Source of the DNA: Brevibacillus laterosporus LMG 15441
GTDB taxonomy: Bacteria; Bacillota; Bacilli; Brevibacillales; Brevibacillaceae
DNA length: 64,000 nucleotides
NCBI RefSeq assembly: GCF_000219535.2
Contig: NZ_CP007806.1
Coordinates: 3,444,501-3,508,500 of the forward strand
Direction: 5' to 3'
Under the pieces are notes generated by a model. That model was given only the letters and a program-made list of their open reading frames with translations. It did not search any database and had not been told where the DNA came from. Positions 1 through 64,000 of this stretch are shown here, in pieces (position 1 is the first letter of the stretch; every line of letters begins with the position of its first letter). Made by a program: the position numbers and the translations under genes.

Positions 1-367
1 TACCTTCACGCGAATTAGCTCTACTCGCGAAAATATCCAATATCAATTGTGTACGGTCAATTACTCGACACTCAAATAACGCTTCTAAATTACGGTTTTG
101 GCTAGCGGATAATTCATCATTAAAGATGACAACATCTACATCCAGACTAACTGCTAATTCCGCAATCTCTTGGATTTTACCCGTTCCTAGATACCAAGCT
201 GAATCGACACGCTCGCGATTTTGGGTAATAACTTCTAGCACTTCAACACCGGCCGTCCGCGCTAGCTCTCCCAGCTCCTCTAGGGATAACCGCATCCGCT
301 CCTCATCTCGCTGATCTAATAGACAACCAACTACTATAGCTGTTTGCTGTTTATTCCATTCACTCAT
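1..367 (-). CDS. hflX: GTPase HflX, N-terminal part (runs off the left edge)
   Basis: HflX is a ribosome-associated GTPase that splits or rescues stalled ribosomes. Only the first 122 residues are visible, starting MSEWNKQQ. They carry the family's N-terminal domain, including YLGTGKI and VVIFNDELSASQNRNLE; the GTPase domain lies outside the window. The gene follows spoVK in the same direction, as its homologue ynbA does in Bacillus subtilis, and that order supports the call. The ATG at 367 is the only sensible start. The gap of 223 bp to spoVK shows no gene. Confidence 0.9.
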   Translation of the reverse strand, partial: MSEWNKQQTAIVVGCLLDQRDEERMRLSLEELGELARTAGVEVLEVITQNRERVDSAWYLGTGKIQEIAELAVSLDVDVVIFNDELSASQNRNLEALFECRVIDRTQLILDIFASRANSREG

Positions 368-590
368 ATATGTAACCTTCCTTCCCACGTCCCCAGACGA
401 AAAGAACGGCATCCGTTCGCATGTCTAGCAAACGTATGCCCTAATTCATTCTTTTACTAGCTAGTAATCAATATACCTTCTTTTTTACCCATTTGCCATC
501 CTTTTCATCCTTCACCCGTTAAATCTAGGGAGATGTCAACTTTGTTCTCCAGATTTAAAAACACACGTTACATCCATTAAACGTCAGGCT

Positions 591-1565
591 TCAGTTCAAA
601 AAAGGATTGCTAACCTGCAAGTCCTCTGCTCGTATGCTCATTAATTCTTCCTTGCTTGGGTTAGAACTCTTTAACAACCGCATAGCTTGTGCTCGAATAG
701 CCTTCTCCAGCATATTCCGTATGTAACGCGCATTGCTAAATGACTCCAAAAAAGGGTCGGATAGCAGGTGGATCAGATGCTGCTTCATTTTTTCTTTTGC
801 CGTAGAGGTGAGCACATATTGCTTTTCCTCGACCATGATCGCCGCAATTTCCATCAGCTCATCTACCTCATAATCTGTAAAGTGAATCTGAATCGGAAAA
901 CGCGAGGGCAGGCCTGGATTGATCTGCAAAAACTCATCCATCTCCTCTGTGTACCCGGCCAAAATGCAAATAAATTCGTTTTTGTGATCTTCCATTGCCT
1001 TCGTGAGACAATCCACTGCTTCCTTGCCAAAATCCTTCTCTCCTCCGCGCGCTAACGAATAAGCCTCATCCACAAACAAGATTCCGCCCAAAGCCTTTTT
1101 AATTAAATCGCGTGTTTTCTGCGCTGTATGTCCAATGAACTCTCCCACTAGATCGGCTCGTTCCACCTCAATTAAATGGCCCTTGCTTAAAATCCCCATC
1201 TCTTTAAGCACCTTCCCAAAAATCCGGGCCACCGTAGTCTTTCCCGTTCCTGGGCTACCTTTAAATACCATATGATATACCTGTTGTTCTGTCTTTAACT
1301 GATGCTTTGCGCGTTCACGGTTCGTTCTAAGGAGGGCATAAATCTCGTACATGACAAGCTTTGCCTCATCGAGTCCAATCATTTTTTCCAGATCATTAAT
1401 AACGGATTTGATTTGATCATTCGCAGTAGATCGTACCGTGTCTACCAACGGCTCTGGTTCCTTTAGCGGCTGTACAACCGGATGATGAAACACAAATTGA
1501 ATTCGATGTGGTGACTCCGGTGATTCTGTAACGACCGTTTTGGTCATAGTCGCAGCCTGTTTCAT
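591..1565 (-). CDS. spoVK: Stage V sporulation protein K, AAA+ ATPase
   Basis: SpoVK is a CbxX/CfxQ-type AAA+ ATPase needed for spore maturation in Bacillus. The 324-residue length is usual. Walker A is GSPGTGKTT at about residues 103-111 and Walker B is ILFVDEAY near residue 160; arginine-finger and sensor segments follow (GLPSRFPIQIHF). The N-terminal 45 residues are Pro/Glu-rich and variable. The ATG is preceded by AGGTGATG at good spacing. It lies upstream of hflX, the conserved neighbour. Its presence says the organism sporulates. Confidence 0.93.
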   Translation of the reverse strand: MKQAATMTKTVVTESPESPHRIQFVFHHPVVQPLKEPEPLVDTVRSTANDQIKSVINDLEKMIGLDEAKLVMYEIYALLRTNRERAKHQLKTEQQVYHMVFKGSPGTGKTTVARIFGKVLKEMGILSKGHLIEVERADLVGEFIGHTAQKTRDLIKKALGGILFVDEAYSLARGGEKDFGKEAVDCLTKAMEDHKNEFICILAGYTEEMDEFLQINPGLPSRFPIQIHFTDYEVDELMEIAAIMVEEKQYVLTSTAKEKMKQHLIHLLSDPFLESFSNARYIRNMLEKAIRAQAMRLLKSSNPSKEELMSIRAEDLQVSNPFLN

Positions 1566-1659
1566 GTCCCATCACCTGCCTTCCATAATCGTCTCTACAG
1601 TATACGCAGCACACTTTGAAATCCTGTACAGAAAATCCAAAATAAATAGCTTGATTTAT

Positions 1660-1697
1660 AAAAAAATCCCGTCTCACCTGTTGCAGTGATCCGGGAT
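1660..1697 (-). terminator. Intrinsic terminator of the sigma/YcdB operon
   Basis: On the minus strand the stem ATCCCG/CGGGAT, extended inward by TCAC/GTGA, is followed by a run of six or more T. It begins a few bases after the stop codon of the YcdB-type gene and ends that operon before spoVK. Confidence 0.85.
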
Positions 1698-1702
1698 GTT
1701 TC

Positions 1703-3358
1703 TTATCTGTCAACAAATACAGCTTTACCTGTAGTCGCATCAATAAATACGTTTTTGTCTACCTTTCTTTCCTTAACTCGATACACTAACCTAGTCTTTT
1801 TACCTCCATCCACATATTCATACACAAGCTCTACCGGATTATAGCGCAGCCACTCACTAGCTCCCACTTTTGGTGACACTATGGCATTTCGATCCGGGAG
1901 CTTGACTTGCTTAATAGAAGAAGATACAAAAGGCTTTTCAACTGAATCTTTGATAAATAAGATGACTTCTCCTGTAGCTGAATCTACATGAACCGAATAA
2001 CTGAGATAGGAACTATCCGTCTGTAAAACCGGAATGCCTTGATGGCTTTTAAAGAAACGGAATATATGCGTGTATTCATTCTCGTTACTGTATGTGAGCT
2101 GTACTTCTTTGTCCCAAGGATCAAGGTATTTCTCCAGAAATCGAATGGCCTTCTCTCTAGCTTTCTCTTTGGAAACTCTCCATTTTTCTTTAAGAGTAAC
2201 CTTGGAAATTTGCAGGACACGCCCGGAGCTTAATTCCGTAATAACCGTATATTCACCCTTTTCTCCAAATTGGTAAACAGCCTCATTTTCTTCTTTCCGT
2301 TGTTTATGATCGTCCCAATTATTGGAGTAAACTTTTAATGGCCCCTTAATTCCATACTCCTGTTTAATGAGCAGCTCTGCTTCTTGTTGATTGCGTGCGA
2401 GGGCAGGTTTATTTGGTGGATTCATTTTAATCAAGGTCGGTTGATCATAATCGTAGTAAGTATGATAGATCGCTTTGCCCGTAATCGCATCAAAGCTGTA
2501 CGCGTTCAGGATACCTGGTGTGTATTCTAGTATTGGCCGGTCATTTTTTGGATCAAAATGTTCGACATACCTTAATTTTATATACTTTTGTAACTGATTT
2601 TCCAATTCATGTACAGGTATTGCCTGTGACGGATGTGGAAAGGCTGATTGATCTATCCATTCGTCACTCCGTACACCGAACCCTTTTAACTCCCCTTTTC
2701 CATTAATACTTATGTAAACATTATCCCCGCTTACTGGAATCCCATTAACATATCGCATAAAGTTAGCTGAGCTTTTTGATAGATTGGTTTGTTTATACTC
2801 TTTCCTTTTTTCACCTAAAAATTCCTGTAAAATAGCCGTGGCACTTTGTGAATCAATCGCTTTATTCCCCTTATCCCGTCCTGCATTCAATACGTCGAGT
2901 TCTTCTAACTTACCATTAGTCCGATCGAGTCGAATTCTTGCTGACCATCCCTCTTCTTCTTTTTCTGTTTTCTTTTCTTCAATAGTAACAATATAATTAT
3001 CACGAGCATCTTTGAACTCCATTACTTTACCATTTTTTAGATATGGGGCGAATTTATAAAGGGACTGCATCGTTTTTTGAGCTTCCAGAGACAATCCTTT
3101 TAATTCTGTTTCCAGCTTAATAATCGGTTGTTTTGAGCTAAGCTGTATATCCTCGAGCCACACTGAGCGTGAACCAAGCACAATCAAAGTAAAGCCACAC
3201 GCTAATGATAGGGAAGCGAATAATCGACGGTTTTTCTGCTTTTTCTTACGAATACCTTCCCAAATTTTTGCTTCCAACTGAGGAGTGAAGGGAAGGACAT
3301 CTAAGTTAGTTGTCCTAAACTCTTGTGCTAATTTTTTATCAAATGAATCTACATCCAT
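1703..3358 (-). CDS. Membrane-anchored YcdB/PepSY-type protein, probable anti-sigma partner
   Basis: This 551-residue protein has a short cytoplasmic N-terminus (residues 1-44, ending in a KKKQKNRR cluster), one membrane segment at about 45-62, and a long extracellular part. The outer part contains repeated PepSY/YcdB-like units, seen as ATGKAIYH, SATGEVILF and ATTGKAVFV endings. The layout, with a small inner domain that could bind sigma and a big outside sensor, fits an anti-sigma factor. Its ATG overlaps the end of the ECF sigma gene by 10 bp, so the two are translationally coupled. The YcdB-like domains are recognised; the anti-sigma role is inferred from context. Confidence 0.75.
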   Translation of the reverse strand: MDVDSFDKKLAQEFRTTNLDVLPFTPQLEAKIWEGIRKKKQKNRRLFASLSLACGFTLIVLGSRSVWLEDIQLSSKQPIIKLETELKGLSLEAQKTMQSLYKFAPYLKNGKVMEFKDARDNYIVTIEEKKTEKEEEGWSARIRLDRTNGKLEELDVLNAGRDKGNKAIDSQSATAILQEFLGEKRKEYKQTNLSKSSANFMRYVNGIPVSGDNVYISINGKGELKGFGVRSDEWIDQSAFPHPSQAIPVHELENQLQKYIKLRYVEHFDPKNDRPILEYTPGILNAYSFDAITGKAIYHTYYDYDQPTLIKMNPPNKPALARNQQEAELLIKQEYGIKGPLKVYSNNWDDHKQRKEENEAVYQFGEKGEYTVITELSSGRVLQISKVTLKEKWRVSKEKAREKAIRFLEKYLDPWDKEVQLTYSNENEYTHIFRFFKSHQGIPVLQTDSSYLSYSVHVDSATGEVILFIKDSVEKPFVSSSIKQVKLPDRNAIVSPKVGASEWLRYNPVELVYEYVDGGKKTRLVYRVKERKVDKNVFIDATTGKAVFVDR

Positions 3359-3912
3359 GTCTCTCCCCTGCTTTCTAGCATTTGCTTGATTTGTTGGCGG
3401 GCTCGCGAAAGCCTTTTCCGTACTGCCTCTTCTTTTATCTGTAGAATAAATGCTATTTCTTTCATTTCTAGCTCTTGGTAATAACGCAAAATAATGACTT
3501 GCTGATAATCTGGAGACAGAGACAGCACTAGCTTTCTTAATTCAACGGCTCCGTTTTGCTTAAAAAATATACTTTCGGTATCATCCGTTACCTTACTTTG
3601 GGCCTGCTGTTGACTTTGCAAGGTAAGCTTTGAAAAAATCGTCCGAAATGACCAGGAACGGACATACTTTTTCGTTTCATTGATAGCAATCCGATACAAC
3701 CATGTTTTAGGCTCTGACTCCCCTCTAAAATAATCCCAATTCATATACGCCTTCATAAAGGTTTCTTGTGTAATGTCTTCCGCAATCTTTTGGTCTTTTA
3801 TCATGAGATACACCATATTTAAAATCTTTGGACCATATTCATGCATAAGAGACTCAAAGATAGTCTCTTTAGACATTGTTAAAGCGATTTCCGCTTTTTC
3901 CAATGAATTCAC
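3349..3912 (-). CDS. ECF-family RNA polymerase sigma factor
   Basis: The protein directs RNA polymerase to a stress or envelope regulon. Region 2 is seen as DQKIAEDITQETFMKAY followed by the WLYRIAINE segment. Region 4 is the helix-turn-helix around EMKEIAFILQIKEEAVRKR. The length (about 185 residues) is normal for ECF factors of the SigV/SigW kind. The start is uncertain: GTG at 3912, TTG at 3903 (best spacing to GCAGGTGA) and ATG at 3876 are all possible. It is co-transcribed with the overlapping membrane protein gene downstream, the usual sigma/anti-sigma order. Confidence 0.88.
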   Translation of the reverse strand: MNSLEKAEIALTMSKETIFESLMHEYGPKILNMVYLMIKDQKIAEDITQETFMKAYMNWDYFRGESEPKTWLYRIAINETKKYVRSWSFRTIFSKLTLQSQQQAQSKVTDDTESIFFKQNGAVELRKLVLSLSPDYQQVIILRYYQELEMKEIAFILQIKEEAVRKRLSRARQQIKQMLESRGETWM

Positions 3913-4012
3913 CTGCTTTATGTATTCTTTTTTCTTCTATTAAATTAGATTCTGCTAAACGATTTTTGTGACAATGATTTTTATCGGAATTCCCCTAAAG
4001 GTAAAACATGAA

Positions 4013-4037
4013 AAACCGCCCTCATAGGAGAGCGGTT
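4013..4037 (-). terminator. Intrinsic terminator upstream of the sigma operon
   Basis: The minus-strand sequence AACCGCTCTCCTATGAGGGC continues to close a GC-rich stem and runs into TTTTT. It ends whatever transcript crosses 4040-4260. Confidence 0.7.
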
Positions 4038-4114
4038 CACATCGAGCTCAGTCATTTTGGGGTACTAGCGGTACTGTTCTTTAACTCATCTACCTCCAAT
4101 ATAGAGTTAGATCA

Positions 4115-4162
4115 TCAAAGCGAACCGGATACCACAATCTGGGTAATCATTTCATCGTCCAC
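4115..4162 (-). CDS. Possible 15-residue peptide or relic of a longer small gene
   Basis: A GTG codon sits 8 bp after a perfect AGGAGGTT ribosome site and opens a 15-codon frame, MDDEMITQIVVSGSL. Just downstream another frame gives LEVDELKNSTASTPK, and a terminator follows. The hydrophobic start resembles that of BhlA/UviB-type small holin-like proteins, so this may be a gene that lost its middle. That reading is weak. The rest of the 350-bp gap between the sigma gene and the AraC gene shows nothing else. Confidence 0.3.
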   Translation of the reverse strand: MDDEMITQIVVSGSL

Positions 4163-4262
4163 GGCACATCAACCTCCTATAAAGACTGTTGCGCGTTTCT
4201 AATTTGTGACCACCGAGCTCGATAAGTATAGTGTAGCCACAATGAACATTTCTATACATAGC

Positions 4263-5084
4263 TTATCCATTTTTTCTAAACTCGCTCGCTGAAACACCAT
4301 ATTGTTGCTTCCAAGCACGTTGAAACGAGCTGAGGCTACCAAATCCAGCCTCATATGCAATTCGAGTGATATCCCAATCCGTTGAACGTAGTAAATAGGC
4401 TGCCTCTTTTATTCGTAAATGTTGCAGGTATTGTCCGGGTGTCATTTTTTTATTCTTTTTAAACTGATGAATAAAATGATATTTGCTACTGCCGGCAATG
4501 CCTGCTATTTCTTCAAGTGTTACGGGATGTTTAAATGCTTCGTGCATATAGTCAACTGCTCTTTTGATTCCCGGATATTCATACAAAGAGGTTACCTCAA
4601 GCTCCGTGTATGTATTGTTTTTTGAATGAAGGGTAAGAAAGAGTCTAGCTATCTCCCACTCCAGTTCCGTTTGAAGCAATTCATCCATCGGCTCAAACAC
4701 TGATCGCTGAAAGGCGCGTTGTACGGTTTGTTGAAATAAGGGGACAACCTTCGTAGATAAGCTTGTATATTCAAGTGCATGTCTTGCTCTTACGGGCTGT
4801 TCATGCTCCCATACCTGTTGTAGAAAATTACGATGTAGGCCAACTAGCAAAATAGTAGCAGGGCCATATGTAGCAAGATGACGATGTTGTTCATCCGGTT
4901 GTACTAACAGTCTTTGCTTAGCTGCTACTCTTTGATATCGTTGATTCCATTGAATCTCTACCTCATTGTCCAGCGGCATACTGACTTGCAGGTAATCGCC
5001 ATGATCATGTAATTCATCACTTTCCCCCTGTTGTAAGGTAAACAATCGAAAACCACTGTTTTTCCATTCTAAAAGCATATCCAT
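4263..5084 (-). CDS. AraC-family transcriptional regulator
   Basis: The 273-residue protein has an N-terminal cupin-like sensing domain (residues 1-160, with HDHGDYLQV) and a C-terminal double helix-turn-helix at about 172-270. The second HTH contains the typical ITRIAYEAGFGSLSSFQRAW, and the end YGVSASEFRKNG is a family hallmark. GGAGG lies 12 bp upstream of the ATG. It is a lone gene, and no target can be read from the neighbours. Confidence 0.9.
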   Translation of the reverse strand: MDMLLEWKNSGFRLFTLQQGESDELHDHGDYLQVSMPLDNEVEIQWNQRYQRVAAKQRLLVQPDEQHRHLATYGPATILLVGLHRNFLQQVWEHEQPVRARHALEYTSLSTKVVPLFQQTVQRAFQRSVFEPMDELLQTELEWEIARLFLTLHSKNNTYTELEVTSLYEYPGIKRAVDYMHEAFKHPVTLEEIAGIAGSSKYHFIHQFKKNKKMTPGQYLQHLRIKEAAYLLRSTDWDITRIAYEAGFGSLSSFQRAWKQQYGVSASEFRKNG

Positions 5085-5427
5085 TTATTTATATTTCCTC
5101 CACTACAAGAGCTAATAAGAATTTCTAACGTGCCCAATATTCTGATTTTAAAAGACCTTTATATGAGCAGGAATACGACATTATCAATAGGAAATACATA
5201 CATTTTTACACATTAGTCTAACATAATCAGAAGAATAAAAAAGCGATGATCCATTGATATGTCCTAGTTTATTTGTTTTTCTATTGTATATTTTTTAGCC
5301 AAATCTTTATTGTACTCTTTTTAATTATTATTAAAATATACACTTCTCTCTTTTTATAGAAATAACGCCCTCTTTTCGTTTCATTTTGTATTTTTCGCCA
5401 CTGGTATATACCCTTCCCCATCTATAA

Positions 5428-8238
<2,811 letters not shown>

Positions 8239-8253
8239 TCATATGTACTCTCT

Positions 8254-8281
8254 GTGGTCGCTCTTTATAAAGAGTGACCAC
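8254..8281 (+). terminator. Terminator after the collagen-like gene
   Basis: Stem GTGGTC.CTCTTT / AAAGAG.GACCAC with a two-base loop, followed by TTCTC. It starts 15 bp after the stop codon. Confidence 0.75.
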
Positions 8282-8493
8282 TTCTCATTGCAAATAATCA
8301 TTTCACTACGTCAAATATGAAACATCAATCCTGCCACTGAAAAATAAACAGTAATATGAAGCATCGCAATTTATACTACATAACGCGCAATTTTTAGTGT
8401 GCGTAATTTCCGTATTCTTTTTATACTTAATTATGATACGTTAGCGCAGGAAATTTAGATGTAGCTAGCAGTTCTCGAAAGGAGTGAATAAAT

Positions 8494-9420
8494 GTGCTTA
8501 GACAAACAAACGGTGCTTATGCCGCTACAGGGCTTACGGAAGCCGAACTCATTCAAATAAAAGAGCTTCTACAGGTATGTAATACTCACGATAACATTCA
8601 GATAAAATTAAATCTGGATATGCTTACCTGTAGGCCCACTGACCAAATTCAAGATTTTTACTTTGCTATAGATAACCGAATCATTGGGTATCTTGCCTTG
8701 TACATTTTTAATACGCAGGAGGTAGAAATCAGCGGGATGGTAGATCCAGCGTATAGACGTAATGGCATATTTTCCTCTTTGCTTCGGCAAGCCTATCCTG
8801 AAATCGAACGTCGTCAATTACCCAAGCTAATATTTATGTCTCAGGAAAAATCAGATTCTGGCAAAGCATTTTTAGAATCACTCGGTAGCACTTATTCCTT
8901 CTCAGAATACTGGATGGAATTAGAAGCACCGCCTACAGAATTAATTGCACCTTCTCTTTCACTAAGAGAAGCAACGCAAGAAGATCTTCCCCTGCTTGTC
9001 CAAATTGATATGGAAGCCTTTGGAGCAACAAAAGAGGATGCAACCAGATATGCCTCAACAGGAGTTGAAGAACCTGATCGGCATCTTATCATGGCCTTTC
9101 ATAACAGCGAATTTATAGGAAAAACCAGTTATCAAAGAATTGAGAATATGGATTTTATTTACGGCTTTGCGGTCATGCCAGCCCAACAAGGAAAAGGTTT
9201 TGGGAGAGAAATTTTGACAAGATTGGTGAACGACTTACTTCAAAAACAATCACCTTCCATCGTCTTGGAGGTGGAAACGAAGAACAAAAGCGCGCTCACA
9301 CTGTATAACCGTTGTGGTTTTAAAGAAGTAACTGCCAATGATTATTATATCCTGGCCACTTTGCAACTTGGGAGCCTATTTCGTCTTTCGGATAGAGAGG
9401 TAGGTGACCAGGAAATGTAA
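8494..9420 (+). CDS. Two-domain GNAT acetyltransferase
   Basis: The 308-residue protein contains two GNAT folds in tandem. In the first (residues 1-145) the acetyl-CoA loop region is VDPAYRRNGIFSSLL. In the second (150-290) it is AVMPAQQGKGFGREILTRL, with the complete Q-x-x-G-x-G/A signature and a typical NKSALTLYNRCGF end. The first loop departs from the Q/RxxGxG pattern (RRNGIF), so the N-terminal domain may be structural. The substrate cannot be told. The GTG start follows AAAGGAGTGAATAAAT. Confidence 0.88.
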   Translation: MLRQTNGAYAATGLTEAELIQIKELLQVCNTHDNIQIKLNLDMLTCRPTDQIQDFYFAIDNRIIGYLALYIFNTQEVEISGMVDPAYRRNGIFSSLLRQAYPEIERRQLPKLIFMSQEKSDSGKAFLESLGSTYSFSEYWMELEAPPTELIAPSLSLREATQEDLPLLVQIDMEAFGATKEDATRYASTGVEEPDRHLIMAFHNSEFIGKTSYQRIENMDFIYGFAVMPAQQGKGFGREILTRLVNDLLQKQSPSIVLEVETKNKSALTLYNRCGFKEVTANDYYILATLQLGSLFRLSDREVGDQEM

Positions 9421-9424
9421 GATT

Positions 9425-10219
9425 CTACGAATAATCAGGAACGGCAACAGGATAGCTTCCTTTTGCTACCGTTACTTCTAATCCTTGCTTCTCGATTTGA
9501 TCTCGTAACTCTTTTGGTGTTCCCTCATCAGTGATGAGTAAATGAAAGCTGTTGAGGGGACCTATTTTAGAAAAGGCATCATGTTCCATATTCTCATGAG
9601 ACGCTAAAATGAAGCGACGTCGAGAAACCTCCAAAACAGCGCGACTAAAACTAGCTTCCTCTGGGGTTGCAGTACTAACACCTTGCAAGCTAATGGCTCC
9701 TGCTGTCATAAAACACAGATCAATTGTAAATTGTTTTACCATTTCATTGGCAATAATATCGGAAATCATACCTGTTTTATTAACTTGTCCTCCGATAAGA
9801 TAAACGTCAGTATTTTCAGATTCACGTAACTGTTCTGCGATTTTAACCGAGTTCGTCACCACTGTTATCGGCATATGTTGAGGTAAATATTTTATCATAT
9901 GAAAATGCAGGTTCGTTCCACTTAAAAATATTGTATCGTGCTCTTGTATGTAGGATACGGCTGTTTTGGATATAGCAGTGATATGACTAGGTCCATCTTT
10001 TATACGTACCGCTGATGGTACAACAGGCTTTCGCACAGCTGATACAGGGATAGCACCTCCATGAGTTTTTTTCAATAATCCCTGTTCTTCCATAATGGAT
10101 AAATCTCTCCTGATGGAATCAATAGAAACATGAAATTGCTCCGCTAACTCCTTCACCAGCACTCGTTGTGCTTCGTGGAGTATCTCCAGAATCTTTCCTC
10201 TTCTCTCTTCAGCAAACAT
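9425..10219 (-). CDS. DeoR-family transcriptional regulator
   Basis: An N-terminal DeoR winged helix (ERRGKILEILHEAQRVLVKE, then the recognition helix VSIDSIRRDLSIMEEQGLL) is joined to a DeoR C-terminal sugar-phosphate sensor domain of the phosphosugar isomerase-like fold (TVVTNSVKIAEQL, VYLIGGQVNKTG). The family usually represses sugar catabolism genes, but no sugar genes lie next to it. The start at ATG 10219 follows GGCGATGAG; an upstream in-frame ATG at 10294 adds 25 atypical residues. It converges on the acetyltransferase gene with only 4 bp between the stops. Confidence 0.88.
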   Translation of the reverse strand: MFAEERRGKILEILHEAQRVLVKELAEQFHVSIDSIRRDLSIMEEQGLLKKTHGGAIPVSAVRKPVVPSAVRIKDGPSHITAISKTAVSYIQEHDTIFLSGTNLHFHMIKYLPQHMPITVVTNSVKIAEQLRESENTDVYLIGGQVNKTGMISDIIANEMVKQFTIDLCFMTAGAISLQGVSTATPEEASFSRAVLEVSRRRFILASHENMEHDAFSKIGPLNSFHLLITDEGTPKELRDQIEKQGLEVTVAKGSYPVAVPDYS

Positions 10220-10322
10220 CTCATCGCCTGCCTTCACTATGTAATACTTCCATTTTATTCCGTTATCCGCAAAAAAGTCAATATTTACCTGCAAAAATCT
10301 TCTTGTTTATGCTTTTTTAAGC

Positions 10323-10358
10323 AAAAAAATCAGGATTCCCGAAGAAACCCTGATTTTC
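10323..10358 (-). terminator. Terminator of the miaA-hfq operon
   Basis: The minus-strand stem AAAATCAGG / CCTGATTTT has a loop of 14 bases and a following T-run. It lies 11 bp past the hfq stop. Confidence 0.85.
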
Positions 10359-10368
10359 TTGTCTGCAA

Positions 10369-10611
10369 TTACATTTGTTGTGATTGGCTTTCCGACATCA
10401 AGGATACCGGACGTTGTGGTGTAAATGTAGAGATCGCATGCTTATAAACCAATTGTTGCTTGCCTTCTGTATCAATAACGATTGTGAAGTTGTCAAACGC
10501 CTTGATATAGCCTCTCAATTGGAATCCGTTTACCAAATATATGGTAACTGCGATATTTTCTTTTCGTAAATGGTTTAAGAACGTATCTTGAATATTGATC
10601 GTCTGTTTCAT
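10369..10611 (-). CDS. hfq: RNA chaperone Hfq
   Basis: Hfq forms hexameric rings that bind U-rich and A-rich RNA. The 80-residue protein shows Sm1 ([20 protein letters not shown]) and Sm2 (VYKHAISTF, the YKHAI motif). The C-terminal tail is short and Ser/Gln-rich, as in Gram-positive forms. The ATG at 10611 follows AGGGGG; a TTG two codons earlier is less likely. The miaA-hfq order is conserved in bacilli and beyond. Confidence 0.97.
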
Positions 10612-10640
10612 GGACAATACCCCCTAAAAGGACTTGTAAG

Positions 10641-11594
10641 TTATATATTCGGCGTGGAATGGAACTTTCCTTCCATCGCACTGGTAATTGTTTCAACCAC
10701 TTGTTCATATGAATCGGATTCAGTCATATCATACCATTCCAACTGAGGCATCCGCTTAAACCAAGTTAACTGACGCTTAGCAAAATGCCTTGTTCTTTGC
10801 TTAATGTCAGCTATTGCCTTATCTAACGTGATCTCTCCATATAGATAAGGAATGAGCTCCTTGTAGCCCAGCCCCTGCATGGCTACCAGATCAGCAGAAT
10901 ACCCTTGATCTAGCAACCTGCGAACTTCTTCTACCAATCCAGCCTCAATCATTAAATCGACTCGTTGATTTACTCTTTCATAGAGCTTCGCCCGATCCAT
11001 TGTTAAGCCTATAATTTTCAAGTTGTAAGGCGAATAAGCGGCCTGATTTTGAAAATCAGACATACGTTTTCCAGTCAATTCGTATATCTCGATTGCACGT
11101 ATAACCCGGCGAACATCATTTGGATGTAAGCGATCTGCTGTAATAGGATCATGCTCGCGTAGGCGTCTGTGAAGAGCTTCTACTCCTTCCACATCGGCAA
11201 ATCGTTGCAATCTCTCTCGCAATTCCTCGTCCTGATCCGCCTCAGAGAATTGATAAGCATGAGTAACCGATTGTATGTAAAGTCCTGTTCCACCAACGAT
11301 AATAGGCAGATGATTACGCTGATTAATTTGGGTGATTAGCTGTTGGGCCTGCTGCTGAAAGATAGCCACAGAGTATTCCTCATCTGGATTCATGATATCA
11401 ATCAGATGATGGGGAACAATGGACCGCTCTTCCTCGGTAGCTTTAGCCGTACCTATATCCATGCCACGATAAACCTGCATAGAATCACCAGAGATGATCT
11501 CTCCATTAAACTGTTGTGCTAATCGAAGGCTAAGAGCAGTCTTGCCTACTGCCGTAGGGCCTGCAATTACCACTAAATTCTCTTTTTGCCTCAT
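10641..11594 (-). CDS. miaA: tRNA dimethylallyltransferase MiaA
   Basis: Transfers a dimethylallyl group to A37 of tRNAs reading U-starting codons. The 317 residues begin with the P-loop GPTAVGKTAL (12-21). The tRNA-binding elements DSMQVYRGMDIGTAKAT and GGTGLYIQS, and the C-terminal KQRTRHFAKRQLTWFKR are all present. Its ATG overlaps the stop of the upstream methyltransferase gene by 4 bp (ATGA), and hfq follows after 29 bp, so the three genes form one operon. Confidence 0.97.
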   Translation of the reverse strand: MRQKENLVVIAGPTAVGKTALSLRLAQQFNGEIISGDSMQVYRGMDIGTAKATEEERSIVPHHLIDIMNPDEEYSVAIFQQQAQQLITQINQRNHLPIIVGGTGLYIQSVTHAYQFSEADQDEELRERLQRFADVEGVEALHRRLREHDPITADRLHPNDVRRVIRAIEIYELTGKRMSDFQNQAAYSPYNLKIIGLTMDRAKLYERVNQRVDLMIEAGLVEEVRRLLDQGYSADLVAMQGLGYKELIPYLYGEITLDKAIADIKQRTRHFAKRQLTWFKRMPQLEWYDMTESDSYEQVVETITSAMEGKFHSTPNI

Positions 11595-12382
11595 CTCTCA
11601 CTCCCCTCCAATGCTTCCATATAACTATAAATCACTTGATGTTCACGTTTTCGATAAGGTGTAAAGCCCAATTGCTCGTGCAAGGTACCTGTTGTACCCT
11701 CTTTTAAAACGACTCGTCGTTTAGCTACCCGGCGAGCTTGAGCAATCGTTTCCTCCGTCAACACCTTATCATTAGCCAATTGACGCAAGGTAGAAATACC
11801 ATGTGACTCGAAGACAGCTTGTTGGAACATAGGATCAAAATAAACTACATCAAATGAGTTATCTGGCAATGCTTGAAGCTTGTCAAGGTGATCAACCTGT
11901 TCCACCTGTACACGCCGCATCGCTTCGATTAAAGCTGGTGATCCCGTATCCCAATGAGTAAGACCGTCTCGGACAAGTCTCGCAATCATAGGCTCCGATT
12001 CAATTCCAACCACTTGCCCTGTTCCACCTGTGGCATAGGCAAATACGATCGCATCTGCCGCCAATCCCATCGTAGCATCAAGCACCTTATCACCTGGTGA
12101 AATTTGGCAAACAGAAAGCATAGTATCATTATCGCCGCGTTCTAGCCTCTTTATACGAAAAGACGCTGTATTTGGATGAAAAAAGAAAGCCTGTTGACCC
12201 CTCCGTTCCAACCTAGCTCCCTTAGCAGTTACAATTAAAATATCATTCGCCTGGTATTTATCTCTGAGCTTTTCAATCGAAAGCTCTCCACGTGAAACTA
12301 GTGGAGCGGAAAAGATAGTAGCCAGTTCCTGCGCATGAGCCAAAACAGACGCCCTTGGCTCATTTCCTGTTGTTACAATCAT
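11591..12382 (-). CDS. RsmJ-like class I SAM-dependent methyltransferase
   Basis: The 263-residue protein has a Rossmann-type core: motif I VLDATMGLAADA, the acidic end of strand 2 (VVGIESEP), and a catalytic-loop-like VVYFDPMFQ. This DP-M-F form is found in the RsmJ/YhiQ group, which methylates 16S rRNA in other bacteria. An N-terminal extension of about 90 residues includes ANDILIVTAKGARL. Substrate here is inferred only. It is the first gene of the operon with miaA and hfq. The ribosome site is weak (GAGTGAT). Confidence 0.8.
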   Translation of the reverse strand: MIVTTGNEPRASVLAHAQELATIFSAPLVSRGELSIEKLRDKYQANDILIVTAKGARLERRGQQAFFFHPNTASFRIKRLERGDNDTMLSVCQISPGDKVLDATMGLAADAIVFAYATGGTGQVVGIESEPMIARLVRDGLTHWDTGSPALIEAMRRVQVEQVDHLDKLQALPDNSFDVVYFDPMFQQAVFESHGISTLRQLANDKVLTEETIAQARRVAKRRVVLKEGTTGTLHEQLGFTPYRKREHQVIYSYMEALEGSER

Positions 12383-13072
12383 TTTATCACTCGTTTCCTA
12401 CTCATACTAAATCCGATCAAATTTGATTCCTATCTCTATGTATGCCTGCCTTGGTTGCTATCCTATTATACTAACAAAAGAAAGCTGACAACAGCAACGA
12501 ATTTTGATTAGCAATAAGTTTAAAATCATGGTTATTCACGATGTTGCCTCTTTTCCCCTAATCAGCTTCATTATCCATAAAAAGAAGAACATCCCACCGC
12601 CTCGTAAGCATACGTTCGAGATGTTCCTCTATACTCATGCCAATGGATGATCAAATTATCTCTACATCACTCGTTTGATTAGTTGTGTTTCTATTAGTTA
12701 ATTTGACCGCATTAACCGCTTTCTAATGCGATTCTTAACGAATATAGTTAACGTACATTTAGCTGATTTGCTTAAGTGCGTTGTCAATTTGGTTGTCAAT
12801 GTTGTCAGTTCTCTATCTTCTCTATCCTTGAGCTCATACTACCAGTCTGTGTCACTCATCATACCAACGATCAAAGATTCGCTTTTAATGTGTTGTATTT
12901 CTGTATACAACTTTGAATTCACCTTACCCACTTTCTGTTGCTCTGTGAATGTTTGAGAATAGGTCTTGTTACGAATGTAGGTATTCATCCAATTATATAT
13001 GGACAATTGTCTAGAATGTAGACAGCTAAATATACTAACAGGAAAATCAGATTAAGTTAAGGAGTGGTTGTT
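12383..13072. other. Intergenic junction zone between host operon and accessory DNA
   Basis: About 690 bp without an intact gene. It holds the promoter side of the methyltransferase-miaA-hfq operon near 12.4 kb and a decayed minus-strand ORF at about 12.8-12.96 kb. The upstream region of the Cys-rich gene lies at its right end. No tRNA gene and no clear attachment repeat can be seen. Confidence 0.5.
12805..12955 (-). pseudogene. Decayed paralogue of the small ORF at 13601-13759
   Basis: On the minus strand the frame reads GKVNSKLYTEIQHIKSESLI then VGMMSDTDW, then a TAG. The intact paralogue at 13601 has GNWNTFQPWEIAKLKNLSLI then ASMTNDIDWQHEL. The TAG replaces CAG, a 4-bp deletion follows, and the ends share CAAGGATAGAGAAGATAGAG exactly. 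So this is an old duplicate that has lost its frame and its start. Confidence 0.65.
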
Positions 13073-13393
13073 TTGGTTTGTTATTATGGCCCTGAAGCCT
13101 ATGAGAACTGCATGCAGTGGTGCGGATCTGGAGAAAATCCAGGTTTGCATTTTGAATGTCATCACCATTGTTATAAGTATAAAACAAAACCTTGGTGTAT
13201 AGAACCAATGCCATATGCGCCTTTAATACCTTATGGCATGACTCAACCAGTGCCTTACAGTCCACATCCATATTATGATCCATATTCCAATTTTCCTATG
13301 CAACCTCGTTCTCTATGTCCTCCTGAACATGAAAAAGTTCGGGTATGCGATTCTGCAGGTCGTAATTGTCGTTGGGTATGTTTGCCAACATAG
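13073..13393 (+). CDS. Small Cys-, Pro- and Tyr-rich protein, possibly spore coat
   Basis: A 106-residue protein with nine Cys: several in the first 45 residues, often in CxxxC/CxxxCxxxC-like spacing with His (HFECHHHC), and three more near the end (VCDSAGRNCRWVC). The middle is Pro/Tyr-rich (PYSPHPYYDPYSNF). There is no signal peptide or membrane segment. This composition is common in spore coat proteins, but I recognise no family. The start is best placed at TTG 13073, 8 bp after AAGGAG; the GTG at 13064 lies inside the ribosome site. Confidence 0.65.
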   Translation: MVCYYGPEAYENCMQWCGSGENPGLHFECHHHCYKYKTKPWCIEPMPYAPLIPYGMTQPVPYSPHPYYDPYSNFPMQPRSLCPPEHEKVRVCDSAGRNCRWVCLPT

Positions 13394-13550
13394 TCATTGA
13401 GTATTTACCGAGCGACAAGCAAACACCGCCCTTATCGTATGAGTCTGCAGGTTGATAATGAAAAAATCTGGTTTTGAAATCTGACGCCTTTTTATGGCGG
13501 TACCAGAGCTATATACAGTTTAATTAACCTGTTTTTTAATTAATAGTTTT

Positions 13551-13592
13551 CATAAAATTCGCTTCCTTATATCTTAGGAGACGAATTTTATG
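13551..13592. repeat. Long perfect inverted repeat
   Basis: CATAAAATTCG and CGAATTTTATG form an 11-bp stem around a 20-base centre that contains further pairing (CTTCC / GGAG). It lies between converging genes, so it may be a bidirectional terminator although neither side has a clean T-run. Confidence 0.6.
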
Positions 13593-13600
13593 ATTTCATT

Positions 13601-13759
13601 TCAGCCCTCTATCTTCTCTATCCTTGAACATAGCTCATGCTGCCAGTCTATGTCGTTCGTCATACTGGCGATCAAGGATAGGTTTTTGAGTTTTGCAATC
13701 TCCCAAGGTTGGAATGTGTTCCAGTTACCTTGTCGAAGAATATAAAAATTTTGTTGCAT
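13601..13759 (-). CDS. Small hypothetical protein, intact copy of a duplicated ORF
   Basis: ATG at 13759 gives 52 residues beginning MQQNFYILRQGNWNTF. A TTG at 13798 would lie in the upstream terminator. An AGGAG lies 12 bp before the ATG. The sequence (WEIAKLKNLSLIASMTNDIDW) looks like a small phage helical protein. No function is known to me. A decayed copy lies 0.8 kb to the left. Confidence 0.5.
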   Translation of the reverse strand: MQQNFYILRQGNWNTFQPWEIAKLKNLSLIASMTNDIDWQHELCSRIEKIEG

Positions 13760-13761
13760 AA

Positions 13762-13794
13762 AAGAAGGTAACTCCTGATCAGAGCTACCTTCTT
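13762..13794 (-). terminator. Terminator of the secreted-protein gene
   Basis: Minus-strand stem AAGAAGGTA / TACCTTCTT, ending in TTTT. It starts 10 bp after the stop of the gene at 13804. Confidence 0.75.
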
Positions 13795-13803
13795 CCAAAA
13801 TGT

Positions 13804-14508
13804 TTAAATGGAGAAACTGACTGTACCATTAATTTCCTTAGTTGAAACTGTCCCTAGGCCCTCAATAAATATAACAAGATTCAATGTACCTTTAATGTAG
13901 GCTTTCCCGCCATTTTTCTTGGAGTTCAAATCTACATATGACCTTTTGCTGTTGTGGGTATAAGTGTTCAGTGGATGGAATCCATAGATGGAACTGTCTG
14001 TACTGGTACTTGTGATTACACCTTTATCATAAGTGACAGTAACATAGCCTTTAATCCACGAGATATAAGTATCACTTATAATTTCTTCAAATTCTCTAGT
14101 TGCATATGCGCCAATGCCAGAATTTTTCTCGATTTTACCAGTAGTGTGTTTATTGTTTTGATCGTCAAGATAGAACAATAAAGCAGCGTATTCATCTACA
14201 TCGTTAACTTGAATACCTTTGTATCCTTTACTTTTAGAACGGTCAAACTCATCCATATCAACTGTTCCACCATCCCCAAAGTTCGCGTTTGCACGGACTT
14301 CCTCATAAGTGCTAAACTCCCCTTTGTATTTGTCGATGTACTTTTGATAATCTTCGTCGATTACGTCTTTAACCGTTAAAACACCTTCGAGCTGAGTTTT
14401 GTTTGAGGTTTGTTCAGCGCTTGATACATTATTTGCTGATACGGCTCCTGGTAACGCTGCGGGCAATAATAAACCAACTGCCAAAACTAGACTAAAAAAT
14501 TTTCTCAT
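13804..14508 (-). CDS. Secreted protein of unknown function
   Basis: A clear signal peptide at residues 1-25 (MRKFFSLVLAVGLLLPAALP, then GAVSA) is followed by a 209-residue acidic exported domain. TTG/ATG choices upstream add atypical residues; ATG 14508 follows TAGGAGG at ideal spacing. The mature part contains DEYAALLFYLDDQNNKHTTG and a beta-rich end (YVTVTYDKGVITSTSTDSS, KEINGTVSFSI). No family is recognised. It is divergent from a 34-residue membrane peptide gene, sharing a 59-bp control region. Confidence 0.75.
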   Translation of the reverse strand: MRKFFSLVLAVGLLLPAALPGAVSANNVSSAEQTSNKTQLEGVLTVKDVIDEDYQKYIDKYKGEFSTYEEVRANANFGDGGTVDMDEFDRSKSKGYKGIQVNDVDEYAALLFYLDDQNNKHTTGKIEKNSGIGAYATREFEEIISDTYISWIKGYVTVTYDKGVITSTSTDSSIYGFHPLNTYTHNSKRSYVDLNSKKNGGKAYIKGTLNLVIFIEGLGTVSTKEINGTVSFSI

Positions 14509-14567
14509 GAAATTACCTCCTAAAAAATGTATAATGGAATTCATTGAAACCGAAGGGAGTTGATACC

Positions 14568-14672
14568 ATGTTTTCATTCGGATTCCAAATTTGGACTGGG
14601 GTTATCATATGGGTAGTTGTAATCGCGGTAGTCGTTTTGGTAATCAGAAAATATTTAAAAAACAAAAAATAA
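14568..14672 (+). CDS. 34-residue single-span membrane peptide
   Basis: ATG at 14568 is preceded by AAGGGAG with good spacing. The peptide (MFSFGFQIWTGVIIWVVVIA onward) is one long hydrophobic helix with a basic tail ending RKYLKNKK. Length and layout resemble small bacterial membrane or type I toxin peptides, but no antitoxin RNA can be shown. It diverges from the secreted-protein gene, so the two may be co-regulated. Confidence 0.6.
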   Translation: MFSFGFQIWTGVIIWVVVIAVVVLVIRKYLKNKK

Positions 14673-14797
14673 AAATTCCCAACAATGCAATCCCGCTTGC
14701 GAATGCAAAATATTTACATATTATTACTACTATATTATTTAATTGGTAGTAAAGGAATATTTTGTATTTCTGAATTGGAGAGCAAGATATTATAGAC

Positions 14798-14887
14798 GTA
14801 ACCAAAAAACGGTGGAACCCTTTATTTATGGTTGTTCTGCTTGTTTTTTGGTTTTTTACATTTCCTTGTTATGTTCTAAATGAATGA
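14798..14887 (+). other. Possible second small membrane peptide frame
   Basis: In the 308-bp gap between the membrane peptide and the XRE gene, an open frame reads VTKKRWNPLFMVVLLVFWFF and ends CYVLNE then TGA. The hydrophobic core and basic head look peptide-like. There is no ATG, GTG or TTG with a ribosome site (a GGAGA lies upstream of ATT/ATA codons), so translation is doubtful. Confidence 0.25.
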
Positions 14888-14980
14888 TTAATGGATTGTC
14901 CATTATGTCAATTTTTATCTGAAAGCTTACGTATTTTTTTCAGATATTTCGTCAAAGCTTAGTGCTGAGGTGATAAATCA

Positions 14981-15205
14981 GTGTTTGGGTTAGGAAAAAA
15001 AAGGACAAAGCTTGGAAAGTATCTAGATCGACGTGGAATGAAACAGGAGTGGCTTTCTTCGACTTCAAAGGTTAACAGAGATACAATTGGACAACTTTGC
15101 TCCAATGATGAAAAGCTACCAACGATGAGAACCGCTAAAAAGATATTGGACGCCATACGCAAAGTAGATCCGACTGTGAAGCAAACCGACTTTTGGGAAA
15201 TGTAA
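14981..15205 (+). CDS. Small XRE/Cro-type DNA-binding protein
   Basis: A 74-residue protein made almost entirely of one helix-turn-helix: LGKYLDRRGMKQEWLSSTSK then VNRDTIGQLCSNDEKLPTMR. This matches the phage Cro/CI-like XRE class. The GTG start follows GAGGTGATAAATCA. A strong terminator follows, so it is a monocistronic regulator, possibly of the adjacent accessory genes. Confidence 0.8.
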   Translation: MFGLGKKRTKLGKYLDRRGMKQEWLSSTSKVNRDTIGQLCSNDEKLPTMRTAKKILDAIRKVDPTVKQTDFWEM

Positions 15206-15208
15206 AAT

Positions 15209-15240
15209 CCCCCGCCAGGTTCTTAATGGTGGGGGTGTTT
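15209..15240 (+). terminator. Terminator of the small XRE gene
   Basis: CCCCCGCCA / TGGTGGGGG stem with a 9-base loop, followed by TGTTT. Confidence 0.85.
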
Positions 15241-15295
15241 GCTGTATCCCTGTTCCCACAGGCAATACATTTTATGCAATTGAAAGATACTCTGC

Positions 15296-15634
15296 TTAGG
15301 CTTCTACCCTAATCACATCCTCCACAGGTATCCACCAGAAATCCTCATCATTCTTTAACTTGATCCGGTTAAACGTTGAATCAAATCTATCTACCCATCC
15401 CCAAGCGGAGTCTATCACGCCTCTACCCTCTTTTGTTTCTTTCCACCAGCTAATTGTTAAGGCATAGTCATATTGACGCGAGTCAGATATCCTGTAGCAA
15501 AACTCGGCCAGCTCATCCTCTTCAATGATCGGCTTCTCGATCAGCTTCTTATCCTCGTGATACTGACGTAACATTTCTACATGTTCCGGCAAGATGAATT
15601 TCGTTACAAGTGGATCATGGATTTTACTAGCCAT
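15296..15634 (-). CDS. YolD-like protein, SOS-associated
   Basis: The 112-residue protein shows YolD-like features: LVTKFILPEHVEMLRQYHED near the N-terminus, then GWVDRFDSTFNRIKLKN and the WWIPVEDVIRV end. YolD-like proteins are commonly encoded next to Y-family polymerases of the UvrX type in Bacillus elements; no polymerase is next to it here. ATG 15634 follows AGGGAG. An SOS-type box lies 19 bp upstream, in line with damage-induced expression. Confidence 0.7.
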   Translation of the reverse strand: MASKIHDPLVTKFILPEHVEMLRQYHEDKKLIEKPIIEEDELAEFCYRISDSRQYDYALTISWWKETKEGRGVIDSAWGWVDRFDSTFNRIKLKNDEDFWWIPVEDVIRVEA

Positions 15635-15652
15635 CAAAACATCTCCCTAAAT

Positions 15653-15666
15653 ACGAATGTACGTTC
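15653..15666. promoter_or_regulatory. LexA/SOS-type box upstream of the YolD-like gene
   Basis: CGAATGTACGTTCT, read on the other strand AGAACGTACATTCG. This is a near match to the Gram-positive LexA box CGAAC-N4-GTTCG (GAAC-N4-ATTC here). The same 17-base string, with ATA in front, recurs at 21462-21478. Confidence 0.65.
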
Positions 15667-15903
15667 TTATTTTATTAGATGATGAGGAGATTATGCAACG
15701 AACAATTTTTGACTATCTAAATTAAAAAAGAAGATATTTTTTAAAAAATATACAAAATGCACCATAATTAATTACAGATTTTTCAATTTATGTTTTGTTT
15801 TATGAAAATCAATCTCGTATAATGCAAATGTGCCGGCCGACATAGCTAGTATTCTTACAACATTTTTTATTCGTTATTCTTACATACACTCATAAAGGAG
15901 GTA

Positions 15904-15942
15904 AGTACTTTTCTCTTTCTCTACAGATAGAGTAAAAGTGTT
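15904..15942 (+). promoter_or_regulatory. Hairpin between a distant ribosome site and the kelch start codon
   Basis: AAGGAGG at 15895-15901 is 47 bp from the ATG at 15949, too far for normal use. Between them ACTTTTCTCT (15907-15916) pairs with AGAGTAAAAGT (15929-15939) with one bulge, and the stem extends by three weaker pairs. If it forms, the ribosome site comes to within about 11 bases of the start. Confidence 0.4.
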
Positions 15943-15948
15943 AAACAA

Positions 15949-17163
15949 ATGAACCTAAAGAAAATAGGATTATTCGCTATTGCGATGATTATGACCTTGT
16001 TTAGTTTTCAAACGTATTCGTTTGCAGCAGAAGAAATGGAATGGGTTAAAAAAGCACCAATGCCAAATGGAAAAGAAAGTCTTCGTAGTTTAGTCTATGA
16101 AGATAGGATATACGTATATGGTGGATATGGAAACGATATGGCAACTTCAGCACTCGAAATGTATGATCCGGAAATAGATCAGTGGAAACAATTAGCCAGT
16201 TCTTCTATTCCAAGATTCAAAACAGGACTTGTTCAAAGTCAAGGTAAATTTTATGCTATAGGAGGATATAATTATACATTCCCTGATAAAGTAACAAATA
16301 AAGTTGAAGAATACGATCCGAATTCAAATACTTGGGTTGCAAAACAAGATATGCCCACACCACGTTATGATGTTTATCCCATAACCTTAGGAGAACAAAT
16401 TTACACTTTCGGTGGAGCTTCAAAAGATGGAAGATCGGACGCAGTAGAAGTATTTAATCCCCAAACAGATACTTGGATTACGAAAAATCCAATGCCTGTT
16501 AAAGCAGATAGAGCCATTCCTTTTCTTATCAATAACTCTATTTATGTACTTGCTGTTAATCATAATACAGAAGTCCCTACTTTTCTTTATAACTATAACC
16601 CTATAGAGGATACATGGACGTTTATAAAACAGGCCCCTGAATTATATGGAACCGTCTATGTACATGTTAATGATGAAAAAGTTTTTTACTTTGGGAGTAG
16701 TTTATCCTACTATGACTCACTTTCAAAAAAATTAGTACAGTATCCTGTTAAACCGCTAGGAAGAAGTAATTTTACATCTGAATTTGTGAATGATCATCTT
16801 TATGCTATAGGTGGTTATAAAGATTTAAATGACGTATTTGAATTAGCCATTTCAGATACATCTAAACCAGATCCAGATCCAGACCCTAATCTGAATCCTG
16901 ATCCTAACCCAGAACCAAATCCAAATCCAACTGGAAACGCACTCTTAGTTATCTACATGGATAGTGGTTTAATCAAAGAATATGAAATGACAAATGAAGA
17001 AATCAGAAACTTTACCGAATGGTATGAAGGTAGAGCCAAAGGAAACGGTAGAGAAGCCTACATCGTTAATAAGAAATACAACATCGGACCTTTCAATTCT
17101 AGAAAAGACTTCATTAGCTACAGTCATATTGAAAGCTTTGAAGTCCAAGAATACAGTAGATAA
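15949..17163 (+). CDS. Secreted kelch-repeat protein with a C-terminal accessory domain
   Basis: Signal peptide at residues 1-26 (MNLKKIGLFAIAMIMTLFSF, cut after SFA). Next come about six kelch repeats over residues 33-300 (RIYVYGGYGND, KFYAIGGYNY, QIYTFGGASKDG, LYAIGGY), which build a beta-propeller. A Pro/Asp/Asn linker follows (about 305-328), then a 75-residue domain, NALLVIYMDSGLIKEYEMTN to FEVQEYSR. This kind of end domain occurs on secreted Bacillales proteins; its role is unknown to me. Adhesion or glycan binding is plausible but inferred. The immediate ribosome site is poor. Confidence 0.8.
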   Translation: MNLKKIGLFAIAMIMTLFSFQTYSFAAEEMEWVKKAPMPNGKESLRSLVYEDRIYVYGGYGNDMATSALEMYDPEIDQWKQLASSSIPRFKTGLVQSQGKFYAIGGYNYTFPDKVTNKVEEYDPNSNTWVAKQDMPTPRYDVYPITLGEQIYTFGGASKDGRSDAVEVFNPQTDTWITKNPMPVKADRAIPFLINNSIYVLAVNHNTEVPTFLYNYNPIEDTWTFIKQAPELYGTVYVHVNDEKVFYFGSSLSYYDSLSKKLVQYPVKPLGRSNFTSEFVNDHLYAIGGYKDLNDVFELAISDTSKPDPDPDPNLNPDPNPEPNPNPTGNALLVIYMDSGLIKEYEMTNEEIRNFTEWYEGRAKGNGREAYIVNKKYNIGPFNSRKDFISYSHIESFEVQEYSR

Positions 17164-17170
17164 TAAGATA

Positions 17171-17198
17171 CCCCCTCCTACATACGGAGGGGGTTTTC
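17171..17198 (+). terminator. Terminator of the kelch gene
   Basis: CCCCCTCC / GGAGGGGG stem around TACATAC, followed by TTTTCGTG and later a T-run. Confidence 0.9.
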
Positions 17199-17241
17199 GT
17201 GTTTTTTTAAGGTGTTTGGTAAGTTGTTTAAATAGCAATAA

Positions 17242-17263
17242 CCCTCTAGGGCTTCCTAGAGGG
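17242..17263 (+). terminator. Second stem-loop behind the kelch gene
   Basis: CCCTCTAGG / CCTAGAGGG with a GCTT loop, followed by ATTTTG. It is near-palindromic and may serve as a back-up or bidirectional terminator. Confidence 0.7.
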
Positions 17264-17385
17264 ATTTTGTGCTTATAATGATTAAAGGCCCATTTCATCT
17301 ATAAAATAGCACATTTAGGAACATGTCTTCTGTACATAATTTATATTTAGCTGTTTGAACCTCGATCGTCGAAGAAGAGAGTTGG

Positions 17386-17414
17386 TTGCAAAAAAACAAG
17401 AAAAAAGGTAAAAT
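17386..17414 (+). promoter_or_regulatory. Probable sigma-A promoter of the unknown/XRE-ImmA pair
   Basis: TTGCAA and TAAAAT are separated by exactly 17 bp, about 47 bp before the first start codon at 17461. Confidence 0.55.
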
Positions 17415-17460
17415 GGTTGCAAAGATGTTTGTCAAGAAAAATAAGAAATGAGGTTAATAA

Positions 17461-18117
17461 ATGCAAATTATTCTTCTAAAGAATCCTATGGATGTACTTC
17501 AAGAAGAAATCCCCCGAGCAATCCGTTCAAAGTTTATACCTATAATAAATCGTGGTTACAATCTTGCGAATAATGTTATAAAAGAGATTCCCTTCTTGGA
17601 TTGGGATTTAGGGTATCAACACACTGGATATTTAAAAAATATAGCTGTTCAGTATGCCTTTAAAAAAGAAACGGAGAATGGTAATTTACCTTTTGAAAGT
17701 AGCTTGGTGTTCAATTCAAACCGAAGCTCTAAACATTTAGAAATGAAAACTGGGAACTCTATTATTACAGTGAGTCAAGTTCAAAATCATAATGTAATTG
17801 CTAGACATGCATTCTTCAGAAAGAAACTGCAATTATCTAACCAACTTCGCTTTAATTTTGATACTATTAATGATAATTTTGTAACTGAACAACCATATTA
17901 CATATTAATAACTCATGGATATGGACAAGAGGCACCGAATTTTATCAATGTAGGTATCCCAGATGGGCACTCTTGGATGACAAAGATCAATTTGCTAGCT
18001 GAACCTCATCTAGTAACAGCAAGAGATGACAACAAAGTAAAGGAAGAGGAAATTATGCCAGAGCAATTAGTTGGATTTAAAAAGTTTGTTAAAGAGGTGG
18101 TGGGAAGTGAAAAATAA
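17461..18117 (+). CDS. Unknown protein coupled to an XRE-ImmA/IrrE gene
   Basis: A 218-residue soluble protein, MQIILLKNPMDVLQEEIPRA at the start, with a beta-rich middle (HLEMKTGNSIITVSQVQNHN) and WMTKINLLAEPHLVTARDD near the end. There is no signal peptide or membrane segment, and I recognise no family. Its end overlaps the start of the XRE-ImmA gene by 11 bp, so both are made together. The pairing of an unknown protein with an HTH-protease suggests a toxin-antitoxin-like or phage-control unit, with this as the possible effector. That is inference. AT-rich, with its own promoter and terminator: a typical cargo cassette. Confidence 0.7.
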   Translation: MQIILLKNPMDVLQEEIPRAIRSKFIPIINRGYNLANNVIKEIPFLDWDLGYQHTGYLKNIAVQYAFKKETENGNLPFESSLVFNSNRSSKHLEMKTGNSIITVSQVQNHNVIARHAFFRKKLQLSNQLRFNFDTINDNFVTEQPYYILITHGYGQEAPNFINVGIPDGHSWMTKINLLAEPHLVTARDDNKVKEEEIMPEQLVGFKKFVKEVVGSEK

Positions 18118-19270
18118 CAAGTCTCACTTCTCAACTTTCAACCCTCAAAAACTAACTGACGCGAGAGAAGCTAGAGGTCTTACACTGAAAGAGCTCTCTG
18201 AATTAGTTGGGGTCTCCCATCAAGCCATCTCTAAATTCGAAAAAGGGGCAACCACTCCTAGTTCTCAAACTCTAGAACGCATTTCTGATACTCTTACAAT
18301 GCCTATTCATTATTTTTTTAGTAATAGTAAAGAGGCAACAGAAGATAGTGTAGTCTTCTTTAGAAGTAGAGCTGCGGCTACAGTTAAATCAAAAAAGATT
18401 CATTCTAAAAGAATTAACTGGGTTAAAATAATTCATAAATACCTAGATGATATATTAGAATTTCCAGAATTAGATATCCCTAAATACAATGTATCTGACG
18501 TTTATGAACCTATTGCATTTGAAGAGATAGACGAGATAGCTAATACAGTTAGAAAAAAATGGGGTTTAGGTGATGGTCCCATCAGTAACATTTTGTTATT
18601 GCTTGAAAAGAAGGGAGCTATAATTTCAAGAGCTACCTTTGCTGATTATAAAATTGATGCATGCTCTAGATGGGAAAACGATGAGAGGCCCTATATATTT
18701 TTAGGCAATGATAAAACTGCCCCACGTTCGCGATTTGACGTTGCTCATGAATTAGGTCATTTAATTTTGCATCCAAACTTGAAATTAAGTGAGTTTAACA
18801 ACAAAGTAAATTACAAATTAATTGAAAAAGAAGCTGATCGTTTCGCTTCTGCATTTCTTTTACCAGCTTCAAGTTTTGGTAATGAAGTGATGTCTAGTTC
18901 ACTTGATCATTTTGTCAGTTTAAAAAAACGTTGGAAAATTTCAATCCAAGCCATGGCATACCGAGCATATCAACTAAACATATTAAATGAATATCAATTT
19001 ATTTATCTTAGAAAAAAATTAGCATCTAACAATCAGCTAAAAAATGAACCTCTTGATGATGTAATTCCTTTCGAAGAACCTTCTGCCTTAAAACAAGCCA
19101 TTGAGCTTATACTTCAACATGGTATTAAGACAAAAGAAGAGTTAGTTTATGAAATTGGATTGTTTCGTAATGATATTGAGATCTTAGCTAACTTAGAGCC
19201 TGGATACCTACTGGATACAGCCAAACATTTAAATGTTATTTCCTTTAAATTGAAGAAAGATAAGCTCTAA
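18107..19270 (+). CDS. XRE HTH fused to ImmA/IrrE-type metallopeptidase
   Basis: About 387 residues. The N-terminal XRE helix-turn-helix covers about 10-65 (LTLKELSELVGVSHQAISKF). The ImmA/IrrE (COG2856) peptidase domain contains the zinc motif VAHELGHLIL near residue 215, with the downstream glutamate in EKEADRFASAFLLP. ImmA-type proteases cleave repressors, as in ICEBs1 induction; fused HTH-peptidase forms are often regulators of toxin-antitoxin-like or phage-defence loci. The GTG at 18107 is preceded by AGAGGTGG and overlaps the upstream stop; a TTG at 18071 is a longer option. A strong terminator follows. Confidence 0.85.
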   Translation: MKNNKSHFSTFNPQKLTDAREARGLTLKELSELVGVSHQAISKFEKGATTPSSQTLERISDTLTMPIHYFFSNSKEATEDSVVFFRSRAAATVKSKKIHSKRINWVKIIHKYLDDILEFPELDIPKYNVSDVYEPIAFEEIDEIANTVRKKWGLGDGPISNILLLLEKKGAIISRATFADYKIDACSRWENDERPYIFLGNDKTAPRSRFDVAHELGHLILHPNLKLSEFNNKVNYKLIEKEADRFASAFLLPASSFGNEVMSSSLDHFVSLKKRWKISIQAMAYRAYQLNILNEYQFIYLRKKLASNNQLKNEPLDDVIPFEEPSALKQAIELILQHGIKTKEELVYEIGLFRNDIEILANLEPGYLLDTAKHLNVISFKLKKDKL

Positions 19271-19306
19271 ACTAAGCCTCCTGTTTATTTACAGGAGGCT
19301 TAGTTT
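19270..19306 (+). terminator. Terminator of the XRE-ImmA operon
   Basis: A 15-bp perfect stem, AACTAAGCCTCCTGT / ACAGGAGGCTTAGTT, with a TTATTT loop and trailing TT. It could work in both directions. Confidence 0.9.
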
Positions 19307-19377
19307 TATTTATTTTGTACAACTTGTCCACTAGCAACCCTCAACTCATCAGCCAATTGCCCAATGTTTATACTCTC
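19306..19377 (-). pseudogene. Fragment of an endolysin C-terminus
   Basis: The minus strand reads VRLLNESINIGQLADELRVA then SGQVVQNK and a stop. The intact endolysin at 21535 ends VRIGQLSDELRVASGQARKN. The DNA is also similar (CAACTCTCAACTCATC versus CAACCCTCAACTCATC). Nothing else of the gene is left. The fragment lies directly against the terminator of the XRE-ImmA cassette, which suggests that the cassette replaced or split an older lysis gene. Confidence 0.7.
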
Positions 19378-19490
19378 ATTTAATAACCTAACATTTCAAA
19401 TTTACACATTAGTAAGATTAAGAACCATTAAACAATACCCATTTTATGGTACAATAAGCAATATTAACGCAAGGGGGGGTTATGATCTAA

Positions 19491-19913
19491 ATGCGATCAT
19501 ACTTATCTGGAGCAGGATTATCTCTGTTCTTTGCTAATTTAATTTTCTTTATATTTTCTTTAAGTCATACAATTGATTTTTCTGATTTAAGAAAATCAGG
19601 TTTTGATGCTGTTATTTTATTTATTTCATTATTTAATTATATTTGTTGCATCTTTGGCTGGTTGTTACTTACTATTTTACGAAAAAGTAGAATTAAAAGC
19701 TGGCTCATTTGTACATTTTTCTTCATTGTATTAGGTAGTATTTTCGGAGCTGTACTCTATACGCTTTATCCTAAGGCATTCATTTTACCTTTCATTACTA
19801 TATTCGGTTCAATTATGTTTTTCGTAGCGCAATTTCAAAACACTAAATTAATTTCGACTTTATTAAGTTTTAGTGGTCCGATTTTCACAATCTTATTGCT
19901 TATCATTGTATAG
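19491..19913 (+). CDS. Four-span membrane protein, unknown
   Basis: 140 residues with four hydrophobic stretches (LFFANLIFFIFSLS, AVILFISLFNYICCIFGWLL, SWLICTFFFIVLGSIFGAVL, and PFITIFGSIMFF with a final LLLIIV helix). Loops are short and basic (RKSRIKSW). No family is recognised. ATG 19491 follows AAGGGGGGG; an upstream ATG in the same leader meets a stop at once. Plus strand and AT-rich, unlike the structural genes, so it is probably lysogen-expressed cargo. Confidence 0.65.
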   Translation: MRSYLSGAGLSLFFANLIFFIFSLSHTIDFSDLRKSGFDAVILFISLFNYICCIFGWLLLTILRKSRIKSWLICTFFFIVLGSIFGAVLYTLYPKAFILPFITIFGSIMFFVAQFQNTKLISTLLSFSGPIFTILLLIIV

Positions 19914-19920
19914 AGATAAG

Positions 19921-19962
19921 AATCAAAAGGCTCCCTTTCTATTGAAAAGGAGCCTTTTGATT
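19921..19962. terminator. Bidirectional terminator between converging genes
   Basis: AATCAAAAGGCTCC / GGAGCCTTTTGATT is a 14-bp perfect stem, with T- or A-rich flanks on both sides. It serves the membrane gene on the left and the DUF3238 gene on the right. Confidence 0.9.
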
Positions 19963-19990
19963 CTTTATGTTTTTAGATAACTCTCTTTTT

Positions 19991-20551
19991 TTACTTGCCA
20001 ATGCGAACTGCAAATGGACGACGACTTACACCCTTATCCATTGGAGGAAAGAGAGCCCTAGCTGTTTCATTTTTATGACCATACGTATAAATAACGTTTT
20101 TATTTCTTCCCAATGAACTTGAAGTATTGATATATACTTCATAATTTGGGAACCCGTCATGCAATCCTTCAATAAATCCAGTACCATCTGATTTAAAAGT
20201 TACTTTAAACTCGTAATCAATCGCCGGAGCTCCTTTAACCAAAGGATTTTTACTTGAGCAAACAACTTTAAATTTTACTTGATTTGAACCACTCCATTGT
20301 ACATCAAGTAATTTAAGGTCACTCGTAGGTGCAGTTCCTGTTTCTCCTGTTGTCAAATTATGAGTTTCGCCAATATAAGGCTTATCTTCAATAGTCTTAT
20401 TATCAAAATTAATTACAATTTTTTGTTTGGTACGATAACTTCCATAAAAATCAAAACCTCGATTATCACCTTTATACCAGTGACCCCAGACAGGTTCTTC
20501 TATTTTAGCTTCTGGAATAAATGTTTTAAAAGTAATTATAAAATTTCCCAA
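19991..20551 (-). CDS. DUF3238-like protein
   Basis: 186 residues with the pattern of DUF3238 proteins: VWGHWYKGDNRGFDFYGSYR near the N-terminus and a beta-rich rest ending in YGHKNETARALFP and RRPFAVRIGK. There is no signal peptide. The function of the family is unknown to me. The TTG start at 20551 follows GAGGTG. It sits directly downstream of the SigO/RsoA-like pair but has a 112-bp leader of its own with a promoter-like GGGAAAC-N17-CGTTC, so it may be the target gene of that sigma factor. Confidence 0.65.
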   Translation of the reverse strand: MGNFIITFKTFIPEAKIEEPVWGHWYKGDNRGFDFYGSYRTKQKIVINFDNKTIEDKPYIGETHNLTTGETGTAPTSDLKLLDVQWSGSNQVKFKVVCSSKNPLVKGAPAIDYEFKVTFKSDGTGFIEGLHDGFPNYEVYINTSSSLGRNKNVIYTYGHKNETARALFPPMDKGVSRRPFAVRIGK

Positions 20552-20575
20552 AAAAACACCTCAATTCTTATATTT

Positions 20576-20604
20576 GAACGGAAGGGTAAGATCAAGTGTT
20601 TCCC
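20576..20604 (-). promoter_or_regulatory. Candidate alternative-sigma promoter of the DUF3238 gene
   Basis: On the minus strand GGGAAAC and CGTTC are 17 bp apart, resembling the general layout of alternative-sigma promoters more than sigma-A. GAAGGG and CCCTTC in the same stretch could also form a stem. The assignment is tentative. Confidence 0.3.
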
Positions 20605-20663
20605 TTCAAAACATTCGATCTTTTACGTTTCATATAAGGTAAGGTATAAAAAAACAAAAATAG

Positions 20664-20903
20664 TCAACCTAATCTTTTTTTATTAGAATTAATATATTCA
20701 AATAAATCAGGAATGCTTTTCATATCATATCTGTATACTGCTTCTATTATATTTTTTGCGATTTCTTGTCTTAAATCTTCTTTTAAATGATTAGGTGCTT
20801 TTGCAATCTCTTTCCGAATTTTCGGCTCAAATTTTTCACAAATTTTAATCATTGCATCTGTATCATGTTGCTTTGCTTTTTTAATCAATTCAATTAAAGT
20901 CAT
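20664..20903 (-). CDS. RsoA-like sigma co-factor (sigma region 2-like, 79 residues)
   Basis: A 79-residue protein with a sigma region-2-like helical pattern: LIELIKKAKQHDTDAMIKIC then LKEDLRQEIAKNIIEAVYRY. In B. subtilis RsoA (YvrHa) is also 79 residues and supplies the region 2 part that SigO lacks. Here too the gene sits immediately behind a sigma gene that has only a recognisable region 4. ATG 20903 follows AAAGGTAGATGTC, and only 5 bp separate it from the upstream stop. Assignment as RsoA-like rests on size, pattern and order. Confidence 0.65.
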   Translation of the reverse strand: MTLIELIKKAKQHDTDAMIKICEKFEPKIRKEIAKAPNHLKEDLRQEIAKNIIEAVYRYDMKSIPDLFEYINSNKKRLG

Positions 20904-20908
20904 GACAT

Positions 20909-21436
20909 CTACCTTTCCACAAGTAACTTTTTCAACTTATTTAGTGCCCTAATCTTCGTCTTTGACACTGATTGCTTAGTTGTATTTGTCTTCTTTGAAA
21001 TAAAAATAACATCGTACCCATCAATAACTAAATACTTTAATATCAATTTTTCTTTATCAGTTAATGTGGTTAACGCTATGTACAAACTTTCGTTTCCAAT
21101 TACCTCTAAAAGGTCATTGTTTTCTGTAAAATAATCATCCTCATTAGAAATTGTTTCTTTTGCATCATTCTCAAAAATTATGGGGACTAGTTTTTCTTCT
21201 GCCTCACGATTTTTCTTAGAATAATTGATGGAAGAAAACTCTATTAAAGAAGCAAAATATTTTACCAACCTTATTTCACCAAAATATTCTATGAAACTTT
21301 CATTTAGTTTTTCACTTGCTCCAGTGTCTAAAGGGTTTGAAATCACTTTGTCATAAAGACTCTTATTCTCTTCTCTGCTCAAGAAGTTAGCGATTATTTT
21401 ATTTTTCGCAGATTTTTTGTTAATTGTATCCATCAT
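20909..21436 (-). CDS. SigO/UviA-like sigma factor, region 4 type
   Basis: 175 residues. The C-terminal 55 residues form a clear sigma region 4: LYIALTTLTDKEKLILKYLV, then FISKKTNTTKQSVSKTKIRA and LNKLKKLL. The N-terminal part is helical but lacks a standard region 2, as in SigO (YvrI) of B. subtilis; UviA/TcdR-type factors of clostridia are the other relatives to consider. It has its own SOS-type box and leader just behind the lysis operon terminator. So it is probably a damage-induced sigma factor of the prophage that acts together with the small protein encoded next. Confidence 0.7.
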   Translation of the reverse strand: MMDTINKKSAKNKIIANFLSREENKSLYDKVISNPLDTGASEKLNESFIEYFGEIRLVKYFASLIEFSSINYSKKNREAEEKLVPIIFENDAKETISNEDDYFTENNDLLEVIGNESLYIALTTLTDKEKLILKYLVIDGYDVIFISKKTNTTKQSVSKTKIRALNKLKKLLVER

Positions 21437-21464
21437 TATTTGACCACCAATCTACATTTGATAC

Positions 21465-21478
21465 GAATGTACGTTCTG
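21465..21478. promoter_or_regulatory. LexA/SOS-type box upstream of the sigma pair
   Basis: CGAATGTACGTTCT, identical to the box upstream of the YolD-like gene. It lies 29 bp before the sigma start codon, so it would overlap the promoter or the transcription start. Confidence 0.65.
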
Positions 21479-21498
21479 TTTTATAGCAAAAAATAAAT

Positions 21499-21520
21499 TG
21501 TGCCAGTACGTAACTGGCAC
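21499..21520 (-). terminator. Terminator of the lysis operon
   Basis: TGCCAGT / ACTGGCA stem, on the minus strand followed by CAATTTATTTTTT. It separates the endolysin from the sigma gene. Confidence 0.8.
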
Positions 21521-21534
21521 ACTCTAACCCGTTC

Positions 21535-22158
21535 TTATTCATTCTTTCTTGCTTGCCCACTTGCAACTCTCAACTCATCCGACAATTGCCCGATCCTCAC
21601 AGCCTTATCCTTCATTCCCATCTGATTGTAAAAAGCCCATTGTCCCTGTAAATGGCTAATAATTTCGTTCGCTACCTCTGGTTTCACTGTTGTTTCCTCC
21701 TTATCATATTTCGCTAGACCGTACTTTTCGATCAACCCAATTAGCTTACCTGGATAACCAGGATCAGTGGCATATCCGCCCTTGTGGATCGCGTGGCAAG
21801 CAGTCTTATAATCAGCACCTAGCACGCCATGATAGCGCGACGGCTTGTCTCTTGTACCGTTTAAGATTAGTTTGGAATGGTCTGCAATAGACTCTCCCCA
21901 ATCGTTGTAAGCTCTGAAATTAGCCGTGATAGTTGTCCATTGACCGTTGTAATTCTCCTTTGTAGGCATAGCGCAAACACCTGCTGGGCCTGTTCCTTTG
22001 ATACCAAAGAGGTTGTTTCCTCGTTTAGTTAGTCCACTTTCTCCCCAAGCTGATTCAAGGATAGCCTGAGCGATCGTAAGAGATGCAGGTATCTTGGTTT
22101 TCTTCATGTCCGCTACAGCGCTAGGTGCAATCTTACCTATAAAGTCTTGTGGTTTCAT
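21535..22158 (-). CDS. Phage endolysin, glucosaminidase (FlgJ/GH73 type)
   Basis: Cleaves the glycan chain of peptidoglycan to free phage particles. The 207 residues begin with the GH73-type domain (about 1-150): SLTIAQAILESAWGESGLT with the catalytic Glu, GNNLFGIKGTG, and FRAYNDWGESIADHS. The tail (about 150-207) is a short helical stretch, YNQMGMKDKAVRIGQLSDEL, instead of a known wall-binding domain. It overlaps the upstream holin gene by 4 bp. Confidence 0.9.
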   Translation of the reverse strand: MKPQDFIGKIAPSAVADMKKTKIPASLTIAQAILESAWGESGLTKRGNNLFGIKGTGPAGVCAMPTKENYNGQWTTITANFRAYNDWGESIADHSKLILNGTRDKPSRYHGVLGADYKTACHAIHKGGYATDPGYPGKLIGLIEKYGLAKYDKEETTVKPEVANEIISHLQGQWAFYNQMGMKDKAVRIGQLSDELRVASGQARKNE

Positions 22159-22400
22159 TGCTTGTTCCCCCCGTTGTCTGTTTTTGCATAGCTATAAGCT
22201 CCCGAAGCCGTTAATCCCCCCACAACTGCTGTTAGTAAATTGTTTCTTAATTCGCCGTTTGGAAGAGATACAAAAAGGGCCGAAAAAGCCATAGCGACTA
22301 ATGGAGCGTATTTGTTAGGGACCCCAAACCCTTTAGCCACACCAGTAAGCGCCGCAACAATGGCAGCTAATGTAGCAATATCAGTGGTCATCTCCATCAT
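22155..22400 (-). CDS. Small holin-like membrane protein
   Basis: 81 residues with two membrane segments, TLAAIVAALTGVAKGFG and YAPLVAMAFSALFVSLPNG, then a third weak one (LLTAVVGGLTASGAY), and a charged end. It fits small phage holin families. It overlaps the first holin gene and the endolysin gene by 4 bp on each side, so the three form one lysis cassette. Confidence 0.75.
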   Translation of the reverse strand: MMEMTTDIATLAAIVAALTGVAKGFGVPNKYAPLVAMAFSALFVSLPNGELRNNLLTAVVGGLTASGAYSYAKTDNGGNKQ

Positions 22401-22867
22401 TTCCCCTCCTTATGCTTTTGAGAACGTTCTGATTTTGCCTTCAGTTCCGAACCTATAATTTTCATAACAGATGTGGGTACAAACTGCCCCCAGCCCGCGC
22501 GCACCGTATTTGCTGTTACGCTTATCCATGTATGGTAGGACAAGCCGAATATGACTCCATAAAAAAGGAATCCGGGAGTCTTTAAGGCAGCGTCAAAAAA
22601 ATTAGCAATGATAGGCAACAAGAAGATGAATAGCGTACGTGGTATTCCTTTCCTGATTCCATAATCAGACGAATAGGTTTTCTCTCTTTTCGATGCGCAA
22701 ACACCTGTAAGCCAATCCGCTCCAATTATTAGACAGAAAAAAACCAATACTTCTCGACGCTCTGCACCGTATAAAATATCGATCCACGGGAGGGCCACGG
22801 CCCCTACAAGAGCAGCAATGCCGTTTCCTGGCTTGAATAAAGTTTGAATATCCGTTGTTAGCCGCAT
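22397..22867 (-). CDS. Phage holin
   Basis: 156 residues with a pattern typical of the toxin-secretion/phage lysis holin family: GNGIAALVGAVALPWIDILY, then VFFCLIIGADWLTGVCAS, RKGIPRTLFIFLLPIIANFF and FYGVIFGLSYHTWISVTANT. Three to four membrane spans and a basic C-terminus. The ATG follows GAGGAGG. First gene of the lysis cassette, behind the terminator of the tail operon. Confidence 0.88.
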   Translation of the reverse strand: MRLTTDIQTLFKPGNGIAALVGAVALPWIDILYGAERREVLVFFCLIIGADWLTGVCASKREKTYSSDYGIRKGIPRTLFIFLLPIIANFFDAALKTPGFLFYGVIFGLSYHTWISVTANTVRAGWGQFVPTSVMKIIGSELKAKSERSQKHKEGK

Positions 22868-22898
22868 GTACCATGCCTCCTCACCCCTTGGGGTAAAT

Positions 22899-22957
22899 AA
22901 AATAGGGGGCCGCAGCTCCCCATGAAAAAAAAGCGCCTCTTAAAATGAGAAGGCGCT
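22899..22957 (-). terminator. Double stem-loop between tail and lysis genes
   Basis: The first stem, AGCGCCT / AGGCGCT, is followed by eight T. A second, GGGGAGC..GGCCCCC, follows within 10 bp and runs into TATTTTATTT. They mark the end of the tail operon. Confidence 0.85.
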
Positions 22958-23087
22958 ACTTAGCTAAATCTTCATATCCCAGTACAGTAAGTTGTCGCTT
23001 AACTTCAGGTTGTATTTTAGTCGGTACTTGAGGATAAGTTTTGTCGCCGTCTAGTATCAAATAGACGTATATAGTCGCAATTGCCAT
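22956..23087 (-). CDS. CD1375-like small phage protein
   Basis: 43 residues, MAIATIYVYLILDGDKTYPQ then VPTKIQPEVKRQLTVLG. This matches the pattern of the CD1375/XkdX-type peptides that lie at the end of contractile tail operons; their role is unknown. ATG 23087 follows AAAGGGGGTG. A longer frame to 23162 has no better start. The stop lies inside the terminator stem. Confidence 0.7.
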   Translation of the reverse strand: MAIATIYVYLILDGDKTYPQVPTKIQPEVKRQLTVLGYEDLAK

Positions 23088-23148
23088 GATGGATTCACCC
23101 CCTTTCGCTAGCACCAAAAGCCAAAAGAAAAACGCCTCTAAAGCTCTT

Positions 23149-23271
23149 TTAATCAGCTTCATTGGCGTTCAGTTGACTTTCAACTTTCTCTCTAATTTTT
23201 TGGGGAACCTGCTCCAAAGTTTTGTCTCCAGACTTAATCAGTGAGCAGTAGATCGGAACCATTGAATCCAT
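23149..23271 (-). CDS. XkdX-like small phage protein
   Basis: 40 residues, MDSMVPIYCSLIKSGDKTLE then QVPQKIREKVESQLN. It is similar in pattern to the CD1375-like peptide encoded next (same K-T-x-x-x-V-P core), so the two are probably old duplicates. The ATG overlaps the stop of the upstream coiled-coil gene (TAATG). Confidence 0.7.
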   Translation of the reverse strand: MDSMVPIYCSLIKSGDKTLEQVPQKIREKVESQLNANEAD

Positions 23272-23516
23272 TAGGCTTTACCTCCAGATTGTAATTCTAA
23301 AAATTTTTCGAATAACTCTGTTACAGTAATCATGATAGCTGTAATCCGCTTGTCCGCCTTCAAGGTGTGCTCGTACATTTCTGTGACAGTAAGCATTAAA
23401 TCCCGCTTATCTTTTTTAAGCTGTTCAACCTTGTCTAGCAGTTCCTTTTTCTCTTGCTCCAATTTTTCTTTAGCAGCACGCATTTTCTCTAAATCCGTTG
23501 ATTTTGCTATTTCCAA
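23271..23516 (-). CDS. Coiled-coil small tail-region protein
   Basis: 81 residues, almost all one charged heptad-patterned helix: LEKMRAAKEKLEQEKKELLD then KVEQLKKDKRDLM. The end is less charged (ITAIMITVTELFEKFLELQS). It lies between the fibre gene and the XkdX-like genes. Its role is unknown; a tail or fibre accessory is inferred from position. Confidence 0.65.
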   Translation of the reverse strand: MEIAKSTDLEKMRAAKEKLEQEKKELLDKVEQLKKDKRDLMLTVTEMYEHTLKADKRITAIMITVTELFEKFLELQSGGKA

Positions 23517-23538
23517 TCTATATCACCTCAGCTCCCGC

Positions 23539-23973
23539 TTAGTCATAAGAAAAACCAAACGCATCAAATTCAATCGGGCCTAAACTGTCATTAGCAAAGA
23601 CAGTGATCCTCACGTTTAAACCCCATTTGTCTGCTTGTTTTACGCGATTTTGTAGCTCAAGGTAATCTCTGTTTAGAAACGCTTGAGTCATGTCTTCCCA
23701 TGTGGGGGAGTCGTCAAACGCGTTGTTACTTACCTCTACCAGCAGTCTCGCTGGATTAGCCCCATCGTCTGCTATCTTGTACACTGCATTCATGACTAGC
23801 CTATGAGCTTCTACTTTATCGAAGATAGGCTCTTTTAGTTGGAACTGAAGAACATTCCCTACTCGGATTGATTGTGTAGTAGACCAGTTGCCAAATGCTC
23901 CTGTTGTCCCGTCTATACCAGCCATGCTCCAATAATAGGTTTTATTCTTTAGTAGAGGTTCGCTGTCGCGCAT
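23539..23973 (-). pseudogene. C-terminal part of the tail fibre gene, out of frame
   Basis: This frame continues the fibronectin-like architecture of the gene just upstream: KTYYWSMAGIDGTTGAFGNW fits onto its last module. The open frame extends back to about 24012 without a stop, giving KLSNDIVKGKKIRFDMRDSE, and abuts the stop of the upstream frame at 24018. The ATG at 23973 has only a weak AAAGGGAAA 14 bp before it. So it is either the tail of a frameshifted fibre or a separately translated end piece. The C-terminal 100 residues may be the tip domain. Confidence 0.6.
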
Positions 23974-24017
23974 ATCGAACCGTATCTTTTTCCCTTTAAC
24001 GATATCGTTACTTAATT

Positions 24018-25490
24018 TTAGTCTTCAAACACCTTCCACTCATGGCCATCATAGTAGCTCCAGTTTTTATAATTGAATTCGCTGTTGTAATAACGGATAT
24101 CTTGAGTAAATTGCTCATCTGATGCAATCTTGATAACAAAGCTTTGTTTATCATTCTCAGGATCGCTACCAGCTATTGCCTCAAAGATCGGGTTGGCGCT
24201 CGTCCTATAGGTGGCAACGGGTAAAGTTAGTGTCGGAGCAGATGGTGGCGTATTCGTAATAAAATATTGCGCTGGTGTCGCTGTAAGAGGCTTTATGTGC
24301 TTCTCTGATTGCACCCTTACTGACCAATAATAGACTTCCCCTGCCTCTAAATCACCCAGAGGCACATCGTATTGGTTTTTTGACGTTATTACCAAGCCAG
24401 GGGTTTTTACTAGGGAATCATCGGATTTTTTTGTTATCCTTATCTCAAAAGAGTATTGATTAAAACCTTGAGGGTCATAGTAATCCCATTTTAGGGTAGG
24501 TGCTAAACTGGCGCCTCTTGGTTTGTCTCTACTACCTACAGGCGATATCGGGGTAGCTGTTGGAGCCTTATAAATTTTAAGGTACTGTCTATCACTTTCT
24601 AGGCTGAGATTGTCGTATTGATCCCATACTCTCACCACATAGTAGTACTCCGTATCAGGTTGTAGATATCCTTCTGGAATCGTAAACGTACTACTTCCGC
24701 TAATTATTTTACCCGTGGCGTAAATTGTGCCATCATTGATTTTTTTTCTAAACTCTAATTGATAGGCTTTTTGAGTGCTTCCCGCGTCAGGGCTACTATA
24801 GGACCATGCGAATGTAGGGTTTGAACCTACCATAGCTGGAGAGCTACTTGACCCTGATGGGCTAAGATTAGTTGGTTTATTGGGACCGATTATAGCCGGA
24901 TCTAACAAAATGGCGACTATAGATGAATAATCTCCACCGTTATAAGAAATAGTAGGAGGCATTGCATCTTGTTTTTGTATATTGTCTAAAGTCAACATAG
25001 TTGGCCCAAAGGAACCACCTGCGTCCAGAGTTACCGTATAGCTTTCTGTCTTTTGATTAGGGGTATATCGATTTAATAACAAAATCCCCATACCGTTTGA
25101 TTTGTTTGTAGGTAATGTCTGTTCAGGTGAACCTTTTAGATGGCCAAGACTGTCAAACGCTACTAATTTTGCATTTCTAAAAATAGCAGTAATTGCAAAG
25201 TCTAAATTTGTAGGGTGTTGTAGTGCATGAAAAGTAAGCGTTGTATTCATATCGGTCGTAGTCAAATAAATTACTGCTGAGACAGAATCAACGACGTTAC
25301 CGCCTGTATTGTATGCACTTGATCTAAGTAATGAAATACCTCCCTGACTAGAAGTAATTTCAAACTTTTCACCACTATTTGAAGACCTAATGAACCCTAC
25401 TATTAGGTCCCCTTTTTTGAGGGTTACAGTTTGAGTGCGCTGATCTTTATTAAAGCTCCACTTATACGGTATTGTAATCTTTGAGTCCAT
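24018..25490 (-). CDS. Phage tail fibre/adhesin-like protein with fibronectin-type modules (frame ends early)
   Basis: 490 residues. Residues 1-190 form a beta-rich domain (WSFNKDQRTQTVTLKKGDLI). Then come at least three FN3-like modules with the usual hallmark: DTEYYYVVRVWDQYDN, AGEVYYWSVRVQSEKH and PENDKQSFVIKIASD. The frame stops in the middle of a module at WKVFED, while the next frame carries on the fold. ATG 25490 follows GGAGGGAGATC. It is probably a receptor-binding or fibre component at the distal end of the tail operon. Confidence 0.7.
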   Translation of the reverse strand: MDSKITIPYKWSFNKDQRTQTVTLKKGDLIVGFIRSSNSGEKFEITSSQGGISLLRSSAYNTGGNVVDSVSAVIYLTTTDMNTTLTFHALQHPTNLDFAITAIFRNAKLVAFDSLGHLKGSPEQTLPTNKSNGMGILLLNRYTPNQKTESYTVTLDAGGSFGPTMLTLDNIQKQDAMPPTISYNGGDYSSIVAILLDPAIIGPNKPTNLSPSGSSSSPAMVGSNPTFAWSYSSPDAGSTQKAYQLEFRKKINDGTIYATGKIISGSSTFTIPEGYLQPDTEYYYVVRVWDQYDNLSLESDRQYLKIYKAPTATPISPVGSRDKPRGASLAPTLKWDYYDPQGFNQYSFEIRITKKSDDSLVKTPGLVITSKNQYDVPLGDLEAGEVYYWSVRVQSEKHIKPLTATPAQYFITNTPPSAPTLTLPVATYRTSANPIFEAIAGSDPENDKQSFVIKIASDEQFTQDIRYYNSEFNYKNWSYYDGHEWKVFED

Positions 25491-25506
25491 GATCTCCCTC
25501 CTTCTA

Positions 25507-25905
25507 TCAAGGCAAATAGACCTTTTGATTAACCCCGTCAAAGGCCCCTTCTAATAAGTTGATATCGTCCAGATTTCGAAACGTCTCGATCACAATATTT
25601 GCATCGACGCCAGTTAAATTAGCGTTGTTTTTTGTTTCCTGCTCAATTGTCGCCGCGATAAAATTTAGTTGAAAACGCCTGATGGTATCGTAGGTCCCCA
25701 TCAGCAGATTTACTTCCTCTACTATCCTGTTTAGTATGGCAGCGTTGATTGGGGTGCCGTGTTGAATGACTGGAGCAGCTAACTTTACTAAAAATTCGTC
25801 TGGCTTATCCGTAGCAATAAGCCTGTACCGGTATTCCTGCGTATTATCAGGGTTTTGCTCTAGGATTCGATCTTGGAATAATGCTATCGGGTTTGATCTA
25901 CTCAA
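25507..25905 (-). CDS. Tail fibre N-terminal/attachment-like protein
   Basis: 132 residues. It has YRLIATDKPDEFLVKLAAPV and GTPINAAILNRIVEEVNLLM, a pattern seen at the N-terminus of XkdV-like fibres and their attachment proteins. The TTG start overlaps the stop of the preceding gene. It lies between baseplate and fibre genes, consistent with a linker that fixes the fibre to the baseplate. Confidence 0.55.
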   Translation of the reverse strand: MSRSNPIALFQDRILEQNPDNTQEYRYRLIATDKPDEFLVKLAAPVIQHGTPINAAILNRIVEEVNLLMGTYDTIRRFQLNFIAATIEQETKNNANLTGVDANIVIETFRNLDDINLLEGAFDGVNQKVYLP

Positions 25906-26225
25906 TGCTTGCCCCCTCCTTCAAGCCAGCTTACGTCTATAGGGATAACGATCTGCATGTCTCTTTTGGGTTTTATAATTCGAACCTTACCAACTTTGTC
26001 ACTCCAGAACACTTCGCCCAAATCGTTTTTTAAAATCCTGTTTGTAATAACACCGCTACTGTCGGCTCCTAAGGAAATAATGAATTTCACCAGTGTTCCT
26101 TCACGAGTTTTCGTTAACCCTGCTTGTACGGTTTTGTTATCAAGCTCTACTTCAGCAGAAACTACTTTGGTTAATAGATGCTCTGCTAAAACTTCAAGAC
26201 AACTGTTTGTTAAGCTAATGACCAT
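25902..26225 (-). CDS. Small baseplate-region protein, unknown
   Basis: 107 residues, MVISLTNSCLEVLAEHLLTK at the start and a beta-rich rest (KPKRDMQIVIPIDVSWLEGG). It overlaps the XkdU-like gene upstream by 16 bp and the fibre-attachment gene downstream by 4 bp. GGAGG is close to the ATG (3 bp), so coupling to the upstream gene is likely. No family is recognised. Confidence 0.6.
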   Translation of the reverse strand: MVISLTNSCLEVLAEHLLTKVVSAEVELDNKTVQAGLTKTREGTLVKFIISLGADSSGVITNRILKNDLGEVFWSDKVGKVRIIKPKRDMQIVIPIDVSWLEGGGKH

Positions 26226-26788
26226 CCACCTCCCGCGACAAACGTCCCGCACTCCTGGTAAGTGGATACGTATACGGTTGTCTTTTCTTCCGTGAAAAAT
26301 TGTACGGAGCTCGTAGTAGGAGCAATTCGATAAGAATGGGCTAAATGAGCAAGTTTATTTCTCCGGATGTATTCCTCAAGTAACAGTAAGTTCAATGTGA
26401 GCGATTTTGAAAATTCAAGATGATAAGTCACAGAATAATTTGCGTGATCAGGAATTATCTTCGCTATCCCATTTGATAAAAGCCCTAATGCTTTTTCAAA
26501 ATCCTCGGTGTTAACCGGACCGTCTTCCTCTTGCGTCCGCGCGATTAAGCGAGCCCTACGAAATTCCACATCAAGAGATGGATCGGGAGCAAGTCCGCAT
26601 TCGATTTCTCGATCAGACAAAGTAAAAACGGCTGTCGATACGGATGATTCTAACTCGACTTGATGGGCCAAGTCATAAACGTAATCAAAGGACTTGCCAA
26701 GTCCCCCAAAAAAGCGTTTGTTTCCATCAGCACTGGGATTCAACCATCCAGAAGGAAAGAAACTAAAGATAAAATCTTTAAATCCCAT
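26210..26788 (-). CDS. XkdU-like baseplate protein (DUF2313/YmfQ)
   Basis: 192 residues. It fits the YmfQ/DUF2313 family: SDREIECGLAPDPSLDVEFR, RARLIARTQEEDGPVNTEDF, and a C-terminal beta region. It is encoded directly after the baseplate J gene, the fixed position of xkdU in PBSX and of its homologues in Mu-like phages. The family is needed for the wedge of contractile tails. Confidence 0.85.
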   Translation of the reverse strand: MGFKDFIFSFFPSGWLNPSADGNKRFFGGLGKSFDYVYDLAHQVELESSVSTAVFTLSDREIECGLAPDPSLDVEFRRARLIARTQEEDGPVNTEDFEKALGLLSNGIAKIIPDHANYSVTYHLEFSKSLTLNLLLLEEYIRRNKLAHLAHSYRIAPTTSSVQFFTEEKTTVYVSTYQECGTFVAGGGWSLA

Positions 26789-26797
26789 ACGCTCACC

Positions 26798-27919
26798 TTA
26801 TTTCACAATAATTTCCCCAACTACCGCCATTTCGTCTTCAGCCAGCGCCCTGTTTTCAAGAGGGTGCTCCATGACAAAATCAAGTAGGATAGGGTTTTGT
26901 TTTTGCGAGTCTTCTGGATCAAATGTCTGCTTCGCAATCGTGATGATGTCTAAAAAGCGAATGATTCGATCCCTATTGGATATTTTCTCGATATAGTGCC
27001 GCAAATTGTTAATGACGTGCGGAGCTCCTAATTCAAGATCATAGCCAAGAGTCCAAACGGTATTAGATATCGTAATATCGATTGTTATTGGTGTAGGGCT
27101 TATTACTAAAACGCCGCCATCCTTCATTCCTGCGGGCGCCTTTTTTTCAATGTATTGCTGGCACCGCTGGATAACCTCTTGATCCGGAATTCCGTTGACG
27201 CCTGCGACGCTGATATCAATGGTCCCATTGCCGCGATGCAACGGAATTACTCGTGCAGAAACAACACCTTGGACGCTCTCGGCCCAAAACTTATAATCGT
27301 CTTCAGCACCGCCGCGTCCTGGTCTACGTCTTCTTTCCAATATTCGTCCACGATAGATTTCCTCGTCTTCAAGGTCGGTTCCATAGCTAACTACCTTCGA
27401 GTCAGTTACATAATCAAAGCCCGCTTGGGCAATAAGGTTAATGGAATTAGGCGGCACATTCCCAATTTCTCCTTCTTCCTCACATTCAATCAGGACATTT
27501 TCAACTGAGCTTTGACCGGCAGTGATGTTTTTGTTTTGACCTTCTACCACTCGAAACATGATAGGTGGGTTGCTACCGTTTGGCGTTGTTGTTACTAAAA
27601 AGTGATCAGGTACAGGCGTGTCCTCATAGACAGGAGCGCTTTTCTGAATAGTGACGGAGTGGATAGCCTTCGAAGCTTGTTTTCGATCGACACCCGATTC
27701 ATACCCTCTTTGGTCTAGGATCTCACCCTTTGCTCCCAGTGTGGTTATTTGTTCGTATACAGCTTGGATCACGATAATAATCGCAAACAGAGATTCACGT
27801 AGGGCAAGGATTAAGAACTTGGTAAACCATTGATTTGGTAAATCTGATAGTGCTTTTCCCTCGCCAACAAAAAACTCCACGAGCTTTTGCGTGAACTCAT
27901 TTTTTGATGGAAACTTCAA
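26798..27919 (-). CDS. Baseplate J-like wedge protein (XkdT)
   Basis: 373 residues. The baseplate J pattern is clear: GAKGEILDQRGYESGVDRKQ, then FRVVEGQNKNITAGQSSVEN, ANCHOR-like EEGEIGNVPPNSINLI and GGAEDDYKFWAESVQGV. The protein builds the wedge that triggers sheath contraction. Order XkdS-XkdT-XkdU is as in PBSX. Confidence 0.92.
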   Translation of the reverse strand: MKFPSKNEFTQKLVEFFVGEGKALSDLPNQWFTKFLILALRESLFAIIIVIQAVYEQITTLGAKGEILDQRGYESGVDRKQASKAIHSVTIQKSAPVYEDTPVPDHFLVTTTPNGSNPPIMFRVVEGQNKNITAGQSSVENVLIECEEEGEIGNVPPNSINLIAQAGFDYVTDSKVVSYGTDLEDEEIYRGRILERRRRPGRGGAEDDYKFWAESVQGVVSARVIPLHRGNGTIDISVAGVNGIPDQEVIQRCQQYIEKKAPAGMKDGGVLVISPTPITIDITISNTVWTLGYDLELGAPHVINNLRHYIEKISNRDRIIRFLDIITIAKQTFDPEDSQKQNPILLDFVMEHPLENRALAEDEMAVVGEIIVK

Positions 27920-27935
27920 TCCGTATCACCTCTTT

Positions 27936-28322
27936 TTAAAAGCTCCAATCCATGTCTTGAGGCGTTTCTACCCCTCTGATTTTTACTTTCGCTTGGACTA
28001 ACATCTTCTTTTTTTCATTGACTTCGATCAAGGAAACGTCACAACGCAAGACCTCTTCGATCCATCCATCTCCCACCATTAATAGACGCTGAGTGGCTTC
28101 GGATTCGGCTGCTATCTTGCTTTCGCTTGTAAATGACTTACCTTGGTATCCTCTCAATGTGCTACCGTACTCTGGAAAGATCAGGCTTTCTCCTAAATCT
28201 GCTTGGCAACGTAGGTACGCTTGCTGTATAACATTGCGTTCCCCCTCTACCATAACGATTTCATCGCCATTCCAAACGATCTCACCATTTGCGATCATAA
28301 TGTCATTCCCAAAATCCGTCAT
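27936..28322 (-). CDS. XkdS-like baseplate protein (DUF2634, gp25-like)
   Basis: 128 residues, MTDFGNDIMIANGEIVWNGD to VRGVETPQDMDWSF-like end. Typical DUF2634/gp25 features: QQAYLRCQADLGESLIFPEY and a TQRLLMVGDGWIEEVL segment. Its ATG overlaps the upstream XkdR-like gene by 4 bp. Part of the baseplate wedge. Confidence 0.88.
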   Translation of the reverse strand: MTDFGNDIMIANGEIVWNGDEIVMVEGERNVIQQAYLRCQADLGESLIFPEYGSTLRGYQGKSFTSESKIAAESEATQRLLMVGDGWIEEVLRCDVSLIEVNEKKKMLVQAKVKIRGVETPQDMDWSF

Positions 28323-28669
28323 TGATCACTCACCGCCCCTTGATCGATTAACCCAAGGACAACGTACTGTTCATGCCCCATTCCAGTAATAGACCCCACT
28401 AATACTTCCTGCCCTGGTTTATAGGGCCATTGAGGATCATGTTCATCATGAGTATGTTTGCCGTCTGGGTCTGGATGGTCCTTGTGCTTTGGAATAGGAT
28501 AAAACGTGTCTTTTAGTACGCGACACCACCCTGTCTCATTGCCGTATGGCTCCAAAACAACCTTTAACAAGCGTTCTTCTTCATTGACACCGCTAATCGT
28601 AGCGAAAGAAAAACTTGACCCAGGTAAGGAACGATCAAATGCTTTTTCCTGTTCTGCATGAAACCTCAT
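28319..28669 (-). CDS. XkdR-like baseplate protein (DUF2577)
   Basis: 116 residues with the DUF2577 layout: an OB-like fold (ATISGVNEEERLLKVVLEPY) and a His-rich loop (HKDHPDPDGKHTHDEHDPQW). The His cluster may bind metal, as in some tail-spike proteins. It overlaps both neighbours by 4 bp. Confidence 0.8.
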   Translation of the reverse strand: MRFHAEQEKAFDRSLPGSSFSFATISGVNEEERLLKVVLEPYGNETGWCRVLKDTFYPIPKHKDHPDPDGKHTHDEHDPQWPYKPGQEVLVGSITGMGHEQYVVLGLIDQGAVSDQ

Positions 28670-29808
28670 CCAAATTTACCTCCGTCGTCAGCTTCTAAAT
28701 TGGTGAATTCAATTTCGGCTTCTATCCCCGAATCCATTTGCCCTGAGACAATCAATTTTGACGTAAAGTAGTCCTGTGAGAGAACCGTACCGACGCCCCG
28801 CAAAGAAATACGTCGATCGATTTGAACATCGGGAAACCAATCGGTCGGAAACGAGCCAAAGACCTGTGTTTTAGACAGCTCCTCTAGCTTTTTTCTAGCC
28901 AAACGTTGGGCTTGATCTCGTGTGACGTTGGGGTAATAGTAGCGCAGTGTTTTTTTCTCTCCGGATGAGGAGCCTGCAAAAGATGCTTTTTCTACAATCC
29001 GCTGTCCCTTGAGATTGCCTTTTCCTCTCTTCTTCGCTCGTCCTGGTATCCAAGAGATAACTTCAACGATTAGATTTCGAGATGCTTTAGGCGCCCGCTC
29101 GATTTGAAGTCCTGGTTTAATGTTATGCCCCCATGTAAAAATGACAGGTTCTTTCATGTAGTTCGGCAGTTTTTCTCGTGGTCCAAAATACCACTCCTTC
29201 CCCCTAACATGCGTGGTAAACCCCTCATTCTGCGCTAGGTACAAAACAAAATCCCAGTGGGATACCTCCCGCTTTGCATTAGCGTGGTCTTCCCCGATAT
29301 ACTCACCGATAAAAGTGTCTGTCGCTACAGGTACCACAGGTTTTAAATTGTGTTGAGCAGCAAGCTTTTTAAAAGCAGCACTAGCCGTCATGTTTTGCAT
29401 TTTGATAGATTCTTTAAAATCAAAGGCTCTTGCTCCGTAGGATCTGCCTGTTATCGTCACAGTCTCGCTTTCAGCGAAATTCCAAATGGGGTAGTCCATG
29501 TCACCCTCTATTAATTTTTGTAAACCGCCTTCTCCTTCAAACCCCACCTCAATGCTAACGATTGCAGGGCCTGTTGTAAGTGGTGAAGATTTACTTGGTC
29601 CGCTGTAGAGGAGCTCATGATCGGGTTTTTGCTCCGTAACCTCCCACGGTAGAGTAACCTCAAAATTATCAATGGAGCCTAGCCCGTTTAGCTCTACACG
29701 AAAAGAAAGCCAGTGAGGTACCGGCTTTCCGTTGACTATGATTTTTACAATGGGGGTTCCTGTAGGTCTAAATGGGCCTGTTCGATTAATCAATGGATCG
29801 CTAAACAT
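28666..29808 (-). CDS. XkdQ-like hub protein (phage late control D type)
   Basis: 380 residues of the XkdQ/YqbQ family, the baseplate hub related to gpD/gp27. Seen: VTITGRSYGARAFDFKESIK, SHWDFVLYLAQNEGFTTHVR and RYYYPNVTRDQAQRLARKKL. It lies between the LysM tail protein and XkdR, as in PBSX. The start codon at 29808 overlaps the upstream gene by 8 bp. Confidence 0.87.
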   Translation of the reverse strand: MFSDPLINRTGPFRPTGTPIVKIIVNGKPVPHWLSFRVELNGLGSIDNFEVTLPWEVTEQKPDHELLYSGPSKSSPLTTGPAIVSIEVGFEGEGGLQKLIEGDMDYPIWNFAESETVTITGRSYGARAFDFKESIKMQNMTASAAFKKLAAQHNLKPVVPVATDTFIGEYIGEDHANAKREVSHWDFVLYLAQNEGFTTHVRGKEWYFGPREKLPNYMKEPVIFTWGHNIKPGLQIERAPKASRNLIVEVISWIPGRAKKRGKGNLKGQRIVEKASFAGSSSGEKKTLRYYYPNVTRDQAQRLARKKLEELSKTQVFGSFPTDWFPDVQIDRRISLRGVGTVLSQDYFTSKLIVSGQMDSGIEAEIEFTNLEADDGGKFG

Positions 29809-30397
29809 AAATCACCCATCCTGGCTTTAATTTATGAGGACCGTTAACCAGTACCTTTTTATTGCTGTTGTAGATATCTTCCCATTTTTTCTTTTTTCTT
29901 TGGGCGATACCAGATAGCGTATCTCCCTTTTGAATGGTGTATTTCTCCTTACCTGTAGCTTGCTTTTTTTGCGTAGAAGCCTGTTTACTTTTTGCTACTG
30001 CTTGTACAGCTTTTGCTATCGGGTCACTCTTTTGAGCATTGCCGCTCCCTTTTTGAGAGATAACCCGTTCTAAGGTGATGGAAAATGGTATGCGTCGATT
30101 GGTCCTGTGATCGGGTAAAAATTCGCTAATCACTACAGGAAACGAATACTTCTCCGTCTCAAAAGTGATAGGCTTACCAGCCGTCCGCATATTCCCGATC
30201 CGGATCATTCGATCATAAGCATCTGGACCAATAAAAATACCGGTCCATGTGATCGGCCGGTATTGTGGTCCCATATTTTGAATGCTTACATCCCCACCGG
30301 GGAATCGATTAATAGCTAATGTTTGTTGCCCGCCTAACGGTATTGCATCGGGCTTCTCAAACGTTTTTAATTCTATGCCTCCAAGGACAACTCTCAT
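29801..30397 (-). CDS. LysM-containing tail protein (XkdP)
   Basis: 198 residues. The N-terminal 115 residues are the XkdP-type domain (FPGGDVSIQNMGPQYRPITW). A Lys/Gln/Ala linker follows, then a LysM module at about 152-198 (YTIQKGDTLSGIAQRKKKKW to PGWVIYV). LysM binds glycan, so it probably helps the tube reach through the wall. The start overlaps the tape measure stop by one base. Confidence 0.9.
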   Translation of the reverse strand: MRVVLGGIELKTFEKPDAIPLGGQQTLAINRFPGGDVSIQNMGPQYRPITWTGIFIGPDAYDRMIRIGNMRTAGKPITFETEKYSFPVVISEFLPDHRTNRRIPFSITLERVISQKGSGNAQKSDPIAKAVQAVAKSKQASTQKKQATGKEKYTIQKGDTLSGIAQRKKKKWEDIYNSNKKVLVNGPHKLKPGWVIYV

Positions 30398-33366
30398 TAC
30401 GTAGCCCCTCCAAACGCCCCGCGTCCCATCGTCATATTAGCTCTTTGAGCATCTCGCCCCATCTTACGTATAACTTTATTGGCAACACGGTCAACGAATG
30501 CTTCAGTGTCTTCCCCTGGTTGTTGATAGATATAGAAATGTAAATCTACCTTTTCTGATCTAGGTAGCTCACTAGGACCCTTTACTCGTATGCTGTGATC
30601 AGACAAACCTATATCAGTTTGGACAGTATCGCTCAACTTACTACTGAGCTTTGGTGCAACTTCAATAGATTTATTTAAATTGTTTCGTAAAGCTTCAGCT
30701 ACTGTTCCTGTTGCTGATTGTAAATGCGGAAGCGAGTCAGTAATGCCCTCACTGAACATTTTCATTAAGTTAGGAGCCCATCTATCGGACTTCGAAGCAG
30801 GTCCTTTTTCAGTAGGAGAAGAGAACCCAAGAAACTGCTTGAGGGTACTCGCTGCATCTTCAGCCGATTGCTTTACCCATGCGATTCCGTTTGTTATGCC
30901 TTCAGCAAACATTTTCATTAAATTTTCGCCCCACTGTACTGCTTCAGAAGGAAGGCTTGACAGCCAATCCCATACGGCAGAGGCTTTCTCCTTGATGTAT
31001 TTCCAAAGGGCGGTCATTTTGTCACGGAATCCTAAGAAGTTAGAGTTCCAAGCCGCTATACCAGCCACCACTAACGCTGTTGCTCCAGCAATGATCCACC
31101 CGACAGGTCCTAATCCAATCACCCAGGCTAAGGCAACACGTCCGCCCATCCACAAAGCACGTGCAGCTAACCACGCAAAGCTTCCACCAAGTTTAGCGAT
31201 CTGCATAATGCCTTTCCCTATTAACCTAGCATTTGCCCCCATCACTCTCGCAAATAGGCCGCCAAAGCGTGTGATAGCTGGCAATACACCAATTATCCGT
31301 TTGCCCACTGCAAAAAAGGCAGTACCGATTCGAGTAATGCCTGAAACACCAGGTATTTTTTTTAGGAGAGCGAAAGTCTTTTTGAAAATCCCGCCAAACT
31401 TTTTCATTTCAACCTCTCCACGAATAAAAGCACCAAAGAACTTAATAGGGCCGCCGATTCTACCTACAGCACTCATTACCCCTCTTAGCTTGCTTAACGT
31501 CGAGACAGTCCTATCAAGAGCCTTACCCCCGATAAACAAGGCTGCGATTCCTCCAGCCGCTTTAAGCCAGCTTGGTGGTTTCCAAGATAGCACCTCTTTC
31601 CCCTCCGGATCGTTGCCTACCCTCTCCGTTTTTCGGGAGAAGCCAAAGAAACCTTCGATTTTCGACTTATTAGTACCAACCCATTCCTCTAGCCGCTTAA
31701 ATTGTCCTTCAAGCGAATCACCGATAGATGTAAAGACAGGTATAACGTTCGTTTTTACCCAATCCACAACTGGCGATATGGCATCCTTAATCCCATCCCA
31801 TACGGCCTTTGCATAGGGCTGGAGTTCATCCCAATTCTTGTAGATCAAGTAAGCTCCACCTGCTATTGCTCCGATTGCAAGTAAGACTCCTCCACTTACC
31901 AAAGCAATTGTTCCTAAACCGATGCCGGCCGCACTTAGTCCTAAAGACAATGCACCAAAGGAAGCCGCCGTAACGGTTATAATACCGCCGATTCCAGCTA
32001 AAGCCGCAACCCCGCCAGCAATTGCAAACATGTACTTGCTTACTTCAGGGTGTTGTTGAAAATACAGAGCCGCCTCCGATAACTGGTCGTTTAGAAACGC
32101 AAAAAACTTTGTTCCTGATTCCAGTAACGGCGATCCAAGGGAGGTTAAGAAGGTATTCCATGCCTCGCCCGCTGTATCTTTTACCTGATTAAAGTTTTCC
32201 ATCTGCATCTTGACTCGATCGTTTAAGGATAATTGCGTATCTACGTTATTAAGAATTTCCTCTAGAGATCCTTCGCCTGATCGAAGTAACGTATAGGCAG
32301 TACGACCGCCTTGCTCACCAAAAACCTTGTGGAATAGCTTGATTAGTTTATCTGTCCCCATACCTTGTTCGACTAAGGCGAATTCTTTCTCTACGGCTTT
32401 TTCATCTGCAATAATTTTATTGCTTCCAACCGTCTTCCTTAGAATTTTTGCTATTTCTGTGGCAGATTTTAATTGCCCACGGGGGTCCTTTGAGTAATCT
32501 AAGAAAAGCGATTTGTCGTTTTTATCTAGCCAGCCTACAGAAGCCATATACGCGGTTTGTTGCTTCGTCTGAGGTACAAGTCGCTCTAAGAAGTTACGCA
32601 CAAATGTACCCGCACTGGAGCCCTCTGCTGTCTGTGTTCGGGTTAATGCTACCAAGGCTGAAGAGTCCATGACTTGTTCAAACTTTCCTCTTGTGCCCCA
32701 CATCTGAGAGGCTACACCCGCCATATTACCAAGACCACGGTTGATATCTTCAGCTCCAGCGCTTGAAGCCGCTGCCACTTTCGTTACTGTGTCCGCTGCT
32801 TCTAACATTTGCTGACCGGTGAGTTGAAAACCCGCTCTCGTCTGTACCATGAGTTCAGCCGCAGCAGTTGGCGCCATTTGGTTTAGCTGTGCAAACTTGA
32901 TAGTTGCCTCTGCCGCGCCATCCATGATGTCCTTGTATTGCAAACCACCTTTTTGAAGATCGCGAATTACCTCACCAGCATCCAGATTCGAGAAAGTGGT
33001 TTCCAAACCTAAACGGGTAGAAAGGTCTTCAATTTCTTTCATCTTTTGTGTGATTTCGTTGGCGCTAGATGGATCAAACAACTGTTTGCCGAATGTCTGT
33101 GCTTTAATCTCTGTCATGATCTCTTGTAAGTTACCAGCTCTAGTAACAACCTCGTCTGCCGCGTTAGCAATCGAATTAAATGCCAGGACCCCACCTACCG
33201 CGAGAGCACCGCCGCCAAAGGCCATGTTTTTTAAACGGTTCATCTTGCTTTGTACTTGATCTGTGGCATGCTCCATCAACTTAAATTGACTAATAATCCG
33301 TTGCGAAGCACTTGAAACACGGTCAGTTAAGCTAATGGCGATAGCTAAATCTAAAATCGTACTAAT
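30397..33366 (-). CDS. Tail tape measure protein
   Basis: About 989 residues. Helical N-terminal TP901-type core (about 60-330, with LIKLFHKVFGEQGGRTAYTL), two or more hydrophobic clusters (GIGGIITVTAASFGALSLGL, and LAWVIGLGPVGWIIAGATAL), and a C-terminal part with AEGITNGIAWVKQSAEDAAS and a second MFSEGITDSLPHL copy. The length sets the tail length. The start is unusual: the frame is open and coding-like (ISTILDLAIAISLTDRVSSA) up to an ATT at 33366, 8 bp after GGGAGGGAGG. The first standard starts are TTG 33279 and ATG 33276, without a ribosome site. Confidence 0.9.
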   Translation of the reverse strand: MSTILDLAIAISLTDRVSSASQRIISQFKLMEHATDQVQSKMNRLKNMAFGGGALAVGGVLAFNSIANAADEVVTRAGNLQEIMTEIKAQTFGKQLFDPSSANEITQKMKEIEDLSTRLGLETTFSNLDAGEVIRDLQKGGLQYKDIMDGAAEATIKFAQLNQMAPTAAAELMVQTRAGFQLTGQQMLEAADTVTKVAAASSAGAEDINRGLGNMAGVASQMWGTRGKFEQVMDSSALVALTRTQTAEGSSAGTFVRNFLERLVPQTKQQTAYMASVGWLDKNDKSLFLDYSKDPRGQLKSATEIAKILRKTVGSNKIIADEKAVEKEFALVEQGMGTDKLIKLFHKVFGEQGGRTAYTLLRSGEGSLEEILNNVDTQLSLNDRVKMQMENFNQVKDTAGEAWNTFLTSLGSPLLESGTKFFAFLNDQLSEAALYFQQHPEVSKYMFAIAGGVAALAGIGGIITVTAASFGALSLGLSAAGIGLGTIALVSGGVLLAIGAIAGGAYLIYKNWDELQPYAKAVWDGIKDAISPVVDWVKTNVIPVFTSIGDSLEGQFKRLEEWVGTNKSKIEGFFGFSRKTERVGNDPEGKEVLSWKPPSWLKAAGGIAALFIGGKALDRTVSTLSKLRGVMSAVGRIGGPIKFFGAFIRGEVEMKKFGGIFKKTFALLKKIPGVSGITRIGTAFFAVGKRIIGVLPAITRFGGLFARVMGANARLIGKGIMQIAKLGGSFAWLAARALWMGGRVALAWVIGLGPVGWIIAGATALVVAGIAAWNSNFLGFRDKMTALWKYIKEKASAVWDWLSSLPSEAVQWGENLMKMFAEGITNGIAWVKQSAEDAASTLKQFLGFSSPTEKGPASKSDRWAPNLMKMFSEGITDSLPHLQSATGTVAEALRNNLNKSIEVAPKLSSKLSDTVQTDIGLSDHSIRVKGPSELPRSEKVDLHFYIYQQPGEDTEAFVDRVANKVIRKMGRDAQRANMTMGRGAFGGAT

Positions 33367-33402
33367 AAGAGGTGCCTCCCTCCCAAAAAGAGAACCCCCA
33401 AA

Positions 33403-33561
33403 TTAAAACATTCGAGGGTTCTTCTCATTCCATTCGTTAACAACAATCGTTGCTGCTAATAGCGTTTCATCGTCCATATCTAACGCTTCTGTGTATGTTA
33501 TACCTGCACCTGAGCCCATAGCCAACTCTACTCTACTTCTGAACCAGGGCTCTCCAGCAAG
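33403..33561 (-). other. -1 frameshift extension of the tail assembly chaperone (gpT-like)
   Basis: The heptamer A AAA AAC at 33567-33561, in the right frame of the upstream gene, would allow a -1 slip. The new frame is open for 52 codons (LAGEPWFRSRVELAMGSGAG, later VVNEWNEKNPRMF) up to the TAA at 33403. It has no start codon of its own with a ribosome site. The product would be a 155-residue fusion, the equivalent of gpGT in other tailed phages. Confidence 0.8.
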
Positions 33562-33875
33562 TTTTTTGCTGCTTCCTCAAACTTTTGTTTTTCTTGGGGA
33601 GTAAGGATTAAACTTTCTACTTCATCCCACTCATCGTATTCAAAATGATCCATGAACTCTAAGAGTCCGACAATATCATCAGGAACTTCAATTTTTACAC
33701 CGCCAACACTTTCAATACCTACCACTGCCTTAACTAATATTGATAGAGATAGACCACCAAAATTTGCACCTCCTTGACCTTGTACGGCTGAAAGAAGATT
33801 TCGTTCAATAAGATGGTGCGGGCCTTTCTTCTTACGAAAAATAATTTTTTTACCAGTTGATAGTGCGTATTCCAT
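33528..33875 (-). CDS. Tail assembly chaperone, short form (XkdN)
   Basis: 115 residues, MEYALSTGKKIIFRKKKGPH to ESPGSEVE. XkdN/gpG-type proteins coat the tape measure protein before tube assembly. The place between tube and tape measure genes is fixed in contractile and siphophage tails. An in-frame slippery site near the end produces a longer form by -1 frameshifting. Confidence 0.85.
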   Translation of the reverse strand: MEYALSTGKKIIFRKKKGPHHLIERNLLSAVQGQGGANFGGLSLSILVKAVVGIESVGGVKIEVPDDIVGLLEFMDHFEYDEWDEVESLILTPQEKQKFEEAAKNLLESPGSEVE

Positions 33876-33887
33876 TTGTAAGCCCTC

Positions 33888-34322
33888 CTATAGTAGTATG
33901 CGTTCTGTCGCATGCCAATTGATTGAGTTGTTAACTGCTTTACTGCCGCCGTCTACATCAGCCTTAAATCCGCTAAAAGTTACGCCTGTAAACTTGTATT
34001 TTTTTACCGTTCCATCTTTGTAGACTCTAGTTGTAAACATCGAAAAAGAGAGTGTATCACCCGTCTCTTTTTGGTATTTAAGCCTAGCATCTACAATGTC
34101 ATCATAAGCCCCATTCGTGTCTTGGCCGCTAAATGAGCCTTTCCATCCATCTATCGTGCTGGTGCTGTATTCAGTCTCCTCACCAATAGGGTGCTTTTTA
34201 TCCTCGGTCGTAATTTCCTCTTCAGACCATTTCAATATCTCAGGTGATTTTTTCAAGACGTTACCATTCGAATCAGTTATCGCAATTACCAGCTTTTTAC
34301 CAAGCAAGCCCGCCTCTGCCAT
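33888..34322 (-). CDS. Tail tube protein (XkdM)
   Basis: 144 residues. It fits the XkdM/DUF2001 tube family: TTEDKKHPIGEETEYSTSTI, WKGSFSGQDTNGAYDDIVDA, and KYKFTGVTFSGFKADVDGGS. It lies immediately behind the sheath gene and overlaps its stop by one base. Confidence 0.9.
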   Translation of the reverse strand: MAEAGLLGKKLVIAITDSNGNVLKKSPEILKWSEEEITTEDKKHPIGEETEYSTSTIDGWKGSFSGQDTNGAYDDIVDARLKYQKETGDTLSFSMFTTRVYKDGTVKKYKFTGVTFSGFKADVDGGSKAVNNSINWHATERILL

Positions 34323-35851
34323 TAAACATCCACCTCCACGTTAGTACCGCCTTGATAATTCAATAGAATCCACTCAGCAGTGTTATATTGTTTGACTTTC
34401 AGCTCTTGTACAAATTGATCGATTGATTGAGCCTTTTGATTAAACCGAATGGAATAGGTTTCGATTTTACTTGTTTCCAATGGGTTGGTCGGTTTAACTA
34501 GGTTATCGAAGAAAGTACGAATGCGCATGTCTGCTGCTTCTTTCATCGGCTTGGTCATGGCTTTCCCTTGCCATGATGCGGCTACAGCTTCCAATTGCTT
34601 CTCAATCCAGCTATTTAGGCGCCGACGATTTACTTTTCGATTCTTATTGTCAGCAATTGGATCACCCGCTACGTCGTTCTTTGCAAGTGTGTAATCGTTA
34701 GCCATACGCCAAGCATAAGAGCCATCCCCTTTAGCAGATGGTTTTAGCTGGAAAGCCGCTATTTGATGAGTAAAAAGCTCCTGGTAGTCCTCGAATTCAA
34801 GTTCTTGATCGGTACCAGCAATCCAGTTACACTCTACGGCAAGTCCGGAGTCTTCTATTTGACCTTTCACGTGTGCAATTGCAGAAAGACAACTTCCGGA
34901 GATGCGTTGGCCAGTCACCGAACTGTAATAGCCATAAACCATTTGTCCAAAATCACTGTCAAACTGATCTCGATATTCCGAGGCGTCAGTAATCGTTTGG
35001 GAGTTATTTGTCCCAATGTAAGCAATGAAATTGTGCTTCTCACTTAGGGCAATCAACGCTTTGTCTACTTCTGGACTTGAATAGTTAATATGAGCAACAT
35101 CCGTTAGAATATTTCCAATAACGCCTAGTAACCTCTGGCCCGTCCGGACACCGGTTCCTGGATCAAAGGAGCCTATACGGTCTTGATCCGTTAAAGGAGC
35201 CCCATTCGATCCATTCTTCAATTGGGTTCTGGCCATGACTGCTGGACGTGTTGTGTCGAAATCCTTTTCCGCTTTGACATCTTCAAATACAAAATGCTCG
35301 CTAGTGGATTGAATTACTTTCTCCACATAACGAGCATCCTCTGGATTCTTTGATAGATTGTCATAAGTTTCAAAACCGCCTAAGTCTGACCATAAGATCA
35401 GCTTAAAGGTGTTTGCTTTAGTCCCTTCTTGTACCTCAATAGTAAAAATGTTTGCGTACTCTCCGGGGCCGGCTTTTGGATAGATACGGGCTGTTTCTTT
35501 GTCTTGGCGATCTTTCAAATGTAAGCTAGCTGTTTGGTGACCGTTACCCAAGACTCGCACGAAAGCTGCCTTTTTAATACGGGCATGGTGTAGGTGGTCT
35601 AGCAATTGATTGCCCGCAAGTTTTTTTGTAGATGCGCCGAGAATAGGCTCGGCTATTTCAATTAATCGTTTCGATGGTGTTTCAGAAATTAACATATATT
35701 TATTGAGTGGTCCTCTATCAAATTCGCCTACAAAACCCAAAATAAATTGTGGTGTACTAATTTCTTCGCTTTGAGGCACAGGTAGCTCATTCACAAATAA
35801 ACCAGGTGCGTAATCCTGTAGCGAAGTCACTCCGCGTAATATGGTCAACAA
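34322..35851 (-). CDS. Contractile tail sheath protein (XkdK)
   Basis: 509 residues. The sheath is recognised by VFVNELPVPQ-like N-terminal handshake region (GLFVNELPVPQSEEISTPQF), LLGVIGNILTDVAHINYSSP, and the C-terminal domain with MRIRTFFDNLVKPTNPLETS and an IDQFVQELKVKQYNTAEWIL end. The start is TTG, 35851 or the next codon, behind AAGGGAGCTGG. It defines the phage as a myovirus-type or tail-like particle. Confidence 0.9.
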   Translation of the reverse strand: MLTILRGVTSLQDYAPGLFVNELPVPQSEEISTPQFILGFVGEFDRGPLNKYMLISETPSKRLIEIAEPILGASTKKLAGNQLLDHLHHARIKKAAFVRVLGNGHQTASLHLKDRQDKETARIYPKAGPGEYANIFTIEVQEGTKANTFKLILWSDLGGFETYDNLSKNPEDARYVEKVIQSTSEHFVFEDVKAEKDFDTTRPAVMARTQLKNGSNGAPLTDQDRIGSFDPGTGVRTGQRLLGVIGNILTDVAHINYSSPEVDKALIALSEKHNFIAYIGTNNSQTITDASEYRDQFDSDFGQMVYGYYSSVTGQRISGSCLSAIAHVKGQIEDSGLAVECNWIAGTDQELEFEDYQELFTHQIAAFQLKPSAKGDGSYAWRMANDYTLAKNDVAGDPIADNKNRKVNRRRLNSWIEKQLEAVAASWQGKAMTKPMKEAADMRIRTFFDNLVKPTNPLETSKIETYSIRFNQKAQSIDQFVQELKVKQYNTAEWILLNYQGGTNVEVDV

Positions 35852-35872
35852 GACCAGCTCCCTTACATTATT

Positions 35873-36398
35873 TTTGGTCTAAATTTACTCACATCAATCG
35901 CATTCACTTGCTCCTCTATGATCAACTGTCCTAAACATTGATAGGTTGCATCCACTTGGTATAGGTTAGGCTCGCCACGTGGTGGTAGAGGTGGAGAAGC
36001 AATGAAAATCTGTACAAGGTCACCCCACTTATCTTCAGGGATGGGTATCTCATTTTCTGCTTCGATGTAAGCTAAAAACTTGGTAGATAACTGCTGTGCT
36101 TGGCTTGGCCGTTCAGCAAAAAAGGAAATTGAATGAGGTAATGAAACCGTACCGCTTCTGTTCCTACGGTAAAAGTACCATTCCCGTTTGATAGTACCCC
36201 ATGTGGGTGGTGTTCCCTCATGAGGGCCTTTTCAGATGTCCCGCTAACATACGTGATATTAGCAGCAGGAAGGGCTCTTTTTTTAGTCTCGATAGGGTTT
36301 GGTGTATCGTTAGTCACAAGAAACCCTGAGCCGTGAACAGTCTTAATGGCTTTTTCTAAGGCAGTGTAGGCCGACACAAGTGGATCTCTCATCGTCAA
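35873..36398 (-). pseudogene. XkdJ-like tail completion protein split by a -1 frameshift
   Basis: The first frame (36072-36398, 108 residues) runs through ITYVSGTSEKALMREHHPHG and FHYLIQFPFLLNG and then stops. The -1 frame continues the fold: AERPSQAQQLSTKFLAYIEA, ENEIPIPEDKWGDLVQIFIA, to VNAIDVSKFRPKIM and a TAA at 35873. The joint coincides with T TTT TTG at 36123-36117 in the correct frame for -1 slippage, but it is also a T6 run where single-base indels are common. The joined product, about 174 residues, has the normal size and place for a tail terminator between the gp10-like gene and the sheath. Confidence 0.7.
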
Positions 36399-36952
36399 AG
36401 CCTCCTTAGACTTTTAATTATTTCCTTTTTAGCGATCTCTTTTATTTGATCCCGATTTTCGTGGAGTGCAGGTCGTAGGAACGGACGCGCCGGTATATTT
36501 TTAGGTTCGTATCCAAATTCATGGGCAGCTGCATAGCTTCCTGGATCACCCTTTTTGCTATCGGATGATCCAGAAGCCACTCCTACATATGCAACGCCTT
36601 TGTTAATCTGTTTTTCGTCCGTAGTAATTGCTTGTCGCAAGCTACCAGAATCAACTAATGGCGAATCGTCATTTCCACCAGCTCCCCATGCTCCATGTTT
36701 CTCTTTGTACCTTTTTCCCGCTCGTGTTAAGGCACCAGCTTTTGTTTTGGACATGTGCTTTTTACGGACAGTTTCTGGCTTCAGCTTTACCCACGCTTTA
36801 TACCCGCCTGATTCCCCTTGGTAGGTTCCCAGCTTCTTTTTAGCTGCACCCATTACAACGGCAGCGCCCTTCTTCAGCGTATTCCTCTCTGCTTTCGCCA
36901 TCAGATGCGGGATATTCCCTAGCACACGATACAAGTCGTTAAAGTCACCCAT
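36395..36952 (-). CDS. HK97 gp10-like tail/neck protein (XkdI)
   Basis: 185 residues, MGDFNDLYRVLGNIPHLMAK at the start. The gp10-like signature is the C-terminal YAAAHEFGYEPKNIPARPFL and RPALHENRDQIKEIAKKEI. Basic middle region (RKKHMSKTKAGALTRAGKRY). ATG 36952 overlaps the stop of the upstream gene (TAATG). A neck protein joining head and tail. Confidence 0.85.
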   Translation of the reverse strand: MGDFNDLYRVLGNIPHLMAKAERNTLKKGAAVVMGAAKKKLGTYQGESGGYKAWVKLKPETVRKKHMSKTKAGALTRAGKRYKEKHGAWGAGGNDDSPLVDSGSLRQAITTDEKQINKGVAYVGVASGSSDSKKGDPGSYAAAHEFGYEPKNIPARPFLRPALHENRDQIKEIAKKEIIKSLRRL

Positions 36953-37356
36953 TATGACATCGACCTCGCTTGGCATTCCTTAATGATAAGCTCACCCGCT
37001 AAAGTCGCAGGAGAAGCTAATAGGATATTAAACTGCTTGCCGTCATAAACGAGAACCTTTCCTTCTTCTACTCTTTTTTCAGGTGGCTCCGTGCCATCTT
37101 CAATAGAGATAAACTCTAGCTTTTGCACGGGATTATCCCCTAAAGCAGTAGCTTCCTCATCGATTGAATGGCCCGTAACAACTATTTTGATGGTTTCTTT
37201 TATAGGATCAGGCTGTTTTCTATCGATAATTGAAAGCCCGCTAGATGTTTGTTCTTCCGTCAACGTTTGCAAGACAGCTTCTACCTCGTAGCCCTTTTGC
37301 TTGATGTGCCGATCAATAATTCGTTTGATTTTCTTGGCCAACTTTGAGGCGTTCAT
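36952..37356 (-). CDS. Head closure-type connector protein (XkdH position)
   Basis: 134 residues, MNASKLAKKIKRIIDRHIKQ at the start, then beta-rich (PIKETIKIVVTGHSIDEEAT, LEFISIEDGTEPPEKRVEEG, LLASPATLAGELIIKECQAR). Size, fold-like pattern and place between connector and gp10-like genes fit a head closure protein. The ATG overlaps the upstream stop (TAATG). Confidence 0.7.
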   Translation of the reverse strand: MNASKLAKKIKRIIDRHIKQKGYEVEAVLQTLTEEQTSSGLSIIDRKQPDPIKETIKIVVTGHSIDEEATALGDNPVQKLEFISIEDGTEPPEKRVEEGKVLVYDGKQFNILLASPATLAGELIIKECQARSMS

Positions 37357-37883
37357 TATGACCACATCCCTATAGGCTTCTTCACCGATTGTTCATAGCG
37401 TTTCTCACGAAAAATTGCTTCTTGTGCGATTTTATCAAAGTTGTCAAAGTTAATTTGTAGCCCTTTGCCCAGTTTTAAGCCGCTGATCTCTGCGCCCTCA
37501 CGAACAATCTCATATAGGATCTTCGCCATGCAGTAATCTAGTAAAATTCGGTGATCTCTTACTGAAAGGCTTTCAATTGTATGGTCTGCGTAGTAATAAA
37601 AGCTTAGTTTAGAATGGCCAGCAGGTGTAACAGGAGTTATCAGGGTACGATCAAGAATCTCATACCCCGCTAAGCCTTCTATCCATGTTTGGTAATCTTC
37701 AGGAAGATTGTATTCTGTCACACCTGGTACTAGCTTTATAAAACCCTTTCGTCTTCTTGGACGGTAGCGAGAATAATCGTAAAGTGCTTCTGTCAATCTA
37801 CTGATTAAGTCATCGCTAGAATAGAAAAAGGGTTCTTCCATGTCTCCTAGGTCAAAGCGTAACTTCTTCACCAGCTCCATCAT
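37356..37883 (-). CDS. Head-tail connector/adaptor protein
   Basis: 175 residues, MMELVKKLRFDLGDMEEPFF, then YDYSRYRPRRRKGFIKLVPG and TEYNLPEDYQTWIEGLAGYE. This is the helical adaptor type of the neck that sits on the portal. ATG 37883 follows GGAGGCGAATACAC and overlaps the end of the upstream gene by 32 bp. Confidence 0.75.
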   Translation of the reverse strand: MMELVKKLRFDLGDMEEPFFYSSDDLISRLTEALYDYSRYRPRRRKGFIKLVPGVTEYNLPEDYQTWIEGLAGYEILDRTLITPVTPAGHSKLSFYYYADHTIESLSVRDHRILLDYCMAKILYEIVREGAEISGLKLGKGLQINFDNFDKIAQEAIFREKRYEQSVKKPIGMWS

Positions 37884-38190
37884 GTGTATTCGCCTCCACG
37901 AACTGTTTATACAACTCAACCCGTTTCTCTTTATTGCTCACAGAATCGGAATCTGATGCTGTTACTATTTTGAACTGGATTAATAGTTCCTTTTCATGAT
38001 TTGCGCCTAACTTTTCAAACTGCTCAAGTGTCAGATAATTATCTTCAGTGGAATCTGTTATCTCAGCTTCTTGCTCAGTTGTTTTTTGGATATCAACGGG
38101 TGTATACACATGGTCATCATACATTTGTCCGGGATGGATCATGTTTCCTGAAATCGGATGTATAAAGGAGCAGCCTGTATTGATCTTCAT
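37852..38190 (-). CDS. Small head-region protein, unknown
   Basis: 112 residues. The start MKINTGCSFIHPISGNMIHP then acidic (TTEQEAEITDSTEDNYLTLE) and a helical end (KEKRVELYKQFVEANTHDGA). It lies between capsid and connector genes; a head decoration or neck role is possible but not shown. Confidence 0.6.
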   Translation of the reverse strand: MKINTGCSFIHPISGNMIHPGQMYDDHVYTPVDIQKTTEQEAEITDSTEDNYLTLEQFEKLGANHEKELLIQFKIVTASDSDSVSNKEKRVELYKQFVEANTHDGAGEEVTL

Positions 38191-38204
38191 ATTTTCGTCA
38201 CTCC

Positions 38205-41120
38205 TTACACGAATTTAATGGTGCGGTAAGGAGGATTGTAGACCACACCATTTTTATCAGTTACCAGTGGTGTAGCAATGCTGATTTGCTCCGTTGCGTA
38301 ATACTGTTTGGCTGAAGTCAGCTTACCAGTTCCATCATAGTAAGGTTCTGGCCCTTCGATTTGCATTGGAGAACCAACGCCAAAACGAGTAGCATTAATC
38401 TTACCAAGGAGGATTCGGCTATCACCCGCTGCCCAAGGAGCATTGATCTCACCAAGATTCAACCCGTTTCGATCAGCAAACCACATACGACCTTGTAGCA
38501 ATTTCGTACCTTCTGGAGATGCCCATTTATAGAACAACTCAGAGATTTTTAGATTTACCATTGCATTTAGGCTACCAATAGCGAAGTCAGGTGTAACATA
38601 GCGCGGTGCAGATCCCATGTATGCTTTTTCGTAGTCAAAACGCTCCAAGAGGCGATTGTAATACTTGGATGGATCAACACCATTAGGGACTGACAAATCA
38701 AAAAATGAAACGTTTGTTGCATAACTATAAGTCACAGTTGGACGGTTTGTGTCGTCTACACCAGATGATTCAGTAAAATAGACACGACCTTTTTCGAAAT
38801 CAACCGCGTAATCTCCATTATTGATTTTCCCAGTGATTGGGTCCCAAGTTCCACGATTTAGTGTTGTCGTACCTTTTTTGATAACGATGTCATTAGCAAT
38901 AGTTGTTTGTTTTTGACCTACTGCATCGATATATTGACGTTTACGAGGCCGAACGATAGTTGGGACCAGCTTAGGGTTATATGAACCAGCAGTTTGCCCA
39001 CATAGTAACTTAGCAACAAACGCTGCATTTGAACCTATCGGAACGTTAGATGCATTTGCGGCTTCAAATTCAGTAGAAGCAACTGTTTCATTTGAGACTT
39101 CTTTCGCTTGATACTCATCGGCTACATGTAACATTTCTAAGCTAAATCTTTGGTCCATATACCGTTGAAAACGCATTGGAAGGTTGGCTAAGTTACGTGC
39201 CAAAACATCATAACGGAATGGGCCGGATTGCAATTCCACCATTGCTTCTTTCGTAACGACGGTACCTCGTTTGATCCATTCAGCGCTAAATTCCAACAGC
39301 GAAGTAGTAGCGCCTTCTGTAGGGATTCCATCCAATTCGCCAACAACCAAATCATCTTGGGAGTATAAATCAGTTGAAAGAATCTCAACAGGGATTTTAT
39401 ACGTAGTGCCTCCAAAACCTTCAGCCATTACTAACTGCAAGAAATTAAGGTCTTGCCAAGACTGCATCATAAGAGCATTGCTAATGATTGCAGATTGTGC
39501 AAAATCACCAGTTGTAGAAACGGCAGAGTCCGTAATTACACCGTCATTAATGGACTCTGCCGCATCTGTCAGACTCTTCATGTATTGCTTGAATTCAACA
39601 TTATTTTCACGTTCCATTTGTTTCAAAGCGCGATCCATTATCGCCAGATTTGCTTTGCGCAACTCTGGATCAGGAATCGAACCAGTTTTAGAACGAAGAA
39701 CATCATCCATTGCTGCTTGTAGATTATCAACGATCGGCTTCCATGGTTGACCTTCAGCTCCAACTTGGATGTTTGGTTCAATTACAGAAGCGCGACCTGG
39801 TAAACCTAGTGAATTTAATTTGCTATTAATTGCTATTGAATCAATAAAAGCTTTCTCTCTCTCCACAAAATCTGCCACATCTGCAGAATCAGTGATAATA
39901 GCACCTTTTTGTAGCAAACCATCCTTAACATGTTGATCGTATGTCAAAGCATTTACAGCATCAGTAAGAGCTTTTTGTGCTTCCTTTTTCTTCTGATTTG
40001 CCTCTTCTTGTTGTTCACGTTTTTGCTTTTCAAGTCTTAACTTTTCAAGTTCATCTGTTAAGGCCTGTTCTTTTTCCTTAGCAGTAATAGCAGCATCACA
40101 TACCGCCATTTCATCGTGTCCAGGATTTTGTTTCTTCCATGTACGTAGTTCATCTAATGACATTGAAAGGAAATTCTTTTTCATTTTATCATCCTCCTTG
40201 GATAGTGAATCTAAGATAATCGCTACAGCCGAATCTGTTAGTTCTATTGGTTTAGTGAAAGCTTCAGGTTCAGCAGGGTTCAATACAACGTCCCAGGTGT
40301 ATAGAGATAGTCTCTTTGCAACTCCGACGTTCTTGCCCTCTACTTTGGCTGTAACAATGTCACCTGTCATACGATTAGAAAAGCCGATCGGCAGTCCGTC
40401 ATCTAACATCGCTTGGACCTGTTTTCCCATGTCTGTAGCCAAAGGCTTATATTCAGCCCAGACGATACCTTCAGAGTCAATAGAGGCATCTCTGAAAACT
40501 ACAGCTTGATTAGGTACACTAGAATCAAAAAGCACCCTACCATCAGAGCCTTTATAACTCCGTGGATGTGGGTGCTCTCCGGCATATGGAAAATTAGTAG
40601 ATTTTAATGAATCGAGGGCGGCCTGATAAACAGCTTTTGGATAGAGACGATTGTTGCCATTGATTGCGTCAACTTTGGAAACAGGCTGCCGGTACCAACC
40701 TGATGACTTCCCCGCATCGTCTATGATTGGCACAGCTCTTGAAAAACAAAGTTCTCTTTGATCTTCTGCACTATCTTCTAAAACAGTAAAAAGTGGTTCA
40801 ACTGAGTCGGTAAAGCCTATACTCGGCTTCTGTTTCTCACCGGACTCCTCTTTTGCGGCTTCTTCAATGGACCAAGTGCTAAAATCGGCTCTTGCTCTTG
40901 CATCAATTGCCTCGTAATAAATACGACGGTCCACTTCTGTTAGTGGTGTGTTGGCCAGACTTTTCTTTATGGATAGAAGAGCAATGGCGCTGCTTGCATC
41001 TAAAATCTGCTGCATTAAGGGATCGTCTTTTAAAGCGTCCTTAATAGGTTCTTCTTCTGGTATAAACCCCGCTTTGGCAAAATACTGTAAATTCATTTCA
41101 AACGGTAAATTTTTAAACAC
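38205..41120 (-). CDS. Protease-scaffold-capsid fusion protein (XkdF + XkdG)
   Basis: 971 residues, which is the size of two usual genes. Residues about 90-310 form an XkdF-like prohead protease domain (DGLPIGFSNRMTGDIVTAKV, LSLYTWDVVLNPAEPEAFT). About 330-400 is a charged coiled coil like a scaffold (LTDELEKLRLEKQKREQQEE). From about 440 on is an XkdG-like capsid protein with conserved LRKANLAIMDRALKQMERE, TYKIPVEILSTDLYSQDDLV and GSPMQIEGPEPYYDGTG. The fusion must be processed into free capsid during maturation (inferred). GTG 41120 follows AAAGGAGG; ATG 41174 after AAAGGTGGTGG is the other choice. Confidence 0.85.
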   Translation of the reverse strand: MFKNLPFEMNLQYFAKAGFIPEEEPIKDALKDDPLMQQILDASSAIALLSIKKSLANTPLTEVDRRIYYEAIDARARADFSTWSIEEAAKEESGEKQKPSIGFTDSVEPLFTVLEDSAEDQRELCFSRAVPIIDDAGKSSGWYRQPVSKVDAINGNNRLYPKAVYQAALDSLKSTNFPYAGEHPHPRSYKGSDGRVLFDSSVPNQAVVFRDASIDSEGIVWAEYKPLATDMGKQVQAMLDDGLPIGFSNRMTGDIVTAKVEGKNVGVAKRLSLYTWDVVLNPAEPEAFTKPIELTDSAVAIILDSLSKEDDKMKKNFLSMSLDELRTWKKQNPGHDEMAVCDAAITAKEKEQALTDELEKLRLEKQKREQQEEANQKKKEAQKALTDAVNALTYDQHVKDGLLQKGAIITDSADVADFVEREKAFIDSIAINSKLNSLGLPGRASVIEPNIQVGAEGQPWKPIVDNLQAAMDDVLRSKTGSIPDPELRKANLAIMDRALKQMERENNVEFKQYMKSLTDAAESINDGVITDSAVSTTGDFAQSAIISNALMMQSWQDLNFLQLVMAEGFGGTTYKIPVEILSTDLYSQDDLVVGELDGIPTEGATTSLLEFSAEWIKRGTVVTKEAMVELQSGPFRYDVLARNLANLPMRFQRYMDQRFSLEMLHVADEYQAKEVSNETVASTEFEAANASNVPIGSNAAFVAKLLCGQTAGSYNPKLVPTIVRPRKRQYIDAVGQKQTTIANDIVIKKGTTTLNRGTWDPITGKINNGDYAVDFEKGRVYFTESSGVDDTNRPTVTYSYATNVSFFDLSVPNGVDPSKYYNRLLERFDYEKAYMGSAPRYVTPDFAIGSLNAMVNLKISELFYKWASPEGTKLLQGRMWFADRNGLNLGEINAPWAAGDSRILLGKINATRFGVGSPMQIEGPEPYYDGTGKLTSAKQYYATEQISIATPLVTDKNGVVYNPPYRTIKFV

Positions 41121-41193
41121 ACGTCTTCCTCCTTTCATTGCATCTTTGATGAGAATACTATTCCGGTCACACATAACCACCACCTTTCGAAAT

Positions 41194-41421
41194 TCACTCT
41201 ACAACCAACTGGTTAACGCTAATCATCCAACCCCAATAGCTCCAGTTCCCGTTCTCTTCTTTTTTTAGAAGCGATAAGTCTTTAAGGCTTTTGTTTCTTT
41301 TTGCCCAAAGCTCAACAGCAGCATCTTTTGAAGACGCAATCAACACCTCATGATCAACGTCTCTCCAATCTGGCGATTCCATAAGCCCGCCAACCGTGAT
41401 GTAAACAAGATATTTATTCAT
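41194..41421 (-). CDS. Small phage protein between portal and capsid genes
   Basis: 75 residues, MNKYLVYITVGGLMESPDWR to WGWMISVNQLVVE. The pattern, a beta strand then DVDHEVLIASSKDAAVELW, resembles small phage proteins that carry a ferredoxin-like fold. No function is known. ATG 41421 follows GGGGATAGTG. Confidence 0.6.
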   Translation of the reverse strand: MNKYLVYITVGGLMESPDWRDVDHEVLIASSKDAAVELWAKRNKSLKDLSLLKKEENGNWSYWGWMISVNQLVVE

Positions 41422-41431
41422 CACTATCCCC

Positions 41432-43579
41432 TTAATCTACAGGCAACCAGCTAACCCTACATAACGGATGGGCAAGACCAGGATAGGCGTCAATATCATA
41501 GACATTACCGTGCCTAGATCGGCATTTATCACAAGTACGCATGTCTATAACCTCATCACATTGGACTTTTTTAACGCCAGCGCCTTTATAGGTACGAATT
41601 TGCATTCGGTCGTAAGCCCAGCTTAGTTCATTACGGGCAATTAAATTGGCTCGTGCCTCGTCCAAAATAATAGGCTCTAGTCGCTTTGCTATCTTACGCC
41701 ACCCAAGGTTATTATCAAAACCGGTTGCCAACTCTTTTCGAATGCTTTTCAGCGTCGTTTCTTTCATGTCTTTGATTCGTTGAGTAGATTGCTGAAGCAG
41801 ATCTTCTCTAATATCACTACGAACTATTCGTGGTTTAATCTCTGTTGCGAGTAAGGAAGCAGCCTTTTCTGCACCCATCACCCCAGCTATCGTCATTGCT
41901 TTGACTAATGAAAGCTGTAGCTTTCCTTGCTCGGCCTCCCACGTCTCTTCAAGAGCATTCAGGATCTCATCTTCAGCGTAGTCTAAGATAGCAGAGTCCG
42001 TTATACCTTCATTATCAGGTTCATAATTGATAAACCGCTTGTTTACGGCATTAAAAAAACGAAGGACTATCTCCTCCGCCTCGACTTCTGCCTTTTTTAG
42101 TTTTGATCGATCTTCCAAAGCAACGTCTGTAACTGGTTCATCCTCAATAGATTCGTTACCAGGTTCTTGTTTAACATTTGGTGCTAATAATGAATCCTTA
42201 GCCTTTTCTTTTTCTATCTGATCAATCATTTCAACAGGATCTTCGATATCAAAGTCACTTGAAATTTCTTGAATGGCTTTGAGGGTAGTGATAAGCTTCG
42301 TTCCCCCACCTTTACCCAAAGCAACTTGAACTCGCTCTAATCGTTCGGCAATAGTTTCCGTAGATTTCTCAGTCCAAACTACATCATAAATAACTGAATC
42401 GGGATTGATTCCTGCAAGAAGTAACTGTAAATCAATCAACGCTCGATATCCTGAGAATGGGCCAATATCACCGTATTCAAGTGTATCTGTCATGACATCC
42501 AGAGACTGCATGTATTGCGGATACTGCACTTTTAGAATATCGCGGTTAATATTCTGACCAGAAGTTAAGATTGCTTTTGGGACACCGAGATTTAGCCACA
42601 AAAGATCATCAAAATGTTCTATGTCAGCCATTTCAGATAGGTTGGCATCACCCTGAATAGCTTTTACCTCTGCTGTGCCAAAGAAATCACTGAGCAAATG
42701 TGCGTTCTGTTTGGGATTACCATTCTCGTCAATCAGTTTATTTTCTCTCGCATATTCCAAAACATCCTTCATCTGCGTTCCTTCAGGGAAATGATGACTG
42801 TTCTTTTGTACAGACCTGAATTCACGCCTTATCGCAGCAGCCATCTCCATTTTCTCAAGAATCTTGTACGTCTTACGTGCTGAAGCGTAGTGAGAAGTAC
42901 CATAGTGCTCGGTTTCTTCAGAAAGCCAGCGAATATGATTCATCTGGTACAGTGCAAAGTCAGTTCGTGATGTACTAGGAGGACCCACATTCATTAAGGA
43001 GTTTATTTGTGTGAGTGGATCAATCTGGCTAAACGCTCTTTCTAAGTCTGGGAAATCACCGTATTCGTCGCTATTACGCTTCATCGTCAATGCAGGAGCT
43101 CGTTTAACATCTAGGATAAGTCCTGTGCTTAGATCGATTATCGGATTAAGAAAGAGATCACCGTCACGCAATAACACTCGTAAATGTTCTTCTGATTTCA
43201 CAGAAAGCTTTGTTCTTGACATGAAGTCATCAATCACTTGCTGTGTGACGTTTGCTCCTGGTACTAACCGTTTTGGTTGCTGTTTTCCTAGACTTCTTAA
43301 ATGTGAGCGATGCGCTTCACTCCCCTGTACAATGACACGGCAACCTCCTCTTGTGGCATCTGCCGCAATACGAAAGTTTGTCATTTTAAACCGTAAATCA
43401 GTTTTAACTAGCTTTTGAACTTCTCGAATTGTTGTGATCCGATCTGTGGCCACTTTAAATTGATCGAAAATGTACGTATGGGGAGACTCAGCATTAGATG
43501 AACGTTTGTCGTCTTGATGATTAGACTGTTGTTTTTGTTGTAACCCGAAGAAGTCTAATAGCTTTGTTTTTATATTCAA
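41432..43579 (-). CDS. Portal protein fused to a MuF-type head morphogenesis domain
   Basis: 715 residues. The portal part (about 1-460) matches XkdE-type portals: RTTIREVQKLV-like stem, FRIAADATRGGCRVIVQGSE, and TSGQNINRDILKVQYPQYMQ near the crown. The last 190 residues are a MuF/SPP1 gp7 domain with LIARNELSWAYDRMQIRTYK, CDEVIDMRTCDKCRSRHGNV and YPGLAHPLCRVSWLPVD, which includes the Cys/His set typical of this domain. Portal forms the DNA channel; MuF enters the head. In many phages these are separate genes. Confidence 0.88.
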   Translation of the reverse strand: MNIKTKLLDFFGLQQKQQSNHQDDKRSSNAESPHTYIFDQFKVATDRITTIREVQKLVKTDLRFKMTNFRIAADATRGGCRVIVQGSEAHRSHLRSLGKQQPKRLVPGANVTQQVIDDFMSRTKLSVKSEEHLRVLLRDGDLFLNPIIDLSTGLILDVKRAPALTMKRNSDEYGDFPDLERAFSQIDPLTQINSLMNVGPPSTSRTDFALYQMNHIRWLSEETEHYGTSHYASARKTYKILEKMEMAAAIRREFRSVQKNSHHFPEGTQMKDVLEYARENKLIDENGNPKQNAHLLSDFFGTAEVKAIQGDANLSEMADIEHFDDLLWLNLGVPKAILTSGQNINRDILKVQYPQYMQSLDVMTDTLEYGDIGPFSGYRALIDLQLLLAGINPDSVIYDVVWTEKSTETIAERLERVQVALGKGGGTKLITTLKAIQEISSDFDIEDPVEMIDQIEKEKAKDSLLAPNVKQEPGNESIEDEPVTDVALEDRSKLKKAEVEAEEIVLRFFNAVNKRFINYEPDNEGITDSAILDYAEDEILNALEETWEAEQGKLQLSLVKAMTIAGVMGAEKAASLLATEIKPRIVRSDIREDLLQQSTQRIKDMKETTLKSIRKELATGFDNNLGWRKIAKRLEPIILDEARANLIARNELSWAYDRMQIRTYKGAGVKKVQCDEVIDMRTCDKCRSRHGNVYDIDAYPGLAHPLCRVSWLPVD

Positions 43580-43595
43580 TATCTCACCACCTCTA

Positions 43596-45278
43596 CTATG
43601 CGAATAGTGAGTCTAAATCAGGCATTATAGAGAAGCCAACAGGCTTTATTTTACCTCGATGTGGATGTTTCCTCATCTCCCAGCCAATCATGGCAGCTAA
43701 CAAGATATCATCGTGACATCCAGCTTGGTGTTGAGCTTTACCGTTTTTCTTTACAAAGGTACGCATTTCACCAAGTACCCTTTTCGATTTAATCTTGGTA
43801 TCACCATCCGCATACCCTTTTCTAAACTCCTCCACAAGAATCGGACGTGTCTTCAAAGTTGTTGGCCACCCTGCACGTTTATCTACATTGCCCTTCACAT
43901 CGTAATCTTTGTGCTCATAAAGGTTTGGATAATCATGAATTTGTATAAGAGCCAACAATACTGCATGACCATGATTGTTTCTCTCGACTCCAAGTAAGGC
44001 ATTGTTATAATACCTACCCCATTCGTTCAGAAGTGCCGCAAAACTATATGGCTCTTCTTTGATCTGCATTTCGGCTACTTGCTCTCCTGTGCTACGCTTC
44101 CAAATGAAAAAGGTAGAAGAATCATGCTCGTTTCCATCTAGTCCTTCGGCAACGTCTGCTCCCATGTCGTATAACTCGCCCTCTTCTGGTTCTGCCCATA
44201 TGAGGATAGCACCATCTAACTCTTCACGTATCGGTTTAGGAGCAGCAAGAATACTATCTCCCACTTTTTTTTGATCAAACACAGAGCGACCAGATACCAG
44301 AAATGCCTCCTCTGGGAATGATGGATACTCTTGTGCAAATAGTTTCGGATCGCCTTCGCATTTGTTCTTGATTGTAGACCTTCGCCATTTCATCTTTTCG
44401 GCTGAAAGGTTAAACCTACGTTGAATGAATAACTCATCTTCTGTCATGCTCTCCAAGAACTCTTCTAGTTCTTCTTGTGAGCTGAACTCTTCACGATACG
44501 TTGGATACTCGTGCCATGCCACAAAGACTGGTTCGAAGTCATTGTCTCCATTTGCGGCTTTCTCCCACATCTGCTGGAAATACTCACCGTATCCATTTGC
44601 AGTTGATTCGATAATACAAAGCGTCCCTGGTGCATCTGACAGCGATTGAAGTAATGCGAGCATGTGCTTGCTCTTCTTTGCTTCTGGCCAGAAAGCCAGT
44701 TCAGATACATGTAGAAAGTGTATTGTTCCTGATCGGGCCAAAACGCTTGCTTCGGCTGTATCAACGGTTATCTGTGACTTTAAGCCGGGATTCTTTTGCC
44801 GTTGAGATTCAAGAGCAGTCGGATTTTCGAATGAAAGCTTCCGGCTGTTATTACGTTTCCGCATCGGCTTGTAAATGCTAGGCACATTATCGTAGTAATT
44901 CTTAAACATTTCAAATAGGTTGTCTGATGCCTTGGAGTCTTGGGCAACGATAAAACCGTTCTTTGCTTCTTGGAGCGATGTTAGATAGTAAATGATCGCT
45001 TCTGTAACAGTAGAAAAGCCTAACTGACGAGCTTTCAAGATAATAAACCGCGCTGGCTTTCCTGCAAGCAATTTTTTAAATACCTTCTGCGCAAAATTGC
45101 GTTGTGCATCATTCATGACAAAAGGCAGAAGCTTTCCTTCCTTGGTCTTGATCTTTAAACACTTAGCAGTGAAGCTTTCAAAATCGTTTAGAAGGTCATG
45201 TGCTTTTATTGCCTTTTCTTTGTTTTTTTTAGCTAGGGATTGGATCTTACTTTTAATCTCCTTCGCAAACTCAATCAT
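43596..45278 (-). CDS. Large terminase subunit
   Basis: 560 residues. Packaging motor with ATPase and nuclease. The ATPase part has RFIILKARQLGFSTVTEAII (Walker A region of the terminase type), TVDTAEASVLARSGTIHFLH and LHVSELAFWPEA-like Walker B with SEL. The nuclease part has MGADVAEGLDGNEHDSSTFF, LLGVERNNHGHAVLLAL and HQAGCHDDILLAAMIGWEM with its conserved Asp residues. It overlaps the small subunit gene by 8 bp. Confidence 0.92.
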   Translation of the reverse strand: MIEFAKEIKSKIQSLAKKNKEKAIKAHDLLNDFESFTAKCLKIKTKEGKLLPFVMNDAQRNFAQKVFKKLLAGKPARFIILKARQLGFSTVTEAIIYYLTSLQEAKNGFIVAQDSKASDNLFEMFKNYYDNVPSIYKPMRKRNNSRKLSFENPTALESQRQKNPGLKSQITVDTAEASVLARSGTIHFLHVSELAFWPEAKKSKHMLALLQSLSDAPGTLCIIESTANGYGEYFQQMWEKAANGDNDFEPVFVAWHEYPTYREEFSSQEELEEFLESMTEDELFIQRRFNLSAEKMKWRRSTIKNKCEGDPKLFAQEYPSFPEEAFLVSGRSVFDQKKVGDSILAAPKPIREELDGAILIWAEPEEGELYDMGADVAEGLDGNEHDSSTFFIWKRSTGEQVAEMQIKEEPYSFAALLNEWGRYYNNALLGVERNNHGHAVLLALIQIHDYPNLYEHKDYDVKGNVDKRAGWPTTLKTRPILVEEFRKGYADGDTKIKSKRVLGEMRTFVKKNGKAQHQAGCHDDILLAAMIGWEMRKHPHRGKIKPVGFSIMPDLDSLFA

Positions 45279-45816
45279 CTAAGAATTCCAACCCTTCTGG
45301 CTCGTCTTTTGGCTTCATGCCAAGCTCACCCATCTGCTTTACTACATTTACATTCTCTAAGTTGATTTTGGTTCGTGCTGCTGGTCCCAATCCCAAAGCT
45401 TGCATAGTCTGCCGCGCTTGTCTTTTTGCTTCGTTGTATGTTGCTACCAAAGGCTGAGCGTTGAGGGATTTCTTTCGTTTATCATGGATTACTAAGCCCT
45501 CTACAGCGAAGTACATTTCGCAAAGTGCAATGACTGCCATATCCTTTGATAACAAGTGCGCCATTGGTCGATCTTGTTCCCCTACAATGTCCAAATCCAT
45601 TACACTATCAATGATCTTTTCCTGATAATCCGCTAGATAGGAACAGTCTGCATTTTCTTCAAACCTATCACATCCGTTGCGCTTCACGCATTTGTTGCAT
45701 GGGTGAACACCAGACTTCAGAAAAGGAAATACCCCATGCTTAACACTGCCGTCAGTTATTCGATTTGCTTTAAGTGAGGCACTACGTCTTTCCCTTGTTA
45801 AATCCGCCGATGACAT
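45271..45816 (-). CDS. Probable small terminase subunit with a Cys cluster
   Basis: 181 residues directly upstream of the large subunit. N-terminal Cys motif HPCNKCVKRNGCDRFEENAD plus CSYL could bind a metal. The C-terminal part (LNAQPLVATYNEAKRQARQT, MQALGLGPAARTKINLENVN) resembles the end of P27-type small terminases. ATG follows AAGGAGGAAGGGCT. The call rests mostly on place and the C-terminus. Confidence 0.65.
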   Translation of the reverse strand: MSSADLTRERRSASLKANRITDGSVKHGVFPFLKSGVHPCNKCVKRNGCDRFEENADCSYLADYQEKIIDSVMDLDIVGEQDRPMAHLLSKDMAVIALCEMYFAVEGLVIHDKRKKSLNAQPLVATYNEAKRQARQTMQALGLGPAARTKINLENVNVVKQMGELGMKPKDEPEGLEFLDD

Positions 45817-45847
45817 AGCCCTTCCTCCTTTCCAGACAAAAGAAAAA

Positions 45848-45866
45848 GGCCCCTTACTTGGAGCCT
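45848..45866 (-). terminator. Terminator of the serine recombinase gene
   Basis: Minus-strand GGCTCC / GGGGCC stem with AAGTAA loop and a following TTTTTCTTTTG run. The stem overlaps the stop codon. Confidence 0.7.
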
Positions 45867-46414
45867 GATTGCTTATTAATATTTCGATAAAGTGTAGCCT
45901 TACTTACCCCTGTCACAGCTACAATTTCGGGTACGCTCATGTCGCCAGCTTGATATAGTTTAATGGCTGCATCGATCTTGCTCTTATCCGTCTTTGGTCT
46001 GCCGCCGTAACGTCCTCTTGCTCTAGCAGCTTTCAATCCTTCCTGTGTCCGTTCTGCAATGATATCCCGTTCCATTTCTGCCAACACAGCAAGCATTCTA
46101 AACATTGCCTTTCCAACAGCAGTAGAGGTATCAATATTATCTTTTATGCTGATAAATTCAACACCTTTTTTCTCAAATTCATCGACCAGTTCAAGTAGTT
46201 TAAAAGTAGATCTTCCTAATCGATCTAACTTATAAACAATCAAGGTATCACCAGAACGTAACTGATCGAGCAATTTATTTAGCTCTGGACGGTCATTTCG
46301 TTTTCCGGTCATTTTCTCTTCAAAGATTTTCTCAAAGCCAGCATTTTGGAGAGCATCGATTTGCATATCCAAGTTTTGATCAAGAGTACTGACACGAGCA
46401 TAACCAAATTTCAT
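45854..46414 (-). CDS. Serine recombinase of the resolvase/invertase type
   Basis: 186 residues. The catalytic Ser is in YARVSTLDQNLDMQI (residue 9). LDRLGRSTFKLLELVDEFEK, MFRMLAVLAEMERDIIAERT (helix E) and the C-terminal HTH (MSVPEIVAVTGVSKATLYRN) are all in place. It is too short for a large serine integrase. Such enzymes invert or resolve DNA between two short sites; the tail genes show no obvious inverted cassette. It has its own terminator and promoter region, so it may be an independent insertion. Confidence 0.92.
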   Translation of the reverse strand: MKFGYARVSTLDQNLDMQIDALQNAGFEKIFEEKMTGKRNDRPELNKLLDQLRSGDTLIVYKLDRLGRSTFKLLELVDEFEKKGVEFISIKDNIDTSTAVGKAMFRMLAVLAEMERDIIAERTQEGLKAARARGRYGGRPKTDKSKIDAAIKLYQAGDMSVPEIVAVTGVSKATLYRNINKQSGSK

Positions 46415-46487
46415 AATGAATTCCCTCCGATTCTCATTCCTATTGTCTTTATAGTATCAAAATAGGAGGGTTAATGCAACTTTGTTT

Positions 46488-46577
46488 TGAAACTAGTTTT
46501 TGAATCCGTTTCATAGTCCACGAACGCAATAAAAAAGTTTCAAGTGAAATCGTCTCTTTTTCAATCATTTTTGAAAC
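46488..46577. promoter_or_regulatory. Cluster of TGAAAC/GTTTCA half-sites upstream of the recombinase
   Basis: TGAAACT at 46488, GTTTCA at 46508, AGTTTCAAGTGAAAT at 46536-46550 and TTGAAAC at 46571. The spacing makes two inverted pairs. The same half-site forms a perfect palindrome at 49944-49960. Probably a regulator binding region or recombinase site; unproven. Confidence 0.4.
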
Positions 46578-47004
46578 GGTTCTGCTGTAATTTCTCATAG
46601 AACCTGATCAGAATAATTTTTGTCCATATAGAAGAAGCAAAGAAATCTATTTAACCTCGTTTTTCTCTATCGAATGAAAATGAGCAGATTGAAGGGACTC
46701 AAGCCCACCCTCCCTTTTCTCCTCAATCCTTTCCATCCCAGCTTCGATACCATCTTACAATCATCCATTTTTGCAACTACTTGTCTGCCGAATGCCCCCT
46801 ATAAGTAAGAGGGTAAAAATATCTTACTTTTAACTCTTCTACATTCACCTCGTATAGAGAAAGTGAGGCAAAAAATCATTATTGGGGTACCGGATTTACA
46901 ACGCTAAGCCTATTTTCAAGACGATTCCCTATAAACAAGGGCTTTTCTTTACTACCTCTGAACAAGGAAATATTGCTCGCCCTCGACACTTTAATAATTG
47001 AGGG

Positions 47005-47035
47005 AGCTTGTCCAAAACTTGGTCAGGCTTTTTTC
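47005..47035 (+). terminator. Orphan plus-strand terminator
   Basis: AGCTTGTCC / GGTCAGGCT stem (one mismatch, one G-U) with a following TTTTTT. No coding frame lies before it on the plus strand, so a small RNA may end here. Confidence 0.55.
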
Positions 47036-47232
47036 TTGCATACCCAAAATCCTTTTAAAAGTAGGAAGGTTAAAAATAAATTTCTCGCTCAACTATGATT
47101 TTTTAAGAAAATGAGCTAAATCTTTCTACCGCCTTACTTAATTAGTGAGAGGAGGAATAAGAAATTTTGAACAAATACCCATTGGGTCGGATGTTACTGC
47201 ATTAATCTAATACAAATTAGGAGTTGATGTTC

Positions 47233-47379
47233 ATGTTTGATTTTGATTCGTTAATTAATCTTTTATTAAGTACTGCTATCAAAGTATGCATTAATCACTT
47301 AAAAGCTTATTGGAGTAAGAAATCAAAGACCAATAAAGCAAAGCCTAAGAAAATAAAAAGTAGAAACCGAAAGAAATAG
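47233..47379 (+). CDS. 48-residue small basic protein with one hydrophobic helix
   Basis: ATG follows TAGGAGTTGATGTTC. The first half is amphipathic or membrane-like (MFDFDSLINLLLSTAIKVCI); the second is very basic (KKSKTNKAKPKKIKSRNRKK). A terminator follows at once. Plus strand, against the phage direction, so it may be expressed in the lysogen. No family recognised. Confidence 0.6.
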   Translation: MFDFDSLINLLLSTAIKVCINHLKAYWSKKSKTNKAKPKKIKSRNRKK

Positions 47380-47401
47380 CCACCCACTACGGGTGGTTTC
47401 T
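47380..47401 (+). terminator. Terminator of the small basic protein gene
   Basis: CCACCC / GGGTGG with ACTAC loop and TTTCTCCTTCTTT after it. Confidence 0.8.
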
Positions 47402-47480
47402 CCTTCTTTCATCCGAAGCTATGGACAACATCCCGCCAATGGATAGAACAATAAGGCTCCAGAGGAAGATCAAGCAGATG

Positions 47481-47645
47481 CTAGATATCATCGAAAATCT
47501 TCTTTTTGGGCAATGTAGCCATTTGTTGTCTGATCTGTTCAACAAATGATACCTCTTGCATCTTTGTTTGACGATACAGATGCATGAACGTCGCTAACTC
47601 CTCTGGAGGGCCTTCCATTGTCATGTCTTGAAGAATAACTTTCAT
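47481..47645 (-). CDS. 54-residue small phage protein
   Basis: MKVILQDMTMEGPPEELATF then MHLYRQTKMQEVSFVEQIRQ. ATG 47645 follows AGAAAGGATGATTATTT. Helical and charged, without Cys or membrane parts. The opening, a short strand followed by EGPPEEL, is a pattern seen in small phage regulators, but no family can be named. Confidence 0.6.
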   Translation of the reverse strand: MKVILQDMTMEGPPEELATFMHLYRQTKMQEVSFVEQIRQQMATLPKKKIFDDI

Positions 47646-47680
47646 AAATAATCATCCTTTCTGATTTTGGAGAATAAAAA

Positions 47681-47712
47681 AAGAAACTCCAGGATTAAAG
47701 GAAGTTTCTTTT
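47681..47712 (-). terminator. Terminator of the gene at 47768
   Basis: Minus-strand AGAAACTTCC / GGAGTTTCT with TTTAATCCT loop, followed by TTTTTTTATTC. Confidence 0.85.
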
Positions 47713-47767
47713 TGAACAAAAATGGGGCTAATCTGTACCAATATAAGGTTTATTTTAAAATTAATTA

Positions 47768-48139
47768 TTATCTTAGATTAAACGATTTTGTTATATTATC
47801 TTCGCTTAACTCATTACCAGACCATTCATATCGGTCAGGATAATTGTTATCGCTAAAATAGAGAAGAAGCTGGAAATTAAATTTCCATGTATCCTCACCA
47901 TGTGGATCGATGGTAACAACAATAGTTCCTCCCGCTAGATCTTCTCTCTTAATATTAGGTTGAGTAAAATACAAATCAAAACCTAAATCTGAATGATCAC
48001 TTAGACCTCCTTCATATGCATTTTGAGCGATTATGATACCATCGCTCTTCTTAAGATATACGTTTATAGGAGTCTTATTATTCAAATCATTATCGTTTGA
48101 ATGAAAATAAACGTATGCAAGAGTAACATAACCGCTCAT
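47768..48139 (-). CDS. Hypothetical beta-rich protein
   Basis: 123 residues, MSGYVTLAYVYFHSNDNDLN, then TIVVTIDPHGEDTWKFNFQL and YFSDNNYPDRYEWSGNELSE. It looks like a single beta-sandwich domain with acidic loops. No family is recognised. ATG follows ATGGAGGAATTATT. It has its own terminator and lies between transcription units, so it may be a moron. Confidence 0.6.
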   Translation of the reverse strand: MSGYVTLAYVYFHSNDNDLNNKTPINVYLKKSDGIIIAQNAYEGGLSDHSDLGFDLYFTQPNIKREDLAGGTIVVTIDPHGEDTWKFNFQLLLYFSDNNYPDRYEWSGNELSEDNITKSFNLR

Positions 48140-48349
48140 AATAATTCCTCCATGACTTCTTAGTGGAAATTTGTTTCTACAAATTAATATTGACTAAATA
48201 ATTTTTTATACTCTAATGAAATGGAACCTACACTGATGAACTCTCACTTTTTTATGTTCTGTCTGTAAGGGGTCTATAAAGATAAAGAAATAACTAACAG
48301 TAAAAAATGTGAGATACCTTGGGAGAGTATGGCAGATCACGAGTTTTAA

Positions 48350-48367
48350 AATCCCGTATTCGGGATT
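48350..48367. terminator. Palindromic stem-loop behind the RepL-like gene
   Basis: AATCCCG / CGGGATT with TATT loop. On the minus strand it is followed by TTAAAAC. It lies inside a larger inverted repeat (TTTTAAAATCC ... GGATTTTAAAA, 48344-48394) with a partly repeated CCGTATT. It is a terminator or a protein-binding site. Confidence 0.5.
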
Positions 48368-48432
48368 ACTTGTACCGTATTTAGGATTTTAAAAACAGTG
48401 TATTTCATCCTGCGGAACGATCACTAGAACAA

Positions 48433-49017
48433 CTACAGTATTGATCCTTGAGTGTATTTGATATTGACTGGTAATTTTAGCCCGTGCTTATTAAAGTGCC
48501 TTGCTTGGGCTATATCTTTAGCTACTCTATTTCCTTTCCAAGCCACAGAAGGGTTTACAACATATTGACGAGAATTCTTTGTAGCTCCTGTGATGTAAAT
48601 AATTCCTTTGGATTGGAGTTCTCTTAGTCCCATACTGACAATGTTTTTCGATAGGTTTGTGCGTTCTGCAATTTCTTTCCCGTTAAGTGGCTCGCCGGTT
48701 CTTGAGTCAACTACTATGTTATTATTCCAGTCCAGATATGCTACGCATGAAAGTAACGTAACTCTGGCATTTTTGGATAGATTTTCTTTCGCCAAAATAT
48801 ACTGTATGTTTGTTCTGTACAATTTAATGTGCTCAGGATTCCTACCAAGTCTAGGTTCATCTTCTTTAGAGGTTTGCTTTTGATCGCTCTCTCTTACCCA
48901 CTGTTGAACCAATTTGTACTGCTCAATAATCACCCCATCAGGATCAACAAATTGCCTAACAGTTTTTCCCGAATCATCAATAAACACATGTTCTCTTAGT
49001 CGCTGTAGTTTATCCAT
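48433..49017 (-). CDS. Winged-helix, RepL-like DNA-binding protein
   Basis: 194 residues. The middle has VTLLSCVAYLDWNNNIVVDS, TGEPLNGKEIAERTNLSKNI and MGLRELQSKGIIYITGA, a winged helix of the type in plasmid RepL proteins and phage regulators. The end (RQYVVNPSVAWKGNRVAKD) also fits RepL. The following gene product carries a related winged helix. The role is a replication or transcription regulator; the exact one is not shown. It overlaps the GIY-YIG gene by 8 bp. Confidence 0.7.
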   Translation of the reverse strand: MDKLQRLREHVFIDDSGKTVRQFVDPDGVIIEQYKLVQQWVRESDQKQTSKEDEPRLGRNPEHIKLYRTNIQYILAKENLSKNARVTLLSCVAYLDWNNNIVVDSRTGEPLNGKEIAERTNLSKNIVSMGLRELQSKGIIYITGATKNSRQYVVNPSVAWKGNRVAKDIAQARHFNKHGLKLPVNIKYTQGSIL

Positions 49018-49657
49018 TTTGCTTCATACCGCCGTACATAGCGATTGTAGTACTAACATAAATAGTCCTTTTGTTTCCTTCTACTACTACAAAAATCAAA
49101 CCTTTATCCTGAAGTGATTTAATATGTTTTGAGATAAATGATTTTGTTTTTCTCATTAGTTTCATGAGGTGCTTTTGGTTTAAAGGTTCTCCTTTTTTTC
49201 CAATCTCGTTGTCCCCCATAACACGATTTTCCTCGTCCAAATACAAAAGAAGCCAACTTAAAAATCCTGCTTCTCTTATTGATAAACTATCCCATATTCT
49301 CTTTGCTTCCATGTCACAAAAAATCATTACATGTTTAAACCCTTTACCACCTGCTGGAGTTCCTGCTCTAGTTGCTATATTAAATCCAACCTCAGACATG
49401 TAGCATTTTGTTTGATCAAGCCAGTATTGTTCCCTCTCGATTAATTTGTTTGGCGGACCATCCAATTTCTCTATAATTTCAAATGAAAAATTCTCCTCAC
49501 CATATTTTGCCCAAGCTCGTTGTAAATGAATATTGTGGTGTGTTCCTCGTTTTAATGCTTGCCAGTGCTGAAAATGCCTTTTCTCAGCATCCTTTGAACT
49601 CCCTATATAAATCTTTCTGTTTACTAAACAAGTTATCTTATAAACGCCTGATTCCAT
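49010..49657 (-). CDS. GIY-YIG nuclease fused to a winged-helix domain
   Basis: 215 residues. The N-terminal 95 residues are a GIY-YIG nuclease: GVYKITCLVNRKIYIGSSKD with Tyr, Tyr and Ile, Gly in place, a downstream Arg in EKRHFQHWQAL, and a Glu in KLIEREQYWLDQT. The C-terminal 110 residues are a winged helix (LLLYLDEENRVMGDNEIGKK, LMRKTKSFISKHIKSLQDKG, LIFVVVEGNKRTIYVSTTIA) much like that of the next gene. So a homing-type nuclease has been joined to a regulator domain. ATG 49657 follows GGGAGGAGGAATTGTC. Confidence 0.8.
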   Translation of the reverse strand: MESGVYKITCLVNRKIYIGSSKDAEKRHFQHWQALKRGTHHNIHLQRAWAKYGEENFSFEIIEKLDGPPNKLIEREQYWLDQTKCYMSEVGFNIATRAGTPAGGKGFKHVMIFCDMEAKRIWDSLSIREAGFLSWLLLYLDEENRVMGDNEIGKKGEPLNQKHLMKLMRKTKSFISKHIKSLQDKGLIFVVVEGNKRTIYVSTTIAMYGGMKQNG

Positions 49658-49680
49658 GACAATTCCTCCTCCCAACTTTC

Positions 49681-49754
49681 GCCCATCATTCGGGTTCCGA
49701 AGTCCGTCGCGCTGTGGTAGTTTCCTACCGAACTTCAGAAGCCCAACGATGGGC
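49681..49754 (-). ncRNA. Structured leader RNA upstream of the GIY-YIG gene
   Basis: The minus-strand RNA folds into one long interrupted stem. GCCCAUC pairs with GAUGGGC, then GGG.UUC with GGAACCC, then GAAGUU with GACUUC. Inside is a 5-bp hairpin GGUAG-GAAA-CUACC with a GNRA tetraloop, followed by ACAGCGCGACG. The 3' end is 23 bases from the ATG. It lies downstream of a terminator, so it begins a transcript. It does not match an RNA class I can name. Confidence 0.55.
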
Positions 49755-49757
49755 AAA

Positions 49758-49783
49758 ATAAAAAGACGCTTAGTTAAGCGCCT
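49758..49783 (-). terminator. Terminator of the 42-residue membrane peptide gene
   Basis: GGCGCTTA-ACT-AAGCGTC stem followed by TTTTTATTTT on the minus strand; it starts inside the last codons of the gene. Confidence 0.8.
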
Positions 49784-49902
49784 TGAAATTTTTTATATCC
49801 TATTATTGCTCCAACAATCAGAAATAGTTGCCATCTATATTCCATAGCAAAAGATAATATTTGTACCAAACCATCTTTGGGAATTAAATTTAATTCTATC
49901 AT
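49774..49902 (-). CDS. 42-residue membrane peptide
   Basis: MIELNLIPKDGLVQILSFAM then EYRWQLFLIVGAIIGYKKFQ. One strong membrane helix and a short basic end. ATG 49902 follows TTTTAGGAGGTGTACG; the longer frame to 49974 lacks a ribosome site. The palindrome TGAAACT-CGA-AGTTTCA lies 42 bp upstream. Confidence 0.65.
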   Translation of the reverse strand: MIELNLIPKDGLVQILSFAMEYRWQLFLIVGAIIGYKKFQGA

Positions 49903-49943
49903 CGTACACCTCCTAAAAATAACCTTTTTTGTAATAAGTTGTA

Positions 49944-49960
49944 TGAAACTCGAAGTTTCA
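49944..49960. promoter_or_regulatory. Perfect palindrome TGAAACT-CGA-AGTTTCA
   Basis: Seventeen bases with two perfect 7-base arms, just upstream of the membrane peptide gene. A further ATGAAACTA is at 49995. The half-site recurs upstream of the serine recombinase. Likely operator of a phage regulator. Confidence 0.55.
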
Positions 49961-50040
49961 AAAATCCTATTCATCTAGAACATAATTATCAAAATATGAA
50001 ACTATTTTCCTTTTCTTTCGTAGTTCTAGAGTAGGAGGGA

Positions 50041-50253
50041 TCAATCTCTAACTGGGTATGGTCTGTTTTTATTGTAGCACCACCACCATCCAATTTGGTT
50101 GGTGTCTTCATCATATACAGGGTATACAGGGTGCTTTTTCTTACATCCTTTACAGAACACAATGACAGCTGTTCCTATTGGCGGTCGATTCAATGGTAAC
50201 CAGGTTATTTGCTCACTATCATGCGCTTCTTTCATCGATATAACCTTATCCAT
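50041..50253 (-). CDS. Small zinc-ribbon-like phage protein
   Basis: 70 residues. The start MDKVISMKEAHDSEQITWLP then FCKGCKKKHPVYPVYDEDTN and GWWWCYNKNRP. One CxxC and a lone Cys could form part of a small metal site. Short proteins of this sort (knuckle plus Trp cluster) are common in phage early or middle regions. ATG follows GGGGATATGGAGT. Confidence 0.55.
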   Translation of the reverse strand: MDKVISMKEAHDSEQITWLPLNRPPIGTAVIVFCKGCKKKHPVYPVYDEDTNQIGWWWCYNKNRPYPVRD

Positions 50254-50285
50254 ACTCCATATCCCCTTTCGATTGGAGGTGCAAA

Positions 50286-50513
50286 ATGATGAGTGTAGTA
50301 GAAACGATTAAATCATGTGGTGCTCGTAAAGAAATGGTATACATTACATACGATGGAGAACAGCGTTTAGTTGAACCGTATTCTTTTCGCGATAATCGTT
50401 TTTTTGGTTGGTGTTTAATGCGTGATGAGATCCGTAGCTTTACTATTTCGAAAATCACTTCGGCTCAAGCTTCTGGTAAACATTTCACACCAAGATTTGA
50501 TGTTGAATTCTAG
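50286..50513 (+). CDS. Small WYL-like protein
   Basis: 75 residues, MMSVVETIKSCGARKEMVYI then YDGEQRLVEPYSFR and GWCLMRDEIRSFTISKITSA. This is the pattern of a single WYL domain (ligand-sensing SH3-like fold), without its usual HTH. WYL proteins regulate phage defence and transcription. ATG follows GGAGGTGCAAA. Its own terminator follows. Plus strand, so likely expressed in the lysogen. Confidence 0.7.
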   Translation: MMSVVETIKSCGARKEMVYITYDGEQRLVEPYSFRDNRFFGWCLMRDEIRSFTISKITSAQASGKHFTPRFDVEF

Positions 50514-50520
50514 TTTAACC

Positions 50521-50549
50521 AAGCATCCGTTCCCTAGACGGATGCTTTT
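50521..50549 (+). terminator. Terminator of the WYL-like gene
   Basis: AAGCATCCGT / ACGGATGCTT with a TCCCTAG loop and following TTC. Confidence 0.85.
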
Positions 50550-50656
50550 CTTAATTTATTGCTTAGATTTATCAAATAAGACCAAATCCTACCACATAAG
50601 GAGCAAGAAACTCTAGCCTTACAATTCGATGGAATCCCTGTAAGCTAGATGAAATA

Positions 50657-50678
50657 AAAAAAGCACCGCGTAGGTGCT
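50657..50678 (-). terminator. Terminator of the gene at 50680
   Basis: Minus-strand AGCACC / GGTGCT with TACGC loop and then TTTTTTTATTTC. Confidence 0.85.
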
Positions 50679-50679
50679 A

Positions 50680-51285
50680 TTAGACAACTTCTATTGAATG
50701 TTCTCGCTCTATTTTTTCTTGTGCGCTACTGTATGATAGATTAGTTTCTCCACTTTTTGACTCAACTAATTTATTATTTAGAACATTATCTTGTATAACT
50801 TCTTCAACTACTTGTTTGATAATTAGAACTCTCCTTTTTTGAGTCAAGACAACAGTAAAAAAAAGAAGAATAGCCCCTGAAAACATCAAAATATATAAAA
50901 GAACAAAAGTAAATGAATCTTCGTTAACACCTGGCTTATTTAAGAATGCTGATAAAACACCAACAATCCCTGTGGCAAAAATAGCAAATGCTACACCTCC
51001 CATTTGTGTAGAATCTAACATTCTGTTTTCTTCCAGATTAATTATTTTTAGTAGCTTGCTAAGTTTTTCTAATGTGACATTCTCGTCTCTTGTTAGACAC
51101 TCTTTAATTTGTTCAAATTTTGTTAAATTGTTTAGACTTGAATTTTTACAAGCCTTTTTTAAATTTTTGAATATATCATACACTTCCCTTTCATAAACAT
51201 AATCTGTATCGTTCTTTCTACTAATATAAATAGTTATGGCAAATAACACGAATATTACAAACATCATTATTGCAGACATATTCAT
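50680..51285 (-). CDS. Membrane protein with cytoplasmic coiled segment
   Basis: 201 residues. Three membrane spans (MFVIFVLFAITIYI; VAFAIFATGIVGVLSAFLN; LLYILMFSGAILLFFTVVLT) with a charged middle of about 65 residues between the first and second (LKKACKNSSLNNLTKFEQIK) and a charged tail (VVEEVIQDNVLNNKLVESKS). No family is recognised. AT-rich, with own terminator: a candidate superinfection-exclusion or other moron gene, by inference. Confidence 0.6.
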   Translation of the reverse strand: MNMSAIMMFVIFVLFAITIYISRKNDTDYVYEREVYDIFKNLKKACKNSSLNNLTKFEQIKECLTRDENVTLEKLSKLLKIINLEENRMLDSTQMGGVAFAIFATGIVGVLSAFLNKPGVNEDSFTFVLLYILMFSGAILLFFTVVLTQKRRVLIIKQVVEEVIQDNVLNNKLVESKSGETNLSYSSAQEKIEREHSIEVV

Positions 51286-51355
51286 CCCCCCTTTATTTCA
51301 TATTTCGACAAGTAGGGCTATTATCCTACAACTTTCGTATGAAAAACAGGAGGAA

Positions 51356-51502
51356 TTAAGAATTGATCCCCTTGTTCCATACACACACCTGTTTGCTACA
51401 CAAAATCTTATATCCCGCGTAACTAGCCCAAACGCATCGATAACACTTATGATTCTTGTCGTCTTGTAACGGAGATCTCTTTTTAATTACCCCCCTACTC
51501 AT
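51356..51502 (-). CDS. 48-residue Cys-containing phage protein
   Basis: MSRGVIKKRSPLQDDKNHKC then YRCVWASYAGYKILCSKQVC and VWNKGINS. Two CxxC-like pairs (CYRC, CSKQVC) suggest a single small zinc ribbon. ATG follows GGGGTGATATAG. Confidence 0.6.
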   Translation of the reverse strand: MSRGVIKKRSPLQDDKNHKCYRCVWASYAGYKILCSKQVCVWNKGINS

Positions 51503-51521
51503 CTATATCACCCCAATAAAA

Positions 51522-51546
51522 AAAGCCACTCATCTAGAGTGACTTC
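51522..51546 (-). terminator. Terminator of the gene at 51551
   Basis: Minus-strand AGTCACTC / GAGTGGCT around TAGAT, followed by TTTTTTTATTGG. Confidence 0.8.
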
Positions 51547-51550
51547 TTTC

Positions 51551-51742
51551 TTATATGACATACTTAAAACAAACGTACAGACCGAGCAATATGCTCATTC
51601 TTATTGCGATCCTGCCAATGTTATCAGGAAACCTTGAGGTTAGTATTGCTGCTATAAAACCTGGTATAGCTAAGCATAATATCACTTTAACAAGCATCCC
51701 GAACACAGGCCACATGTTTACACTAAAATCCAAATCTTCCAC
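51551..51742 (-). CDS. 63-residue two-span membrane protein
   Basis: MEDLDFSVNMWPVFGMLVKV, then ILCLAIPGFIAAILTSRFPD and IAIRMSILLGLYVCFKYVI. Two hydrophobic helices with a short basic loop. The GTG start follows GAAAGGTT. No family known; small membrane proteins of this kind are usual in prophage accessory regions. Confidence 0.55.
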   Translation of the reverse strand: MEDLDFSVNMWPVFGMLVKVILCLAIPGFIAAILTSRFPDNIGRIAIRMSILLGLYVCFKYVI

Positions 51743-51799
51743 AACCTTTCGTCCCTGTTAAAGTACAAAAGGCTAAAATATATGTCAAGCAATATTATA

Positions 51800-51825
51800 A
51801 AAGCCACCCGCAATTGGATGGCTTA
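51800..51825 (-). terminator. Terminator of the gene at 51937
   Basis: Minus-strand AGCCATCC / GGGTGGCT with AATTGC loop, followed by TTTATAA. Confidence 0.75.
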
Positions 51826-51936
51826 TTTCATATTCTCTTGATAATACAAATTTATCATGTTTAAAAGCAAAATGTGTATCATCTACGTATCAATTTCATC
51901 CCAAATATGTATCATGTCTCATCTATTATCACTTAT

Positions 51937-52431
51937 TTACTCAACATTCCTACCTTGTTTAAGTTGTAAAATTTCTTTATTTAGTTTTTCAATTTCTCTT
52001 TCATATTTATCTATTGATTGAGTTGAATCTTCCTTATCTACACCACCTTTTTTGAAAATTCTCTTTAATAAAGACATATCATTACTACTAATCATATACA
52101 GAGTGAGTCCAAAAGTTATAAGTGTAAATCTATCATTTAAAACGGATACTTCGGTTGAATCTAATGATCTTACAACATTAAGGTTTGGAATAAAAACTAG
52201 TAATAACATCCCTATAAACAATGGCAATTGTAGTAAAAATACTGCATAGCGACTTTTACCTGTAAATGTTTTAAAAACGTCTTTTCCAATTATTAAATCA
52301 GATAATACAATAAAGAGAGAAGATAGTGCGATGCCTAGCATAAATTCAGGCCTTATGTCAACAAGAAAATATAAACTACCAAGAAAAATATAACTAATAC
52401 CCATATAAGCCAAAATAGAATATGCTGTCAT
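51937..52431 (-). CDS. Membrane protein with C-terminal coiled coil
   Basis: 164 residues. Four hydrophobic spans (MTAYSILAYMGISYIFLGSL, MLGIALSSLFIVLSDLI, YAVFLLQLPLFIGMLLLVFI, FTLITFGLTLYMISS), then a cytoplasmic coiled coil YEREIEKLNKEILQLKQGRN. No family recognised. Codon use and AT content resemble the other membrane genes nearby. Confidence 0.6.
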   Translation of the reverse strand: MTAYSILAYMGISYIFLGSLYFLVDIRPEFMLGIALSSLFIVLSDLIIGKDVFKTFTGKSRYAVFLLQLPLFIGMLLLVFIPNLNVVRSLDSTEVSVLNDRFTLITFGLTLYMISSNDMSLLKRIFKKGGVDKEDSTQSIDKYEREIEKLNKEILQLKQGRNVE

Positions 52432-52483
52432 ATGATTTTTCCCCTAAGTTTTTACTCAAATTATATCCCAAAAATAAGAAATT

Positions 52484-52506
52484 AGGGCACCGGTTTCTGT
52501 GCCCTG
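52484..52506 (-). terminator. Terminator of the ArpU-type gene
   Basis: Minus-strand AGGGCAC / GTGCCCT with an AGAAACCG loop, then AATTTCTTATTTTT. Confidence 0.8.
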
Positions 52507-52512
52507 AAATAT

Positions 52513-52956
52513 TTAATTTAAGTTGTATTCCTCAATTCGTAAAGCGAAAGCTAACTTGTAAAACGCTCTTCCTCTGATCCTATAATACGTGGCATGAGTC
52601 ATATCCAGGTCAACATAGGCTTCCACATCGGTTAAATCATCTTCTCCAAACCACCTAATTTTAATTAGCTCTCGTTCCTTTTTACTGAGCCTACGTACTG
52701 CTAAAAGGACCTTATCAACGTGTTCTCTTCGTTGCATTTCTATATCTACATTCTTTACTGCTACATTTTCAGTGGAGCTATGAAAATTATTTGTAATAGT
52801 TGGTGGGATTAATGAATAGCTTGACGTTGTACTTGCCATTATTCCGGGATGGAATCCCATCTGTATGAACGTTCTGGCTAAATCGAGGGCTTCCTTCACT
52901 TTTTTCTCTGTCTCAATCCGATTAATCTCTGGTAACAAAGATAATTGTTTAAACAC
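52513..52956 (-). CDS. ArpU-family phage late transcriptional regulator
   Basis: 147 residues, opening MFKQLSLLPEINRIETEKKV, the typical ArpU start. The C-terminal sigma-4-like part is seen as VRRLSKKERELIKIRWFGED then LTDVEAYVDLDMTHATYYRI. ArpU-type proteins switch on late phage genes. It lies between the early region and the morphogenesis genes, as usual. GTG 52956 follows GAGGGGGAATAGAT; the longer frame to 53004 is less likely. Confidence 0.85.
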   Translation of the reverse strand: MFKQLSLLPEINRIETEKKVKEALDLARTFIQMGFHPGIMASTTSSYSLIPPTITNNFHSSTENVAVKNVDIEMQRREHVDKVLLAVRRLSKKERELIKIRWFGEDDLTDVEAYVDLDMTHATYYRIRGRAFYKLAFALRIEEYNLN

Positions 52957-53249
52957 ATCTATTCCCCCTCGAAAGTATCGCGTGGTATAATATTGTTTAT
53001 CCACGTTAAATTCACGCTCCTGTTAAGGGCTTTTTCATTTACTCTGATAACATCTTGGCATAATCAATCAAAAATGTAGAAAAACGATCAAACTCTGAAA
53101 TACTCACCTACTGTTATCCCTCTCTCAATTAATTTTCTCGTATAAAATACCGTTCACTTATTGACCTGCTTTTAATATTCTTTCGACAAATAACTCTATA
53201 AAATTTATTATTAGATCGGGATTTTATTTATAAGATAGGAGAGATTATT

Positions 53250-53870
53250 TTGAGCAGTCCTGTTTGTGATTTAAACATTATTTTAGAATTAAAAAAAGCT
53301 ATATTACCTGTTATACTTACATCTTTATTTGGCTTAGGAGTATGGTTAATACAAAATACCCTCCAAACAAAAGGAAAAGAGTTGGAATACAAGATTGCAC
53401 TTTTTAAAGAGCTAACCCAGCTTTTCTTAGATTATAGGACTGCAATAGTTGTTAAATTAGAATATACAGTTATTAAAAACGAACGAATTGAGCAATTTGA
53501 CCTCTCCTCGGAGGATTACTTTAAGCTCCAAGAAAAATTAAAACAACTTGCTCCCTCATTATTTGAAAAACAACAAAAATTTGACGAAATTCATAATAAA
53601 CTTCTGACAACCCTTGTCCTAGCTGAACAAATTTTCGGACCTAGAATAGGACAAGATATCATAATTTTTAGAGAGAAAGTAATTATGCTAAACTTTAATG
53701 ACCATATCCAGATTTACGAAGATTTTAAACAAATTTTAGATCCAAACTTTATACTCCAGAAGGATAAGATAGATTATGAAATCATAGAGTTTAAACTTGC
53801 TGTAATAGAATATTATAATAGGTATCAAGATGTGATTATTAAGAATATACAAAAAGAGATTTTCAAATAA
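53250..53870 (+). CDS. Membrane-anchored helical protein, unknown (moron)
   Basis: 206 residues. An N-terminal membrane span (AILPVILTSLFGLGVWLIQN) is followed by about 165 residues of charged helix (LEYKIALFKELTQLFLDYRT; YFKLQEKLKQLAPSLFEKQQ; VIEYYNRYQDVIIKNIQKE). TTG 53250 follows TAGGAGAGATTATT. Very AT-rich and on the plus strand against all surrounding early genes. Such isolated genes in prophages often protect the lysogen. Function not known. Confidence 0.65.
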   Translation: MSSPVCDLNIILELKKAILPVILTSLFGLGVWLIQNTLQTKGKELEYKIALFKELTQLFLDYRTAIVVKLEYTVIKNERIEQFDLSSEDYFKLQEKLKQLAPSLFEKQQKFDEIHNKLLTTLVLAEQIFGPRIGQDIIIFREKVIMLNFNDHIQIYEDFKQILDPNFILQKDKIDYEIIEFKLAVIEYYNRYQDVIIKNIQKEIFK

Positions 53871-53942
53871 TTTAGTTCCTCCTTATAGGATTAATTTTTT
53901 GTCCCAGCTCCTCGCACTACAATGGCAACAAGGAGTGATATC

Positions 53943-54145
53943 ATGCAAAAATCGTTTTATTATCTATGCCGTGTAGCCGATCTGCTGGATTGGTTAGAAA
54001 GTTTCGACGACACGGCATAGTGTTTGATGTAGAAGCTATCCCAAACACCGATAACGTCCGGTTTGCGTTTCCTGATCTACCTGTGCAGCAGTATCATGTC
54101 GTGCATTTGGTGTTTGGTAAGGCTGGACATGTATATCAGTCATAG
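53943..54145 (+). pseudogene. Small plus-strand gene, apparently frameshifted
   Basis: ATG 53943 has an ideal AAGGAGTGATATC site but its frame ends after 25 codons (LLDWLESFDDTA, stop 54020). The -1 frame overlaps it and stays open to 54145: MPCSRSAGLVRKFRRHGIVF then DVEAIPNTDNVRFAFPDLPV. The second looks like a real small phage protein and lacks a start of its own. So a single-base change or a recoding event probably separates them. Its stop overlaps the end of the methylase gene on the other strand. Confidence 0.45.
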
Positions 54146-55220
54146 ACTTTTGGCGATCTCTTCAATTACGTTGACAGTTACGCTATTTCCAGCCTGTTTG
54201 TAGAGTTGAGAATCAGATATTCCTGCTGCTCTTGCTTTGTCAAACGCTTCATCAGGAAAACCTTGTAGTCGCCAATACTCTCTTGGGGTTAATTTCCTAA
54301 CTCGATGACCATCGTATATTCCATGCCGATCCTGAGCCGTTAAGGTAAACATAGGCTCTCCCGGCTCTTTAATTCTCCTGCCGTTTTGCCTTTTCTCTTC
54401 TCTATCCGGTGTTAAGACAGCCATAGGTTCAATAATCTTGATCCCTTCACCCTTATTCGTTGTTAATGTGGGACTTATTCCTTCACTGTGAAATACTTGC
54501 CCATTCATACCTCTGCCGGATGGATTAACATTTCCTGCAACTATAATCTTTGGCTGTCTATCACCGCCTTGCGCTGTATTTAAGCAAGGCGAGATACCAT
54601 TAATGTCATACACCTCTGCATTTGATCGAAATGATCCTTCTAACCGACCAATGACCGTAATAACGCCTCCGTTTTTTGATTCGAGAGGAAATATTTTTCT
54701 GGTACTTGCTCCTCTAAGATGTCCAATAATGAACACGCGCGCTCTGTTTTGTGGTACTCCAAAGTTTTTAGAGTTAAGCACATTCCATTCCGCATCATAC
54801 CCGACTTCATCCAAGGTTCTGAGGATTGTCTCGAACGTATCCCCGTTATTGTGGTTGAGGAGTCCTTCGACGTTCTCAAGAAATAAATAGCGTGGTCTGA
54901 GAATAGATGCGAAGCGCATAATCTCAAAGAAGAGAGTTCCCCTAGTATCGTTGAAACCTGCTCGCTTTCCAGCAACCGAGAAAGCCTGGCACGGAAATCC
55001 TCCACAGATAACGTCGGTATGTCCGATTCCTCGAAGACTCATTTGTAACGGTCGTGATGTCATCTGCTGTCCACTCTCCTTGTGTATCGTGTATAGCTTG
55101 GTAAGATATCCGAGCAAATTTATTATTCTCTACCCATCCAATCGGTTTATGACCAGCTCTTTGCATCCCAAATCGGAATCCACCGATTCCAGAGAACAGA
55201 TCAAGGAATGTATAACCCAT
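54140..55220 (-). pseudogene. DNA (cytosine-5) methyltransferase, frameshifted
   Basis: All catalytic motifs of a C5 methylase are in the DNA: motif I FLDLFSGIGGFRFGMQ, motif IV GGFPCQAFSVAGKRAGF with the Pro-Cys pair, motif VI FLENVEGLL, motif VIII FGVPQNRARVFIIGH, motif X QLYKQAGNSVTVNV. But motif I is in one frame (54942-55220) and the rest in the +1 frame (from about 55035 on), parted by one extra base near 55035 (AATGAGTCTTCGAGG). As read, the enzyme is split between motifs I and IV. No partner nuclease is near, so it is an orphan phage methylase, used against host restriction. Confidence 0.8.
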
Positions 55221-55306
55221 CAATCCCCACTCACTTCCTCCGCCCACTCTCGCAACGCCTGAGCCTGGTCAATCTCTATCCATGTAAAGCAGTAGCTATT
55301 TTGCAT
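55220..55306 (-). CDS. 28-residue peptide upstream of the methylase
   Basis: MQNSYCFTWIEIDQAQALRE then WAEEVSGD, ending in TGATG, so its stop overlaps the methylase start. GGGGGTGCG precedes the ATG by 5 bp. It also overlaps the dUTPase end. Possibly a coupling leader or a small early protein. Confidence 0.5.
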   Translation of the reverse strand: MQNSYCFTWIEIDQAQALREWAEEVSGD

Positions 55307-55823
55307 TTGAACGCACCCCCGTTGAACCAAAACCGCCTGTTCCTCGCTTCGTATCGCTTAGTTCATCTACCTCAACAAAACTCGCTTGAATAACCGGAGT
55401 AATAATACCTTGAGCAACACGATCACCTTTTCGGATGATGTATGATCCTTCTGGTAAAAATCCGTATCCATTTGGCACATCAATCTCATTCCCTGAAATA
55501 TTGAAACATAAGCAAGTAGCAGAATCATAATTCTCATTTGTATTGTCAAACATCATGCAAACCTCTCCCCGATAGTCACTATCTATAGTTCCTATGCTGT
55601 TTGACTGTCTTAGTTTTGTGTGGAGCGACACTCCGGATCGTGGTCGGATCTGCATCTCATATCCCTTTGGAATTTCAAAGGCTAACCCTAAAGGTATTTT
55701 TGCGGTTTCACCAGGTTCGATAATCGTTTCCTCAACTGCTACAAGATCAAATCCTGCACTACCAGGAGTGGCATATGCCGGTATTACTGCATCTGGATGG
55801 AGTTTTTTAATTTTCACTTGCAT
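55296..55823 (-). CDS. dut: dUTP pyrophosphatase (dUTPase)
   Basis: Hydrolyses dUTP to dUMP, keeping uracil out of phage DNA. 175 residues with all five trimeric dUTPase motifs: PGSAGFDLVA (1), RPRSGVSL (2), GTIDSDYRGEV (3), KGDRVAQGII (4) and RGTGGFGSTG (5). Longer than the usual 140-150 residues by an insertion around NENYDSATCLCFNISGNEI. Part of the nucleotide-metabolism module. Confidence 0.95.
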   Translation of the reverse strand: MQVKIKKLHPDAVIPAYATPGSAGFDLVAVEETIIEPGETAKIPLGLAFEIPKGYEMQIRPRSGVSLHTKLRQSNSIGTIDSDYRGEVCMMFDNTNENYDSATCLCFNISGNEIDVPNGYGFLPEGSYIIRKGDRVAQGIITPVIQASFVEVDELSDTKRGTGGFGSTGVRSNAK

Positions 55824-55825
55824 AA

Positions 55826-56014
55826 TTAATTCCTCCTCGATTCTTCTACTTTCATTCGTGCTAATCTGGTTGCGGTTGCTAATATTGCTGCCATTCGTTT
55901 AGGTCCGATACCAGGCGTTTCAGCCAATGCTCTTTCGAAGAGATTCCATGATGCAATCGTTGCTTGCTCTACACCTGCAGCTCGTTCGCGTTGTAATTTC
56001 TTTTGTAGGCTCAT
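55826..56014 (-). CDS. Small helical early protein
   Basis: 62 residues, MSLQKKLQRERAAGVEQATI then FERALAETPGIGPKRMAAIL. The ETPGIGPKRMAAIL segment resembles a helix-hairpin-helix DNA-binding element. The rest is basic. It overlaps the preceding gene by 4 bp. Unknown family. Confidence 0.55.
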   Translation of the reverse strand: MSLQKKLQRERAAGVEQATIASWNLFERALAETPGIGPKRMAAILATATRLARMKVEESRRN

Positions 56015-56244
56015 ATGCCAAATCTCTTCTTTTTGATTCTGTTGCCAGGAACGGACATTGTAGTGATATCAGTAAAAGCACGATGGCTCTTTCTGACAGC
56101 CGGTGATGGTAAAGAAACAAGCCAAGCTCGTTCTTCAGGAGTCATTTCTCGTTTTGTCAATGGTCCCGCCTTATAAACTGGTCGATCTACTCTTGGCCGC
56201 GCTCTCTTTTCAAGTCCTAGTGTTGAGCCAAAATTCATCATCAT
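56011..56244 (-). CDS. Small basic early protein
   Basis: 77 residues from ATG 56244 (MMMNFGSTLGLEKRARPRVD, then LTKREMTPEERAWLVSLPSP, VPGNRIKKKRFGI). GGAGGCGCTT precedes the three ATG codons. A frame reaching 56310 overlaps the upstream gene and has no ribosome site. Function unknown. Confidence 0.6.
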   Translation of the reverse strand: MMMNFGSTLGLEKRARPRVDRPVYKAGPLTKREMTPEERAWLVSLPSPAVRKSHRAFTDITTMSVPGNRIKKKRFGI

Positions 56245-56275
56245 AAGCGCCTCCTGTTGTTGGGAAGAAGCAGCT

Positions 56276-56941
56276 TTACGCTGCTCCCCCGTCAGATTGT
56301 TCGGCTTCAAGATCGGTATATTCTGGAGTGACTTGTGATAAGTTTCTAAGGTCGTCCCAATCTCTTGCTGCTGAAGCTATACGACCTTTGTAGTCCTTCC
56401 AAATCTTGCTCCATTTTCCGGAGGTTAGATCGAGAGAAGTAGCGATATCCATGGAACGCTCACCTGCTTCACGTCGAGTTACGATGTCGATGAAATTGTA
56501 AGGTAGGTCTTCGAATGTCGGGGCCTGTCCAGAAAGGATAAATTCATTGATTATTTTGGGTTCTACTTGAGGTGTGTCTTCTTGTTGAGAGGCTTCTTGT
56601 TCACCTTCTAATTCAGGAGTAGCTTCTTCTTGCGGTTTATCTTCTTTGGTTTCAGTCTCAGAATCTTGGACATTCTCTAAAACCTCGTTTGGCTTCACTT
56701 CTACCATTCCAGATCCATCAACCGTATATGGGGTATTGGGAGTTTCTTCGTCCGTTTGCCCATCTAATTCGAATGACAATTGATTGTCGCCTATAGCAAC
56801 AAAAACATATGTTTTGCGTAAACGCATTAAGTTCAGTATTTCTTGATCTTTAGGGTTTTCTATTTCCAAGACCATCTCAATGCTGTCACCCTTGCCGGAA
56901 CCTATCTTTTTCAAATAAGCTTCAAAATTTTTATTATCCAT
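56276..56941 (-). CDS. Phage early protein with acidic linker
   Basis: 221 residues in two parts. An N-terminal domain (1-80, MDNKNFEAYLKKIGSGKGDS, LRKTYVFVAIGDNQLSFELD) is joined by an acidic, Glu/Gln-rich linker (about 85-130) to a C-terminal helical domain (INEFILSGQAPTFEDLPYNF, RREAGERSMDIATSLDLTS) that resembles a helix-turn-helix. No family is recognised. It lies beside the RuvC-like gene. Confidence 0.6.
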   Translation of the reverse strand: MDNKNFEAYLKKIGSGKGDSIEMVLEIENPKDQEILNLMRLRKTYVFVAIGDNQLSFELDGQTDEETPNTPYTVDGSGMVEVKPNEVLENVQDSETETKEDKPQEEATPELEGEQEASQQEDTPQVEPKIINEFILSGQAPTFEDLPYNFIDIVTRREAGERSMDIATSLDLTSGKWSKIWKDYKGRIASAARDWDDLRNLSQVTPEYTDLEAEQSDGGAA

Positions 56942-56961
56942 TGTTTATTTCTCCTCTCAAT

Positions 56962-57495
56962 TTAGGCTTTATTTTTTGCTTTAGCTTTTGGTTTAGGATT
57001 GAGAATAGCTTCTACAACCTCTTTTTGAGTCTTGATCAGTTGGCCATGTCCGTTTAAGGCACGTCCTATTTGAGCCAGCACATAAGCATCACGCACGTTA
57101 TCTGACTTATGTTTGAATCCAAAACGTTCAGCGATTCCAACTGCAACTGCTGCTTTATCGCCAACCCCTTTTCCGGTTGCGAATTTTTTTAACTGGCTAG
57201 GAGCCACTACAACGAATTTCATGCCCCTTCTATACAAATGAATCCTTATAAACCAACCAATTCCGTACTGGAAATCCACGCTTCTTCCAGAAGAATTAAA
57301 TGAAAATCCCTCAATCAAAACAAAGTCAGTTGGTTGTATTCCAGATAATATTTTTTCTGCTAATAAAGACATACGCTCTGGATCTTCAAGATCTTTAAGT
57401 GTTATCTCGTTAGCATCCAGTACGTTCCCTTGTTCATCTAGCCTTACAAACCCAGTCTTAGTTGATAAATCTAGCCCTACGTAGTTTTGGCCCAC
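56962..57495 (-). CDS. RuvC-like Holliday junction resolvase/nuclease
   Basis: 177 residues of the RNase H fold: strand 1 YVGLDLSTKTGF with the first Asp, FVLIEGFSFNSSGRSVDFQY with Glu, PSQLKKFATGKGVGDKAAVA, and SDNVRDAYVLAQIGRALNG with two Asp. A Lys-rich tail (PKPKAKAKNKA). Resolves branched DNA before packaging. The GTG start follows GAGGAGGAACAGAC; it overlaps the upstream gene by 38 bp. Confidence 0.85.
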   Translation of the reverse strand: MGQNYVGLDLSTKTGFVRLDEQGNVLDANEITLKDLEDPERMSLLAEKILSGIQPTDFVLIEGFSFNSSGRSVDFQYGIGWFIRIHLYRRGMKFVVVAPSQLKKFATGKGVGDKAAVAVGIAERFGFKHKSDNVRDAYVLAQIGRALNGHGQLIKTQKEVVEAILNPKPKAKAKNKA

Positions 57496-57700
57496 GTCTG
57501 TTCCTCCTCACAATCTCAAACACTGTACATTCGTCGATTTCATCACCGTTGAAAGCTATCAATCTCTTAGCCCGATATTCCAGGAGTAGCTGGTGAATAA
57601 TCTCTTCGTCTGAGTAATACAAACCTTTTGTCAATGCTCGATAGTCGAGCTTTCCCGAAGCCTGAATCCGTTTCAGCAGTGGGCAAACATGCCGTCTCAT
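57458..57700 (-). CDS. Small winged-helix-like early protein
   Basis: 80 residues, MRRHVCPLLKRIQASGKLDY then TKGLYYSDEEIIHQLLLEYR and FEIVRRNRRGPKLRRARFI. The pattern resembles a small DNA-binding helix-turn-helix with a basic wing. The ATG overlaps the stop of a 31-residue upstream gene (ATGA). Confidence 0.55.
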   Translation of the reverse strand: MRRHVCPLLKRIQASGKLDYRALTKGLYYSDEEIIHQLLLEYRAKRLIAFNGDEIDECTVFEIVRRNRRGPKLRRARFIN

Positions 57701-57792
57701 TTCCCACCTTCTCTTTTATTTATATTTTGAGATGTTTCGATATCTAAATATGAACGCATGTGTCTGACCTTCTCAGAGCCGTTTCTAGCCAT
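57697..57792 (-). CDS. 31-residue early peptide
   Basis: MARNGSEKVRHMRSYLDIET then SQNINKREGGK; its TGA overlaps the next ATG. The ribosome site is weak (GTGAAT). It lies directly behind an SOS-like box and would be the first gene of this segment. Weak but consistent. Confidence 0.45.
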   Translation of the reverse strand: MARNGSEKVRHMRSYLDIETSQNINKREGGK

Positions 57793-57801
57793 TTTTATTC
57801 A

Positions 57802-57815
57802 CGAACATACATTTG
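57802..57815. promoter_or_regulatory. Possible third SOS-type box
   Basis: CGAACATACATTTG, read on the minus strand CAAATGTATGTTCG. It matches 11 of 14 positions of the boxes at 15653 and 21465. It lies 10 bp upstream of the 31-residue gene. Confidence 0.4.
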
Positions 57816-57869
57816 CATATCTTTGTTATAAAAAACTCGTGGCGACCCCTTCGGCTCGTTCTAGCGATG

Positions 57870-58046
57870 TTATTTCTTGGTCATGATGAACTCTCCGTTC
57901 CTAACCTGCTTCAATTCGTAATCATCACCATACCTCATGGAGTAGCTTCCCCAGCATTCTTTCATGGCTGCTCTCCGCTTTTGATCATCCTTGATCGCCA
58001 AGATCCACTCAGGGATGGGGATACGAACTTCAATATCGCGTAGCAT
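57870..58046 (-). CDS. 58-residue early protein behind dnaB
   Basis: MLRDIEVRIPIPEWILAIKD then DQKRRAAMKECWGSYSMRYG and DYELKQVRNGEFIMTKK. The ATG overlaps the dnaB stop (TAATG). Helical, charged. No family recognised; coupled to the helicase gene, so a replication accessory is possible. Confidence 0.6.
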   Translation of the reverse strand: MLRDIEVRIPIPEWILAIKDDQKRRAAMKECWGSYSMRYGDDYELKQVRNGEFIMTKK

Positions 58047-59380
58047 TAGGCTGGATCATCCATGCTCAACTGGCGTGCCATGTTCGAAAACTTGTTGTAC
58101 TCCTTCAGGAAGACCAGCTCGACCGTTCCAGTTGGGCCATTACGTTGCTTGGCTACGATGAACTCAACAATGTTTTTACTTTCACTGTCTTTGTTGTAGT
58201 AGTCGTCTCGGTAAAGGAAAGCAACAAGGTCCGCATCTTGCTCTAGAGAACCTGATTCCCTGAGGTCTGACATCATGGGCCGCTTGTCTTGCCGTTGCTC
58301 AACTGAACGGCTCAACTGTGAAAGAGCAATGATTGGTACGTCCAGCTCACGTGCAATTGACTTTAACTCACGTGATATACTCGAAACCTCTTCCTGGCGA
58401 TTCCCACCCTTACCTCGCAGTAATTGCAGATAATCGATGAGGATTAGACCAAGCCCTTTCTCTTGCTGGAGCTTCTTACATCTGCGCCGTATATCCGCTG
58501 TTGTTACCGCTGCTGTGTCGTCTATGTAGATCGGCGCCTTTGAAATAGTACCTATCGCCATTGTGAGCTTCTGCCAGTCATTTTCTTCTAGCAACCCTGA
58601 TCTAATTCGCGATGCATCGATCATGCCTTCAGCGCAAATCATGCGGGTCACTAATTGTGGAGCTGACATCTCTAGAGAAAATATGGCCACTGGCTCTTTC
58701 GATCGGATTGCAACGTTCTGACCCACATTCAAAGCAAGCGCCGTTTTACCAACAGAAGGACGGGCCGCCCAAATGATTAAGTCTGACTTGTTTAAACCCG
58801 CTGTCATTTTATCGATGTCCGCATATCCGCTTGGAATGCCTGTCATTTGTCCTTTGAACATGCTCACCTTTTCAATGGCTTCGTATGATTCCTTGACCAC
58901 TTCACCAGCATGCTTAAAACCTTGTGATTGGACATTAGGCTCTAGTTCAGCTTTTGCATTGTCTAGGTTAGCAAGAACAGCATCGATGTCCTCGGCGCTG
59001 TAACCGTCCTTCTGCAACTGCTCGCCCAATCTGATCAGCTTTCGTCTCTTTGCCTGCTCTGCCACTATACCGATGTGATAATTAAGCGTTTCAGTGCTGG
59101 CTACCGATCCCTGTAAATCAGTCAGATAAACCGAACTACCCGCCGAAATAAATAGATTGTCTGAAGCTAGTTTTGTGGTGACGGTTAGAATGTCGATCTT
59201 GGTTCCTGTTTCAAACAGCTCCGTCATAGCCTTCAGGATTTTTTTGTGTAGAGGCTGGTAAAGTGATTCATGGTTAATCCGTTCCAACACTTTTTCGATA
59301 ATCGCAGGATCTTTTAGGATCGAGCCTATCACCGCTTGCTCCGCCTCATGGCTATGTGGCATCTCCTGGATGTTAATCAT
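58046..59380 (-). CDS. dnaB: Replicative DNA helicase DnaB
   Basis: 444 residues, the standard size. N-terminal DnaB domain (PHSHEAEQAVIGSILKDPAI), linker, and RecA-type motor: Walker A WAARPSVGKTALALNVGQ near residue 200, FSLEMSAPQLVTRMI, Walker B LILIDYLQLLRG, and IALSQLSRSVEQR with DLRESGSLEQDADLVAFLYR. Unwinds DNA ahead of the replication fork. It overlaps the loader gene by 8 bp. Confidence 0.95.
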   Translation of the reverse strand: MINIQEMPHSHEAEQAVIGSILKDPAIIEKVLERINHESLYQPLHKKILKAMTELFETGTKIDILTVTTKLASDNLFISAGSSVYLTDLQGSVASTETLNYHIGIVAEQAKRRKLIRLGEQLQKDGYSAEDIDAVLANLDNAKAELEPNVQSQGFKHAGEVVKESYEAIEKVSMFKGQMTGIPSGYADIDKMTAGLNKSDLIIWAARPSVGKTALALNVGQNVAIRSKEPVAIFSLEMSAPQLVTRMICAEGMIDASRIRSGLLEENDWQKLTMAIGTISKAPIYIDDTAAVTTADIRRRCKKLQQEKGLGLILIDYLQLLRGKGGNRQEEVSSISRELKSIARELDVPIIALSQLSRSVEQRQDKRPMMSDLRESGSLEQDADLVAFLYRDDYYNKDSESKNIVEFIVAKQRNGPTGTVELVFLKEYNKFSNMARQLSMDDPA

Positions 59381-60185
59381 GGCTGTTCACCTGCCCATTA
59401 GCCCATTGATTTGTTTTCACGTATTTACCGAACCGCTCACTCTCTCCAGTTACTTCTACAACGTCCCCTCCACCAAGGACACGTTCCATAAGTCGTGTTC
59501 CCCAGCCATCATTGCGTTCGTTGTACTTTTTTTCTAACTCCAGAACGCCTAGATTTGATCCATACAGCGTGGGAAGCCGGTCTTGTCTGGATTCCAAAAC
59601 TCCGAACAAGTCGCTCATCTCCCAATGTGCAGGTATGTCAGCACCGATCTCGTCGATGATTAGCACTTCCGCATTTTTGTAAGCTGCTAGAGTTTCAAGC
59701 TTTGTATATTTGTTGCTGGTTCGGTTAATTAAGCTACTTGTTGTTGTATAAATAACGCTGTTCCCTTGATGTCTTAGCTTCATGGCCACCGCTGAAAGGA
59801 GGCTGCTTTTACCGGTGCCATTTGGCCCGAAAATGTATAGACCCTTGTCTTTCCAGCGTTCCAAGTTCGTAGCGAAATCTTTTAACTTAACATGAGCTTC
59901 TTGAATTCCTGGATGTCGTGCTTTATCCAAGCTAGCATTTAGAACCATTTGATCATCGTCGCTGTAAGCTTGGATTTTCTGTATAAACGCAATCTTTGCT
60001 CGTTGACGCTCTTCTTTGGCTAGCAAGTCAGTTTCGCATTTGCAAGCAACCGCTACTACTCGCTCTACTCCAAGAATGTGAATTGCTACAGGCGAAAGTA
60101 CTCTGCTGCATATGCTGCATCTTCGCTCACTTGAGCCCAGCTTTTCGGTACTGTTCTGCGCGATCCGCTGAAAGAGATCCTGCAT
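59373..60185 (-). CDS. dnaC: DnaC/DnaI-type helicase loader ATPase
   Basis: 270 residues. An N-terminal Cys cluster (RRCSICSRVLSPVA then CKCETD) binds zinc as in DnaI. The AAA+ part has Walker A FGPNGTGKSSLLSAVAMKL near 120, Walker B VLIIDEIGAD, and GSNLGVLELEKKYNERND with the arginine-finger region. Loads DnaB at the origin. The 5' end overlaps the replisome organizer gene by 59 bp. Confidence 0.88.
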   Translation of the reverse strand: MQDLFQRIAQNSTEKLGSSERRCSICSRVLSPVAIHILGVERVVAVACKCETDLLAKEERQRAKIAFIQKIQAYSDDDQMVLNASLDKARHPGIQEAHVKLKDFATNLERWKDKGLYIFGPNGTGKSSLLSAVAMKLRHQGNSVIYTTTSSLINRTSNKYTKLETLAAYKNAEVLIIDEIGADIPAHWEMSDLFGVLESRQDRLPTLYGSNLGVLELEKKYNERNDGWGTRLMERVLGGGDVVEVTGESERFGKYVKTNQWANGQVNSHD

Positions 60186-60954
60186 AGTTTGCTTTTCCCC
60201 CTTTGCTTGTAGATTTTTGATTCAAATAGCCTTCGAACTTGTTTGAAAACAAAGTTTCTGGACGCAGGTACTTAGACCACTCTGCATCACCTAGCCATTC
60301 AGCCGTTTTATTGTCGATAACCTTTTTAAAGTCATCTAGAGTGAACCCATCGTTCCACCTAGCTTTGATTAAATCTCTAGTTTTCTTTGACGTATGTTTG
60401 TAGGCTGTTTGTGCTTTTTGGTTTAGATAATCCACGATTTCCGAAAAGGGTATATATATATCTTTTAATTCTTTATCTTTATCTATTTCTTTTTCTATCT
60501 CTGTTGCGGGACAATGAGGGACATGTCCCCCTCCTGTCCCCGGGACAGCTTTTGGAAGTGATAATTGCTCCCTTTGTTTCTCACGTTGACGCTGTTTTTT
60601 CAACCTTTCCCGCTCTCTGATTCTCTCAAGAGCATCTATGTTTTGGTGTTTATCCCAGTTAGTAATGTGAATCGTGTTATTATCTATGTTGATCATGTCG
60701 AGATTCTGGAACGTTTGAAGAGCTAATCTGACTGTATTTAAGGGCCTTTTAAACTTGTGTGACAGCATTTCATCCGTATACGGTATAGACTCTGTTAAAA
60801 AGATGTAGCCGCCTGCATTACATTTCCCTGCAAGTGTCAGAAGCTTTATCCAAATTACAAGAATTGCATCCGCTTCAGGTAAACTCTCTAGGAAATCTAT
60901 CTTCTGGTCATCGAACATTGTTGTCGTTATTTTTATCCACTTGATCTCGTTCAA
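60127..60954 (-). CDS. Phage replisome organizer/initiator protein
   Basis: 275 residues. N-terminal replisome organizer domain (MNEIKWIKITTTMFDDQKID, TLAGKCNAGGYIFLTESIPY). A basic linker (ERERLKKQRQREKQREQ) and a C-terminal conserved phage domain (IVDYLNQKAQTAYKHTSKKT, then LRPETLFSNKFEGYLNQK). These proteins bind the phage origin, which usually lies inside or next to the gene; the AT-rich stretch at 60445-60500 (TATATATATC onward) is a likely candidate. Confidence 0.85.
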   Translation of the reverse strand: MNEIKWIKITTTMFDDQKIDFLESLPEADAILVIWIKLLTLAGKCNAGGYIFLTESIPYTDEMLSHKFKRPLNTVRLALQTFQNLDMINIDNNTIHITNWDKHQNIDALERIRERERLKKQRQREKQREQLSLPKAVPGTGGGHVPHCPATEIEKEIDKDKELKDIYIPFSEIVDYLNQKAQTAYKHTSKKTRDLIKARWNDGFTLDDFKKVIDNKTAEWLGDAEWSKYLRPETLFSNKFEGYLNQKSTSKGGKANYAGSLSADRAEQYRKAGLK

Positions 60955-60968
60955 TGGTGTTCACCCGC

Positions 60969-61139
60969 CTAACTAATCCGTCTTACTTTAGCCACTAAAT
61001 CAAGGAAGTCTACACTAACAATCCAGGGCTCTTTTCGTTCATCCAAGCACTGCAATCTAGCAAATTTCACGTTACGTTTGCAAAATACGTCCCTAACTTT
61101 CCACTGCATCCCTTGTAACTGATAGACTTGTCCGATCAT
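60969..61139 (-). CDS. 56-residue small early protein
   Basis: MIGQVYQLQGMQWKVRDVFC then KRNVKFARLQCLDERKEPWI and SVDFLDLVAKVRRIS. A compact beta-rich, Trp-containing small protein of a kind often seen next to phage ssb. The ribosome site (AGAAG) is weak but the frame is clear. Confidence 0.6.
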   Translation of the reverse strand: MIGQVYQLQGMQWKVRDVFCKRNVKFARLQCLDERKEPWIVSVDFLDLVAKVRRIS

Positions 61140-61142
61140 CTT

Positions 61143-61304
61143 CTACCACTCGCAAATCGGCACTCGTTTTAACGTGCCAGTGTTTTTGTGGACCAAGTGC
61201 CATTCGGTCGGATATTTTTTATCAATCAACCAAATTTCTGTATTAAGGCTTGGCATTACGCTTTTCAAAAGCTTGACTTCTTTCAGGTGTAATTTACGTT
61301 TCAT
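61143..61304 (-). CDS. 53-residue small early protein
   Basis: MKRKLHLKEVKLLKSVMPSL then NTEIWLIDKKYPTEWHLVHK and TLKRVPICEW. It lies between ssb and the gene before, with 3 bp to the latter. Basic start, beta-like middle. Unknown. Confidence 0.6.
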   Translation of the reverse strand: MKRKLHLKEVKLLKSVMPSLNTEIWLIDKKYPTEWHLVHKNTGTLKRVPICEW

Positions 61305-61321
61305 TCACAAGCACCCCTCTC

Positions 61322-61741
61322 CTAAAAAGGTAAGTCCTCATCTGAGATATTTATTGGTTTCCCAGTATCTGCAAAAGGATCGTTAGACGGGCCAGATTTT
61401 TTATTTCCAGAAGGCTCAGAACCTTGTGATGACAAGAACTGCACGTTATCGGCTACAACCTCAGTGACGTAAACTTTCTTACCTTCTTTGTTTTCATAGC
61501 TACGTGTTTGAAGTCGTCCGTCAACAGCAGCTTTTTTACCTTTAGCAAGGTAGTTAGCGCATAGATCAGCTAGTTGTCTCCATGCCACTATGTTGATGAA
61601 ATCCGTTTCTTTCTCACCATTCGAACCAGAGTAAGAACGATTTATCGCTAAAGTAAATGTGGCAACAGCAACACCATTTGGCGTATAACGTAATTCAGGA
61701 TCTCTAGTTAGGTTTCCGATCAAAACTACTCGGTTAAGCAT
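61322..61741 (-). CDS. ssb: Single-stranded DNA-binding protein
   Basis: 139 residues. The OB fold is seen as [20 protein letters not shown], then [34 protein letters not shown] and [20 protein letters not shown]. The acidic tip DEDLPF ends the protein, as needed to bind partner proteins. ATG 61741 follows AGGTGGTGTGGAA. It sits in the recombination module. Confidence 0.95.
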
Positions 61742-61752
61742 TTCCACACCAC

Positions 61753-62547
61753 CTATTCCAGCAAGTCCAGATAATGGACAATATGCTTTATTTTTTTAGT
61801 TTCTCTGCAATATTTACACTTTTCACAACGGACTGGATCAGCGAAACCATGCTTGACTTCCAAGATGCGAGGCATGTGTTGGACAACTTCTTCTAATTCG
61901 TATCCTAATCGAGTTGTATCAGAGCCGATTATCGCCTTATCCGGAGGATCTTCCTTAGAAACCGCCACAATCAAAGCTTCTAGCCAAGTATCACGGCCCG
62001 CCCACAGTCTCTCAATTTCAAGGTATAATGCCATTTGTCTTAGGTATCCATAAGCCTCTACAAAAGACACATACCCTTGGCTTTTATCCCAATACTTTCC
62101 GTTAATGTCTCTGACTGTTTTTAGATCAGCAATCCTACATTGTTCAGGATTGTAGACATCCATTTTTATTTTCCATGGGGCATCTGCGAACTCAGCCGTT
62201 GCGATTACTTCCTTTTGTCCTTCTAATGCAAGCATGACAAAGGGATCTTCTTGTAATGTCTGGATCATCTGGTCCGCATGGCGATACTGAGCGTACAGCT
62301 CTCCCTTTTTTGTAAACAAGGATGGATTGTTCTCTTTAAATTGTTCCAAGGTTCCTTCTAACCAGGCATGTACATAGGAACCAAGCAATAAATTTATGTC
62401 CGATGGATTACTCCATTCACCTGACAATTTAGCCATTGCCATAGCCTCACAAGTCCGGAAATCCTTATACTGGCTATTGCTCATATATTCTCTATCAGCC
62501 TCTAGCGAGTAATAATTTTGATCATTCAGTTCCAGTAGCACTATCAT
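61753..62547 (-). CDS. RecB-type PD-(D/E)XK nuclease with a likely iron-sulfur cluster
   Basis: About 264 residues. The nuclease core is seen in [17 protein letters not shown], then [20 protein letters not shown], which supplies the D...D-x-K set, and [11 protein letters not shown]. One Cys near the N-terminus (FRTCEAM) and a C-terminal [10 protein letters not shown] fit the four-Cys pattern of AddB/Cas4-type 4Fe-4S nucleases. Works as a phage exonuclease with the annealing protein encoded just upstream. The start lies inside the end of that gene (ATG 62547 or later), so it is coupled. Confidence 0.75.
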
Positions 62548-63403
62548 CACCGTCACTGTTGTCACTTGGTTGCTGAAGCTGTTGTTGCTTAAAAGCTTCC
62601 TCCGTTTTGGAATTCAATTCTCTGCTACCTGCTTTTAAGTCAAAGTAATCTTCACGCTTACCCATGCCGTCCCTAAGGGCTTTATACACATTGGATAAAC
62701 GAATGAAGTCATTTTCGCTAAATGCATCTGCACCGCAACCGATGTACTTCTCAAGCATGGCTTTATTCACTTGGAATTGAGTTTCAAAGATGGTTATCAT
62801 ATTACGAACGCGATCTTGTAGTGGCTCCTTATGCCCATTTTTTAAAGTTTCTTTACAACGATCTATTGCGGAGTCAACAATATCTCCAGGAATCACCCCA
62901 AGAATGCATGCTCTAACGCGACGAGCTCCTTGGTTTGCAACCATTTCGTAAATATCGCGTGGATCGTCTAGTTGATTAACTTTTCCTCTTGCTTTTCGCT
63001 CATGCTTTACAGTGAAAACTTTTGTTTGACGAGTGTTAGTTTCTAAATCCCACGCGTATGCCATCATTGAAGACTCTCCGTTTTTTTGCTCCAGCTCAAT
63101 TACTCCAAAATCAATATTTCCCCATGATTGAGCAAGCACTTCAGCCAATCGTATGGATGGACCTGTTACTTTGGTTCCACCTCTAGGAAACTCATACATC
63201 GCACTTTCTGCTAAAGCTTTTCTATCACATGCTTTCATGATTCTGTTGTAAGCATCGTACTCATCACGTGGAAATGTCTTTGCTACATACATGGCAGCTT
63301 GCACTTCCTGTGCTTGGCGACTCACCATTGCTTGTGCTGGTGCTGTTGATTGTCTAGTTGAGGGAGTAAACTGATTGTTTGATGGGGTTAAGCTATTTTC
63401 CAT
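62522..63403 (-). CDS. RecT/Erf-like phage recombination protein (probable annealase)
   Basis: 293 residues. Central conserved part: MYVAKTFPRDEYDAYNRIMK, AMYEFPRGGTKVTGPSIRLA, DIYEMVANQGARRVRACILG. The N-terminus is Ser/Thr/Gln-rich and the C-terminus Gln-rich and acidic ([19 protein letters not shown]). Paired with a nuclease and SSB, the standard phage recombination set. No strict RecT motif can be named, so the family call is by context. ATG 63403 follows AAGGAGGATTAT. Confidence 0.65.
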   Translation of the reverse strand: MENSLTPSNNQFTPSTRQSTAPAQAMVSRQAQEVQAAMYVAKTFPRDEYDAYNRIMKACDRKALAESAMYEFPRGGTKVTGPSIRLAEVLAQSWGNIDFGVIELEQKNGESSMMAYAWDLETNTRQTKVFTVKHERKARGKVNQLDDPRDIYEMVANQGARRVRACILGVIPGDIVDSAIDRCKETLKNGHKEPLQDRVRNMITIFETQFQVNKAMLEKYIGCGADAFSENDFIRLSNVYKALRDGMGKREDYFDLKAGSRELNSKTEEAFKQQQLQQPSDNSDGDDSATGTE

Positions 63404-63421
63404 ATAATCCTCCTTGAAATT

Positions 63422-63450
63422 CCAGCCCGAACAAGTTACCATAGGGCTGG
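63422..63450. terminator. Stem-loop before the recombination gene
   Basis: CCAGCCC / GGGCTGG with a 15-base loop, in the short gap after the gene at 63485. On the minus strand it is followed by AATTTC, so a terminator or attenuator is possible but weak. Confidence 0.4.
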
Positions 63451-63484
63451 GTGTATTAGTGAACTTAGTGAAGGCTCTGCGCTG

Positions 63485-63703
63485 CTACGCAGGGTCTATT
63501 TCCTTTTCTTCCACATACTCAATCAACTCTTCTTCAATCTTTTCCAAATTGGAAATTAACGCTGAAAGCTTATGCTCGTGAAATTCTGCAAGGGCAGTAA
63601 GAATATTTGGTGTACTACGATATCGATCATCTGTTTCTTCTTTGAAATTAATAATTTCAGCTATTGAATCTTCTAAATTGCTAAGAGTTTGCCTTATACT
63701 CAT
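63485..63703 (-). CDS. 72-residue helical early protein
   Basis: MSIRQTLSNLEDSIAEIINF then TALAEFHEHKLSALISNLEK and IEEELIEYVEEKEI. Coiled-coil and acidic. ATG 63703 follows GAGGAGGTGATTGAA. Unknown function; it precedes the recombination genes. Confidence 0.6.
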   Translation of the reverse strand: MSIRQTLSNLEDSIAEIINFKEETDDRYRSTPNILTALAEFHEHKLSALISNLEKIEEELIEYVEEKEIDPA

Positions 63704-63720
63704 TTCAATCACCTCCTCTC

Positions 63721-63918
63721 TTACGCTTCCAGTAGAAGCAGCTCTCTTCTTAGTTCACGAAGCCTTGCTTTGGACTGTTGAATCTGTTCTTGATCACCAC
63801 TTTTTAATGCATCTGATAAAGTGGTCAATTCATAATTGAGTTCTAACCTGGCAACTGGGATGCGTTGTTCAGCGCGATCACTTTTCAACGCACGAATAAC
63901 GTTTTCAATTGCTGGCAT
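63721..63918 (-). CDS. 65-residue helical early protein
   Basis: MPAIENVIRALKSDRAEQRI then LSDALKSGDQEQIQQSKARL and RELRRELLLLEA. Almost all helix. ATG 63918 follows GGAAGGGATGA; in-frame ATGs at 63927 and 63936 lie in or before this site. Unknown. Confidence 0.55.
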   Translation of the reverse strand: MPAIENVIRALKSDRAEQRIPVARLELNYELTTLSDALKSGDQEQIQQSKARLRELRRELLLLEA

Positions 63919-63923
63919 TAGCT

Positions 63924-64000
63924 TCATCCCTTCCATGATTCAAATTTTCGATTCCATGAACGTTTGTAGTATTCAAACATGCCCTCTTGTCGTTGATCTT
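63924..64000 (-). CDS. C-terminal end of a gene that enters from the right edge
   Basis: The frame reads DQRQEGMFEYYKRSWNRKFE then SWKG and TGA. Only about 25 codons are visible; the protein is not identifiable. Its stop lies just before the next start, in the same operon. Confidence 0.45.
   Translation of the reverse strand, partial: DQRQEGMFEYYKRSWNRKFESWKG

Follow-up and report, generated by a model that had tools for sequence, protein, structure and literature searches.

The window analyzed here, a single stretch of 64,000 nucleotides, contains a compact cassette of two plus-strand genes oriented opposite to the prophage genes. The first, rmrT (17461–18117, + strand), encodes a 218-aa protein from an ATG start, with GAGG at 17450. 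The second, rmrA (18107–19270, + strand), encodes 387 aa from a GTG start with a ribosome site, AAAGAGGTGG, at 18091–18100; a TTG at 18071 is a less likely alternative start. By these open reading frame coordinates the two genes overlap by 11 bp. A promoter-like site lies upstream (TTGCAA at 17386–17391, 17 bp, TAAAAT at 17409–17414, + strand), and the operon ends in a strong intrinsic terminator (19269–19306, + strand) with a 16-bp stem of −26.8 kcal/mol (z = −8.1), a stability equaled by 0 of 200 shuffled sequences. The cassette is also AT-rich, at 33.4% GC vs. 40.5% in the window. A preliminary description of this DNA had proposed the 11-bp overlap, the AT-rich composition, the orientation against the prophage, a dedicated promoter, and a 15-bp terminator, all of which are recovered here, with the stem found at 16 bp.

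Comparison to defense-system models identified both genes. RmrT matches the PADLOC model PDLC03933 (E = 1.1e-62, residues 9–217) and RmrA matches PDLC03947 (E = 1.9e-150), so that, judged by sequence, 17461–19270 is a complete RosmerTA toxin-antitoxin pair, i.e., a known kind of system and not a new one as a system. According to PMC12795458 and PMC10440598, RosmerTA was described in 2022 by Millman et al.; it is an anti-phage toxin-antitoxin family (PMC10440598, PMC12322248). The initial view of the first gene as a new toxin from no known family must therefore be abandoned. This view likely arose because RmrT has no match in Pfam at E = 1 (PF19448, DUF5986, included), in NCBIfam, or, by sequence search with either a single sequence or a profile, in the PDB. 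The accompanying proposal, in which an HTH-protease partner controls a toxin or anti-phage effector, does fit the published role of the family, and only the novelty of that family is lost. RmrA carries both of the elements anticipated for the second gene, an Xre-type HTH (PF01381, about residues 18–69) and an M78/ImmA peptidase domain (PF06114, about residues 188–287) with HELGH at 214–218 and E240. Its zinc site is intact, with H214, E215, H218, H222, and E240 invariant across 16 homologues. The spr1629 antitoxin model NF052239 was matched by all 118 RmrA homologues scanned, none of them above its cut-off of 335 bits; the window RmrA reached 251.6 bits over its full length, and was accordingly rejected as an equivalog of the curated spr1629 (RipB) family.

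The two genes are consistently paired. Since scans of genomes and viral contigs with the single RmrT sequence returned no match, relatives were instead collected by scanning bacterial genomes and viral contigs with an RmrA profile, which yielded 160 loci. Protein search recovered 8 complete relatives of RmrT, all 8 with RmrA directly adjoining, and 173 of 188 RmrA frames have a frame of 130–340 aa directly upstream, as the co-occurrence suggested beforehand would require. Plasmid records (276) and phage records (25) also carry RmrA relatives, and the nearest relatives of the window toxin, from the same family of bacteria, share about 42% identity with it. Several individual loci deviate from this arrangement. 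One rmrT copy is split by a TAG stop next to an intact RmrA (L008/L020, G334:C6), representing a natural toxin-dead copy, and an RmrA-like protein in a Bacillota genome (L029:1414–2574) has no toxin-sized ORF directly upstream. Paenibacillus phage Dash encodes an RmrA 60% identical to that of the window (L013:2983–4050), with a shortened protein end and preceded by an S8 peptidase gene instead of RmrT, and Callan matches equally. The lone RmrA of phage Dash could be a remnant or a counter-defense gene.

Promoter-type matches were found 14 times in the region compared to 9.6 times in shuffled sequences, hence the TTGCAA-17-TAAAAT match carries little weight by itself. What lends it credibility is a conserved repeat with a 31-bp spacing that wraps the promoter. 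This putative RmrA operator is a direct repeat of TGGTTGCAAA at 17383–17392 and 17414–17423 (+ strand, 31 bp start to start), the first copy of which covers the −35 element while the second sits directly 3′ of the −10 element. Of 98 non-redundant regions upstream of rmrT, 20 contain a 9-mer pair spaced by 31 with 8 or more matches, vs. 1.6 in shuffles, and the same test at other spacings gave 0–8. Distant rmrT genes from Enterococcus, Zymomonas, and Escherichia phage loci also have the form GGTTGCAA/GGTTGACA upstream, and GGTTGCAA-N(19–24)-GGTTGCAA (six spacings) has a single occurrence in the genome, at the rmrTA promoter. No inverted-repeat operator was detected in the rmrTA promoter of the window. 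The 31-bp direct repeat is probably the RmrA operator, at which RmrA would bind and repress.

To characterize conservation within the toxin, about 170 relatives were reduced at 45% identity to 99 non-redundant sequences. The best-conserved stretch across these, N-Q-x-x-Phi-F, is by its pattern a binding motif for the sliding clamp (DnaN), and corresponds in the window to NQLRFNF at rmrT codons 127–133 (17839–17859, + strand). The established consensus for clamp binding is QL[S/D]LF, or more generally QxxLF, with QLSLPL quoted as a tight binder (PMC12309361). Column N127 is 91% conserved and Q128 is a glutamine in 65 of 93 relatives (70%), both ranking among the best-conserved columns, and many relatives display mid-protein motifs such as QLSLF, QLTLF, QLALF, QLDMF, QISLF, QINLF, and QMQLF. 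The exact patterns were chosen once about ten members of the family had been inspected. Q..[LM][FW] was found anywhere in the protein for 28 of 99 toxins (shuffle mean 5.4, maximum 14), and the strict form for 11 of 99 (0.27 in shuffles). Positions were similarly restricted, with 31 of 35 matches located at 0.48–0.64 of toxin length. Within this central region, a QxxLF-type motif was identified in 26/99 toxins vs. 2/210 flanking ORFs (Fisher 2e-12), and the broad pattern in 59/99 toxins vs. 24 when shuffled, about 40% of toxins lacking even the broad pattern. Counting against the clamp reading, the loose Q..[LM][FW] pattern was also central in 14/99 sequences of RmrA itself, the strict form in 0/99.

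A loose HMM iteration placed 155 of 173 toxins in one homologous family, a grouping we did not retain since the DUF5986 clade stays almost wholly apart at a stricter threshold. The motif test was for this reason also run per clade: the strict HMM family of the window alone (67 sequences) includes 15 motifs vs. 1.2, and the DUF5986 clade alone (24 sequences) 10 vs. 0.5. The window motif itself, QLRFNF, is non-canonical: position 4 is F instead of L and is followed by N and F. It appears to be a divergent form resembling the hexapeptide type Q-L-x-L-x-L/F, and is the weakest link of the clamp argument for this RmrT. Close relatives read QLSIF (L129), QMSIF (L130), or QLTMF (L126) at the same place, further close relatives read QYYINF or QLMFDI, and the relative L003 has NNLRWNLF, without the motif glutamine.

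A precedent for this target comes from Streptococcus pneumoniae, in which RipA (Spr1630), the partner of Spr1629, was reported in December 2025 as a Rosmer toxin acting through DnaN (PMC12795458). Suppressors of RipA toxicity in dnaN map to the protein-docking pocket and abolish the RipA-DnaN interaction; the same article makes no mention of a motif in RipA (PMC12795458). The pocket is kept in the host DnaN (L196:739–1878), where H182, F184, Y250, F335, and L372 correspond to S. pneumoniae H183, L185, Y249, Y333, and L371. Site numbering was established via PDB 2awa, the S. pneumoniae sliding clamp, with an offset of 12, after which all five stated residues fit. We consider that the window pair is a RosmerTA system whose toxin blocks the sliding clamp, with a probability of about 0.65, the binding of DnaN by this RmrT being predicted from its motif. 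RmrA would bind two half-sites 31 bp apart, i.e., three helix turns, flanking the promoter and so repress the operon, and would neutralize RmrT, as published for the family. Upon loss or inactivation of RmrA, presumably caused by an infecting phage, RmrT would be freed, and its exposed Q-x-x-Phi-x-Phi loop (Q128–F133) would enter the hydrophobic pocket in which DnaN docks its partner proteins. This would exclude PolC and the other clients of the clamp, replication would stop, and the cell would arrest before phage release. Both the trigger and the defense outcome are what we infer for this particular system.

Synteny with two sibling genomes (96% and 90% identity) ends at window position 12680–12890, which is likely the left boundary of the prophage. 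The cassette is located beyond the endolysin gene, at the lysis end, in a variable slot that is nearly empty in sibling prophages or else occupied by an IS element, a methylase, or other genes; rmrTA is cargo in this slot. This placement, the frequency of relatives in viral contigs and on plasmids, and the annotation of RmrA-like proteins of C. difficile phages as cI-like repressors would all fit a prophage addiction or lysogeny-control module with no natural anti-phage role. We consider this alternative unlikely, although well short of negligible, as tests elsewhere have found Rosmer systems to restrict particular phages (PMC10440598, PMC12322248). It concerns the benefit of the system and is compatible with the clamp mechanism, so that both can be true together.

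The promoter and 31-bp repeat (window 17382–17448) are also found without rmrTA in several sibling-prophage slots, both in the same genome (L197, L198, L199) and in sibling genomes (L200, L201, L202), with further copies at L203–L208. In L201, a CCCTCC...GGAGGG terminator and the endolysin 3′ end come next, at a distance of about 35 bp or less. In L198 (1645–3182, same genome), what lies downstream is not rmrTA but a gene for a 453-aa protein whose N-terminus is Xre-like. The stand-alone copies could have been left as scars when cassettes were exchanged, could act as decoy operators, or could form a small transcription unit. Past the cassette, an 86% direct repeat (window 19322–19365 vs. 21551–21594) indicates a duplication of the 3′ end of the endolysin region, due to which 19306–21534 looks like a second cargo module, with genes for a membrane protein, a DUF3238 protein, and sigma-factor-like genes.

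An AlphaFold model of RmrT built with 65 natural sequences (pLDDT 89.6, pTM 0.88) predicted a compact helix/sheet domain. Helix 118–128 ends at Q128, and the model is least confident over the stretch that holds the remainder of the motif (block means of 85 and then 59), which a short linear motif would lead one to expect; for either toxin clade, the modeled motif lies in a loop of low confidence. The representative of DUF5986 (L177) is modeled with the same order of elements and the motif RQMNLFD in the equivalent loop. The best structural neighbors of RmrT are all PD-(D/E)XK restriction endonucleases, led by NaeI (Z 6.8) and followed by SwaI (5.9), SfiI and EcoRV (both 5.2), although values below 8 are not decisive and may reflect a common arrangement only. 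EcoRV is also among the neighbors of L177, and the window RmrT happens to carry E94-M-K96. RmrT could on these grounds be an active PD-(D/E)XK-like nuclease, which the Q-motif would only bring to replication forks. We regard this as improbable, since no D...(D/E)xK catalytic set is conserved in residues 78–108 across 99 relatives: E94 is acidic in only 27% of them, a value that no other acidic column there surpasses, and conservation is lacking at K96. A Foldseek search with the RmrT model likewise returned no match at E = 0.001. Based on these models, a binding rather than a cutting protein fits RmrT better. Rosmer toxins are diverse, and RmrT-D5 of Gordonia phage Kita depolarizes membranes (PMC10440598), yet another target such as the membrane is the least probable alternative here, because transmembrane regions are predicted for the Kita toxin but RmrT of the window is modeled as a compact helix/sheet domain, and the conserved feature of its family is the Q-motif and not a hydrophobic helix.

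Blockage of the sliding clamp thus remains our preferred reading for the window pair, and a broader hypothesis, to which we would give even odds, extends it across the family. Most RosmerTA toxins would form one superfamily whose nuclease fold has become devoid of catalysis and whose killing relies on a short clamp-binding peptide presented to DnaN, RmrA would recognize an operator with 31-bp spacing, and prophages of the same genus would carry stand-alone copies of this operator. RosmerTA has been counted in many genomes, with a target assigned for a minority of its toxins. What is new here is a residue-level, family-wide prediction of toxin action, along with a conserved operator. The presence of the motif in two toxin clades turns the RipA case study into a general prediction testable by simple mutants, and the 31-bp repeat offers a direct handle on the silencing of RosmerTA. 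If the prediction is true, DnaN would join the host hubs used for abortive phage defense, and RosmerTA would stand as a widespread form of immunity acting by closure of the sliding clamp of replication.

Among known systems, RosmerTA (NetFlax node D25, PMC10440598) has the same operon, toxin first and then an Xre-HTH/M78-peptidase antitoxin. The window pair is a diverged member, its toxin sharing about 42% identity with the nearest relatives, and neither the clamp motif nor the 31-bp repeat is mentioned in the RosmerTA literature cited here. DUF5986 (PF19448) proteins are also named RmrT by PADLOC (PDLC03930), adjoin RmrA, and share with the window RmrT the order of structural elements and the loop that holds the motif, but they form a separate clade, the window RmrT having no PF19448 match. 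RipAB (Spr1630/Spr1629) is likewise a Rosmer system, in which RipB combines an N-terminal Xre HTH with a C-terminal ImmA-like domain and protects in a ClpX-dependent manner (PMC12795458). Its likeness to the window pair is drawn from this published description and from the spr1629 antitoxin model, for which RmrA stays below the cut-off (251.6 vs. 335 bits). SocAB of Caulobacter crescentus has another type of antitoxin than RosmerTA; the window pair is not a member, and SocB is reported to have no sequence or structural homology to RipA (PMC12795458). The clamp-binding motif of SocB nevertheless occupies the DnaN pocket (PMC9690074), and RmrT would act alike if our prediction holds.
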